Part shown: positions 1-64,000 of the stretch, one piece after another
How the letters are laid out: every line of letters begins with the position of its first letter
Numbering within the stretch: the first letter of the stretch is position 1
Origin: Amphibalanus amphitrite
Lineage: Eukaryota; Arthropoda; Thecostraca; Balanomorpha; Balanidae
DNA: 64,000 nt
NCBI RefSeq assembly: GCF_019059575.1
Contig: NW_024881593.1
Coordinates: 992,001-1,056,000, forward strand
Reading direction: 5' to 3'
Translations under genes and position numbers: made by a program
Notes under the pieces: model-generated
Database searches by the model: none
What the model was told of the DNA's origin: nothing
Seen by the model: the letters and a program-made list of their open reading frames with translations, nothing else

Positions 1-986
1 GGGGGCGGGTACGACCCCCCCTCGCCGTTTCGCCCCTGGTGGAGCTAGCGCGTCGCGGAAAAAACGGGCGTATGCGCCGTTACGAGACGCAGAGATTGGT
101 ACCCGATTTTAAGGTCCTAGGTCAACCGGTGACCTCTGAGGTCAGGTCAAGTGCCCCAAGGTACGGTTCAGTTTTTGGTGAATAACTTCGCAAAAAACGG
201 CAGCAGAGCGCCGATTTTGGCAGCATCGTGTTCGTCTCGCTCAGGCGCGTCGAATGACATACTTTTTGTCCGGGTCAGGTCAACTTGGGGTGTTGACCTC
301 AGGTCAAGGTCAGGTCAGCACCCCCAGGTCACGAAGTTGGTCGAAAGAGGTCATGTCGCATATCATTCGATTCGGCAGGTCTTCCTGAGTCCATTGGTGG
401 CTTTCCCGACTCGCTAGCTCAATTTGATCAAGAGTTATTGACGAAAAACTAATATGACCTTGATGACGTCATAAATGACGTCACGCAAGGTCAACATTGC
501 AAAAGTGACGCATCTAACCTTGCAAGGAGTCCATCAAATCACGATTCTGTGTGCTTGAGATAGTTGGAGATCGTTCCCGGCGCCAGAATAGCAGTTTTCA
601 TTTTTCCCCATTGACTTATAATGGTGAGGTCACGAAAATGACCTGACCTCATATGACCCTTAGGAAAAATCCGAGATATACAAGTTGTGGGACTCATAAT
701 GGATACTAGATCCTGCAAGTTTCATTTCCCTGTGACATCTCCTCTGGCAGTGAGGGCGTTGCGAAGTTGCGACATCTGATGACCGTGCAGAGGTTCACTT
801 ATGACGTCATAGGTCAGTGACCTGACCTGACCCAAAAATGCGGTTGGTGTCAAAAGATCCGGCTTGGATCAAAGGTCAGGTATGCTAAGTTTCAGCTCTC
901 TATCGCCAGCGTGTTCGGAGCTATCGCGAAAAAACCCTATGGGGGGGCGGCACCCGCCCCCCCCCCCCTCGGCCGGCGAGGGTTAA
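1..986 (+). mobile_element. TTAA/CCCTCGCC hairpin-ended non-autonomous DNA element, copy A (cut by window start)
   Basis: This is the reverse complement of 43978-45018 with few differences, so both copies are young. The right end reads GGCGAGGG followed by TTAA (983-986); about 60 bp of the left end lie outside the window. Just inside each end is a run of G facing a run of C across a few bases (1-22 and about 942-968), able to fold as a hairpin. The body is full of AGGTCA half-sites and has CRE octamers TGACGTCA. At 802-823 a CRE stands one base from a perfect inverted repeat AGGTCAGTGACCT (811-823). An open frame at 151-417 also occurs in the other copy but looks like chance. TTAA flanks suggest a piggyBac-like mobiliser, which is an inference because no transposase is present. 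Confidence 0.8.
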
Positions 987-1135
987 CCACCCTCCCAGGA
1001 GTACAGTAAGGTCCCATTGCAGTGTAGTCGTCCCTGCTCTCAGCGGACTTGTTCGCTGACAGCGGTTATATCCGCTCAGAGCAAGTACGACTACACCGCA
1101 ATGGGACCTAGCACTACTCCTGGGAGGGTGGTTAA
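983..1135. mobile_element. TTAA-flanked foldback MITE
   Basis: A near-palindromic element of 153 bp. Its arms of about 60 nt begin CCACCCTCCCAGGAGTA at both ends, with roughly eight mismatches, and close over a short centre. Both sides are TTAA (983-986 and 1132-1135). The left TTAA is also the right boundary of the preceding hairpin-ended element, so this MITE apparently inserted at that element's edge. Confidence 0.8.
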
Positions 1136-1800
1136 AAATGGTTGCGGATAGGGGTACTCGTAAAACACCGGTTTACTCGCCAGCCTTGGGTTAAATTGTT
1201 TTCAGTGGTGCTCCAACAGCAGCAAACGCTCACGCTACACGCGTCGTGCTAAATGGCCCCCACACGCGTGTTATCGTTCGTCATAATCGTCAAGCCCTGA
1301 CGCGCTTTACAGCTAGATGCGCATCCGTAGACTCGAGATGCAACGAAGGCCCTTGCAATTTTCTGCTCCGCATCCACCATCGTTTTAACAATGACGCAAT
1401 GTATGGCTGTCGTCGCTCAAAACTGCTACGTGCCGGAAGCGTGCAATCAAATCTATAATGAAAGCGTGGATGTTGCGAAAAACAGTTGCAAGCCCGCTTT
1501 ATAAACCACTCACATATGTCAGATTACCTATATGTAGGGACCAATAACGTAATCGTGAGGTTTCAGGAAAATAAACATAGTGAAGCTCGGGTAAATATAT
1601 CACCGTAGTGTAATAAATAACCATAGTGCAAATGTTTAGCCATAGTGTTATTGATAATAACCATACTGTAAATGTTTCACCATAGTGTTATTTCTTACAC
1701 TATGGTTTTGCCATGTAAGGACCTGGTGAACCGTAGAAGAGTGGATAATCGCACTCACAAAGCACCCAGATAGACCCCTGGCCATTGCTGTTTCACTCAC
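1136..1800. other. Non-coding; degenerate CCATAGTG repeats
   Basis: No supported gene. At about 1601-1715 the motif CCATAGTG(TTA) or a one-base variant recurs roughly five times, and the last copy is inverted (TTACACTATGG), giving a weak foldback. The rest is plain sequence downstream, on the minus strand, of the exon at 1801-2059. Confidence 0.4.
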
Positions 1801-2059
1801 CATGGCTCGGTCTCCTCCCAGGCGCTGTCGCCGCTCTCAGAGTCCTGGCGCTTCATCGTCTTCTCTTTATCAGTTGAGGCGACGGTATCGTCCGCCTTCA
1901 GCTTCTTGTGCTTCTTTTTGGCGTTGGGTCCCTTGGTGAAGCTGGCGGGCGTGGCTAGCGGGCCGAGCGGCGGCGCCGGAGGGGGGTTGGTGGCCGTGCC
2001 ATGGCTGCTCGACGGCAGGTTTCCGTCCAAGCTGTCCCGGTCCGGGTTGTCGCTGTAGG
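1801..2059 (-). CDS. Internal coding exon of an unrecognised minus-strand gene
   Basis: On the minus strand a branch-point-like CTAAC and a pyrimidine tract run to TTACAG at the acceptor (exon from 2059). The exon ends CCATG before GTGAGT (donor at 1800). Two bases complete a codon, then 85 codons are open. The product starts YSDNPDRDSLDG, then has a Pro/Ala-rich stretch, a lysine-rich patch (AKKKHKKLK) and an acidic Ser/Glu/Trp end (SGDSAWEETEP). It leaves phase 2, so more exons should lie beyond the left edge of the window. Its acceptor phase fits the exon at 15864-15291. The composition suggests a disordered cytoplasmic tail; I do not recognise a family and assign no function. Confidence 0.6.
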
Positions 2060-3239
2060 CTGTAACACAGAGAGGGGGTGGTTAGTCATAACAGTCAGAT
2101 CGGCAGTGATGGACTATGGAGGATGGAAAGTGGGCTAGTTAACGGGATCCAGCTCTCTCAGGGCTGGTCATAATTCAGTCATTAGGTCAGCGTAGCGATT
2201 CAATTAGTGGGTGCCATAAACTGCGGTTTGTTTTATGGACTTCAGTCCAATAAACGGTCAGAGTCGAGTGATAAAAGGATCAGTGCTTTGCCTTTCCACA
2301 GCGCCATAAACCCTTGAAAGTCCCCCAGTAACTCATAAACTCTAGTTCATCTCTCGTGTTTGGTTTTCCTCGTTTCCCCGCTGGCGCTTGACTGCCCGCT
2401 GACAGCTATAAAATCAAACCTTCTCCTCGCGAAATGTTCAACCACGCTGCTATTTCGGACACCTTCACAGCCACCGGCGGCTAGGCATTGCATGCATTAC
2501 CGTTCGAACAACGGAACGTCTTTGATGACCGCGGCCCGTCCGCACTATCACGTCTCGGCGGTCGGGTTTGGAACCAATATCAGCGCGTTCCAGCGGTCGG
2601 GCTAGAACCCAACACCACCTCGATAGTCTGTCGGTGGCCACGGCCCGGACCGCTACCTCGACCACCAGTGGACTCGACTGTCGGGCTGCGTATACGCGTC
2701 AGGTGGTCCCGCGCCGTACCCGCGCCGGACCGCGTCCGGCACTGTGACTCTCACGTCCCAGATCAGCGCGAGCCTCACCGTATCACCGGCACGCGGCGAC
2801 GCTGTTCGCAGCGGCGGAACGGCTGGTATCCGGACTCTAATGACAGGATGTGTGCCTCAGGCTGGAGCGGTGGGTGGTGGTACTAACGGGCTAGCCGGGT
2901 GATGGCACAGTTGTGTGTCATTTATATCGGTTATAGGTGATTGCAGTGTTTATGAAGGGTGTGCTGCTGAAGTGATTTATGACTAATGATGGCGAATGGC
3001 GATTGAAGTGACAAATCGCTTTTTCGACGCTTCAACTCCGCTCTTGGCCTGGTGAAAAGCAAAGTTGGATTTGCAGTTAGGTATAGTATGGTTGTAGAAT
3101 ATGTGGGGCTACTGCTGACATATTTATGAGTAATTTACTCACACAAAAGGCACTCATGTAATTCTATCTTATTGGGCTAGGTATAGGACGTAGGTATCCC
3201 TGAAAGTTGTCCGTTTTATAGGCCTTGTTTAATTAAGTA
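2060..3239. other. Intronic sequence, nothing recognised
   Basis: This belongs to the inferred 13.2-kb intron between the two minus-strand exons. Open frames around 2465-2886 lie on both strands in GC-rich sequence and have no recognisable product. I see no repeat structure. Confidence 0.4.
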
Positions 3240-4187
3240 TTAACCCTCGCCCGTAAACGGCGATCTGCCACCTTCGCCCATGCAGGGGGGGGGTTGGTGC
3301 GACCCCCCCCCTTGGCGTTTGAAAACGGAGCGTCGTAGAGCTTAGCGGAAAAGACCAAAGGATTGCTCTCGCCGAGATCTCGCGATTGGTGGTATATTTT
3401 TTGGTCCTAGGTCAACATTTGACCTACTTTTGACCGGTCAAAGGTCAAATTTTCGGAAAAATAGACTTTTTTCAACTTTCCGCGGCGATTGCGGCAAAAC
3501 GGTGGGAGATATCGACTTGAAACCTTCACTATCGTGTTCCTTGATCAATTCTCTATCGTTTGGTATGTATTTCGTTTCCCTAGCTCTAAAAATGGCGCGT
3601 TGGGAGCGCCGGAAGTCGGCAAGGTCACAGTCGGCGGCAGAAATTCGAAAAATCAAAATTTAAATTTTTGAAATCTGATTGTATTTTTGGATTTGGGAGG
3701 TCCATTTGCTCCCTATAGAAGCTAATATTGCTGCATATTCCCATTGAGGTGACAAGAATTAGCAAAATAGTGGTTCGGGCGCTTTTCAAAAATAGTACCG
3801 GATGCTGTTCCTCTTGTGACGTCATAGCTCCGTGACCTGACCTGACCCGGTCAAGTTTCTTATACCATATGATAGCCAATACTTGCCCCAACATGCATGG
3901 GAAGCTTCATCACGATCCATCAACCGATGTCCGTACCACCGGCAGGAAACCTCGGGCGTTGGCACTCAGTTTGTGAAAATCCGGCCGGAGGCTGTTCCCT
4001 TTGTGACGTCATAACTCCGTGACCTGACATGACCCGGTCAAATTTTTTTATCAAAAGATGCGCAAGGTTTGCCCCATAAGGTACCCAAAATTTGGCGGCG
4101 CTGCGCGCCGCCGTTTTTGCACTATTTCCGAAAAACCTCAGGGGGGGGGGTTGCACCAACCCCCCCCCCTACATGGGCGAGGGTTAA
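3240..4187 (+). mobile_element. TTAA/CCCTCGCC hairpin-ended element, second subfamily
   Basis: Flanked by TTAA (3240-3243, 4184-4187) with ends CCCTCGCC and GGCGAGGG. Inside each end is a poly-G/poly-C hairpin (about 3284-3311 and 4141-4170; the inner part of the second reads GGTTGCACCAACC). The body contains a DR1-like pair (GGTCA, one base, AGGTCA, near 3436-3447) and two CRE octamers each followed by direct TGACCTGAC repeats. It is the reverse-oriented relative of 50223-51181. No transposase is present, so it is a non-autonomous element of about 0.95 kb. Confidence 0.85.
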
Positions 4188-4540
4188 GCCAAAAATATCG
4201 AACAGTTTAGAATTATTTGTATCATAGACGTTCAAATACCTAGATACCAGTGAAATAAATTCAACAAAATGAGCTTTAACATTCTTATTGAACGTTCTGT
4301 TACACGTTTCAAGCCCTCAATCACAGTGCCGGAACGGTAACACAGTACGGCTCACAGGAAGTCAGTTCTGTAAGCTTCATGTTGTCTAATGTCTCTACAC
4401 ATCAGTGAGCAACACAGACAGAGCCCAATTACCTACCTTGGGGCCATGAATATAATTATGTGTGTACTAAATCGTCATACCCTTCCGTTACATTGACTCG
4501 AATATTTACTGCATATATTAACATTTTATTATAAAACTAG
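4188..4540. other. Short spacer, nothing seen
   Basis: AT-rich single-copy-looking sequence between the hairpin-ended element and the satellite. No gene or repeat is supported. Confidence 0.4.
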
Positions 4541-6318
4541 GTGCCGAGCATTACGCGCAGCGTAATAAATCAATTTTCATTCAAATCGGCCCAGTAGCGG
4601 CCGAGTTATGGCCAGAATAAATTTGGCGTCTCCTCCTGGCCGGCGGTGCTCTGTTCCGGTATTCATTGCCAAAGGTCAGTGACCTTCCGGCTCTGATTTC
4701 GCCCAGTTTTCGCAGCGAACAATCTGAGCATACGGCGCGTGCTCTCTGCTCGGCGCCGGCCGCGGCCCAAAATGCCGCAAAGATGCGCCCGCCACGTGCA
4801 AACCGGCGAGCGCACCCCCACCAAAATTTAATGCGACAAACAGATGCACGCGTCCGACTTAAGTCCAAAATTTCACCCCCGTAGCCCGCACCGTTCCGGA
4901 GCAATAGCCCGCCAAGCGTGACTGACGCGTTACATACATACGTACAGACATTTTGATTTTTATATATGTAAACTAGACGGACAGCATTACGCGCAGCGTA
5001 ATGAATTAATTTTCTTTAAAATCGGCCCAGTAGCGGCCGAGTTATGGCCAGAATAAATTTGGCGTCTCCTCCTGGCCGGCGGTGCTCTGTTCCGGTATTC
5101 ATTGCCAAAGGTCAACGACCTCCGACTCTGTTTTCCCTCATTTTCGCAGCGAACAATCTGAGCCTAAGGCGCGTGCCGTCTGCTCGGCGCCGGCCGCGGC
5201 CCAAAATCCCGCAAAGATGCGCCCGCCACGTGCAAACCGCCGCACGCACCCCCTCGAAAAGTTGATACGACAAACAGATGCACGCGTCCGACTTGCGCCC
5301 AAAATTTCACCCCCGTAGCCCGCACCGTTCCGGAGCAATAGCCCGCCAAGTGTGACTGACGCGTTACATACATACATACATACATACATACGTACAGACG
5401 TTTTGATTTTTATATATGTAAACTAGAGGGACAGCATTACGCGCAGCGTAATAAACCAAGTTTCATTGCAATCGGCCCAGTAGCGGCTGAGTTATTGCCA
5501 GAATAAATTTGGCGTCTCCTCCTGGCCGGCGGTGCTCTGTTCCGGTATTCATTGCCAAAGGTCAGTGACCTTCCGGCTCTGATTTCCCTCAGTTTTGCAG
5601 CGAAGAAACTGAGCCTAAGGCGCGTGCCGTCTGCTCGGCGCCGGCCGCGGCCCAAAATGCGGCAAAGATGCGCCCGCCACGTGCACACCGTCGAGCGCAC
5701 CCCCACCAAAATTTAATACAACAAACAGATGCACGCGTCCGACTTATGTCCAAAATTCCACCCCCGTAGCCCGCAACGTTCCGGAACAATAGCCCGCCAA
5801 GCGTGACTGACGCGTTACATACATACATACATACATACGTACAGACGTTTTGATTTTTATATATGTAACTAGGTGTCCAGCATTACGCGCAGCGTAATAA
5901 ATCAAGTTTCAATAAAATCGGCCCAGTAGCGGCCGAGTTATGGCCAGAATAAATGTTGCGTCTCCTCCTGGCCGGCGGTGCTCTGTTCCGGTATTCATTG
6001 CCAAAGGTCAACGACCTCCGACTCTGTTTTCCCTCATTTTTGCAGCGAACAATCTGAGCCTAGGGCGCGTGCTCTCTGCTCGGCGCCGGCCGCGGCCCAA
6101 AATCCCGCAAAGATGCGCCCGCCACGTGCAAGCCGGCGAGCGCACCCCCACCAAAATTTAATACGACAAACAGATGCACGCGTCCGACTTGCGTCGAAAA
6201 TTTCACCCCCGTAGCCCGCACCGTTCCGGAGCAATAGCCCGCCAAGCGTGACTGACGCGTCACATACATACGTACATACATACATACATACATACGGACG
6301 TTTTGATTTTTATATATG
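4541..6318. repeat. Four-unit tandem satellite, ~445-bp unit
   Basis: Four head-to-tail units begin near 4541, 4977, 5427 and 5873, with spacings of 436-450 bp. Each opens with GCATTACGCGCAGCGTAAT (an inverted repeat), continues through a GC-rich middle holding GGCGCCGGCCGCGGCC, and closes with an ACAT/ACGT tetranucleotide tract and TTTTGATTTTTATATATG. Each unit has an inverted pair of AGGTCA half-sites: perfect AGGTCAGTGACCT at 4673-4685 and 5559-5571, and one-base variants AGGTCAACGACCT at 5109-5121 and 6005-6017. Units 1/3 and 2/4 share variants, which suggests duplication of a dimer. Open frames inside recur with the repeat and are not genes. Confidence 0.9.
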
Positions 6319-9300
6319 GGATAAATATTGGTGGTGTGCGCTTATCAGCGGTTTCGATGCAATTTCCCTGACCACTCGACTTACATTATCTGTGATAATC
6401 CACCTCCTTCAGTATCCTCTGTATGTTCACCTCTGCCACCACTCGACCACCCTCGTCAGTCGTCACCCGCCCGTCGCCACCTCCTCGCCCACTGCCGCCC
6501 GGCGCACGAGTACGTCGGCCGCCCGCCCACCGCCGGCCGCCGGCCGCCAGATGGCTGCCGCCCCCGCCCCCGCCCCCGCCCCCGCCGCCGCCGCCGCCAC
6601 CAACGCCGCGGTCACAGTGCCTCGAGCATGTGACAGATGGCAGAACAATTATAGCGGACAATCGAGGACTGTTGTCGCCTCGAGCAGTTTTGGTAGGCGC
6701 TCGGTGCAACGGGCAGGCCAATTATTTCTGCGACGATATGTGCAATTGCGACTGAAGCGACTGATGGTTGCCTGCGCGAGCCCGGCGCAAATCCATTTCT
6801 GCAGTTTCCGATTTCATAAAGAGCATTACAAGCCCGGAGCAAAGGCTTTTGTATCGAAAGCTAGGAATCAGGTTAGGATATACCGAAAGAGTGTTGAGTT
6901 CAGTTATCAATAGCTAGAAATACGATTCGATCGTACAGTGTTCTTCTATTTTGTATGCCAAAACACTCCAGATGCACCACAGTTCACACACTAAACCGTC
7001 GGGTGCGTACCGAGAGCTTGTCTTAACATTAGAACTATAGACTCAGATTGTTATGTTTGCTTCTTGTTACCGCTGTTACGTGGTGTGCTATGCTATCGCA
7101 TCAGTTTTCAGTACCTACCTTATGCCTAACGATAATTTCATAAGTCACATGCAGTACTGAATGCACCACGTACCTACACTATGATTTACGTGATTTATAT
7201 AGGTACACGTAGTTCAGATAAAACATTGATCATGCATATCTAGACGTCCCATTAATAGATAGCTTCATTAGAGAGCTACAATGTAGATAAAGAAGCAACC
7301 AGGGCAATGGTGATCAAGTTTCGGAGTTTTGGCTCTTGGATGCAACTGGCGTTGAGCTCGCTTGTGCCTTGAACGCACGCACAAGAAGGTAACGTCGTCA
7401 CAGCATCCCGGGAATGACCATTTGTCCCACCGTTCCAGCAAAGCTTGAGTTCGGTGTAATCTGGTTAGGTATATGATTCTGTACCTTCCATGTTATATGC
7501 ATGTTCACTGTGTTACCTCATTGCGGAAGGTGGTACGTGATATTAGCCCCTATTCACTGTCCAGGATTGGTATTTTGCAGGTTATGTATCATTTAGGTAC
7601 AATATAGTTAGTCAATTATCTCGCTTTCCGTATAGTTGGCTGAACACACATTAGCTGAGATTAATCAATTTTGTAGCTCTCACGACAAGCCAAACGTGTT
7701 ATTTCCAAAGTTAAGCGATTACCTTCAATTAAATCCATTCTTACAGTCCACGGAACATCCTAAGCGGAACAACTGGAGAGTGTCCGTGGGAAAAAGTGCA
7801 GCACGTCGGTCACCGTTGTTCTGTCCAGAGTGAGCGAGCACTTCACATGGCCGGAATGGGCCGTTAGCGAGGTTGGCCGTTTGGCGTACGGCACTAACGG
7901 CGACTCTCGAATTATCGGTGTGTCCAGTGCGCAGTGCAGGTGGCGCCAGCTGCACCTGGCGCCAACAGCGCCACAGCACCGCGGCGGCCAGCTTCCGAAC
8001 TAAAGCTTCGGATTTTTGGCACGCAGCTGGGCAGGGGAGCAGGGCCTGCAGGGGTTTGATGTTGGCGCTGAGCTGATGTAAGAGCGCAACGCCGTTTCCC
8101 GTTCTGTTTTTATTCGCCAATCAGTCAGCCACCCTCTGAGAAGCAAACGGTGGGTGATTGAAGGTGTTCATCGCTCAATGTCTGAGGACCTCTTTTGAAG
8201 GACCGCCCTACCGAAGCTAAGGGTTGTCTTTATAAGCGGTTACCTTGACATGGTACCAACTATAATATGATCTTATGATGCCAGCGGTGATGACTACCTT
8301 GACCTATTTCTAATATAGAATTCCTTTTATATAGATATGCCTACTTCTAATAGGTATATAATTCGGTAGTTGTTTCTTGGACTGCACACCATTCCTGCAG
8401 TCTTCTAAATTGGCGCATCATTTTCAAGCCCAAAGGCATGCTTTAAGACATTGCGAGGCTGGCTGAAGTAGGACACTTTTTATCTTACTTCATTCTACAG
8501 CGGGCTCAAATTTTAAAGAAGCCTGGTCTAGAACTACCATGGTAATGAACTAGGACTTCCCTAGGCGTATGTAATGAAAGGAGCTACGGACAGCAAGCAC
8601 GTCTTGAACCTAAATCATTTTCATAAGCGCCTCGTGGATGGTGATTTTACTAGTAAAGAGTAGGTACTAGGTAGGTAACAAGCCACTGTGGCTGCTGGTT
8701 ACACGGAAGTTGGGTCAATTGGAGATAGCAGCGTGTTCAGATCAGATAAAGCAACTAGCAAAGACATTATAAAGATACTAAATCAGGCGTGTTATACGCC
8801 ATAAAACATCCCGAAGCAGCTGACTGGTCATCTCCACCGCAGCAGCCATCTGCAGATCGGTCCGTGTCTAGGGCTGTCCCAGTATACGGGACTGCTATGG
8901 TAGCGCCTTCAGACAGACTGATCCGATCTGTATCAGCGTCCAACGGACCTCCGGAACGACAGATGGATCGGCTTAGCCGCCTAACGGATACAGGCGTTGG
9001 ATAATGCTACCGGCGCGGTGGCTGTAAATGGCGAGACATCGGTAGTCGTAATATCCGAGATATTGGACAGCTCTGCGGTCAAGTGAAGCTAGGAATACCG
9101 ATTCATTTAATGGATGTCCGACGAAGGTTTTGGTAGAATCATGCACAAAGAAGCTGAATAATGGTAATGCTCGGGTTGAGAACCTGCAATTACATAAATG
9201 TCCGCGGGAACCAGATTTCGTGAGCTGTCACAGTTGGTGGTTCGTATCACCGAGGTTTCCCAGCTGATCGAGAGAGTTGGACTGTAAGATTATGTACGGC

Positions 9301-12300
9301 TGACCGTCCCCCACAGACTTCCCACCGGTCCCGTCCCTTCCCATCCGCCCCGTCCCGTCCCGTCCCGTCCCGTCTCGTCCCGTCCCGTCCTATCCCGTCC
9401 CGTCCCCTCCCGTCCCGTCCCGTCCCGTCCCGTCCCGTCCCGTCCCGTCCCGTCCCGTCCTTTCCCGTCCCATCCTATCCAGTCTCCATCCCTTCCGTCC
9501 CTTCCGACCCTTCCGTCCCCCGTCCCGTCCATCTGCAGTGCCGCTCGGGTGGTCGCGTTGGATGGTCATTTGTGGTGTGCCGGTACCGCACACCAACAAT
9601 CGCCGACGTCTTTGTTAACTGCGGGACCACCGTCACCTACTGGACTGTGACATTCCGGTCAAGGGGTCAGCGGTGAGCCTTCGGTACTGTTAACTACAGA
9701 GACTCATTCCTGAGACCACCGCTCTCTATACGGAGAAAGGGTCGCAGTTCGACTCGCTCTCTCCTGGCGGAGAGTCTGTCCATAAAAGGCCAATCGCCCG
9801 TGAGGCGTGAACTCACCCATGAAGGAAAGGTTACTGCCCAGTGCCCTCTCTACAGCAGCGTCTGCCACGTTGGCCGGCACTTTCTTTTGCAGCCGGCCTG
9901 TCTCCTGCCCTCACATTTATGGCATACCCGAGACAGGTGGCCAATGGCATGCCAGTCGTCTTGGAATAGTTAAGACATTAGGTTTTCTAGAAACCTTCTA
10001 AGCTATCCAAGCGTGTTTTATTAGTCGTACACTTGATCGATGGGTTGCTGTTATCGGGCCTCTCACCATTGCTTTTCTCAAGCAGCCCCCCCTTGGTTCA
10101 TCGACTGCCGACCAGTTACTGGAACGGTACCTAGGCCCGTTGGTACTTGGTTGTCTTTTAGAACTAATACAAACATTAATATTAGCGGACGACAATTATT
10201 AATGAATATCTAAGCTATTTTAAGTACATACTGCGTACAAATTGCATACTGCAAAGTGCACAGTGCACACATTAGCGATATACACATTTTAATTACCTCG
10301 AAGGGTTATGTTATGGCCATTGGGGTTGTGATTTTGAGATAAAATGTGGGATAGATAGACTATTGAACGCGATGATCACGTTATTTATCCCAATTTGGCT
10401 TAGCTACTGTTACTTCTCTTTACATCAGTCAACTTGATTGCAACTTATTGCGACTTGCGTCACTATAAGAATGTGCAAATCCATTGAACCACATTCAAGT
10501 AAGTATGAGGTAAGTATGCTTCAGTCACCAGTAGGTATTTGCAAGTAATGCAGTTGAATTGTGCATACGCTGGTTATGATGCAATCGTTCGAATAGCTTT
10601 GAGTCGCTTTGTTCCTTCATTTGTGTAATGAAATCACTACTAATCATAAGTTGCAGCACACTGTGCATTCACAGCGCTGCTTCAAAATGCAAGTGACGTC
10701 ATAATGCACATGCAGCCATGAAAACGCTTTCCTCACGACGAAGGCGCTAACTGCCCTGGCTTTCCCCCTTCACTTCGTGCCTTTGACGTCATATTTCAGT
10801 CGTGCGAGGCTTTCGCCCCGACGAATCTCACCTAATCATCGCCGTCACAGTTGACGCCTCACTATGCGACGATGGCATACGATTCACGTTATCACAATGC
10901 TCGAGAGTTTGGTCTGTGAGAACGACATGGATGCATGCAACTTTCCCGTTACAGGAACAGGAACGGGCTTTAGGAATAGGTCAGATCACATTTTTAGAAT
11001 GCTTTATATTGATGGATAATCATTCCAGAGTTACATTAAATTAGGCATTCGTAAGATGGCAGATTGTCATGCCGCATCTATGCCTACCTGTATCATGGCT
11101 CTGGACTCAGGGACAGATTTTTTTCAGGGTGTTATAAAATTGAATATTTCCATAAGTTTAATGGACCAAACGCTGCATGGCCTGTGTCAAACAACAATGA
11201 ATAGCCCGGTTGTTGCCAACGATGGCGGCCTGGCTATTAATATTTAAGAGTTACCGGTTAGCCGTCACTCAGCATTCGGACGGTTGGACTCGTGACCCAA
11301 ACCATTGTGCTAACCACTGTCCATGACTTGCACTGGAGGCCGCGACCTATCGGCATGGCATCAGCCTGACCCAGCAGCGGACAGGGGTATGTCACATGAG
11401 ATGCTGACCGGGGCTTCGCTCAGCCTGGTACGGATTGAATAGTTTGCGGTTCATGAGCGGCTACTGCATGCATTAACAGAACTGAGCATACAGTTGCCAT
11501 TCCAACAGAGGTGACCCAGATCGACCTCTTTGTATATCCGGTCAGTGTCCTGCTGTTTTCCCTTGACCAATGACCGGAGATAGGTACTTACATGGGCAGA
11601 GTGAATGCGTGTAACAAACGGATCACAATGCTGAGCGAATAGGAAAATCCGTTCCTGATACACATTTACCTACTTGCTCATGTGACCCCGGTAATTGGTA
11701 AATCACGCCACCTTACATTCCTTCACCCAACTGGTGCCCTACCGTCAATTCTATTCAGAACTACATCCCCAAGCCCTTCTGCCCAACCAGTGCCCTGCTG
11801 TATGTCCCAGTTCAGTCCTGCCCCCTCCCCAGTCCCCCCAGTCGAGTCATATCCCCTCGGTCACTGTCCTGGTTGTTCTAGTTCCCTCCCGCCGTTCCCT
11901 GAGGCCCTTCTGCGAAGGAGCTCGCCGGGTCCGGCTCTCCCCACCGTGGTGGTCTCCGGGCGAGGACCACGCGCCGCCGGCAGAGGCCGAGCGGTGTCCG
12001 CGCGCGGCTGACCCACACCGCTGCTCGGTGGAGCGGAACGGTCAGCCCGGCCGGCCGGCTGCCAGCCGCTGCCTCATAGAGATCTGTCCGAACCGCAGGG
12101 ACCGGAGGCGGCCGGTGAGCCCCGGCGCAGCTGCAGACGGGCGGAGGAACGACTGACCCCGTGACCTCCCCGAAAGAGTGGTCTGCTCTAGCAGCTCGGT
12201 ATGGTCCGGCCTCAGCGTCTGGTCCGGATCTGTCCCAGTTTTCACACGTTGTATTAACTACATATTCCCCTGGTACTTCAAACGGAAAGGGAACGTCATT

Positions 12301-14205
12301 TCTCAGTAGAACATTCTTCAATAAAGTCACTGCAGCGGGGATAATGTTCCGAAAACGGCAGCTTTTAAATCCCTCATGCGGATAGCCCATTGACAGCCGG
12401 TGTTTTGGCGGAAGTTGATGACCAGGACGGCGGCGTATTCGCAGTTCTGGCCATTTTTGATTCAGTAGAGTACCGGCACATACAATGGGATGGGTGACTG
12501 TTAAGACTCACAGGTAAGTAGAACAAAAGAAGACAACAATGTTTCAGCTCGGTTTACTCGCAAATGGCGTCAGGAGTGCAAATGCTTGTACTTCCCTAAA
12601 AATGTGCTGTTTCTGAGAGCCGTTACGAAAATGAAAAGGTTGGCTACGCTGCTATCCATTTTGGTCATAGTGGGTAGGAAACATAATGGGAGATAATAAA
12701 TCACTGTATCTTGGCCTATTTCTACATCACATCTAATGTGATTTCTGTGCGTGTTTCCCCGTATGGCTTTGTCTCCTCCTACCGAACAACTCCATCACAA
12801 CTGACAGCCACCGCGCCGCCAGTTGCGTCTTGACACAATTTCCATGAATGTTCCTCGTTAGCCGCACCACTCTCCCAAATCCAGCTAATGGAGTTGGCCA
12901 GCGAGCGGAAACCACCGCCAGTGTGCACCTGGCAGCCGGACCCACTGCATACAACTGGGACAGGCAGGCGACACACAGCCGACCCAAACAAACCCACACA
13001 CGCGCCAGCCGCCACCCGCAGAGGCAACGCCGAGCGGCTGCTGAACTCATTTCTCGGCCGATCAGCTGCGTGACAACGCGACCTGACACCGGAGCTGCGT
13101 CCAGGACGGCACTGCGCTCCCACGGCCGGCCGACGGTCCGCCAATACCGTAATTAACCGACCCAGATAGAGAAGCGAGTGCCGCGGCTGCCAGCTCGGGC
13201 CGACGTCGGACGTTCCCGGTGCGACCGACAGACGCCTGGCCCGGGTCAATTAGCGTGGCGGAGCTAGGCTACCTTCTGTCCGAGTTTCAGAGCTGAGCTA
13301 TTGAGGCGCGGCGAACGGTCAGCGGTAGGAGATTGCCCGAACGGGACAGCAGACTGACCCGAGGAGGGTCTGGAGTCTATAGAGATGGCCCGCGGAGACG
13401 GAAGGAAAGGACATAAGCCCTGCCTCTGACCGAATTCAACTGACTCTGATCTTAGCCAGGCCAAACCAAATATCCGAAGCTGAACTTCTGTTTTTTTTTC
13501 TGCTCATGACTCTGAGCCCAATTTATGCTCCTCAGTCCCTTCCTGAGGTGACAGTCTGGAGGTAGGAGTCCACCGTCCGCACTCCTCTGCCGTTCGATCC
13601 GTCCCGGGGACGGTTAGGCACGAGTGTGCGGGGCAGCGGAGCGTGGCGACTCGCCCAATGGAGCGCCCGACCGGCGCGGCGGTCGGTCGTTCCGCACACG
13701 GCTGCTGCTGCCGTGGCGGCGCTCCCAGGGACGGGGAGGCGTCATCTGGCGCCACGGGTCGGCAGACGGCGGCTGACGGTCGGGAGACGGACCGCTGTGT
13801 ACCAGTGGGGTCAGCCCGGAACGGCGGAGGGTGACCGACGACAGCAGAGGCGAGACGAGACTGACTGCTGGGTGGAGACCCGCCGTGGCTCAGTGGCGGT
13901 ATGCTATGCATAGCCTAAACAATGCATTATGCATGGCATTTAATATGTATTTCCAGTATTTTATAGCATGTCTGAGAGTCCAATATTTTGATATACCTAC
14001 TTGGACAGACTATTTATCATTTTCGTAATAATTTGTAATGATTAGCCAGTTTTGAGTTGAATGTAGGCAGAGCATTAACCGTGGCTGTTGCTAGCATTAG
14101 ATGTTTATGTAAATAATTGAAGCCACCGTTCCGGAGCTAATTGAAGCCCATCTCATCAGAAGTCCCGCAAGACTCGCCTTTCGGCACGGCGCCCAATAGG
14201 AGGTG
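6319..14205. other. Long intronic stretch with simple repeats, no supported exon
   Basis: This lies in the inferred minus-strand intron. It holds a (CCCCCG)n/(CCG)n tract at 6559-6598 and a pentanucleotide tract near 9346-9471. GC-rich blocks at about 11.8-12.2 and 12.8-13.9 kb show overlapping open frames on both strands, typical of CpG-rich DNA rather than genes. CRE octamers occur near 10695 and 10787. I could not match any frame here to a protein family. Confidence 0.35.
9346..9471. repeat. (CCCGT)n pentanucleotide microsatellite
   Basis: About 25 near-perfect CCCGT units with a few substitutions (CTCGT, CTATC, CTTTC). Open frames on the minus strand rich in Gly/Arg/Asp/Thr arise from it and are not genes. 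Confidence 0.9.
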
Positions 14206-14322
14206 ACTGACAGGTCAACTCGTGACTGCACCTGCCCGAGACATGACTGACTGTTCACTTCGTGACTACATCTGCCCTAGGCATGACTGACTGGTCAGCT
14301 CGTGACTATATCTGGCCGGTGA
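14206..14322. repeat. Three-unit 40-bp tandem repeat
   Basis: Units at 14206-14245, 14246-14285 and 14286-14322 follow the pattern ACTGACTGGTCA, CTCGTGACT, ATCTGCCC and GCATG. The third unit is slightly short and degenerate at its end. Confidence 0.75.
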
Positions 14323-15290
14323 CAATGCACCTCGACCCCGTCTGGTTCGAATGCCTTTGAGAACGGTCACTGCCGTTCGCCCCGGGGAGCCTGACGCATC
14401 TTAGCAATCTGACCACCTGGTTGTGTAGTAAACCACCCCTACCGTGAATTCCTTCACGCCAAGGTTCATTATGATACAACATATGACATTATATCCCATG
14501 ACATCGTGTTCTTTCTCATTGTATTGTCTCTTTGCATACCGTCGCAAATGATTGGGTTCCTATACCTTTGCGCCATTCCCATCCTCTGTGTCTAACCCCT
14601 AGTCATACCGTGACCAAGCATCCTATCCCATTCAACCCATCCTATCCATCCATCCCATCCATGCTATTCTGCGGAGTCCGTTTGGCCATGGCTGAGCGGC
14701 GTCGCTGCTCCCGCGAGAAGCCGGAGTCGGGAGCCGGGAGGCGAAGCGCGGCCAGAGAGCAGCAGCCGTGAAAGACGGCGCCGCCCGCGCCTCCCCGTGT
14801 GCACAGCAACGGTACCCTCACCGGCCGGGCGGGCCGGGACGCGCCGCCAAACCCACTGCCCGTGTCCCGACAGCGCGGCGGCGGGAAATGTGTCGCCGAT
14901 GGAGGGAGGGAGGGAGGGAGCGCCGAGGAAGGGTGGGTGATGATTGTGTGGGTCTGGCAGCTGGTGGACGGCAGAATTTGGGTTATCGGGGACTCATACT
15001 TGGCCGTTTTAGGGGAAATCTGGCTATTTTAAAACCGGTTTGTAAATTAGCAGAGAAATTTAACTTCTGGGTAGTTTTCTCCTTGCGTGCCCATTCAACC
15101 GAGAATAGAGATATCGCTTCAATTTCAAGCTACAGTCATACTCATCCAGACTTGAAAGCTAAATGCATGGCACGCAGGTATGTAGAGTGCAGTGTTTGAG
15201 GGGTAACCAGTTGAAATTTGGATAGCCTCCTAGCTAAAACATGTAGTGTCTGGGTGACACTAATAAGCCCGACTGTGCGGTTGCGCCTAC
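14323..15290. other. 5' part of the long minus-strand intron
   Basis: Contains short CCAT and GGGA runs (about 14620-14660 and 14902-14922). Plus-strand frames at 14532-15199 have no recognisable product and lie antisense to the intron. Confidence 0.35.
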
Positions 15291-15864
15291 CTCCCCAGTG
15301 TTTGGGCCAGAGCTGCTCCACAGGCGGGCCGGGCGGTCGCTCCGGTGTTGTCTTGTCCGCCTTGGTGAGGGGGGTCGGTCGCGCCGCCTGACTGCCGGGC
15401 CGGGTCTGCTCCTCCGCCAGTCGAGACTCTGTCCGGCTCGGTCGCGGCTCTTCAGGCACAGTCCGCAGCTCAGGCCGTGTCGGTCGGACCGGTAGAGCCG
15501 CCGGGGTCTGACTCCGCGCCCTGGCGGCTTTGGGCTCCCTCTCCGGCACCTCAATCGGCTCGTAGTTGGTATGTGGCGGTCGGCTGGCCTTAGACTCCAC
15601 CTCTACAGCTGTGGTAGTGTCTCGTAGTGCCCGCTCCTGCGCCCGCTCCTGAGCCCTCTCCTTGTGCTTTTTGCATGTGTGTCGGTGATGGTGATGCGGT
15701 TTGGCCGGGCTGACCCTCTCAGCTGCATTTTGCACAGCTCCGCCACCGCTGTTACCTCCACCCGCACCGCCGGCGATTCTATTGAAATGTTCGATAGCTC
15801 GGCTCGCAGCGCCGCTGCGCGACAGTTCCTCGCGAATCCGTGTCTTGGTTCGCTCGTCGTCCAT
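15291..15864 (-). CDS. Probable first coding exon of the unrecognised minus-strand gene
   Basis: On the minus strand, ATG at 15864 opens 191 codons plus one base before the donor GTAGGC (exon ends 15291). The product begins MDDERTKTRIREEL, then has a Gly-rich stretch (residues 31-42), a His/Lys-rich basic patch with AQER repeats (56-79), and a long Pro/Arg/Glu/Thr-rich tail ending QLWPKHWG. It ends in phase 1. The next exon found (2059-1801) starts with exactly the two bases needed, giving WG-A-YSDNP across a 13.2-kb intron; an exon I missed could lie between. The frame is also open upstream, so an earlier start is possible. The composition points to a disordered cytoplasmic N-terminus. I do not recognise the family. 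Confidence 0.55.
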
Positions 15865-16600
15865 GGCGATACCTCGCAGGGAGAACACTGCGCCACTGTC
15901 CGCCGTCAGGCGACACCACTCGATCACAGCACACACATGGGAGACTGCAGATCGTCACAGGACACTAACACCAACGGCGCCGGAGACTGCGTCTCATCAC
16001 ATGGCGGTATCGCGAGTTCGCAGGTCGGACCACTCACCAGGCCCAATCTCACCAAGTGCGGTAAACTCAATTTGTCAGCACTGTTCCGCCGCCACAGCAG
16101 GTCACTGCACCAACCACAGACTGACCGAGACGCCGACTCGGCTTAACGAATGTCCCGGCGCGTCGGCACACCTGGCGCGGTGGCGAACACGGCGCGTCGG
16201 CAGACCTGGCGCGTCGGTGAACTCGACGCGTCTCCAGCGGCGCCGGCACTGAGTCTGACCGGGCCGGTCGACCGGCGCGCCGCCGCGGCGTCACCGCCAG
16301 GTGGCCCAGCGCCGTCAGGTGGGGCCGGGACAGCCCGCTCGCTCGGTCGGTCGATCGGCCGCCGGTCCGGCCTCGTGACACATTCCGAGCACCGAGCTCG
16401 TGGACGGAGCGGCGTCACACCGACTTTCTCCGGTGTCGGGAGACCACGAGCGGTGTTTTGTCGACAGTGCCGGAACTGGCCACGGGGCACGGAGGCACGC
16501 GTGCTATGCATCACTGGCGGACGGTGGGATCTGCTCTCTCCGAGTGCCGCTCCACGGGGATCAGAGGCTCGATAACGCAGGCTATTCCAAGCGGCTCTGC
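15865..16600 (-). promoter_or_regulatory. CpG-rich region upstream of the minus-strand gene
   Basis: GC- and CpG-rich sequence immediately upstream of the candidate start codon, with open frames on both strands as expected from composition. It is placed where a promoter and 5' leader would be. I see no TATA box or other decisive element, so this is positional inference. Confidence 0.3.
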
Positions 16601-19159
16601 TGCTCATCTGCATCACTCCCGTGTTGTCAGCTTTCAGAGCGGATCAATGGCTTATATGTGTTGTTTATCCGAGGGAGACTCTCGGAACGATAGCCATCAA
16701 AAATGCTTTTAAAATGACGGACTCTATGTATTAAGCTATTTCAATATTATTTATGTCATAGATACCTTTATCCCAGTTACAAGCATGGAATATGATCGAG
16801 GATATGTGTCATAGCATCATGAACCGTGCAGGAATCGGAGAACAATACTTTGAAATTTGAATGCATATCTGATAGACTGAAGACGAAAGGAAACCACACC
16901 AATCGAGCTTACGAGTTCGGTTGGTACTTATATAAGCTCGGAACGGTATAATAGCTGCTAGGATGACATACGAATGGCAATTCAATCTTATTTCGAGTTG
17001 AGTCTTGCCGATGCGTTCAACCTAACGAGCTTATTTCAGCCGTTGAAGAGAAATAGTTCAGGAATTTTTGTTTCCAGTTGCTGCTGTTTCAACTTGAACT
17101 GACCCACATTGTGGCCTATACCAATCGCGGAATGAACCGATAGTTCAAAGTAGGCACAGGAATGCGGCATGTGGCGGCGTCCAAAACTGTGCCAATGCCC
17201 TTGAAATGGATGGGAACTGACGATCGACAATTAGGCTGTAAGTATGCTAATGATGGTCCTGTCCAAGCTCACATATGTTACCTCCTGACACCTTATTTGC
17301 TGTTCAGTGACCACGTCCACAAAGCTAGTTAGGTCGGGTATACTGACTTAGCGGGTTTTTACATCGATGCGTGTCTAATTTACACGGTTCGATGTCGGAT
17401 CCGTAAAGGCAGTGTTGGACACGGCTAAGAGTGTAATCGGTTCCCCTACAAAAACCTCTTACTTTTAGAACTCCTCGGATTTCGTTGCTGCGCAATTTAG
17501 GTCAAACCTTTTCTGTCGAAAGCTAGAAAATGTTTTTATGTGACATATTTTGACATATTTTCCTAAGTTTCGGACGCTGCGGGGACAATGGCCAATGACC
17601 CTTAACTTTTTATTCATCCACCAGCGGAAAGTAGGCTGTTTTTGGCTGTTCAATGACAATGTGTGCAAGTTTCTACTAGGGGGAGGGGGGGGGGGGGGGT
17701 AGTTTTCCATGGACGGTTTCTTACAGGCAACCGTCCATTAGGCCATGCAAGCTTTCAAAATTGGCTCTTGGAGAACAGTCATTCAAAAGACATATCACAC
17801 ACGTTTATCATTTATCAATATTGCTATTATACTATTACTCATGCAAAAGCCGTTACTTTTTATTGTATCGAGGCATATAATTTATGCAGACATAAATGTA
17901 TGCTTATAAAACACCGTCAAGTTAAGCGTGGTGAACCTTACCATGTGTCGGCTCGTCCATGTCCTTCACTGTGCTGAGTCCCAGGCTATCTGAAAATAAA
18001 GAAAATGTATTAGAAACATGGATAAGTATACATCTTTTATTCTTACTTGCATTCTTTCCTATAGAACTCGAGTTAATTTTCTCGTGCACGGCAATTGTTA
18101 AATCATATAGCTTAATTATTAATATTTGGTCGTATTCTGAAACTGTTCCTGGCTTGCTACTAGTCAGTAGTCACTAGGACGCTGTCGATGAACTCTAGAT
18201 GAGTAACTGAGTATCTTTAGAAGATTAGCTCCATTTTCAACAGTAGTTAGCAGTACAACCGCCTAGATATTGCATCGTGATACCGGTACAGGCAAGCATG
18301 GATGGCTTCACAAGTTATCCGAACAATTAGAGAGAACATTCCTAAGGCAAGCCCCCAGCATCATCCGTCCTTGGGCTGTCTCGATGGGTATAAAGTGAGT
18401 GATATAAAAATATGCAAGTCGACCACCTTAGCCTGTAGTGGCTGATGTGATAGTACCGCAACAGGCAGAATCTCACACTGCAAGTGTGGTGGGGCAGCAT
18501 CTCACACTATAAGTGTGGTGGTCTGGTCTGGACTACCTACTGAGAGATTCGCTCGGGTTGCAGCCACCCCCTCCCGCTATTTGTTCTATAGGGAACACAG
18601 TGAAATAAACCGGGCATAAACACTTGACGATAAGATAAATAGGTCGACGACGGGAAGATTACCGTGTTCTTTTTATGACTAGAGGCATTGGGCTAGATCT
18701 ACTACCAACTGGTGCGCCGTAGCGGCAGAGCCCATCTAGCTGAACGAGTGCCCCGGTCGCGGTGAAAAAGCTGTGGCCGCTTAAACGGTCGCAGGAGGGA
18801 GGGACAGGGACGGTTCTAGGACAAGGACCAAATTAGAACTGCTCCCCCGATGGTCTAAGACGAGTGCAGTGGGGTGGTATGATCGTCAGTCCGAAACAAG
18901 GAAGTTTGATCACAAGTATAGTCAAAGGATGGCTCTGAGGAGTGGATCGGAAGAGTGGATGGATGAATGGAAGAAATTTTCCTTATTTATTTATTTCATA
19001 ACAACCACAGGCCGAGGCCCACATTAAGGCTGCAGTCGAAATAAAATTTCCCATCCCACCCACTCAGGCATTCAACCCGCTCTACCCTCCCCCTACACAC
19101 ATACACCAGACGCGATCACAGAAAGTAAGTAGCAAAGAGTGCTGGCTGACATCAGTCGA
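16601..19159. other. Non-coding, nothing recognised
   Basis: AT-richer sequence with no supported exon. It contains a poly-G run at about 17680-17699, two near-identical ~30-bp units with ATCTCACACT...AAGTGTGGTGG at about 18467-18522, and an ATTT-rich patch near 18979-18993. Confidence 0.4.
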
Positions 19160-19470
19160 TATCACTCTTTTTTGTGTGTTTTTTGTTTTGTTGGGTTAGG
19201 CCCTTTCGGTCTAACAAGACCATTTCAGAGCCGGAAGGATGATAGGAATTAGGGAGGGACATTGGTCTGGGCAGGCACCCTAGAGAGTCGCCGGGGCTGA
19301 GCCCGTCCAGAGGACAGGCCACCCAGCCCCAAGGCACTCACTGCACCCGGCTACGGGGTGCGCTCCCTCGGGAGCAGCCTGCATGAGATAAAGCTGCCTG
19401 TCCAGCCCGGAGGGAGGTTGCGGCGTGGAGGAGAAGGATTTCAGTATCCTGAGGATAGAAGCACGGAACG
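19160..19470 (-). mobile_element. A-tailed retroposon-like repeat, copy 1
   Basis: Matches, in reverse, the repeats at 20021-20343 and 20346-20673. On the minus strand it starts CCGTTCCGTGCTTCTATCC, passes a GC-rich middle and ends at a CCCAACAAAAC tail, seen here as a T-rich start. An A-rich tail and copies in both orientations fit a SINE or a LINE 3' end. I see no open frame or promoter boxes. Confidence 0.65.
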
Positions 19471-19610
19471 GTAGTTTAGTTGGATATGACAAACTCAAGC
19501 CAAGACCCCTGCTGAGCGACTTGGCCAGCCCAAGCTACTCTCTGCAGACAGCGCCATCCAGCGGCATTGTGAACAGATGGCGCCAGTGGGGTGAAAGCGC
19601 GACTTCTGCC

Positions 19611-19854
19611 GGTAGGTGGCTCTCTCAGCAGCAGAACTGCCCTCAGCGACAGTGCCTCCCTCTCCTGGCCCTTTGGCTGGTGGACGAGTACTGCCGCTAG
19701 GTGGCTCTCTCTCAGCAGCAGAGCTGTCTTCAGCGACAGTGCCTCCCTCTCCTGGCCGTTTGGCTGGTGTACGGACACTGCCGGTAGGTGGCTTTCTCAG
19801 CCGCAGCTGCTCCACTCTCAGTGACAGTGCTTCCCTCTCCTGGCTGTTTGGCTG
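19611..19854. repeat. Three-unit ~85-bp tandem repeat
   Basis: Units start at 19611, 19696 and about 19783 and share GGTAGGTGGCT, a CAGCAGCAGA block, CAGCGACAGTGCCTCCCTC and TCCTGGCCNTTTGGCTGG. Overlapping frames on both strands (Leu/Ser-rich) follow the repeat and are not genes. Confidence 0.85.
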
Positions 19855-20020
19855 CCTATTTCTAAAGTCTGCCTACCTATTTCTAATCTTAATGTTTTTC
19901 TTCAGTACTCAACGTAGCCCGTTCGGTATGGCAAAGCGAAAAAAAAAAACAGACTCTCAGAGAAGAAACTTTTGCGTAAGGTACAAATACAGTCTCCCGA
20001 AACAGAATAGAACACCCACC

Positions 20021-20343
20021 TTTCCGTGCTTCTATCCTCAGGATACTGAAATCCTTCTCCTCCACGCCGCAACCCCCCCCCCCTCCGGGCTGGACAGGCA
20101 ACTTTATCTCATGCGGGCTGCTCCCTTGGAGCGGCACCGCTGCTCCTGAGGGAGCGCACCCCGTAGCCGGGTGCGGTGAGTGCCTTGGGGCTGGGTGGCC
20201 TGTCCTCTGGACGGGCTCAGCCCCGGCGACTCACTAAGGTGCCTGCCCAGACCAATGTCTCCCCCTAATTCCTATCATCCTTCCGGCTCTGCAATGGTCT
20301 TGTCGACCGAAAGGGCCTAACCCAACAAAACAAACAAACAAGA
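20021..20343 (+). mobile_element. A-tailed retroposon-like repeat, copy 2
   Basis: Begins near TTCCGTGCTTCTATCCTC and ends CCTAACCCAACAAAAC with a CAAA-rich tail. It is followed directly by copy 3 in the same orientation. Confidence 0.7.
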
Positions 20344-20345
20344 AC

Positions 20346-20673
20346 ACCGTTCCGTGCTTTTATCCTCAGAATACAGAAATCCTTCTCCTCCACGCCGCAA
20401 CCCCACTCCGGGCTGGACATGCACCTTTATCTCATGCGGGCTGCTCCCTTGGAGCGGCACCGCTGCTCCCGAGGGAGCGCACCCCGTAGCCGAGTGCAGA
20501 GAGTGCTTGGGGGGCTGGTCGGCCTGTCCATTCGGACGGGCTCAGCCCCGGCGACTCTCTAGGGTGTCTGCCCAGACCAATGTCTCCCCCTAATTCCTAT
20601 CATCCTTCCGGCTTTGCAATGGTCTTTTCAGACCGGAAGGGCCTAACCCAACAAAACAAACAAACAAAAAATA
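20346..20673 (+). mobile_element. A-tailed retroposon-like repeat, copy 3
   Basis: A tandem neighbour of copy 2 with the same start and the same AACAAAACAAACAAAC tail. The two differ by scattered substitutions, so they are either independent insertions at the tail or an old duplication. Confidence 0.7.
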
Positions 20674-23600
20674 GAACGGACTATCGGAGAGGTAAAATGC
20701 AAACTCCCGATCAATTGCAGTGCTGACCCAAACGAATGATAAGGACATAACTGAGCTTTTTCAGCAGTTTTACTCATGTTTACTCGTAATCACTGTTTCT
20801 TCAATCGGTTATCTTCAGTTCGCATGCTACTTTGTGTTTCCGAAAAAAAACTACGAGTATGTTCAACACCAGTTAAAACCGCAAGTGGCATCTCGGATTT
20901 TTCCCAACAATCCCCGATTTCTTTTTTCGGCATCCACCCACAAAGGCGGTCACCTCACTCCCGGCTCCCGCTTTGTCCGGTTACCAAGCCCACCAAGCCC
21001 AGGACCAATTAGTCGAGCCGGGCGCCCGAGCAGCAATCGGTCGTTATCGCCGCAGGCCGACGCCAAACGATTTATCCTCCACCCGCCTGAGAAGATTGTT
21101 GTTGTTTAGCTCTGGATGGCCGTAAATGATGGTGGTGCGCCCGCCGCGGCTGTGTCTCAGCTACCCAGTGTGGGTCAGTAGCTCTCAGTGGTTGTAGACT
21201 ATACAGCGGCGGGCCGACATCGGGGCTAACAGTCGTGCCGGCCGGTGAGGCTGTATCAGGGGCCGATCGTGCGACGGTGGACGGTCGCCGCGGCGCCGTA
21301 TCCTAATGGAGGGCTATCAGGTTACAAAGGCCGGCGGGCCGTGACCGCCGTGTCACTGGGACGCCGCAGTACCCGGAGAGCCGACCCGGCGCCGTCGGCA
21401 CGTCGCTCCGGAGAAGGACGCGGATGGTACTGAGCTGATGATTCCACTGACCCATCTTTGAGCGGGCGGAACAAACGGATGGGCAGGAGACCGCTCAGTC
21501 GATCGTTGGTAGATTCAAATAAACCCTCTTAGCTTCACCAAGAAGTGCCGTCAGGCCAACCCATTCGGTCTGAATGTATAGGCCAATATACCTTTCTTGC
21601 CCTGATAAAGCTTTGATGAATCAGATGGGAAGTGTGGTGAGACGGCCCACATTGAGAACCCTCAGCAATAAAAATTGCACGTTTTCTTAGGTATTAACGG
21701 TAAATCTTTATTGCATGGCTCTAATCTTTCGCTCTACATTGGTCGATCTGCATTGTGGAAGACAACGCTCGATCCATTTGACCTGCCCCTCTGTCTACAA
21801 AGTGTGATGATCAACTGCCCGCACGTGCGGCTGTTCCGGGTGCGCGCGTCATTGACAAATGCTCTCTGTCACCGTCTGTCAGTTGGATTGTTCCGGTTCG
21901 ACCGACCCTCGGGGATGTTCCGCTCTGAAGTGCGTTTGCCCGTCGGAGCCGTCGGAGCGTCGCTGCCTGGCGGCGCGGTCTGGCCACCCGTCCGTGTCCA
22001 GTATTGGGCCCGCGAATTGTTCACGTGTCGACCGAGGGACAATGGCTCGACACTCAGACAGTAAGAGAAGACGACGAGTGATATTTCTGCTCCGAGACGC
22101 TAGAATTCTGCCCTCTCCGAGGCTCCGCTCGCGGCCAATCATGTCATCAGTCGCTCACATGTCTGCTGGCTCCACCGGTCCAGCGGCGCTCCGCAGTCGC
22201 CACACGTGCTCCACCATACGCGCCAGAGAGTTGAACGTCCGTGCAGTCGGCGGAGACGCCAAAGGCCGCCTCAGCACGCCTCAATAGCGTTATGCAACGT
22301 GTTCTGTGCTCCGTTTTGCCGGTCATCGTGAAGAACCGTGTCCGGTGAGACATCTGTCGCGGCAAATAAGCCGGGACAGTTTCCACGTGTCTGAGTGGCG
22401 CGACGACCTCCGTCATTTCAGGCGTGACCGACGGAGACAGAGGCAGAGACAGAGGCGGAGACAGAGACAGAGGCGGAGACAAAAGCTGGGTCAGATGGAA
22501 TTAGTGAAGAGAGGAAACAGATTTGGGCAGAGGTGCTTCACACTGCAGGAGGCAAGCAGCATGCGAATTGCGAAAAGGCAGAACAGTTTCCTAGGTCCAT
22601 AAGAGCAGGTAAGTCGTAGTACAGCCGACATCTGTCCGCTTGAACATCTCTCTTTGTTTTGCAGGGATATGACTATTCCAGCGCATCTTAATTCCACATA
22701 ACTGAGCTCAAGCAGCAAAGATATCGGGGCGAATGCTGATAAAGCTCCGATCAAGGCCGTATGAGAGGTTTCGATAGCAGAGATACTACCATTTGAGGTG
22801 TAAGCGACGCTTCATGGACACAGGGCAAACCAAAATTACCTGGACATTGAGATAAAAACGTCTGTCATCATTATCCGCCTCTTTGAAAGAAACCGTGCCA
22901 AGCTTCTTTATGGTTCGGGCATGTCCGGATAGGGTTCTCAATGAATAAATGCATGAACCGTTTTATGAGAGCTTAAAAAGCACATCAACATGTTGTTTGA
23001 ACCATTGAAGGATGTTTTATGTTCTGTAGCAGCGCATTTAACGGCTGTTAACGTTCGCGACAAATGATGAACGGCCTGTGACGGAGCGGCACCTCATCAT
23101 AGAGTATTTGAAGTGCTAATGGGCTGTAGTCATGAAAAGAACAAAAGCCGCGCAATAATTATTTCTTGTCCTTTCACTATCCTTCTGAACAGCTATGACT
23201 TTCCAATCGCCTATCAAACTTGCTTGGTGAATGCCATGGAGATTGAACATTGGCTTCAGACTTGAAAACTCTGCACCGTACAGACTCGAAAACCACCGTT
23301 TCATCGTCAATCTCCATCACGCGGACATTCTGACAACCGTTGAGAGTCCGGCGTTACGCTGCACTCGATCTGAAATGAGCTTTTTAGGAGCCAACGTGGA
23401 TGGGCAGTACCGCCACACCGAGTACTGAGTACAACTGTAAGAAAAATACAAAACCGAGTCTAGGAAGACAGACAGTAGGCAGATACGGCACTGGCACGGC
23501 GGCAGAAGGCGGTGTACCGGGAGCCAGCCCCGCCAGGACAGCCACCCGCTGAGTTAGTGGGTCAGCCGGCGGGCCTTTCTGCCACCCACGGCCGCTGGAG

Positions 23601-26600
23601 CGTGAAATGAGCAGCCGTCCGACCGGCACGATATTTATGAGAATTGGCGCTGGTGCCGGCGGCAGTGCGTGTAAGTGAGCCACCAACTACACCACGCATA
23701 GCGACGACAGGGAAATCTCATAGCTCGAGACTTGAGGGCGAAGAATGACGCTGACGCATGTCACAGAGATGACAGGACAACACCCGTGACCTTTCAACAC
23801 AACAATGACGTTCCGATAGAATGAGTAATACTGCTACCAATGGACCTGCTTTTTGAGGTAAGGAGACTTTTAATGGGTCAGCAAGACATGTGAACTCCAC
23901 ATAGCGACGCACTTTCTCCCAGGCTCGCCAATTTGAAAATGGATGTGCACTTCGATATAGGTACTGGTGGAAGAGTCTACTATATCTAAAAAAAAAACGC
24001 ACGCTACAAGTTATCACGTGCCACGCTGATTTCTGAATCAAAGAGATCACACTCACTCCCCACAGCTGACGTTTTGGTGTTGTTGTCATGTGTGATGCTG
24101 CAGTCTCCAAGCTTTGGTGTTCTTTGCGTATGCGTCATTGCAGTCTCCGTATTCTTTACGGCGATAGCTTCGTGGGCAAAAATGGCCGACTTGCATACAT
24201 TTGGTGTCAAGTGCGCTAGACTAGCACATCAAATAAGTGCACTGTCGTTGGTGCAGTGATGCTTTCTTCAACCTGCAAGCTTATCCTTGAGTTCATTCCA
24301 CGGCTGCTACTTTCATGCGCATTGTGCACATATCTGCAGTCTCTGTACCAACTACCAATAACTTGTCACTTTATCTCAAACAGGATGCAAGTCAAGTAGG
24401 TACCTACCTATCCCTTTTGTAGGCATTACTCACTGATCATCTCACATATTCGTGATCTACATAGCTTGAATTGTGAGCTATCGACTATCCGTTCATTGCT
24501 ATTGATTGCAGTCTCTGAACAGATGGTGTTACCGTTGTGTTTATGGACGCAATTGCCGTGGTTAATGGATGGTTGTCCGACTGATGGTTGTTCCCAGTCG
24601 GTGTATATTTCATAGAGTCAGGTAATGTAAACAGACAGGCCAGACAGGCACTGATCCGTCGGCATAAACCACATCAAACTGATTGGATATTCGTCTATAT
24701 CGTTGCAAGCTGTTTGGAGAGCACCGACTGGGACAGACTGAACTTGTTGATGCCGAAGCCGGCAACTTCACGCTCCATGAGCCGACTGCCAGCCCAGCTC
24801 AGATACCAGCACGGACACCATGAGACCTCCAATAGCCGCGGTGCGGCAGCACCGACGCTCCTCCCCGCCGGAGACACCTGCGGCGCCGACGCGGCCAATG
24901 TGGCGCAGCGTGACATCCTCGAACACCAGCTGTTGTTTGGCCGGCTGACCCGACCGGTAGCGCGCAGGAGACATATGCGGCGCGAGCTGGTCACCACGCC
25001 GCCACCGCCGCGGCTGCGCCACTACTGCCACAGTAAAAACGGCGCGACACACTGCCCGGTGTAGTGGTTACCGGCTCGTGGACTGCTCGAGCTGAGCGGG
25101 TGCCAACTGCTGTCTGGTATGTACTTACCTATGTGACGTATGAAAACCGACAGTTTGTAACAATGCCGTTCCGACAGAGCACAGCAACAGCTCTTCTATC
25201 TGAATTTCCTGCATACCTACCGCCAATCAGTTTTAGTAAAGCATCCACAATCCACCTTCCATTAGATCTCATCAGACCTCATGGAACACAATGGCATAAC
25301 ATTCAAGCTGATGGAATTGAAGCGATGTCGTTCGTTGCCCTACGTAACGTCACAAGGTATTTTAGGGTCGGCTAATGTTAGAGCGGCGCAAACTCTAGAA
25401 ATAACATAGTAAATCTTCGACATTATCAAAATCGGAATTCCGAAGGTCCAAGTTCCGATTGCCACCACTGCTACCAATCCGTGCCCGATTTGTAAGTCTG
25501 ATGGTAAGCGGCGGATTATCTGGGCCTGGAGACACGCCACCTCGTTCTGGGCGACTGAGCCGGACAATATACACGAGCCGCTCGAATCTCATCCTGGATC
25601 TCTCTGGCTTCGGTTTCCAGTTACGGAGCGATCCCTCCTGGGACCGCGGGAGTGGAACTGAAGAGCCGACACCGGTGGACACGGGGCAGCGCGGCGGTCC
25701 GGAGAGAGGAGACCGGCCCGCGCGCCGGGATATGGGTCAGTCCGGCTATCAACAGTCGTGGATTACCGCAGGACTAGGCTGTTTGGAGGAGCAGATGCTG
25801 GGTACTTATTCAAATGTATAATTATGAGTAGCGATGTCCTGTAATGCTGGGAAACATGCCAACAATGTTTCGAATCGACCAGCCGGACCGGAACAAGCCG
25901 AGCTCAACGGCAGAAAATTAGGCTTCCACGTATAAATCCTCTGTGTCTAACACAGTTCGGGAGGTAGGACAAACGAGTGAACACCAACACAGGCAATTAT
26001 ATACGCGGTGGTGGCGTCTAACGTCGGCTGGCAGAATGAGGTCCACCGCAGCCGAGCTGTGGTTTATTTCCGGCGTGTGAATTAAAGCCACTAATGCCAG
26101 AATGAAAGTTGACCAGCCCGCGGCTCCTGCCGTGTTCAGTGTCAGCGTTCTAAGTGCAGCGCACTTGTGACGACTGCCATACATTCGCACACTTCAACTG
26201 TGCAGGAGTGCCACGGACTAGCAGACGCATTAACAAATGATCCAGTCGATTATCCTGCCCCGAGCATGTCATTAACCGCTGCATGCAGTGAGTGCAGCCC
26301 TACTACGTTTGAGTGCTCTTCGTTTTGGCATTTGTAGAGTGCAAGGAGAGATACCTGAAGTATTTAGTTCAGCTTTAACAAGGTACGATAATTATTCACT
26401 AGTGTCAGTTATTTGGTGCTGGACGGCGCGTAACGGTCGAATAATTTATACAGAATAAGACGTCGGACGCCAGGTGGTGGCCCGGCGTCGTCCACTGCGG
26501 GGTGTCTCGCGCAGAGGCCGAGAAAATGGGTCTGCCTGGCGAGGGCCTCATACGATCATCTGTATATGCGCCGCATCTGAGCAGCTGCACTGGAGCAGTG

Positions 26601-26760
26601 TACCCCACTTCGGCTTTTTGTGTCCCTTCCTTTTGTGCTTTTTGTGGGCATTACTCGTGACCGGTCTTAAAACGGCCATCCGGAAGACACTTACATTGAA
26701 TCCCTTCCACTGACATTTTTGTGCAGCTTTTATGACGTCATTATCTCTGCTCTCTGCCTC
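20674..26760. other. Intergenic-looking sequence, no supported gene
   Basis: Open frames are short and unrecognisable, clustering in GC-rich patches (about 21.2-22.4, 24.8-25.1 and 25.5-25.8 kb). A GGAGACAGAGAC-type purine repeat lies at about 22431-22485. The 9-mer TGCAGTCTC recurs loosely at 24.1-24.5 kb. Confidence 0.35.
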
Positions 26761-26794
26761 ACATTTATCGGCGACTGCAGTCGCCGATAAATGT
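26761..26794. repeat. Perfect 34-bp palindrome without spacer
   Basis: The half-site ACATTTATCGGCGACTG is followed at once by its exact reverse complement, centred on CTGCAG. No matching element ends were found nearby. Confidence 0.9.
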
Positions 26795-27770
26795 AGAGAC
26801 CGGCCGTAACACAGCGTGTCCGTGCAATCGGCACGAACGTCAGAGGGAAACATGACAACTGACACGGTCCGCAGATGACCCGCAGATGACCGGTCACGTG
26901 GATACCAGAAGCGCAATAGCCACGCCTTCGGGGGATCATTACCATAAAGAGCTGTCAGAAAGCTGTAACAGAACAACCTATCATCACAAGATCATCTTTC
27001 ATTGTAACAAGACGATTAGAGATGTCCATTCTCCATGAAATAGTCATTGGAATTATTGTCAGCCACTAGGCTGGTGGCGACTTGGAGTTGCGGCTGCGGC
27101 CACCGAAATGGGTTTGAAGTCATTAACGTCAGTCTCCCTCGGCCCGTCAGTTACCGGTGCAGTCCATCAGACAGGCGGTGCAGCACCGTCACATTGGCCG
27201 CGATCAGCTGGCGAGGCCGATAGACGCCGTGTGGTCCGCATGCGACCGACATTGTAACTAGTTCCGTGAGCGATGAGAGGCACATCAGACGCCATCACCG
27301 CAAGCACCCGGCGGCGAGCGGGCCGCACCGGCTGGCGTCTGTAGTTCGGGAAATGATGTGAATTGAGATCGACACCAGTATATTTATTATGGTGCGATTG
27401 TGGCCACTGATGCTATTTTCCGTTAGCTGCCCGATGCATTTCGGTCACAAGTAAACCACGTTCGCCTGCTGACATGCAAGACTGAGACAGCCAGAGAGTA
27501 TTAGGTAGGCATTTGCAGTGAAGTTGATTAGCGATTATATCAACCTCTCATCATCTCCAAGACTCAAAGCACCTCAGGGTTATCCCTCCACATCACACAG
27601 TCATGCTGATGGTCTGCCCGACGCGCTTCGGGACAATCATTCTGAAATGTCTCGTGACAACCAGGGACACATAAAGGTAGGTACTGATATCACGACGCAT
27701 GCCGCATACTCATTTCCAAGTCACGTCGTCAGAGAGCCAGACTAGTGTTTATCCTCCATCCAGGGAGATG

Positions 27771-27773
<3 letters not shown>
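26795..27773. other. Non-coding, nothing recognised
   Basis: Mixed-composition sequence between the palindrome and the GA tract. No frame with a recognisable product. Confidence 0.35.
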
Positions 27774-27826
<53 letters not shown>

Positions 27827-27915
27827 AGAGAAAGAGAGAGAGTGAGAAAGAGAGAGCGAATGAGACAGAGAAAAGAGAGAGAGAGCGAGTGAGAGAGTGA
27901 TATAGAGAGAGAGAT

Positions 27916-27973
<58 letters not shown>

Positions 27974-28007
27974 TGAGAAATAGAGAGAGAATGAGTGAGA
28001 GGGAGAA

Positions 28008-28094
<87 letters not shown>
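27774..28094. repeat. Long (GA)n microsatellite
   Basis: About 320 bp of GA with scattered interruptions (GAAA, GTGA, GCGA), purest at 28013-28080. Minus-strand frames of alternating Ser/Leu come from it and are artefacts. Confidence 0.95.
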
Positions 28095-31000
28095 GCAGAC
28101 AGACAGACAGGCAAAGAAGAGGTGATGACTGCGTGTAGCCGGTTCGACGCTCGCATAATGCATGCCGCTGTCACACCGGACCCAGACCGGAACGCTACAA
28201 TAAAGATATCACGCAGAATCATGAGAAAACTGCGCAGCTTGCACGTTATTTCCTTCAAGGGTGGTGTTTTGGTGGCGCCGCGTTCGGCAGAGTAATATTT
28301 AGCCGCAAGGTTGAGTGGCCTGCTTCACATCACAATTATCATGGCAAGAAGAAAAGTGGACATGTTGCCAAGAGTGGAATACGTCCAGATTATTTTAGCC
28401 TAACTAGATTGCTTGTTATTGCAGCTGCTCATTGTAGATGCTTGAAGCAAAGCTGGCTAAATTTTCAAATGGGATAGAGATATATTCCGTGCACAAATTA
28501 TACAGTAATTGTGTCTAATTATTAAGTTTAGAGCCTAATGCCCCTAATGCTCTGTGCTGTTTAGGCTACCCGGGAATTTATGTGAGAAGCGCTGCTAAAC
28601 TCGGCGTTATTAGAAAACATCCACGCACTGCCTTCTGCCGCTGGTCCCATTTACACTGGCGCAGGATCGCGGCGCTGCGGTCGGGTGTGATTTACGTGTG
28701 AACCGTGCACGTCCGCCGGTGAGCAGCTCGGGCGCAGGTGGCGTCCGACAGGGCACCCACCGTCCCACTTGCTCTGCTCGGTTAGACTCCGACCGGCCCG
28801 CGGCGCTCCGGCAGCAGGACGCTTCGCAGCGGCACAGACGGCTAAACGGCGCGGTTTCATGCGGCTTTTGGCACGGCGATTTCTCTCGTCGACTGCACTG
28901 CCAGTGGGTGAGCCATGCTCACGGCCGTGTTAGCGCCCGAGTCTGAACGGAGCAGTGAGACGCGCTGACACGCAGCGGCGGTTTGACCGACTGACGGACC
29001 GCGAGAATGGCAACGCCTGTTATGCCGAGACTGAGTAATGGGATCGTCAAATGATCAGCTTTATTCGGCTCTCCCTCCAGAAGGTGATCCATTACAATTG
29101 ATGTTTCGCCTTTGACAGGCATTGTAATGCAGCACTTTGCAAATGGTTAAGAAGGTATATGGTGAATCGTAATGAACACATTTATTCTAGTAACTGATAA
29201 TGTCCATCAAATAGATGGGTGGATTGATGCTTGACAAATAGATGCTTTTCGGGATAAATAACAGCTTGGTTTTGGTCTGACGGACTTGTTGACACAGTAA
29301 CCTTCCTGACCCACTCATGAGACGCTCTTTTCGCGTGTGCTCGCACGTCACAACACGGTACGGGCGTCACTCGTGGCTCAGTGAGCGTCACTCGCTCGTG
29401 ACGGTCCCAGTGGGCGCGTGACGGTGCGGAATCGACGAGCTCCGAGCGCGTGCGACGTGTCTCCGCCCCGCGACCTGTCGCGGTGCCACCCTCGCCTCAG
29501 AGATGTGCCTGGGAAAGCCCGCACAAACCGCGACATAGCGGATGGAACGATCGATTACCGCACGCTGAGTACAAAATGGCACAGCACGACTTGAATAAAA
29601 GGTATACGGCGATCCTGGTGACCCACTAGTGGCTCTGACCAGTCTCATGCATACCGGCACGATTTGGCCGGGCTCATATAACAGCACAAAGCACGCTTGC
29701 CGTCACGATCCGCACGGAGCGTAATTTTAGTACGATGTGCATGCCAAAAACGGCACCGTTCCCTTCTTTTGGTTTTCGCCTGTCGCGGAGAGAGCTGTCG
29801 CGGCGTCACATCGGCCCCCGGTGCGACACACACTCGTCTCCCTTTGCACCAACAATGGGAGTCGGGTGACACGCTCTGTGGCGTGTCGCCTCTGGTGTAG
29901 CGGGCTCCTGTCAGCACCGCATCACCTGCCGCCGGAATCCGGATGGCGTGCGCTCTCAGCTGGCGGGCGGCTCAGTTACACTCTTACAAAGTTCCGGCTC
30001 TTATATTCGCTCTCTACCAAGCCGCATGACATTGCTCCGATGGAAAAATGGATTTATGTGTGAATAGATCCAAGCATTGCAAACATAAATCGAATCTCTT
30101 GACACTCGGCCCTGAATCAAATCAGACACTGCCCTCGCGCAGCTTTTGGATCCGTTCAGTTTTACAGCCAGTCGTAAACATTTCATTCGTTTGTGGTCGG
30201 TTATATTACAGATCATTTGATGCCGGAGACAGTCGCCATTCCGATGCGTACATGGGTGAGAGCGGCTCCCAGCATCCAGGAGTCACGTTCTGATTGGCGC
30301 CTCTCAGCCGATGGTGTCGGGAATGGAGATGGGGGGGGGGAGGGGGCGGTACGCTTCGCTTCCGGCGGGCCTCGGGAGAGAGCTGGCTGCAAATCGTCAG
30401 CACCCGTAGAGCCCGGCCGTCAGACCAGTGGAGCATATAAACGTGGTGCGCGGCGCGGTGCTACGCCACAAACAGTGGGTTCAACAGATTATAGTTTGGC
30501 ACTGTGACCTGACCCACTTATAAAGTAGGAAGATCACCAAGAATGGGTTGCCAAGGGAATTATAGAAGTATATCTATTCATTGTTCCATATTTGTTTGGT
30601 CATGCGCGTGGTGATAGGTAATATCAATTTCCTCGGTAATTCCTCTCCAATTTTCTCGGTGGACTGGCTGCATAAAGGCCAGATAACAAAAATAAGGAGA
30701 ATGATTGTCGTCAGATCACATCTCATAGCTAATGACTTGATTGATTGCCGACGTCCTTTCCCTTTGCAAAATTATTCAAGGTCAGCACTTGTTGAGCTTT
30801 TGATTGCCAGTCAAACTGAAACCACTTGCTGTTTCGCCCCCATCGACACATAATTTTCAACATTTCGAAACCGAAATACGGAAGCTCTGCCGCCACCAAT
30901 ACCAGTCGCCATTCCGACAACACGACAGCAGTGATGACACCAGCAGCGGCGATGACAACTCTGAGGCGTTATCCGTCACACCACCTGCGGCTATGTCATT

Positions 31001-31686
31001 GGCCGGCCCGTGACGGGCGCGACGGGCGACTCTTTGTCACATAGGGGCACCGCAAGCCGCATCCAGCGGGTGCCGGCACCCCGGCGGCCATTCATGTGAC
31101 TGATGACTTCGTGACGCTCCCGTTTGTCTGTATCTGACGGCTCCACAGTCGCGTCTCGCTCACCCCTCCCATCTTCCGGCTTCCGTGGCTAAAACGTCAG
31201 ACGCCCATCGTCGTGAGCCTGTCGTCGTGAGCCGTTATGCCAGCGTTTACTGACCGGCGTCCGGTTAACGACCTCAGTCCTGACATGACAGCTGATCGCT
31301 CCAGCTCAGCACTGGTGGTCAAATTCCGTCAAATCACCGTCATCACCGCCCTTATTAAGCGTCATTCGACGTGGTTGCATAGTGGGCGCGTCGAGATAAA
31401 AGCCAGCCGGGCGTTGATAAACTGGGAGGTATTCAGGAGCCCCACCACGCTACATCATATAAAACGGAGATAACATCAGAGTTGACGGGCTCGATCAGGT
31501 GTATCACAACTGGCCGTTGCGTAGCAATTAGCATGGCAGCGGGAGGCAAGGTGGTCCATTCCACAACAAGGCAATGAATGGAAGCATTTTAACGTAGATA
31601 TGCCACTTAAAATGAATGGCTTGGCTACCAACTTGGGATGTCAGGTAACAAAGAACCGGTCCAGTGGTTCAAAATGCAGTTCAGTA
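28095..31686. other. Intergenic-looking sequence, no supported gene
   Basis: GC-rich patches near 28.7-28.9, 29.4-29.9 and 30.9-31.2 kb have short frames on both strands. None has a recognisable product. A poly-G stretch lies at about 30332-30341. Confidence 0.35.
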
Positions 31687-32399
31687 CTGGGCCCGTATTC
31701 ACGTCGGAATTTTTCGTAAGATTTATCTTACGATCGCTCTTTGTCGTACGATAATTTGGTATTCACGTTGGCATCGCAAACAGTTAAGATTTATCTTACG
31801 ATCAAAATTTTGGTCGTAGACATTTGTCGTACGATCGATCGTAAGTGCGATTCACGTCGGGACATCTTAACTCGAATCTTAAGATGATCGTAAGACCTTA
31901 ATGATGAAGGTATTGGGAAGATACGACTACTCACTGAGCTGTCGTAAGACGTCACCTATGCTTATGAATTGTATATTTAGGTATTGAAATTGTTGTTTAT
32001 GATTTTTTTCTTGCGAGCGAGCACGAAAAAGAGCTTTCAATGTAACGGGAAAATATCAGTATGAGCGGTAGGTACAGCTCGGACCGGCCCGCCCTATTAC
32101 GCTTTTGAGAAGCTTTTATCTCGGCCACCGTTGGGCCGATTGAACCACGGTCTTTTTTGTTTGGTAGCCCCATCCCTCCTACCTCGTAATTGACTACTCT
32201 TGATGCACCTGGGTGATCGCCGTGTCATGTGGCTCTTGCGAAGCCAAGGGAGTCACCTCAGAACCCAAAGTCGTTCTGCTGAATTTACGTTTTTGAGAGG
32301 ATTATGTCTGAGTAAGCACAGGATCGATTTACTAGGAAATATCTTTGTAGGGTATATTCATCCATTCTGCCAAGGACACGACTTTTCTCGATGCATGTG

Positions 32400-32996
32400 G
32401 GTGACCATGGCTGCACGTGCCACGTGCATAATAAAGAAATGTCATGTTTGTAGCAATTACAATAACTATGTAATTATCGTGCCCATTGCGCTGAAACTTG
32501 GCATGCTGGTAGGCACTCATCGGGCAATGCATTTCCATGTGTCACGTTAGGGGTACTACTGCACGTGCGCACGTGCAGTGGTCGCTCCTAGATCTCGGGA
32601 ACGGCTGGACCAATTGCGCTCAAAATTGGCACACCGGTAGGGACCGCTTAGTAGCGTGCCGGGCAAAAGTCGTTTGGGACCCCGTTTGCACGTGCGCACG
32701 TGCAGGAGGCCGCTTCCATATATAGAGAACGGCGAGGCCGATTGCGCCCAAATTTGGTACACCTTTAGGAACCACTTAAGAGGGTGCCGAGCAAATGTCA
32801 TTTGTGACTCCGGTTGCACGTGCGCGCGCGCAGCAGGCCGCTTCCGGATCTCGAGGACGGCTAGGCCGATTGCGATTAAATTTGGTGCGCCTTTAGGAAT
32901 CGCTCAGGAGGTTGTCGAGCAAAAGTCAATTGTGACCCTGTTCGCACTTCGCACGTGTGCACGCGCAATAGGCCGCATCCGGATCTCGAGAACGGC
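32400..32996. repeat. ~130-bp tandem repeat with CACGTGCGCACGTG palindrome (left part)
   Basis: Units of about 120-135 bp share GAACGGCTNGGCCGATTGCG, AAATTTGGTACACCTTTAGG, GCCGAGCAAAAGTC and a GCACGTGCGCACGTGC-type palindrome (about 32563, 32694, 32817 and 32952). A degenerate unit extends further left. The array is cut by the insertion at 32999-34092 and resumes at 34093. Confidence 0.8.
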
Positions 32997-32998
32997 TG

Positions 32999-34092
<1,094 letters not shown>

Positions 34093-34253
34093 TGGGCCGA
34101 TTGCGCTTAAATTTGGTACACCTTTAGGAATCGCTTAGGAGGGTGCCGAGCAAAAGTCAATTGTGACGCAATTGGCACGTGCGCACGCGCAAAATTGCAC
34201 ACGCGCTCAAATTTGGTGCACCGTTGGGGACCGACTAGTAGGGTGGTTCGTGC
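34093..34253. repeat. ~130-bp tandem repeat (right part)
   Basis: Resumes with GGGCCGATTGCGCTTAAATTTGG and carries the GCACGTGCGCACGCGC palindrome near 34176. It is the continuation of 32400-32996 after the CACTG element. Confidence 0.75.
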
Positions 34254-35086
34254 TTAAAAGGACCCTCCCTGCTCCACCTTCAAAAAAGTTAATGAATTGG
34301 CATACAAGTAGTGTTGCATGGTACCTAGAGAGTGAGCAAAAATGAATATCAACCAAATTTCATTGAAAAATATTAAAGGAAATAGTTCACTTTTAACATG
34401 GGGTTTTGAACTGGAATAGCAGTTTCGTAGCTTGAGCTGAGACTAGCACAAATCAGGAGCTTTTACGGCTCAACGATCACCCTAGACGAAGATCTTCCAT
34501 TTCTCGTTCCGAGGAATGCGTGCCTTGCACAGGAATGCAGCCACGTCATCGTCAGCCAATCAGCATGCTGCTTACAGCCAATGCATACAGCCAATGTCGG
34601 GTCAAGGTCAGGTCAAACACCTGAAATCGGGCTTTCAGTAGCATGGACTTCAGGACTTCGCAATGGGCGCCTCTCGTCTTAAACTGTCAAAACGGTACAC
34701 AATCCTTCATATAAGGCCTGGAGTACTTTGGATGAGGTCACCAAAGGTCAATGACCTTCAGGTGACCTTGACACCCACCCTAATGCATGGGAGCAACATC
34801 AAATCACATGTTTGAACGTTTGAAACCACGAAAAGCTTGCAAACGCGCGGCTAATGCGAGCCGACATACGCCGAATCGCGATTCCGGCTAAACATGGTCT
34901 CGGAAAAGAAGTCACAGGTCAAAGGTCATTTGGGTCAGGGTCATAAAATTTTCAGGGTAGGTGTAAAATTGATCAATGCGAGGGTACTGAAAGTTTCGTC
35001 GCGATCGGCCGCTTTTTACGCGAGTTATTCGCGAAAAACTTTAGGGGGGTTGCATCAACCCCCCCCCCTGTGCCGGCGAGGGTTAA
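34254..35086 (+). mobile_element. Chimeric TTAA element: AGGGAC-type left end, CCCTCGCC-type right end
   Basis: The left ~200 bp (TTAA at 34254-34257) match the left part of 48934-49407, including AAAAAGTTAATGAATTGGCA. The right end has a poly-G/poly-C hairpin (35043-35069), GGCGAGGG and TTAA (35083-35086). The right part has a perfect inverted repeat AGGTCAATGACCT (34745-34757) and a perfect direct repeat AGGTCAAAGGTCA (34916-34928). It is either a true hybrid or two truncated elements side by side. Confidence 0.6.
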
Positions 35087-35543
35087 AATGCATATTTTAT
35101 CGATTTATTCTTCATATGATCATTTGTAATATAATAATATAGTTTCCATAATGCCTAATGGTAAAATAATTTCCATAATAACTTTGAAGCATACTAAATC
35201 TGTGGTACCTTTATAATGTTAAGAATAGCTCACTAATAACTGTTTGAATATATTTCGTTTGCTGTATCATTTGACGGAGGATCCATTTTCTATGTCGTCC
35301 CGGAATATGCTGCTAAAAATCAAATCTTCGGAACTGCTACGACATCTTAAAGTTGGGTCGTAGGATGAATCCTAGGACTTTTGACATGAATACCAAATTA
35401 TCTTAAGATTGTCAACGTGAATTAGAAGTATCCTAAATATCCAGACTGATCGTACGATAAAAAGTTAAGATGGTCAACATGAATACCAAATCGATCGTAC
35501 GATGAAAACTGATCGTAAGATGTCGACGTGAATACGGGCCCTG

Positions 35544-38500
35544 GTCCGGTGTATTCATTGATGGTTCAACTTCCAATTGGTTCCAATACTGGTTCAGTGC
35601 TGGCTCAGCACAGGTTCAATAATGATTCAGTATTAGTTCAGTATTGGTCTGGAGGGTTCCGGCACTGGTCTAATTGTGATTCAGTATTGGTTCAATATTG
35701 GTCCGGGAGTCGTGGCTGCCAATCAGCGGCAGCTGTGTCGCTGCCACTGTCCATCGGCCCGTCAGTCCGTCGGTCCATCGGTCCGCCGGTCCATCGGTCT
35801 GTCGGTCGACCATCTGCCGTCCAGTAATGGAATACACGCACCCCGGCCGGCCGCCTGGGAACAGAATGCGCCACGAGCGGCCGGGTGCCGGCAACTGCCG
35901 CCGCGACACCGCTATACCTCCTCCCGGGACTGGTCGGCCACGCCCGGACACCGGGAAACAATTCTAACTAACCCAGGGACACAATTCTGCCGGACAGCGG
36001 ACACTGGGAGACAGTTCTACCGCACACTGAGAGGCATGAGTTCTACAACCTACCTTCCCAGAGAGTCGGGAGCTCACCGCGAGACCATCGAGAATACGAC
36101 AGGAGTGATGGACTCCCTAGGAATGAGACGGGACGGGACACCGGGCACGATGTGAGCAACTGGAGTCGTACAATAATAGATGATGCACAGCTTGAGAATG
36201 AAATTCATGAGAGGGAATTGTGTACGTATACCCAATGGCTTTAGTAACAGACCGTCTTGGTCAGTCGGTCAGCAATGCAATCCAGTGTGACCCGTCCGTT
36301 TATGTCCGTGCATTAAATAGCGGACTTATAGCTGACCCGTCTTCTCTCCCTCCACCATCTGTCGCCGTCGTGCTCGTGGAGCTCGACCCCACTGACCCAG
36401 TGAGACTGTCCGAGTACGCGCCCTGACCGCCGCGACTCGTGGGCGGATAGCTGGCCCAGCTGACCGCCTGCACCTCATAGTGCCGCTGAGAACAGGGGTC
36501 AAACGCCAGACCCAAAGAGCATCATTTGACCTCCATTTATCCATTAAACTGCTATCATACCGTGGGGCTTAAACGGCACATGACTGTTGGGATGCCGCAA
36601 GTGGTAGCATCAGCTTTTTCCTGTTTGAGCTTTTCAATAGGGAATATAATATGTTCATTCATCAGCTTAGCGAATGATGCCAACGAAAGGTACATGAATA
36701 ACGCAATCAATTTAATGGTGATAAATGGGATGTGCCGCAGAGATGCTGAGACAATGAAGTAGAGAAAGACATGGATGATGCAAGAAACCTTATACGCCAT
36801 GCAAGACGTGAACATAATTGGCAAGCGTTAGCGGTAAATTATGTCACAGATGAGTAGACCCGTCCGAACTTCACTTCTTTTCACTTCACTTCAACTTAAG
36901 CATGAATAAAGTAGCTGTTTAATAGACGATCACCTGGGGTTTGAGAGTTGAGCCATAAGCACAGCGGCACCACGTGCAAAGCGCACTGGACAGTGGAGCA
37001 GATCATTGCGTCTTTATAAGAACGCCGTTAGAGAGCACTTGAATAGACCTTTCACGAGGAGAGCCTTCGTGAGCCGGTAAAAAAGTGAAGAAGAGCAGAG
37101 GAGAGCAGCGACCAAAGAGGGGTGCACGAGGCTGCGAGCCTCTCGCCGTGATAGTGGCTGCATTAACGGCGTATCGCGGCCATCAAAGGCAGCGTGGCCG
37201 GACGCTAGGCAGGCCTATTTAGATCTGCATCAGATGCAATCTTGTAGCAAAATGTCAGACAGCTGTTCAGTCAGTTCAGTAACCTGCCACCTGGCGAAGG
37301 GGTTATAAATTTCTTCCTGCTTACGTGGGCTGTTTTATTAGCTCTGTTTAACAGTTCAGAGATGCCCATGGTCAATAGTCATATGCAGCATTAATGCAAA
37401 CGTCTTCATTTAGGCCTCCGCACCATGACGAGAGTGCATCATAGAATCTCATTGCATGAGGTCTTATAGATAGACTCCCGTTGCACGTTAGTGCTGTTAT
37501 TAGATAACCACTTTTATTTTCTCCCCATGAACTAACCTGTCATCGCTGAAAAGAGCCTGAACGCGCGTGAGAAGCTGTATGTAATGAAGCTGTAAGATCC
37601 ATGGTAATAACGTTATGCACAGTGCAGCCAAAGTGGTTTCAAAAAGCGCACCAACAACCCAAAGCAAACCGCCCGACTGAAATATAATTTGAAAGGCACA
37701 ACGTATCTTATAACCCAATGAAGTGTGAATGGGAAGGTAAATAATCAAGGTAAAATGATCAAGGTAAATCTTTTGATGTCTTCGTTTCCAGCGTCAGAGT
37801 TTCACAAACGCGTAAGACAACGTCCAATCTTGATATTGTTCTATTCCTCTGAGCTTACCTGCCATTACTGAGAGCCACAAATGAAGTTAATATCACCCTC
37901 TTCGGGAAAATGCCGATGCCATATGGGCGTTCCTTCCACAGACATGTCATTTTAAAATCACCCACCCTCATTTACAATCTGCGCCGCCGGTCGTCGAATG
38001 AGGCTCTGATTGGCCGTCTCGGCCCGGCGCTCTGGTCGGAACACCGTGTCCATCAGACAGATGGCAGCCCGCCGACCGGCCGCCGCCGAGAGACGGTCCC
38101 GTAATGCCCCTATTCAGGAGCATGTGCCGACAGCCCGACACAGAGGCGCGGCAGCCGCGCCGAGCCGCCTAAACGGATTTAGATGGACAGGTCCTCACCA
38201 AACTCACCCCAGGGGCCGTGCCGCCGCGGTAGGTGGATCTGGGCGGAACGCGCCCACCCGGGAACGCTGAGATGGGACAAGTAGCGGGTTGGACGGCCCG
38301 GGAATTGAGGAATTTATCAGGAATGTCGGTAAATGGATGGGTGCTAGAGTGCTGGAGGCAATGACCATTCGCTCCAGAAGTTCTTGTTTAAGTGTTTCAG
38401 TTGGTATGGAATGGAAAAAAATGCGTTAGTCTGAGTTGCACAATACACACAAGGTTTCCTTGAGGCGGGTCAGGAGCTTCTTTACCAAGCCGATAGTTTC

Positions 38501-41500
38501 AATGCAGCTAATGTGACTGATATTGAAGGGCCAACTCAGGCCAGCAGAGCCAACCCCATCGGGCTAACCGTGGGTAGAACATGGACCAGGATGTGTAATA
38601 TCAGACTTGGACGGACGGTTTGGATTGCAGATTGTGTCGCCTCGGAGGAGGATGGGCCGGGTCAAGACTCGGAGGAGGATGGGCCTGAGAGCCTTGCCAA
38701 GGTTAAGGCCCGGCTGGGTCAGGTCGGACCGGTTCGGGTCGCGGTGACGGCCGGGCCGGGTCAGGTCAGCTCAGGTCGGCTGCCAGCTGCGGTGACTGGC
38801 GGCGGTGTCATGTCAGTCAGGACAGACGCTAACGGTGTCGGTGGCAGGCCAGATGGTGTGTGGGGCGGCTCAGAGGACGCCGGCGCCGGCCGCGGGCCCG
38901 TACCGCCGTCACCGAGCCGCCGCGCCGCCCGCGGCGCTCCGGCGACAGATGGGCTGCGCCGCCGCCGCCGCCGCCGCCGGGCTCCATAGTCACACACTCA
39001 GAACTCCACTGGGTCAGCGGGCACCTCCATAGAGGTGAATCAGCATATCTGGTCACAACGGGGCGGACACTGCTATACCAGATGCAAGGTGGTAGGGGTG
39101 CTCGATGGGAAGAGCCGCCGATAACGGTGTACGCGGAAATTCTCATGAATGAAGAAGTAGGTCAGCTTTTAGGTTCCGACGCACCCAATATGCAATGTAA
39201 ATAAAATGAACTGAATTTGTGGTATGAATGCTTTCCGAGATCTACTTTCATTCAAGTCCTAGCTCCCCAGCAAAGTGCGGCTTGCACTTTTCGATGGGCA
39301 GCTCGGCCGAGAGCCTTGCCAAGCACAATGCTTCCATGACTTGATGTCCTCTGCATCGATAGCAACCAAGCCACTTCAGCGTATTCTCATTCAAACATGC
39401 TTGAAGCCTATCTAAACGACTATGATATGCATCAGTCTTTGTCCCTATAGATAAATTACTAGGTGCACAACCGTTGGAGTCCCGTGTAGGTGAAGGACAA
39501 TTTGTGAATTGTGGCTTTCCGGTGCCATTCCCACACAAAGCCCCGAACGAGAAAACACTGCGAACTAATTAATCATCGGTCGCCGCCACCCTCTCCGGTG
39601 CTGTCGCCGACATCGCGCCGCTATTGTCTCTGTCGCGGAGGCGCTGCGCCAAGATCGTCTCGATCGCCACTGAACCGAGACTGCCTCCCCCGGCGAGTGA
39701 ACGGTTCGACACACCGCGAGATATGCCGCCCAAAATAGGGCAAACTCGGGCAGGAGTAGCCTCAGGGATGCGGAGGATCGAGTGATTTTCGTATTACCAA
39801 TGTTTACTGATGGACTGAACTGAAGCATTGTTATCAGTGAGCGACGATTGACTGGATAACACCAACGTTCAGTGCCCCTGGCGAACAAAGTGATGATACC
39901 TGCCATTTGATATCGGACAACAGTGAGAAGAGTTAATTGAATGTTGTTAAACATCAATATTCGCAGACTGACAACGTGTGATTGGCACTGACCTGTTAGT
40001 ATATGCAAAGCCTAACACCGGAAGCATTTCGTAGTACTCGTCTTCCAAAGGGAGCTGATTATAAATGCCGACTCTTTATTAATAGCATGGGCTTGATTCG
40101 TTGAATGCCCATTTCCCAACGGCAAGCGAACGATTAACTCATGGAACAGGTTAAGCCGTTATGCAGTTTATGCTCTTCCCTCCCTACGCTGAATTGATGA
40201 GAGGTCGGCAAGACCAGGCACGCCGTCACTATTTTTAGGCTAGCTAGAACTCGCGTGTAGGATTACCCATAATCATATCATTGGCAATGGCCACGAACGA
40301 AGGAACGATTCCACTAAAAATGCGTTTCAGTTTTCAGCGTTTCAAAAGATTAATGTGCAGATATAGGAGAGACATGTTTGCCGCTTGGATTCATCCTATG
40401 TTGATTCAAAAAGATTAAAGGTCTTGTCACGTTCACGATGCGTTTAGTACATTTGTTCAATGCATTTTCTATCATGCTAATGCATTTCAATGCATTTGTA
40501 ATGCATGTATCTCTTCATACCGCATGAAGTCACTGGAAATATGTAAATGTAGATACACATGGGCTGATGCATCAGTCAAGAAGTGCAGAGTGCACTATAA
40601 AGGCACTCCGACTCGACAAGAGGTGCTCGGCAGCCGACCGTACCAGCAGAGTAAAGCGGCAACTTCGACGGCCACGTTGAAACTCAACCGTTCTTTGCGT
40701 GCTGGCGAAATAGCAAATGGATAACAAATACGCTGACAGCAGAAGATATTATTTTTGTTATTTATCGGCTTATTGTGGTAACGTAAAGTAAACTTGAAGC
40801 CTCCATCTCCCCTTTACATGTGTGCTAGATTTCTGCAAACGAGAGAAGCTGACCCGAAAAACCAGAAACAGCCCCGTGAACATGATCGTTATGCAGCCAT
40901 ATATTTAAACTATTATATAATGATGGTTACCTGTAGCTAGCTTCCCCTGGGTTTATGACCGCCATTGGTCTTATCAAATTATGATCGCAGTTCATTATGA
41001 AAATGCACAGCTCATTAAATCGCCATAACTGCACCGTTCCATGGCGCGAAAGGGCACCCTGCGGTGAGACCAACGGCCAATTAAAGCAGGCAGCTGGTGA
41101 CTGATCACTGAAGCCGCCTCGCTTGTGACCTCCGTGGACATTATGAGAAATGATGCAGCAAGGAATGGCTGACAGGTAAGTATTGCAACAAGTCTGGCCA
41201 AGTTGTGACAGCACTACAGTGACAAAGTAAAGCATCCCAGCAGGACAGGAAGACACAGCAGACGACTGGAAATTTGTTTCGTTGGGTTAGGCTGCCGCCT
41301 TCATCGGTTAAGTTTGACAATTTTAGAGCCGGCGGATGAGAGGAAGAGAAAACATTGCACTGAGTCAACTGCACCGACTGGTAGGCGCAGCATTTGAGCC
41401 CATTCCCCTGGGATGGGAGGGTCCCGGTGGAATAGGCCGGCCACTGCTTAATCACTCAAACGATCACCTCGAGGAGAATGGCCCTTTCGGGTTCGCCCCT

Positions 41501-42424
41501 CACCGGTAGTCTGATGGGATTACCGTCATCCCGGACAGAGTGGTGAGAGCAAGGATGGAATTGCAGGCGGGCTGGTCCTGATAGAGGAAGGGTGGAATTA
41601 AAACAGCCCGCCAGATAGAATAAACTGCGTGTGTTGGACGGAGATGCGGCCGCCTCTGCACCCACCTGACTGGCTCCGGTAGCGCCGAGGTCACCGTGCA
41701 GCTCTGGTCCCTGACCTACGGCCACTGACACCCGTTCACCGTCCCACCGCGCGCCGGACTGTGCCACCGGGCCGTGCGGACCTCAGGAGCGCCGTGGCAG
41801 CAGTGTCGCCGGCCCCGCTCAGCCCGCCGGCTGGAGGAGCCCGTCCGCGGGCGCAGGTGGCGCCACCGCCGCGGTACCGGGCATCCTCGGCACGCAGGGG
41901 TCGGGCCGCGCTGACCCGTCGACACAGTTCAATTGAGCACGCGTGCGGTGAAGGGTTTCGACACGTTGTCCCGCGGGTCAAACGACAGATGGCCACTCGA
42001 CTCGGTAGGTAGGTTGTGGCTGTTGTCCCGGTCAGTGCTGTTGGGAGTGGGTCGGGTCGGGAACGGGACGGAAGGCCATACCAGTGCGTGTGGTGTTGTT
42101 TAGATCTAGCATAAAAGTGGGGATTTTCAAACGACCTCAGAACTCAATGAAATAGGAATTCATCGGAAACGATGTAATAATCTGCCACTGCTTTACCATC
42201 TGCGTTCACTTAAAACTGGTGTACGTTAGTTATAGGTAGGTACGATGGCAGCGGACTGGTTTCTATGTTGTCTACCGTCGCCAGTAGCCAGTTGTTCAAA
42301 AACGCTTAACTATCCAGCAAAGACAGATCAGCAAACATTTTAATGCAGTTACATCCGCGAGCACTGAACGATCAAACACACCCCAGTCCGCTGTCCGATC
42401 ATAGAATTCCGATCACCAACCACA
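35544..42424. other. Long intergenic-looking stretch, no supported gene
   Basis: 35.55-35.71 kb is a degenerate GGTTCAGTATTGG repeat. 35.76-35.82 kb has CGGTCCAT-type octamers. 38.86-38.99 kb is CCG-rich with Pro/Ala/Arg frames on both strands. 40438-40508 has about five AATGCATT-like octamers. 41277-41345 resembles the A-tailed retroposon-like repeat (GTTGGGTTAGG...AGAGCCGG) in minus orientation. 41.7-42.0 kb is a CpG-rich block. I found no frame with a recognisable protein. Confidence 0.35.
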
Positions 42425-42838
42425 TACAGGGTGTCCAGAAAAAACGGATACTATTATTTTTTGCTGTAATTCCGAAAATACACACCTTACCTTTTAAAAT
42501 GGCACATGCTTGTATTCGCCAAAATATGGCAAAACAGACAGCAGGTGCCACATGGCATGTAAACTCTTTGGTTAGTTGCGGCAGCTCCTCAAAGCAGATA
42601 CTAAATGTGAGCGGCCTTACGGCGGATCAGCTCCAGCACTAGCACAGTCTGCAGGTGACTGATGGTCATGTTGACCATCTCGGAGGGCAAGCAGACAACT
42701 TTCCAACGACGCATTACAGTGCTCATGAGTTTTGCCAAATCTTGCACTATAAGCACATGAATTTGGAACAAAATCGGCACGTGCGTTAATGAATGCGACT
42801 TAATTTCCGTAGTATCTTTTTTTTCTGGACACCCTGTA
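42425..42838. mobile_element. Mariner-like MITE with TA flanks
   Basis: Inverted ends ACAGGGTGTCCAGAAAAAA at both sides, then TACTA-like sequence, flanked by TA (42425-42426, 42837-42838). At about 410 bp it is non-autonomous. ACAGGGTGTCC ends with TA duplication are typical of mariner/Tc1 relatives. No transposase is seen. Confidence 0.85.
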
Positions 42839-43208
42839 CAATTGTACATGCTCTGACCATTTTTTGGCGACCATCAGAAGACAATTGGGGGCTAATGGAC
42901 GCTCATTGTGCCTCTGTCGATCCCCGGCCGTGCCGTTCTGTGACCATCTGGCGACCACAATATCCGACCGGCGAAATATCGGCTACTGACCGTTGTGTTA
43001 AACTGCGGGCTGTCACCGACCTCGGACGGAATAGCCATTAACTATAACGTGTTCGTCCCGTGGAGGGTGCAGTAAGTCGGGTCGCTGAGGAGATGTGAAT
43101 GGCCTTGTTTGAGTTCGAGGGCGGTAAGCGAGTGCCAAACGGCCTTACGAATCTTTCCATTTCCGGCGATACCCGGATGTAAAAGTTCACCTAAAGCTTT
43201 TCTGCATT

Positions 43209-43450
43209 AAAAATGGTATAATTGACCTTATGCTCATAATATCGGATAAATTAATTAAAAAAAGGTCCAATTATACCAATTATACCAAATGTAGACATGG
43301 CCGTTAGTTGAATATCAGGCATGAAATATAACAGATATATTGTTAACACTATGACCAGTTCCAAAACCAAAGTCAAAGTCCAAGTTCAAGTTCCCCAGTT
43401 CCCATCTCAATCATACCAATTATACCATAAGGTCAATTATGCCATTTTTA
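43209..43450. repeat. Imperfect inverted-repeat element, ~240 bp
   Basis: Arms AAAATGGTATAATTGACCTT (about 43210-43232) and its near-exact inverse (43426-43449) bracket sequence with two copies of an AATTATACCA pair. It is probably an old MITE; I see no clear target duplication. Confidence 0.6.
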
Positions 43451-43977
43451 TTGATTACCTACAATCATGCTCAAAGAAACGTTGTACCATATAAAACTTT
43501 TCTGCATTACTACATTTCGTATCAGCAATAGTATCTCTCACAAAGGACAGTTTCGATATGATAATTGACCGACGCGCAATGATCAAGTGAACTACGCGGT
43601 CGTCTCATTTGGTGAGATATTTAGTGAGTATAAGCTTGATGATGACCTTGACATTTTAACGTTATTGTTTGTTCTGCGATCAGTGTAAGGCCATGTGGAG
43701 TCGGGAATATCCAATAAAATCATGAAACCTTTTAATATTGGCAAACAAATTTAAGATTTTTCAATATAGCTAATGATTCGGTTAATGACAAATATGTGAT
43801 ACTACATGTATATTGTATAAGAAAAATGGTCTTACGGGATAAAAACTGAAAACTGCTCAGCGAAAAAATCATCAAGCGGCTTTCCTAATTAGGCTAGCTT
43901 GATAATTAAATTGTTTTACGATATTGTAGGGAAGTGCCCCTTAGGCGAGATAAAGGTACGCATTTAGCTGTGTTGAC

Positions 43978-45018
43978 TTAACCCTCGCCGGCCGAGGGGG
44001 GGGGGGCGGGTGCCGCCCCCCATAGGGTTTTTTTTCGCGATAGCTCCGAACACGCTGGCGATAGAGAGCTGAAACTTGGCATACCTGACCTTTGATCCAA
44101 GCCGCATCTTTTGACACCAACCGCATTTTTGGGTCAGGTCAGTTCACTGACCTATGACGTCATAAGTTAACCTCTGCACGGTCTTCAGATGTCGCAACTT
44201 CGCAACGCCCTCACTGCCAGAGGAGATGTCACAGGGAAATGAAACTTGCAGGATCTAGTATCCATTATGAGTCCCACAACTTGTATATCTCTGATTTTTC
44301 CTAAAGGTCATATGAGGTCAGGTCATTTTCGTGACCTCACCATTATAAGTCAATGGGGAAAAATGAAAACTGCTATTCTGGCGCCGGGAACGATCTCCAA
44401 CTATCTCAAGCACACAGAATCGTGATTTTATGCACTCCTTGCAAGGTTAGATGCGTCACTTTTGCAATGTTGACCTTGCGTGACGTCATTTATGACGTCA
44501 TCAAGGTCATATTAGTTTTTCGTCAATAACTCTTGATCAAATTGAGCTAGCGAGTCGGGAAAGCCACCAATAGACTCAGGAAGACCTGCCGAATCGAATG
44601 ATATGCGACATGACCTCTTTCGACCAACTTCGTGACCTGGGGGTGCTGATCTGACCTTGACCTGAGGTCAACACCCCAAGTTGACCTGACCCGGACAAAA
44701 AGTATATCATTCGACGCGCCTGAGCGAGACGAAAACGATGCTGCCAAAATCGGCGCTCTGCGGCCGTTTTTTGCGAAGTTATTCACCAAAAACTGAACCG
44801 TACCTTGGGGCACTTGACCTGATCTCAGAGGTCACCGGTTGACCTAGGACCTTAAAATCGGGTACCAATCTCTGCGTCTCGTAACGGTGCACACGCTCGT
44901 TTTTTCCGCGACGCGCTAGCTCCACCAGGGGCGAAACGGCGAGGGGGGGGGGGTCGTACCCGCCCCCCCCCCTCGGCCGGCGCGTATGTAGAAAACCAAT
45001 AGGTCCGGCGAGGGTTAA
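43978..45018 (-). mobile_element. TTAA/CCCTCGCC hairpin-ended element, full copy B
   Basis: Full length at 1041 bp, from TTAA (43978-43981) to TTAA (45015-45018), with CCCTCGCC and GGCGAGGG ends. Poly-G/poly-C hairpins sit at about 43997-44022 and 44942-44972. An extra ~30-bp segment at the right repeats the CCGGCG end. The body is the near-identical inverse of 1-986, with CRE octamers and many AGGTCA half-sites; the inverted pair near 44135-44155 has one change against copy A. The high similarity implies recent movement or gene conversion. Confidence 0.88.
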
Positions 45019-45467
45019 TGATTAAATTTGAAATTATAAATCAAGTAATATAAGGAATCTAGAACTTAGCTATTCCCATGACTCAATTCTGGTGGCAATG
45101 AATCCCGCTGTAGGCGCTGTAATGAAGTTTTTTTTTCAAACAAGTGTGTGACTGTAGGTAACGCGCGGTGCGTTCTCCTCCGACAGAGAAGAAAACAGCA
45201 CGAGTGGCATTGAGCCTGAGAATGTGCATTTATTCCTCCTAGTCGTTCCTCAAAGGGCCATTCTGCCACGGGTGATGCATATGCACCGCGGTTAACGAAG
45301 CGGTGCCTATACGGGTGAAATTAGCCCGTCGAATGGCCACTTTCTGCATAACAGCAGTAGTTTGTTGCAATGTATGTATGCATGCCTTTCGGTGCTTTTG
45401 ATCGTTCATTCCTGATATGACCAACGGCTATTTACCCACTGTTCATGAACGTCAGATTTGTCCAGTG
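45019..45467. other. Spacer, nothing recognised
   Basis: AT-rich sequence with short unrecognised frames. Confidence 0.35.
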
Positions 45468-45475
45468 CTTTGCGT

Positions 45476-45953
45476 TAGAGCACTTCACGGATAGGCTTTT
45501 TAGGATCCGGCCCGGCCCATATCCGGCAAGTCATATCCAGATCCGCCCATTATCCGCCTTTCTTTGAATATCAGAATCCGGCCCACCCATGGCCCGTATT
45601 GCAGCCAAACTTCCAAAAAATCCGTTTCACCAATAACTGGTTTCACCCAAAACTGGACTAACAAATTCAATCTAAGGGACCAGACAGCCATACAAGTCTT
45701 GTGACAAGTGAGTGTCATAAAATGATGCCTATTATTTTAATCAAACCTCCGCTGCCGCTTAGCACATTAGGTTAATTTTTAACTTCAATGTTGAATGTTA
45801 AAATTTTGATCCGTTTTGATCCGGGTTCAACCTTCAATTCCCAAATCCGGCCCGCCCATATCCGTTCTTTTTTAACAAATTTAGAATCCAATCCTATCCG
45901 GTCCGCGGATTTATCCGTGGATAACGGATTTATCCGGCCCATGAAGTGCTCTA
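45476..45953. mobile_element. hAT-type MITE with perfect 8-bp target duplication
   Basis: Ends TAGAGCACTTCA...TGAAGTGCTCTA, flanked on both sides by CTTTGCGT (45468-45475 and 45954-45961). The interior repeats GATCCGGCCC, GCCCATATCCGG and TTATCCG. It is 478 bp with no transposase. The perfect duplication suggests a fairly young insertion. Confidence 0.9.
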
Positions 45954-45961
45954 CTTTGCGT

Positions 45962-48557
45962 GTCGCATTGCGCTTAAGTGAAATTAAGCGCATATGCACA
46001 TCAGCTGTAGCGACTTGCGACATGGCACGGTTATCAAATATAGGGCAGCTGCACTAACGCGTTTGATCTCACGCTATCTCATTAGGGGTAAGACCGAATT
46101 CTCCATCACTAAGCACCAGACTGTCATAAGTGGACATGGAGCCTTGAACACACTAAAGATCGTTCGTCGGATGGACAAAAGGGCCATAGGCAGATTAAAG
46201 ACCGCTCGACAGCCGGACATAGGGCCTTGGGGCTTGGCAGACAGCATCGAGACGCGCAATGGAATAAGGGAACGTACCGGTTACGGTTCCCCGCCCACTG
46301 CTGCTGGTGTTACTTCGGGTCCGTTAGCTCCCATGGGGTGTAGTGCCTCGGCCATGCGATCACAGATGCTGTTCAGACAGATAGGTAATCGGCATGTGAA
46401 CAAAACTGACATTAAAATGTATCTGATTCATTAGGCTTTCAACAAGTGAAGAATTATGTGTGATATTCTTGTTAATCAGTTGAACTGGTTAGAATGACAC
46501 CGTTACTAAAAAGTCCACTTAGTTCCTTCAATATCAATCGTGCTTCCCTTTTTCAACGAGCGATTTTACGAATAACTGAAGCATTTACGAAGCTGGCACT
46601 TGACGGATCACAGCAACGCCGAATATCGTACTCAAAAGCTACAGATAATAAGCTGATTAGGTATCCACCCTTAAGAACATAAATTTTTTCCTGTAGATAG
46701 TCCGTATCATAGTTTATTTACCCGCATAGGCAATATCAAATTCAAGCCTAAGAGGTTTCATGTCGCGTCCCAATAGCTGATTAGGCACATTTTGACTAGT
46801 CAACTGCCAAGACCCAAGTCAACAGACACCCGCTTTCCGCCGTCTGTATGGAATAAAACGGTCGTCCCCACTCTCCATCGCCTGTCCGCAGTGCCGCGCC
46901 GACTTCTAAGAGCCGTGTCGGCAGGTCCGACCGTGGGCGGTGGCCACCTGGCACTCGTGACCCGTGAGTCTGACCCGAGCCGGTGCCGGGTGTCACTGAT
47001 GACCCAGCGCGGGACGCTGTGTCACCGCGCTGAGGTCACCAGCTGACCTGCATGGCGGCGACATAGTGGTAGCCCCATGGTGACCCAATAGTGACTCGGT
47101 AGTCAGTGGTGACCGATGGTGACCCACTGGCCACTGGTGACCCAGAGGTGACAAAAATTGACTTAATGAGTAATCGTTCACTCAAACATTCAAGCTAAAT
47201 TTATATTAAAAACTAAAAAAATCGTGACCTGACAGTGGCCTTGGATTGACTACTTTGGTAAACGGCAGAAGCCGGCCCCCGCCTGACCATACCTATTGGC
47301 GGGTGATTGACCGATTGATGACTCGACTACGACCAGAACATGGCATTTACCCAGCACGTCACGAAAGCACCATTTCTGGTTGGCCTAGTGCTTTTGTGAC
47401 ACATAGAAGCCACCGCCGGAGAGATGCCTTCATGGTGCGTCTTTTGCTAGCGAACAGTTATACCTACAACAGCAGGTGCATCGACGGACACCTCGCAAAC
47501 TCGTCAACCGGGCGCAGCTGCTCATCACGGGCTCCGTTACTGACTGGCTAAAGAGCTTATTTATCGAGCTTGTTCCATCGTGTGAATGCTGAATATCAAT
47601 CTCGAAGGATGACACCCGACCCAGTGGGTAACGGTTTACGTTTGACTGGCGACTGTTAGGTACACCGGCGCGGGGCCTTCTTCACTTCAGTCGCTGTAAG
47701 TTACTCAGTTGTGACGTATGCTTGTCCATATACGGAAGGCCTGGACTCTAAACACAGACCCGGGACCGCCATATGGATGACGACCCGGGAGAGACGTCGG
47801 GGTTCGGGCAGTGCACCGCACGTTGACCAGTCAGCCATATCCTGATATACTGGCCTTTTATGTTTTTAATCTTTACTAGCATAGGTAAATTACTTATTCG
47901 GCTATTTTTCAGAGTGTAAAGGGCCCAAAAACTTGTAGATGCCCTCATGTCTCGGTGAAAACCAGCGCCACCTTTTGCTGATTAACATAAGTTTGCTGGC
48001 TTGTATGATTTAGTGGTCGCTTTCCTCACAGTCACCTCGAATCGCATAAGCTGCGCTAATATGACAAAAGATGCGCAGCTAAAATTGATCGGCATTGGCA
48101 TATTTCTGTTGTTTATTGAATACATTACCTACCTACCATAGCTGGGATAATTGCTGTATTTTCGATTTATTGTATTTTAATGGCATTGGGTTTATTTGTG
48201 TCAGAACGGCATAGGGCTGGACACGTAGGTAATTTCTCAATTCATCTTGTTACCAATTACCATTATTTGTTTGATAGGTATTAAAATTCCGATCAAACAG
48301 GTATTCTTTTACTTTCAAGTCTGACTCAGAAACTTGGCAGTTGGCTTGATGTGATAATTAAGTAAAAAGTAGCACTTGAACATAGGCGCAACCTTCCTGC
48401 CATTGCAAGATGTGTAATCATAGGTTTCCCTTTAAAAGGTTCAGTATATGCCTCATTTTTTCCTTTGGTTTCATTTCCTAGCAATACAAAATTACAAAAT
48501 CGGTCAAAATATATCCACAACTCACAAGAAACAGTTCTCAATACTCAATAGTCAATT
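45962..48557. other. Intergenic-looking sequence, no supported gene
   Basis: Frames are short and unrecognised. 47040-47150 contains repeated TGGTGACC motifs. Otherwise it looks unique and AT-rich to the right. Confidence 0.35.
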
Positions 48558-48565
48558 ATCAATAC

Positions 48566-49529
48566 CAGGGCTGCAGAGTCAGAGTTGGAGTCAGAGTCAG
48601 AGTCAACAGTTCTGCGTGGAATCAGAGTCAGTCACCAAAAAAAATACTGACTCTGAATCCAGAGTCGAGTGGGAGTTAACGCTGCATGGCTCAACGTCAT
48701 GCACTGCACCTGTTTGATTGATGATACTGCGCTCAAAATTAGAAATTGTCAGAAAAGGCCATTTCGCTGTTTTGAAAGAACGTTTTCAGAGAACAAGAAA
48801 GAAGCAGAAGACGCTGAATTCCCCAGAACCTGCTTTTTGATTCTGCATGTTATTTTTAATGCATATTTGCAACGTAAAGCCTTGGAACACGCAAGGGATT
48901 GTTTCAGGCAAGATAAAACGTCTCCATTCATTATTAAAGGGACCCTCCCACCTTCAAAAAGTTAATGAATTGGCACGCAAGTGATGTTGCTCGGTTCAGA
49001 AAGAGCGAAAACGAATATCTACCAAATTTCATCGAAAAATATTCACCGGTTTTCAAGATATTAGACTTTTACTTTTGTTTACTTTTTGGGATCTCCGCTG
49101 TTCCTAGCGACTTTATTTGAAAATGCGGCATTTGTTGCGCGCAAAGCAGCATATACCACCACGTGCTACCAAACGTTTTAGTAAAAGATTTTAAAATCGT
49201 TAGATCTCCACTGACGTCACAAATTCTAAGGGGGCATACCAATGCACTAGCCCCTTAGAATCCGAAAACTGCAAGTTTGAAATTCCATATCTCCGAATTA
49301 AAGCATTTGTCGATGTTGTGAGTGCCCAAACCGGTATCTGCAGGCCATGGCCACCAATTTGGCTATCTCAACTCAAAACTAATGTTAAGGTGGGAGTGTC
49401 CCTTTAACTTCAATACCATGATATGGATTTTAATAGAACTGTCCAGAGTCAGAGTTGGAGTCAGAGTTGACTTTTCAAGCTGGAGCTGGACTCTGAGTCA
49501 CCCTAAAATCCATTGACTCCTCAGCCACG
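48566..49529. mobile_element. hAT-type element with CAGGGCTG-like ends, interrupted by a MITE
   Basis: The left end CAGGGCTGCAGAGTC faces an inverse-like right end (GACTCCTCAGCCACG). Subterminal AGAGTCAGAGTTGGAGTC repeats occur at both sides. The flanks ATCAATAC (48558-48565) and CTCAATAC (49530-49537) match at 7 of 8 bases, as expected for an old hAT duplication. A TTAA MITE sits inside at 48934-49407. No transposase was recognised. Confidence 0.75.
48934..49407. mobile_element. TTAA-flanked MITE with AGGGAC ends
   Basis: TTAA (48934-48937, 49404-49407) encloses ends AGGGACCCTCCCACCTT and its near-inverse, ending GGTGGGAGTGTCCCT. The right part shares TTGGCTATCTCAACTCAAA with 51178-51682, so the two are one family. 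It is 474 bp and nested in the hAT-type element. Confidence 0.85.
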
Positions 49530-50222
49530 CTCAATACAGTCAATGAATTGACACCAATTCCAAAACACACATAGCATCTGTGTTTATCTTTTTGATTTTC
49601 TTTTTTCCTGTTAAGATGAAGACAACTGAGACATAATTTTGTTTGTAAACTTCTTTGATACACTTAAGATTTAAGTTACACAGTAAACTACCGAGGCTGT
49701 TGGTGTGCTGGTTTCATAGGTGGGCACCGTTCCCCAAAATTGTAACTTCGTTACTCGTTCCTCCGTTCCCTCAAAACGTGACTTCCGTTACTCGTTCCTC
49801 CGTTCCTCTGTATATAATGTAACGTAAGTTCTTTTAGTCCGTTACTCCGTTACAGCAAAATAAAAAACGTTAAAATGTTGGGTATTTCAAACATTTTTGA
49901 GACCATTCTGACCCAACTAAACCTACCGAGAAAGCGGAATGCCCACCAAATCTACCAAGACAGTGGGCACTGATTGGACACTAAACCTTGGAACGTCTGG
50001 TGGTACTGATGCGCATCACTTGTCCCCGGCCAGATGCCGGTTGCACTTCACGAACACTAGACGTTCCAGGTTGGCATCTGAGAGCATAGGCGGCGGAACG
50101 GGGGGGGGGGGGGGGGCACCGGCGCACCGTGCCCCCTTTGATTTTGGCATTTTAACATTAGCCCTATGTGCGTTGCATGGAAAGAATGGGACAAAAAGTC
50201 GGCAGTGCCCCCCCCCTCTCCC

Positions 50223-51181
50223 TTAACCCTAGAACGCCTAGGGGGGGGGGGGGTTGTATCAACCCCCCCCCCCCTGAGGTTTTTTCGAAGTGCACGCTAA
50301 ACGGCTTGTCGTAGCGGGCTGAAATTTTCAATACCCTCTGGGGCAACCTTTTCGCATCTTTTGCCGAAAAAAAATTGATCGGGTCATGTCAGATCACGGA
50401 GTTATGACGTCATAAGAGGTACAGCCTCCGGCCGACAGTTACCAAACGTGTGCGCCGAATCCCTAGGTTTTCTGCCGGTGATACCCACATTGTTTGATGG
50501 ATCATGATGAAACTTCCCATGCATGTTGGGGCAAGCATTGGCTATCGTGTGGTGCAAGAAAATTGACCGGGTCAGGTCAGGTCACGGAGCTATGACGTCA
50601 CAAGAGGAACAGCGTCCGGTACTATTTTTGAAAAGCGCCCGAACCACTATTTTGCTAATTCTTGTCACCTCAATGGGAATATGCAGCAATATTAGCTTCT
50701 ATAGGGAGCAAATGGACCTCCCAAATCCAAAAATACAATCAGATTTCAAAAATTTAAATTTTGATTTTTCGAATTTCTGCCGCCGACTGTGACCTTGCCG
50801 ACTTCCGGCGCTCCCAACGCGCCATTTTTAGAGCTAGGGAAACGAAATACATACCAAACGATAGAGAATTGATCAAGGAACACGATAGTTAGTGAAGGTT
50901 TCAAGTCGATATCTCCCACCGTTTTGCCGCAATCGCCGCGGAAAGTCGAAAAAGTTTGATTTTTTCGGAAAATTTGACCTTTGACCGGTCATAAGTAGGT
51001 CAAATGTTGACCTAGGACCAAAAAATATACCACCAATCGCGAGATCTCGTTGAGAGCAATCCGTTGGTTTTTCCGCTAAGCTCTACGACCTTCCGTTTCG
51101 AAACGCCAGGGGGGGTCGTAACAACCCCCCCCCCCCTGGTCGTTCGTGTTATGAGAAATGGCCTGGTCGTGCGAGGGTTAA
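50223..51181 (-). mobile_element. TTAA/CCCTCGCC hairpin-ended element, second subfamily, inverted copy
   Basis: TTAA (50223-50226) and GCGAGGG-TTAA (51178-51181) enclose the inverse of 3240-4187. The left end reads CCCTAGAACGCC, a variant terminus. Poly-G/poly-C hairpins lie at about 50240-50273 and 51110-51136. CRE and AGGTCA motifs are kept. It is nested in the hAT element and shares its right TTAA with the next MITE. Confidence 0.85.
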
Positions 51182-51682
51182 AGGGACTATCCCACCTTCT
51201 AAAATGTTGTTAAAACCAGTTAAATTGTGCCCGACTTTATAGATTGGATGACCAGGAACACGGTTCTGGCATTTATTTTTCATTAAACATCTTAGGCTTC
51301 CCATATTCCAAACACAAACTTTCAAATATGTGACGTCACAGCCCAAAATTACCTCCTTCCCCAGGCCACATTACTGTCATAAAGCTGATTCTTTTTACTC
51401 TGTAGGCACCACAACAAAGTTCAGACCAAGTTTTAAGCGATTTTTCAACGAACAAACCCATTTAAATCAGAATGACTAAACGAGGTGACGTCTCACTAAC
51501 GGTCGCTCCATGTTGAAGATAGGGCCTTGTACAAGGCCCATTTTCAAATGAAGGGAACGAATTTCTTCAACACCAGGAGGCCGCGGGGGTTGCAACCTAG
51601 ATAGATAGTGGTTTCTGAACCTCGCCGCAAACTTGGCTATCTCAACTCAAACCCCATGTTAAATGTGGGATAGTCCCTTTAA
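51178..51682. mobile_element. TTAA-flanked MITE with AGGGACTATCCCAC ends
   Basis: Exact terminal inverts AGGGACTATCCCAC next to TTAA (51178-51181, 51679-51682). It belongs to the same family as 48934-49407 and abuts the hairpin-ended element through a single shared TTAA. Confidence 0.85.
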
Positions 51683-51688
51683 TTGAAG

Positions 51689-51841
51689 ATGTTCCGCTGC
51701 CACTTTCTGAGAGGGTAGCCCTTTTTGCACGTAGCACATCTTTTCCCATTGAGAACATGCGCTCTACTGAGGCGCTTGAAGGGACGCCCGTGTTGAACTT
51801 TGCGAACACATACTGCAACGCCGGCTCATTGCGGAAGGCCA
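51689..51841 (-). pseudogene. hAT transposase C-terminal fragment
   Basis: Minus-strand translation gives FRNEPALQYVFAKFNTGVP, then SSASVERMFSMGKDVL, then RAKRATLSE. This matches the hAT C-terminal dimerisation motif (small residues, VER.FS.., then KR..L). Only this end was recognised; most of the transposase is missing or unreadable, so the element is unlikely to be autonomous. Confidence 0.8.
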
Positions 51842-52292
51842 GTACACTGTACAGTGTACACTGAGGCCATCTTCCGTCTTCAAGTCAGGGCTGCTCAATA
51901 ATCCACTATTCCGCTGCTGCATTAATGTCTGTGGGTTAGCTGAAAGATCAACCCGCTCGGACAACGAAAAGTAACGGAGGAACGAAGGAACGGACTAAAC
52001 TGTTAACTTGTAACGGAGGAACGAACAACCAATGTAACGGAAGTTACTTGGTCCGTTACCCTTTTTAAAATGTAACGAGTCCGTTCCTCCGTTCCTAAAA
52101 ATTGTAACGGCGTTCCGGAACGGAGGAACGGAGGAACGGATCGTGCCCACCTATGGCTGGTTTTGAGTGCCAGCCGCCAGGTAAAATCAGTTGGCTTTTG
52201 GCAGTGTTTCCATCTGTAACTTTCTGTGCCTGTTCCAGCTGCAGTCCCGTGGTGACCTGGTCTCTGCTGTGTCTGACTGCCCGTGAGCTGTG

Positions 52293-52502
52293 ATGGCGGA
52301 CAGTGGCAGTGGACGTCTCAGGGAGGTGCTGCCCCGCCAGGGTCTGCTGCATTCTGAGGATGCTCCGAGCATGGTGCTCTGCAAGCCCAAACTGCTGCCA
52401 CTCAAGTCTGTGACGCTGGAGAAGATGGAACAGATGCAGCGAGAGGCGGACCAGAAGGCCCGTGACCAGGCGCGACAGCCAACCTCCGCTGGCCGGAACT
52501 GA
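52293..52502 (+). CDS. BBIP1: BBSome-interacting protein 1 (BBIP10/BBS18)
   Basis: This 69-aa protein is a small subunit of the BBSome, the coat complex that moves membrane proteins into and out of cilia. Residues 9-51 carry the family core: LREVLPRQG, then an acidic turn, then [13 protein letters not shown] and TLEKMEQMQ, close to the human protein (92 aa, remembered sequence). The product is shorter at the N-terminus, and its tail is polar and helical with many Gln/Arg. The ATG at 52293 has a good context (G at -3, G at +4). The preceding in-frame GTG is not needed. A pyrimidine stretch ending TGTTCCAG about 50 bp upstream could be the acceptor of a 5' UTR intron. The coding part is one exon. 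The gene sits 137 bp after a hAT transposon and 484 bp before LMBRD2 on the same strand. Confidence 0.9.
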
Positions 52503-52986
52503 ACTGCACCACGTCACCGCAACTTGCTGCCAGTCCCACGCAGAGATCAGACTACAGCGGAGTTGAGCTTGACTAAACTTTGACATACTGCTACTGTGTC
52601 GAGGGCCAGTGTAGAGAAACATTGGGCAATAAGTGGGACCTGGAGTGAAAACCTGTGGAGCCATTCTAGCCAAGAACTAAGCTACAGATTGATGGGACAT
52701 TGACATATTAGTTCTGTACATTTATTGAAGGTAATTTAGTAATTTTGGCCGGGACAGCGTGTGCATTATATCAGAGACACTGAGTGAATTATTGGTCACT
52801 GCATGTGAAACGCACATCTGGCACACTGAACTACTTAAACCCAAGAAGTGACACAGGCAACTCAGTGGACTGCAAACTTTCTGAGATCAGTGCACTTTGT
52901 AGCCGTAATCGCTCCACAGTGTAGGTAAATCCCCAGTGCTGAGTCAGTGATATCTAGCAGAAGTCCATCAATACCAAACCATCACG
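52503..52986 (+). other. BBIP1 - LMBRD2 interval (3' UTR / 5' leader)
   Basis: These 484 bp separate two same-strand genes. I find no AATAAA polyadenylation signal and no obvious TATA box. The interval therefore holds either a compact terminator and promoter or a stretch of a shared transcript. No further gene is seen. Confidence 0.5.
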
Positions 52987-53160
52987 ATGACAGCGGGCCC
53001 GCTGTCAGTGGAGATTGTCGCCACCTTCTGCGTGGCGGCCGCGCTGCTGTATCGGTACGGCGACTGGCGTAACCACCACGTGTTCGTCACGATCTCGGTG
53101 CTGATCGCCTGGTACTTCTCACTCATCATCGTCTTCGTCATCCCCATGGACGTGTCCAGG
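52987..53160 (+). CDS. LMBRD2: LMBRD2 exon 1
   Basis: 58 codons, ending in phase 0 at donor GTGAGG. It encodes two membrane segments (about residues 7-22 and 31-53) around RYGDWRNHH and closes with IPMDVSR, matching the family's LDVS boundary. Confidence 0.93.
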
Positions 53161-56100
53161 GTGAGGAAACGAGCGCGAGCAGGGTGGGGAGTGGAGAGGG
53201 GACGGCGGTTGGCGGCAAGTGTGCCTTAGTTTCTGTTAAATGAAGTGCTGGCCACTGGCCAGTGAAGGGTAGACCAGTGGACATGTTTCGTTGGATGATC
53301 GTAAAACAACTGCGTATGTCACGTAAAAACGGTTTTTCGACGGCTTAGAATCCCCAGTAGTTACGATGGTTTGTAAGATTATTCATTTTGTGACATTTTC
53401 GTTTGTTTCCGAGTAATTTGGTGGCTGTGAATCTCCTGTTTCAAGTCGTCTGCATTTTTCTTTACGTGTTTGTTTTATTAACATTTATTTGTTCAGTTTA
53501 ATACAATTCCATTGCATTAACAAGACTCTGTTCGTCCGTTGCAGACGGCGTACAACAAATGTGTCCGTGATCACGATCTGCCTGTGAGCACCACTACCGT
53601 GGCACCGCCGTCCAACGACACCATTCTGCCGGACAACGTCACCATCACCACCGTCACCAGCGCCAACACCAGCGTCACCACGGCAGTGCCATCCACAGTC
53701 GCCTTTTTCGGCTCCTCGAGTGACGCGCCGATCACGGCCGGCCCCTCCCCGGAGCCGACACCGTGCGAGCGGCCCTGGAGCTACGTATCCGAGGCAGTGA
53801 TGATCGACCTGTGGCGCGTGGTCTACTGGACCTCGCAGGCGCTCACCTGGCTCATCATGCCGATGACGCAGTCGTACACCCAGGCAGGCGACTTCACCGT
53901 CAAGGGGAAGCTGCGCACGGCGCTGGTGGATAACGCAATCTATTACGGGTCGTACCTGATCATCGCCATCATTCTGCTGATCTACATCAGCACGCAGCCG
54001 GGCGTCCATGTCGACGGGTGAGGAACGGAACAGAGGGGATGATAGAAAGACAGGGAACCGGATAAAAAATTGACGTTTGGTGCCGCACGAACCGGTGTCT
54101 GGGAGTCTCTGGCTGACGTTAATTGGGGAACGTCACGCTTTCTTGACGTGCTGTGTGTGCATTTTTCCATCCGTGTGTGACCTCCGTTTTGCTCTTCCCC
54201 TTTGATCGGGTTTGAATATAACATAAACTCGGGCCAAATATAAGCCAACCCACTCTCCACATGACCGGTTCTGACTTCAACTTTTTGACCTTACTTCTTC
54301 GTTTTGCCCTTTTGAACTGATCTGACCTGCTCCTCTCCACCCTCTAACTAGACCAACTCCTCCCTCTGACCGTGTCTCACCAAACCGCCGCCAATGTGAC
54401 CGGCAGACCGCACCTGAAGCTGATCGCCTCGTCTGCCAGTAACACGTGGGGCCTATTCCTGCTGGTTCTGCTGCTCGGCTACTCCCTAGTGGAGGTGCCG
54501 CGCGCCCTGTGGCACGCCGCCCAGCGCGGCTGGAGCCTCCGGCACGGCTACTTCCGAGTGGCCAAACTGAGCGCCGAACGCTCCGAGGCAGAGGAGGCCC
54601 TCGATGACGTACTGGATGTGAGTGTTCATCGGCTGTTTATCTACAATATTGCCGTAATCATTATTAATATTGGTGCTACTAATTGGATATTTAAATTGTT
54701 TTTACTGTGATCCCTTCTATTATCGCTGCTCGCTTAGCTTTGTTTTTATTGACGGATATTCTTGAATACCGTGGTCCTTTAGAACGGGACATAGACTCTC
54801 GTCCCGTCGACAGAACGTCGACCTTTAACTAACTAGATAAGGTAACCCTGAGTGAGAGTTTTATTGTTCGCATTACGCTGCGATGTTTCATGTTTCAACC
54901 GGTTCTGCAGGTTTGCGTCGGTGTTGAAATTTACCGTCAACAATGGGACTTAGTTGCGACGTTTGGCATTTCATGTTTGTACCGTTAATTTTCTTTTTTG
55001 TTTTGTTCACGGATGAGTGAAGAAACCATCCAAATTTGGTGATAATTAGCTTCAGGAGCCCAAATATTTTCTTGGAAACGAAACGAAGCAATAACTGCTT
55101 GTCCTACATCGTGTATTGTTGAGCTTTGGATGCCGTGCCATTTACGACAATCATTAGTGAGGTGGGATGCAAGGGTAAATTCTCCTTCGGACAGCCGGAA
55201 GTCTTTAGGGCTGTGCAGTTTCACATAGCTGGTAAGCACCAATGTATCTTGGTTTTCTCGCTGCTTTTGTAGTGTCTCTAATGTTTTAGTGTGTCGTATT
55301 TGAGGATTCGTCATTGGCCACAAATCCCATAAAGCCATTCAGAATTATCTTGATTTGCACCTTTTACCCATCTAACGTCAGTGACAATTTCTCCTTTTCC
55401 ACACATAGGTACCCAATCCTTTTGCACTTTCACCTGACCCCTCTGTCTCCGTATGTTTTCGCCGCCAGTCGTTGCAGCTGGCTTCGGAGGCGATCAGCGG
55501 CAGCCACCCGCTGCGGCCCTGCGTGGACACGGTGCTGGCCAAGGTCCCCGCCGGGCTGCAGCAGAGGATGAAGCGCCGGCAGCGAGCCGGGGACGCGGCG
55601 CCCATGCCTACCCAGAAGTCGCTGGTGGCCCTGCATCGGCAGGTGATCCGGGCCCTGCAGCACCACCACCGCACCGAGGCCCAGTGGGAGATGTTGGTAG
55701 AGGAGGTAAGAATATTATACCACTATCGTACCGAGAAAATAGGATACCCTCCACTATACCACCACCGCACCGAGAGATCAATAGGATACGCTCCTCTATA
55801 CCACCACCGCACCGAGAGATCAATAGGATACGCTCCTCTATACCACCACCGCACCGAGAGATCAATAGGATACGCTCCTCTATACCACCACCGCACCGAG
55901 AGATCAATAGGATACCCTCCACTATACCACCACCGCACCGAGAGATCAATAGGATACCCTCCTCTATACCACCACCGCACCGAGAGATCAATAGGATACG
56001 CTCCTCTATACCACCACCGCACCGAGAGATCAATAGGATACGCTCCTCTATACCACCACCGCACCGAGAGATCAATAGGATACGCTCCTCTATACCACCA

Positions 56101-59100
56101 CCGCACCGAGAGATCAATAGGATACGCTCCTCTATACCACCACCGCACCGAGAGATCAATAGGATACGCTCCTCTATACCACCACCGCACCGAGAGATCA
56201 ATAGGATACGCTCCTCTATACCACCACCGCACCGAGAGATCAATAGGATACGCTCCTCTATACCACCACCGCACCGAGAGATCAATAGGATACGCTCCTC
56301 TATACCACCGCCGCACCGAGAGATCAATAGGATACGCTCCTCTATACCACCACCGCACCGAGAGATCAATAGGATACGCTCCTCTATACCACCACCGCAC
56401 CGAGAGATCAATAGGATACGCTCCTCTATACCACCACCGCACCGAGAGATCAATAGGATACGCTCCTCTATACCACCACCGCACCGAGAGATCAATAGGA
56501 TACGCTCCTCTATACCACCACCGCACCGAGAGATCAATAGGATACGCTCCTCTATACCACCACCGCACCGAGAGATCAATAGGATACGCTCCTCTATACC
56601 ACCACCGCACCGAGAGATCAATAGGATACGCTCCTCTATACCACCACCGCACCGAGAGATCAATAGGATACGCTCCTCTATACCACCACCGCACCGAGAG
56701 ATCAATAGGATACCCTCCACTATACCACCACCGCACCGAGAGATCAATAGGATACCCTCCTCTATACCACCACCGCACCGAGAGATCAATAGGATACCCT
56801 CCTCTATACCACCACCGCACCGAGAGATCAATAGGATACCCTCCTCTATACCACCACCGCACCGAGAGATCAATAGGATACGCTCCTCTATACCACCGCC
56901 GTACTGAGGCTCAGTGCGAGATGTTGGTGGAGGAGGTAAGTTTATAAATGAGAGGGGTGTGGATACCCCTGTACCTTTACCGCACCGAGAGAGAATGATA
57001 TCCTCGTTCTATACAAACACTGTATCGTGGCGCAAAACCTTGGAGATGCCGAGCTGTGTATTGGAAGCCCCGCTGAGTGCTAAAACGTCATGCAATATGC
57101 ATTTCACTCTACAGTCGCAGGCAGCCGAACTAACCCTTCTCCTATCTCCGTTTGTGTAAAATCGTCAGGTGATCGAGCTTGAGGACGTATCTGAGAACCA
57201 GCGTCACCGAGACGGCTACTTCAAACCGAGCCTTCCCCGACCGCCCAGCTGGACCAGTCTCATTATTGGCGCGCGGCTAGGTAAGGTGATGGTGCCATTG
57301 CGGTGTTTTCGGAACATTTCCAGGATGCGTATTTTGTGAGTTTGTGACGCATAACATTGTTAATCGATGCTATGGACTATGGTAGAGAGGTGAGGAGGTG
57401 AGAGTAACTACCGGTACCACCACTGTACCGAGGCCCAGCGGAAGATGTTGGTAAAGGAAGTGAGAATAGCCCATGGACGAATAGCCTAGCAGTTTATTGA
57501 ATAGCCCTCAGCTCTGTAGTCATTCGTCCAGTTAGTTTTGGAAATATAATCTGACTCTTATACGCCTTTCCCCTCAGAATGGTACTGGAAGTGCCGCCTA
57601 CGCGGATATGCACTCCGCTGCCTCTCTGTGGTCTGCGCCATCACATCCTTCATGGTGGTCTGGTCGGAGCTCACCTTCTTCAACAAGAGCCCGACACTGT
57701 CGCTGTTCGCAGTCTTCATCAACGCCGCAAAGTCCAACTACGACTATCTGGCGATTGAGGTTCGTTAACTGTTCAATTAACGTCCGATTACTTCGTGTTG
57801 TTGTTGTCGGTGTGTGGCTGTTTTTCCGCATTCATTATGCTAAACTGACCATGCTTGCGCTCGGTGTGCGGGATCATTTCCTCATGGTTGCGTGGCTTTG
57901 TCGTAGTTTTGTGTTATCAATGAAGGTACTTACATATCGAAGTGCAGTATCCGGGTACAACAAAGTAATGCTATGTCTCCTTTGATTACCGTGGAGAAAA
58001 AGGTATCTACAGATCTCATGTCCCATGATGATTTAGATCCCATGTCTATCGATCAGAACAATGCCAGATAAACATGAACATTTTTTGTTTGTACTCTTCA
58101 TTCCCTCATTAGTTGGATGTTGCGGCATTGTTCTGTTCAGCGGCGATCACACACAGGTAATGGTGACCGTTGACTGTTCCTTTTCATTCCACAGGTGATA
58201 TCTAGTCTCACAATAGCTTACCTCTGCGTCTGTACTTACTACACGATATTCAAGATCCGCGTGTTGAACTTCTACTACCTGGCTCCGAACCACCAGACAG
58301 ATCAGCACAGTCTCATCTTCTCCGGGATGTAAGTGCAACGACTTCACACCGATATTAAAGAGTGTACGGTATGCTTCTCTGTGCACAACTCTTCGTTGGT
58401 TCTTTCTTTAAGTATGTCTATATTATGATGACAATGTGTTTTCCCCTGCGCTTTAAATAGGTTCACGGACTCGCAGAGTCATCCCGCCCTCCTGACTCCT
58501 CCCCCCTCTGTCCCCGCAGGCTGCTGTGTCGTCTGACCCCACCACTCTGCCTCAACTTCCTCGGTATGATCCACATGGACAGCCACATCATCAAGGACAG
58601 GGTGGACGAGACCGCTTATACCAAGGTGAGTGACGTGGCCCCTCAGGGCAGCCGGGAGGAGTAGGGCGACAACAATTTGTGTACTAGAATGTGTAGCTGA
58701 GAGTACTGTTATAATGGGAGTCGGGAGACTGATCGGGTGAACGACCTCTGGTCCCAGATCCCGTTGGTTGTGTAGATGGCGTTTCATTCGATCATGACGC
58801 AAATATTTGTTTGGCTATTTTAGTGCCAGTCTACTGGCAGTGCTGCAAGTTGATCTTTCGATTCGATATTCGGCATTTCTTCGTCTCTTATCTCTCTCAG
58901 ATCTCGGCCCCGCCTTTGAGATCGTTTCTGTCTCCGTCTTCCACAGATCATGGGCCACATGGACGTGTTGGCCATCCTGTCGGAGGGTTTCAACATCTAC
59001 TTCCCCATGTGCGTGCTGGCCTTTTGCCTGGCCACGTGGTTCTCGCTGGGCGCGCGGCTGCTCAGCTTCCTCGGCTTCCAGCAGTTCCTCGACCAGGACG

Positions 59101-60663
59101 AGATCACCACCGACCTGACGGACGAGGGCCGCGAGCTGGTGCGGCGAGAGCACCGGCGCCGGCAGCGGCAGAGCGGCGCCGAGACGCGCCCCGCCCCGCG
59201 CGCCGACCCCGCCCCCACTGGCGGAGGAGGGGGAGGGTGGGGCAGCCAGGCGTACCGCGCCGCCGTGCAGCGCGCCGAACAACGCAGTGAGTCGCGCATC
59301 ATTGGGCAGCGTAGTCGACTGTTATAGTTAGTTTGGAGGCTTGGCTCGGGTTCCATCAACAATGGGAGTACTCCCATTCTACTACTTAGTAGAATGAAGG
59401 CTGCCGGATAGTTAGGTATTGTTTGTAACATGGCGGAGCAGAACTGGCGGTGTATTTTTCTTGCGGCCGTTTTATTTGCAGTTCTATGAACCGTGGTACT
59501 CAATTCACATTGTGTCCATATTTGTAGATTGAAACCATTGCTTCCCTGCCATTGTCACTACTTTGACGCAGAAACTGTTATAAAAAGGCGCAACAGTGAG
59601 TATTTAGCTCGGAACCTACTTGACCGGCTCAAATTTCTTAATAGTGACTCACGTTCCCTTCCTCCATCCTTTGTCAGTTACCTACTAGCTGAGGACCCAA
59701 TTAGGCAGTAAAATACTAATAATACAAAAGTGTCGCCACCATTGTTATTACCCGTTTCACCATTGAGCCACTAGCTCGAAGTGTCGCCCCAAACTCCAGT
59801 GAATGGGTGACGTCGCATTCCTTTCCGCTCGAACTGCTTCTGTCGTATTGTATTTACAGTTTACCTCCGGTCGCTGAAGCACCAAGCAATGTACTCTTAG
59901 CAGGATAGGTCCTGCACATGACCGAAGAGTGATCACCAATGCCCTACCATAATCCCTTCAAGGTGTCGACTGCCGAAACTTTATTTGGAGGATACTTACG
60001 ATCACGGGAATCTGTAGTTGGTTGACTGTAATGATCACTGATATGACTTTCCCCTTTCCCCATCCACATCTCCCTCCCCCGCAGTGTGCCCCGCCCCCCG
60101 TTCTTGCGCCTCTCTGGCCCCTCCCTCTCTCCCCAGCAGGGTGCTCGCTCCTGTCCCGCTCTAACCCCCCTCCCCCAGCAGTGAGCTCGTTCCTGTCTCT
60201 AAGGCTCTCCCTTTCCCCTGGCATTGCGCTCGTTCTCTCAGACTCTAACCCTCCCTCTCTCTCTCTCTCTCCGGCAGGCGCTCGTTCTTTCCTTTGACAC
60301 CCTCTGCCATCTGCATGCGCTCGTTCCTGTCTGTAACCACCCCTTCCTCCTCCGCAGTGCGCTCGTTCCTGCCCCGCTCTAACCCCTCCCTTATCTTGCA
60401 GTGCGCTCGTTCCTGCCCCGCTCTGATCGTTACCTCTCTCGCCCGCAGTGCGCTCGTTCCTGCCCCGCTCGGAGTCGGGCGAGTCGGCGCGGCTGGAGCT
60501 GCTCGGGTCGCCCGATCCGCCGTTCCCGGGCCGGGAGCGGCCGGCACGCGACTCCTGGACCGAGCCCGAAGTCGAGAGCGTCGGACGCGTCGGAGACGAC
60601 GGCTTCAGCTACAGCCGCACCGGCCGGCCCGCAGCGCCCAGAGGCATCTTCGACGACGTGTGA
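52987..60663 (+). CDS. LMBRD2: LMBR1 domain-containing protein 2, ten-exon gene
   Basis: A multi-pass membrane protein of the LMBR1/LIMR family (LMBR1-like domain). Human LMBRD2 has been linked to beta-adrenergic receptor signalling; the biochemical role is not settled. Exons: 52987-53160, 53545-54017, 54407-54617, 55478-55705, 57169-57280, 57578-57759, 58195-58328, 58520-58625, 58947-59286, 60449-60663. All introns are GT-AG, phases agree, and the total is 724 aa (human 695). Landmarks include RYGDW near the start, [42 protein letters not shown]-like PCVDTVL, VVWSE.TFF, FRIRV-like [48 protein letters not shown] and a C-terminal IFDDV. The start at 52987 precedes the first membrane segment and has A at -3. 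Introns 4 and 9 hold splice-site-derived arrays. Confidence 0.93.
53545..54017 (+). CDS. LMBRD2: LMBRD2 exon 2
   Basis: Acceptor TTGCAG, residues 59-216, ending with two bases of a Gly codon. It opens [10 protein letters not shown], then a Thr/Ser-rich extracellular loop (about 72-125) with possible N-glycosylation sites at Asn82, Asn89 and Asn99. Conserved CERPWSY (132-138) and membrane segments follow around [17 protein letters not shown] and [19 protein letters not shown]. Confidence 0.92.
54407..54617 (+). CDS. LMBRD2: LMBRD2 exon 3
   Basis: Acceptor CGGCAG, one base completes Gly216, then residues 217-286. It contains the strongly conserved [19 protein letters not shown] membrane segment and a charged cytoplasmic stretch ([16 protein letters not shown]). 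Donor GTGAGT, phase 0. Confidence 0.92.
55478..55705 (+). CDS. LMBRD2: LMBRD2 exon 4 (ends at proximal donor)
   Basis: Acceptor GTTGCAG, residues 287-362, phase 0 on both sides. The cytoplasmic region includes [22 protein letters not shown] and [13 protein letters not shown]. Donor GTAAGA at 55706. A second copy of the last codons with its own GTAAGT lies in frame at 56936. Confidence 0.92.
55706..55711 (+). promoter_or_regulatory. Proximal 5' splice site of exon 4
   Basis: GTAAGA directly after codons for EMLVEE. Using this site gives the normal-length family protein. Confidence 0.85.
55719..56898 (+). repeat. 27-copy, 42-bp minisatellite in LMBRD2 intron 4
   Basis: The unit is 42 bp, with 27 copies of CGAGAGATCAATAGG at exact 42-bp spacing from about 55771 to 56863, plus a degenerate first unit. 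In the LMBRD2 frame each unit reads [14 protein letters not shown] without stops. Units near the edges carry CCCTCC where inner units have CGCTCC, so the centre has been homogenised. The CACCACCGCACCGAG part equals the end of exon 4, so the array seems to have been seeded by that exon's 3' end. A degenerate unit persists near 56976-57000. Confidence 0.95.
56894..56941 (+). promoter_or_regulatory. Duplicated exon 4 end with distal 5' splice site
   Basis: CGCCGTACTGAGGCTCAGTG, then codons for EMLVEE and GTAAGT (donor at 56936), copy the end of exon 4. From 55706 to 56935 is 1230 bp, 410 open codons in phase 0, so use of this donor would add a 410-residue repeat domain in frame. Trp of QWEML is Cys here. 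Confidence 0.75.
57169..57280 (+). CDS. LMBRD2: LMBRD2 exon 5
   Basis: Acceptor CGTCAG, residues 363-399 plus one base. It encodes [18 protein letters not shown] and a Pro/Arg stretch, equivalent to the AFYLEDVAKNE region of the human protein. Donor GTAAGG. It is less conserved than its neighbours, but the phase fits both. Confidence 0.85.
57406..57465 (+). pseudogene. Third copy of the exon 4 end, in intron 5
   Basis: Reads as CACCACTGTACCGAGGCCCA, then codons resembling RKMLVKE, then GTGAGA, a diverged copy of the exon 4 3' end with donor. No convincing acceptor lies just upstream, so it is probably a non-coding duplicate. Confidence 0.7.
57578..57759 (+). CDS. LMBRD2: LMBRD2 exon 6
   Basis: Acceptor CCTCAG, completes Glu400, to residue 460, phase 0 at donor GTTCGT. 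It encodes [15 protein letters not shown], a membrane segment with [10 protein letters not shown], and [22 protein letters not shown], all close to the family. Confidence 0.92.
58195..58328 (+). CDS. LMBRD2: LMBRD2 exon 7
   Basis: Acceptor CCACAG, residues 461-504 plus two bases. It contains a membrane segment, [18 protein letters not shown] and SLIFSG. Donor GTAAGT. Confidence 0.93.
58520..58625 (+). CDS. LMBRD2: LMBRD2 exon 8
   Basis: Acceptor CCGCAG, completes Met505, to residue 540, phase 0. It encodes [20 protein letters not shown], one of the most conserved family segments. Donor GTGAGT. Confidence 0.93.
58947..59286 (+). CDS. LMBRD2: LMBRD2 exon 9
   Basis: Acceptor CCACAG, residues 541-653 plus one base. 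It encodes [20 protein letters not shown], the last membrane segments ([12 protein letters not shown]), [10 protein letters not shown], a basic stretch ([10 protein letters not shown]) and a Gly-rich tail. Donor GTGAGT. The frame runs 41 bp into the intron before a stop. Confidence 0.92.
60060..60448 (+). repeat. Array of ~9 copies of the LMBRD2 last-exon 3' splice site
   Basis: Before the last exon the pattern [pyrimidines]-GCAG-TGCGCTCGTTCCTG-CCCCGCTCTAACC recurs at about 60083, 60139, 60181, 60225, 60277, 60316, 60357, 60401 and 60448, spaced about 40-55 bp. Most copies keep a usable-looking AG after a pyrimidine tract; two have lost it (GGCAT, CTGCAT). The last copy is the true acceptor because only it continues into the conserved C-terminus. 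Copies grow more alike toward the exon. Confidence 0.85.
60449..60663 (+). CDS. LMBRD2: LMBRD2 exon 10 (last)
   Basis: Acceptor CCGCAG, completes Met654, ends TGA at 60661-60663. It encodes a polar cytoplasmic tail and finishes [13 protein letters not shown]. The human protein ends SDIFNDV, which supports this acceptor and frame. Confidence 0.9.
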
Positions 60664-62751
60664 GCGGGAGGGGCGGGACGGGAAGATATGTGTGCTGGAC
60701 GGGAGGGTTGGGAGGAGTGATGGAGTTACTAAGTCAAGTCAGGACTGGTCAGTCGGCAGGCGGCAGTCCGAGCTGCCACCAAGCAGCGGGAGGGCTGCCA
60801 TATTTTCGCCGGGTCGTTGGATAGAGTAGTAAAGTAATCTTGGTTGGATACCGAGCACACATTGGATCGATAGCCTACAGTGTCAGTGCTGCGGCTTCTC
60901 GGTCCAAGTGTATCTCTCTAATGCGTTCCAGTGGTATTTGATAGAGAAGGGAACTCGGCGCAGGGTCGGCATTTATGGGAAGTTAATTCAGCAGCAGTCA
61001 CAGACGTGGGTGGCATTTTATATCGCGTGCACAGAGTATGATTCTATTTACGGAGGCAGCAGCGGCCGGGGGCGAGCCATCACGTCGCTAACGATCTACC
61101 GATAAATACGTTTTTAAGACCTATAAAGACAGCAGGCTGCTAAGCTGCCGTCACTTCACGCCGTCGCTAAGGAGGTTATTTATGCTATTTATTTCGCTTT
61201 ATGGGTGTCAGCTTCCCACTGTCCGTTGGGACGCGTAGGTTGTGACGCGTCAGCACAAGGTCATTATTTAGTCGTCGGTGTGCCAGCTATAGCCGTGCTG
61301 TCTATACACTAATGTACGCTGCTGTTTTGTATATGCACTGTGATGAGTCGCCTACGGTATCGTATTTGCCATGGCAGGTTGTGTGTGTGAGTTTACGAGA
61401 AAATGCAGATTTTCCTTTATCAAAGATTGTGCTGGCTATTTCATGAAATGACGGTGTAAGGTGATTTCTTCGGGCATTTCTTTTAACTCCGTGCGGTGTG
61501 CCTGTGGTTTCCTGTCTGCGTCAGAACATGTGTGGGGACCCGGGATGTCACAGTGGAGCTTCTTCATTCGCCATAACCGGCCTCCGCCGTGCGTTGGACC
61601 GGGGCTGGAGCTTTCTTCGTGATTTTTTTTTTTTTTTCACGTCTGAGAGTTTGTGCTGGCTGGGGTTAGGGTTGAGTGATAGGGGCGAGTGTGCTGATGA
61701 GGACCGACAGACCGGAGCCAGGTCAGGTCAGGCTCGGGTTGTATTCTGCGATCTCAGCTGTTTAGGATCGGTATAGCTTCTGGTCGGAATATACGTGTCC
61801 AATATTACCTTCGGTATGTTCACTGGGGACGGAGAATCGATGGGTTATGCAACAGCGGCGAGTGCGGCCTTCTGGGATAATGGATACGTCACTGGCGATG
61901 GATTTATTTTAAGCGCCTACCTGTCAGTCTGAGTTCCAGGCAGTGACACTCGGCGGAATCCGGAAGCGGCTCGGTGTCAGTCGTGTCAGTCGCGTCACCT
62001 GTCCTTGCCGGTGCGGTGACACAGTGGTGCCGTGTCACCCGGTCGGCGGCGGCTCCGGCCGTACCCCCGTGATGGGTAGCCGGCCCCGGACTATCACAAG
62101 GTTATCGCAGCGGCGCGGGGCCGGCTGATCAGCGGTGACCAGTCCGCCCCCCCCCCTCCCCGGCCCCCAGCCGCCGGGTAGGACGTCTGTGTTTGGGATA
62201 AGGGGGAGCGACACGCCTTGGGCTTCGGCCCAATGTCCAGGCCGCACAAGTTTTCGAGCTTGATCTAGGTTTTGTTGATTGACAACAGTTCCGTGATCAT
62301 TACTGGCTCGCCATTCTACGACCCCCAATTCGACACTGGACTAGCGGGATCGAGCAGAGAGAGAGAGAGGGTGGGAGGGAGGGAGGGAAGGCGTCTCAGG
62401 GTCTCTGATAGTGATGTTTTTGTTCCTGCGCATTTCCGCTTACGTATTCGATGCACGAAACGAAGACACGTGTCTTCATTGTTTGCCCGCCCGCCGCTTA
62501 CTGTTTACAAATTACATACCGGTGTGTTTCCTACCGACTTCTCGGTGGAGGCTCTCCCGATCACCCGAGTTTACGACTCCCATTCAGTGGCGGCGCCACG
62601 AATTTTCGCCAGTGGGGGCAAGCTTGAGACTGACCCGACTGTTGTCTGATAACGCCGATCTGCAAAATCCATTAGCACCTTGTCCCTAGATGTTGTCATT
62701 CAAAATTATTTTGGTTTCAGGTCTCATGCATAGGCGCATTGAGTTTAACCA
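60664..62751. other. LMBRD2 3' UTR and downstream region
   Basis: No gene is supported. I see no canonical AATAAA close to the stop; ATAAATACG near 61103 is a weak candidate. A poly-T run lies at about 61624-61638, and a short GA/GGGA purine tract at 62356-62388. Confidence 0.4.
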
Positions 62752-63274
62752 TTAACCCTCGCGGGCCCGGAAGGGGGGCGTTTTTTCGCCTCCCCCTGGC
62801 GAATATTTGCGATACCTCACGAACGCTTAGGGATAGAAAGACGAAACTTGCTGTACCTTATCCCCCATTAATTTGACATCTTTTGAAGCAAAAAAAATGG
62901 ACTAACCTCCTTGATAATGTCTCAAGGCCGATTTTTCTAGACTCCTGCACGGCAAACTTCGGCGTCACAGACGTGAACTTCAACCAGCTGCCAAAAATTG
63001 AGTTTTAGAGATAAAGACAAATTACGAGCACGGTTGTGTAGCATTTGACTTTAAAAAAACTTAAGTGACTTTGGTGACCTGAGGTCGGAGGTCAGGGCAA
63101 CGACCCCGAGCTGGGGCTTTAGTTTCTTTTTTCGCAAATAACTTCAACAAAAATGGTCCTGGAGCTACGGCAGTGGTACCTTCGCATTAGTCTTGTTCGA
63201 GACGCGTCGAATGACATATATATTGTTTGGAAAAGGTCAAGTTTTATGTTGACCTCATGTGACCTCGAATGACA
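62752..63274 (+). mobile_element. TTAA/CCCTCGCG hairpin-ended element, third subfamily (left part)
   Basis: TTAA (62752-62755) and CCCTCGCG are followed by a GGGGGGCG-TTTTTT-CGCCTCCCC hairpin (62773-62797). The body has GGTGACC, AGGTCA and GCGTCGAATGACATA, the last also found in 1-986. Its right end is not reached, because a foldback/SINE-like block begins at 63275. Confidence 0.7.
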
Positions 63275-63500
63275 TCCCAGTAAACATGCCGACGTCGGCC
63301 CGACGTCGGGCCGAGGCTCGGCCCAACGTCGGTTCAACCTCGGCCCGACATCGGCTGGACGTCGGATATGCCCGCATGTTCCGACGTCCAGCCGAAGTCC
63401 AGCCGACGTCGAGCCGACGTCGGGCCGAGGTCGTTTGCCGAGGTTGACGAGATCGTTTGTCGTTAGACCGACGGGGCCGACGTCGGCATGTTTATTGGGA
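63275..63500. mobile_element. GACGTCGG-rich foldback element
   Basis: Begins TCCCAGTAAACATGCCGACG and ends with its near-exact inverse finishing TGTTTATTGGGA. CA flanks both sides. The interior is almost wholly overlapping copies of CCGACGTCGG and CCGAGGTCGG-like motifs in both directions, so nearly any part can fold on any other. Confidence 0.75.
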
Positions 63501-63668
63501 CAACGCGCCAAAAATATCAACCGGCGGCGGGATTCGAGCCCCCCAGTCGCCGACGTCGGCATGTTTACTGGGACAACACGCCAAAAGCACCAACCGGTGA
63601 TGGGATTCGAACCCATCGTCATTTGAACGCGAGGTTAGTGCGCTAGCCACTACACCACGCAGCCAGAT
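63480..63668 (-). mobile_element. Dimeric tRNA-headed SINE-like repeat
   Basis: On the minus strand a tRNA-like head (63668-63596) has an A-box-like TGGTGTAGTGGCTAGC and a B box GGTTCGAATCC with a good T arm. It is followed by ACCGGTTGGTGCTTTTGGCG, GTGTTG and TCCCAGTAAACATGCC. A second unit (GCTCGAATCCCGCC onward, with the same tail) follows. The acceptor and anticodon arms do not pair, so this is a tRNA-derived repeat rather than a working tRNA gene. Confidence 0.65.
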
Positions 63669-63679
63669 AGCGAATTCAG

Positions 63680-64000
63680 TTTGTTTTGTTGGGTTATGCC
63701 CTTTCGGTCTGACAAGACCATTTCAGAGCCGGAAGGATGATTGGTCTTCTTAGCGAGCACCCTGGGTCCAGTTCATATAGAGTCCCTGGTCCCATTGCTG
63801 TTACGTGACACTTATTGGAAAGGGCGACCCCACAATGGATTCATATAGCCACTCTTACACACCTGCACCAACGTTTCCCAAAGTGTCCCTTTGATTAGTG
63901 GCACTTTGGCAAAGTGACACTTGCCGACTGGCCTTTCTATATGAACTGGGCCCGGCCCTGGTGAGTTGCCGTGGCTGAGCCTGACCAAAGGATAGGCCGA
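63680..64000 (-). mobile_element. A-tailed retroposon-like repeat, copy 4 (cut by window end)
   Basis: Starts TTTGTTTTGTTGGGTTATGC and CCTTTCGGTCTGACAAGACC, like 19160-19470. After about 63745 the middle differs from the other copies, but GCCCTGGTGAGTTGCC and GGCTGAGCCTGACC at the end resemble their GC-rich core. It has probably been interrupted by other DNA. Confidence 0.5.

Follow-up and report, generated by a model that had tools for sequence, protein, structure and literature searches.

Results

The LMBRD2 gene

The window, by which we mean the whole 64-kb stretch of DNA from the barnacle Amphibalanus amphitrite that was analyzed, contains a gene for LMBRD2, whose exons were positioned by eye on GT–AG borders and then joined (Table 1). 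The identity of the gene, proposed earlier in a sequence-only reading of this DNA, is borne out by a Pfam LMBR1 match (PF04791) to residues 4–578 of the 727-residue product (E 6.6e-189) and by a full-length match to an annotated LMBRD2. This database protein, P0001, is also from A. amphitrite; it is 99% identical to our product and differs from it at 8 of the 727 residues. Because a nucleotide diversity of ~5% has been reported in coding regions of the congener A. improvisus (PMC8270832), these eight differences could well come from another individual. A second database match, a Pollicipes pollicipes protein, shows 79% identity over 92%, and a search of solved structures gave no match at E 0.01. 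The GC3 of the coding sequence is 0.85.

Elsewhere in the window, no Pfam match was obtained for 10 long open reading frames chosen from the 189 listed outside LMBRD2, and the 64 kb contains no tRNA. The window also has an array of ~445-bp units at 4547–6288 (3.9 copies, 90% matches), an 87-bp tandem repeat at 19606–19854 (2.9 copies), a 323-bp tandem repeat at 20017–20667 (2 copies), and a cluster of GCCGACGTCGGC repeats at 63275–63614 in which a 25-nt stretch recurs as inverted copies (100% complementary). This last cluster might represent mobile-element ends.

Table 1. Features of the LMBRD2 locus, in positions of the window; U1, pairing energy with U1 in kcal/mol
Feature	Position	Strand	Remarks
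LMBRD2 coding span	52987..60663	+	10 coding exons, 727 aa
Exon 1 (coding)	52987-53160	+	
Exon 2 (coding)	53545-54017	+	
Exon 3 (coding)	54407-54617	+	
Exon 4	55469-55705	+	3' end (copy 1, 55662-55705) gave rise to the duplicated segment
Proximal 5' splice site, GTAAGA	55706..55711	+	U1 -9.6; junction in P0001
Lead-in of 12 nt and one diverged 39-nt unit	55706..55756	+	
27 tandem units of 42 nt	55757..56890	+	No GT in any unit; consensus encodes 14 residues in LMBRD2 frame
Copy 2 of exon-4 3' end	56892..56935	+	In frame; has Cys at the invariant Trp position
Distal 5' splice site, GTAAGT	56936..56941	+	U1 -10.7
Degenerate array unit(s) 3' of distal donor	56961..57020	+	
Exon 5	57169-57280	+	Acceptor common to proximal and distal donors
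Copy 3 of exon-4 3' end with donor, intron 5	57416..57468	+	87% identity; donor decayed
Exon 6 (coding)	57578-57759	+	
Exon 7 (coding)	58195-58328	+	
Exon 8 (coding)	58520-58625	+	
Exon 9 (coding)	58947-59286	+	
Copies of exon-10 acceptor and first exon bases, intron 9	60126..60429	+	Separate array
Exon 10 (last coding)	60449-60663	+	Intron-9 array derives from its acceptor region

A minisatellite between two donors

Between exons 4 and 5 lies a tandem array that greatly exceeds chance expectation (TRF score 2246, period 42, 28.5 copies, 98% matches) and that, by the length and high identity of its units (~10–100 bp is usual), is a minisatellite. The earlier reading placed a GTAAGA donor before it and a GTAAGT donor after it, and both are present, each preceded by GAG. 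The 1230 nt between them are, as that reading also held, 410 codons uninterrupted by a stop in the LMBRD2 frame: 4 residues from the lead-in, 13 from the diverged 39-nt unit, 378 (27 x 14) from the regular units, and 15 from copy 2. Each of these lengths (12, 39, 42, and 1230 nt) is a stop-free multiple of three. The description of the array as 27 exact units holds for their number and for their length, which is 42 bp throughout, but only 20 of the 27 are identical in sequence. In order, the unit types are AAACBAAAAAAAADAAAAAAAACBBBA (A, 20; B, 4; C, 2; D, 1), in which the pair CB occurs at units 4–5 and again at units 23–24, the pattern that block duplication would give. The dinucleotide GT is found in 0 of 27 units, and donors are present solely at the two ends of the array.

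The end of exon 4 does appear again beyond the array with its own GTAAGT, although as a diverged copy (85% identity over 53 nt). Because a degenerate unit lies past the distal donor, the array probably once extended further in the 3' direction.

Copies of exon ends and the origin of the unit

We compared 81 nt around each of 20 exon ends (18 splice sites plus the start and stop) with positions 52000–61500 on the + strand, using 15 shuffles each. Clear copies were found for two of the 20. The copies of the exon-4 donor have alignment scores of 65 and 63, where 15 shuffles reached at most 24, and the best copies of the exon-10 acceptor score 56 and 54, where as many shuffles reached at most 30. 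Among the others, the exon-8 acceptor is marginal (31 versus 28 for its shuffles; pyrimidine tract), the exon-5 acceptor equals its shuffles (24), and the remaining 16 ends score below theirs. Because the exon-4 donor and the exon-10 acceptor both have copies, two splice junctions of LMBRD2 are each the source of tandem copies.

Copy 3 of the exon-4 end retains a GTGAGA at 57460, which pairs with U1 at -4.6 kcal/mol. Shortly upstream, also in intron 5, stand two strong U1 matches at 57390 (-10.2 kcal/mol) and 57398 (-9.7 kcal/mol); the stretch 57385–57405 may be another relic of the exon-4 end. In intron 9, five places score higher than any of ten shuffles (29 at most) and all keep the AG, and two of the copies match the start of exon 10 over 22 nt. 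Weaker copies lie in register at 60313–60329 (equal to 29) and 60221–60235 (score 25, below it). In a search for alternative acceptors that keep the frame, we translated five AG-bearing exon starts of the intron-9 array, at 60140, 60182, 60278, 60358, and 60402; none of them reaches the normal C terminus.

The 42-nt unit shares 17 exact nucleotides with exon 4 in the same frame, encoding HHRTE, with an alignment score of 34 versus at most 26 in ten shuffles, as is expected of a minisatellite derived from the boundary. An alignment of relatives shows this stretch to be the old protein sequence. The other 25 nt of the unit are similar to the diverged 39-nt unit at the 5' end of the intron. Codon usage divides along the same line: the exon-derived codons are common in LMBRD2, whereas 6 of the 8 intron-derived codons are rare (AGA, 1 of 53 Arg; TCA, 2/60; ATA, 3/40; CCT, 2/44; GCT, 4/64; CTA, 4/75), and the other two are somewhat low (GGA, 7/42) and common (TAC, 22/27). 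Because of the exon match on the one hand and the resemblance and rare codons of the remainder on the other, the unit looks like an exon/intron chimera from which the donor was lost. The proposal that the array grew from the exon's own 3' end thus applies, exactly and in frame, to 17 of 42 nt, but the rest looks intronic.

At a single site, copies 2 and 3 share CGT and differ from exon 4; the array has CGC there, the form of exon 4, and the 39-nt unit has CGT. This suggests an array younger than copies 2 and 3, but CGC is also found in the degenerate unit behind copy 2, so that the order is tentative. Among the six best places per strand in the 64-kb window, neither the unit nor the exon-end copies have a match above shuffles outside 55662–57468, and the unit is therefore not dispersed across the window.

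Donor strength and open frame

The distal donor is the best U1 match among the 322 unannotated intronic GTs of LMBRD2, and two annotated donors pair better. With the proximal donor, intron 4 is 1463 nt long, and with the distal donor it is 233 nt; the other eight introns range in length from 191 to 1162 nt, with six at 191–435 nt. Distal use would lengthen exon 4 to 1467 nt. The frame stays open for 413 codons past the proximal donor (1 to 30 codons for the remaining eight introns) and closes 3 codons past the distal donor.

In 200,000 simulated arrays of 27 units, each unit 30–60 nt drawn from the other introns of LMBRD2 with a random lead-in, 3.9% were in frame and open with seven introns (intron 9 left aside) and 4.7% with all eight. 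The 410 open codons, although expected of a coding minisatellite, thus have a chance probability of ~0.04–0.05, and because the observation was also picked after the fact, the open frame is weak evidence for coding.

Assigning substitutions by the majority of the three copies gives 3 synonymous and 2 nonsynonymous changes in copy 2 and 1 and 4, respectively, in copy 3, where 17–31% synonymous would be expected. The synonymous excess in copy 2 is suggestive, with numbers far too small to decide. As for selection on a translated repeat, changes among the units are few (four unit types), and the rare codons speak against it.

The exon 4–exon 5 junction in proteins

P0001 joins the proximal end of exon 4, with its Trp, to exon 5. 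In all 12 aligned LMBRD2 proteins (P0001 and 11 chosen among 120 listed of 899), this Trp is invariant and no gap falls at the junction; in copy 3, the position is Arg. P0001 is a database model from another assembly or allele, possibly one free of the array, and a long form would escape gene models built after repeat masking. In a restricted length range, 4841 candidate proteins gave two matches, P0001 and P0002, both without the insert, and among 7998 candidates scored, again in a restricted length range, none matched the insert or the repeat. The 410 residues contain no Pfam domain. A hydropathy scan places the junction in an extensive hydrophilic loop flanked by hydrophobic segments, a region that the earlier reading took to be cytoplasmic, and a structure model places it inside a predicted helix (residues 335–376, local pLDDT 81–87); because the mean pLDDT of the whole model is just 51.9, the helix counts little against an insertion.

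Discussion

The copies, their frame, the pairing energies of the donors, and the exon and intron make-up of the locus are established by the analysis of the DNA. The explanation that we favor, with a probability of roughly 0.7, is that the array is an intronic minisatellite that arose by duplication of the exon 4/intron 4 boundary, and that the proximal donor is used in most transcripts, so that the array is removed. Old tandem duplications would have copied the last ~45 coding bases, the donor, and the first part of the intron, so that three exon ends now exist, in exon 4, at 56892, and at 57416. A derivative in which 17 nt of exon sequence were joined to intron sequence, with loss of the donor, would then have grown into the array of 27 units, probably through unequal exchange or slippage. 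The donor at 55706 would, in most transcripts, be joined to 57169, yielding the normal 727-residue protein. The donor at 56936 is nevertheless a plausible functional site, whose use would produce a 1137-residue protein in the same frame, and growth of the array may have been harmless because distal use preserves the frame. We infer both this order of events and the choice of donor. For the proximal donor as the main form, the reasons are the junction in P0001, the invariant Trp that is Cys in copy 2, and the lack of an insert-bearing protein among those searched.

Several observations stand against a purely intronic array: the stronger distal donor, the shorter intron that it would leave, the 413 open codons, and copy 2, with its ratio of synonymous to nonsynonymous changes and its intact donor. 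A rival explanation is that the distal donor is in regular use, always or in some tissue or stage, which would make the array a coding minisatellite and the 410 residues an insert whose length varies among individuals. The distal site leads all unannotated intronic GTs in U1 pairing, and its intron of 233 nt would be short; every segment upstream of it is a stop-free multiple of three, and the frame shuts shortly after it; and copy 2 is still open with its donor kept, when the donor of copy 3 has decayed. We nevertheless consider regular distal use unlikely. Neither search (4841 and 7998 candidates) returned an insert-bearing protein, and P0001 has the proximal junction; most intron-derived codons are rare; copy 2 has lost the invariant Trp; the insert would fall in a predicted helix and in a gap-free region; and exon 4 would grow to 1467 nt. 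Of the claim that the distal donor would insert 410 residues, the frame arithmetic is sound, but several results speak against the longer product as the main form: P0001, the absence of an insert among the proteins searched, the rare codons, the helix, and the gap-free site. That the barnacle makes two LMBRD2 proteins, one of 727 residues and one of ~1137 with a 27-unit domain grown from its own splice junction, is likewise doubtful.

An untranslated array could also act on the splicing or processing of intron 4, with the distal site as a decoy or U1-binding site, or with its TAGG motifs binding splicing repressors and so altering the choice of donor. TAGG, which we take to be similar to an hnRNP A1-type motif, occurs 28 times in the array, and the distal U1 site is strong. 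Counts of this kind are, however, an automatic result of tandem copying, and four units show no sign of RNA structure (z +1.5, with 190 of 200 shuffles folding at least as well), so that we also rejected RNA structure as a bridge between the donors; an effect on splicing seems to us improbable. Finally, tandem arrays are often mis-sized in assemblies, and the array or the duplicated exon end could have been misassembled. The copy number given here is the number as assembled, and the ordered variant units and diverged flanking copies are unlike a simple assembly duplication, which makes an artifact very improbable.

An intronic minisatellite of boundary origin, as we favor here, belongs to a known kind, that of tandem duplications crossing exon–intron boundaries. 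In human IFI6 (1995 work, cited in PMC4526556), a minisatellite supplies splice donors; two downstream repeat units are reportedly used as donors, and three mRNA species are described. The two cases are alike in having alternative donors within repeated sequence. In IFI6, however, the units themselves are donors and the mRNAs have been reported, whereas in LMBRD2 no unit contains a donor and the putative donors stand at the two ends; in this respect, the array is not of the IFI6 type. Internal tandem repeats at exon–intron boundaries have also been described in human paralogs from recent segmental duplications, where they are intron or exon depending on the transcript (PMC2812944). These too are boundary minisatellites, and most of the coding cases described there keep the frame. 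The human intron cases are mostly supported by transcripts, unlike that of LMBRD2, which is known from genome sequence, and the LMBRD2 array differs from them in that the exon end recurs on its far side. More generally, tandem duplications across splice borders are a recognized source of introns and of shifted intron ends (PMC4974935, PMC2891723). As in those accounts, a boundary duplication here copies splice signals, and multiples of three permit alternative splicing; in LMBRD2, by contrast, intron 4 existed beforehand and its start could move, and no new intron is proposed. In the passages of the literature on such repeats that we searched, we found no arrangement in which donors stand solely at the two ends and another part of the gene holds an acceptor array, and a search for LMBRD2 together with barnacle returned no paper.

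LMBRD2 of A. amphitrite is a clear case of repeats that stem from the splice junction of their own gene; diverged copies lie next to near-identical ones, and an acceptor of LMBRD2 has given a second array. If the distal donor is used, LMBRD2 would illustrate how new repeat domains and shifted exon ends can come about without a frame-breaking stage. If two proteins are indeed made, we would be looking at the start of an intron turning into exon, tolerated because each step was a multiple of three, and the length of the array would vary between individuals. If the distal donor is not used, the array is instructive in another way, as an open frame that is coding in appearance and most likely noncoding.
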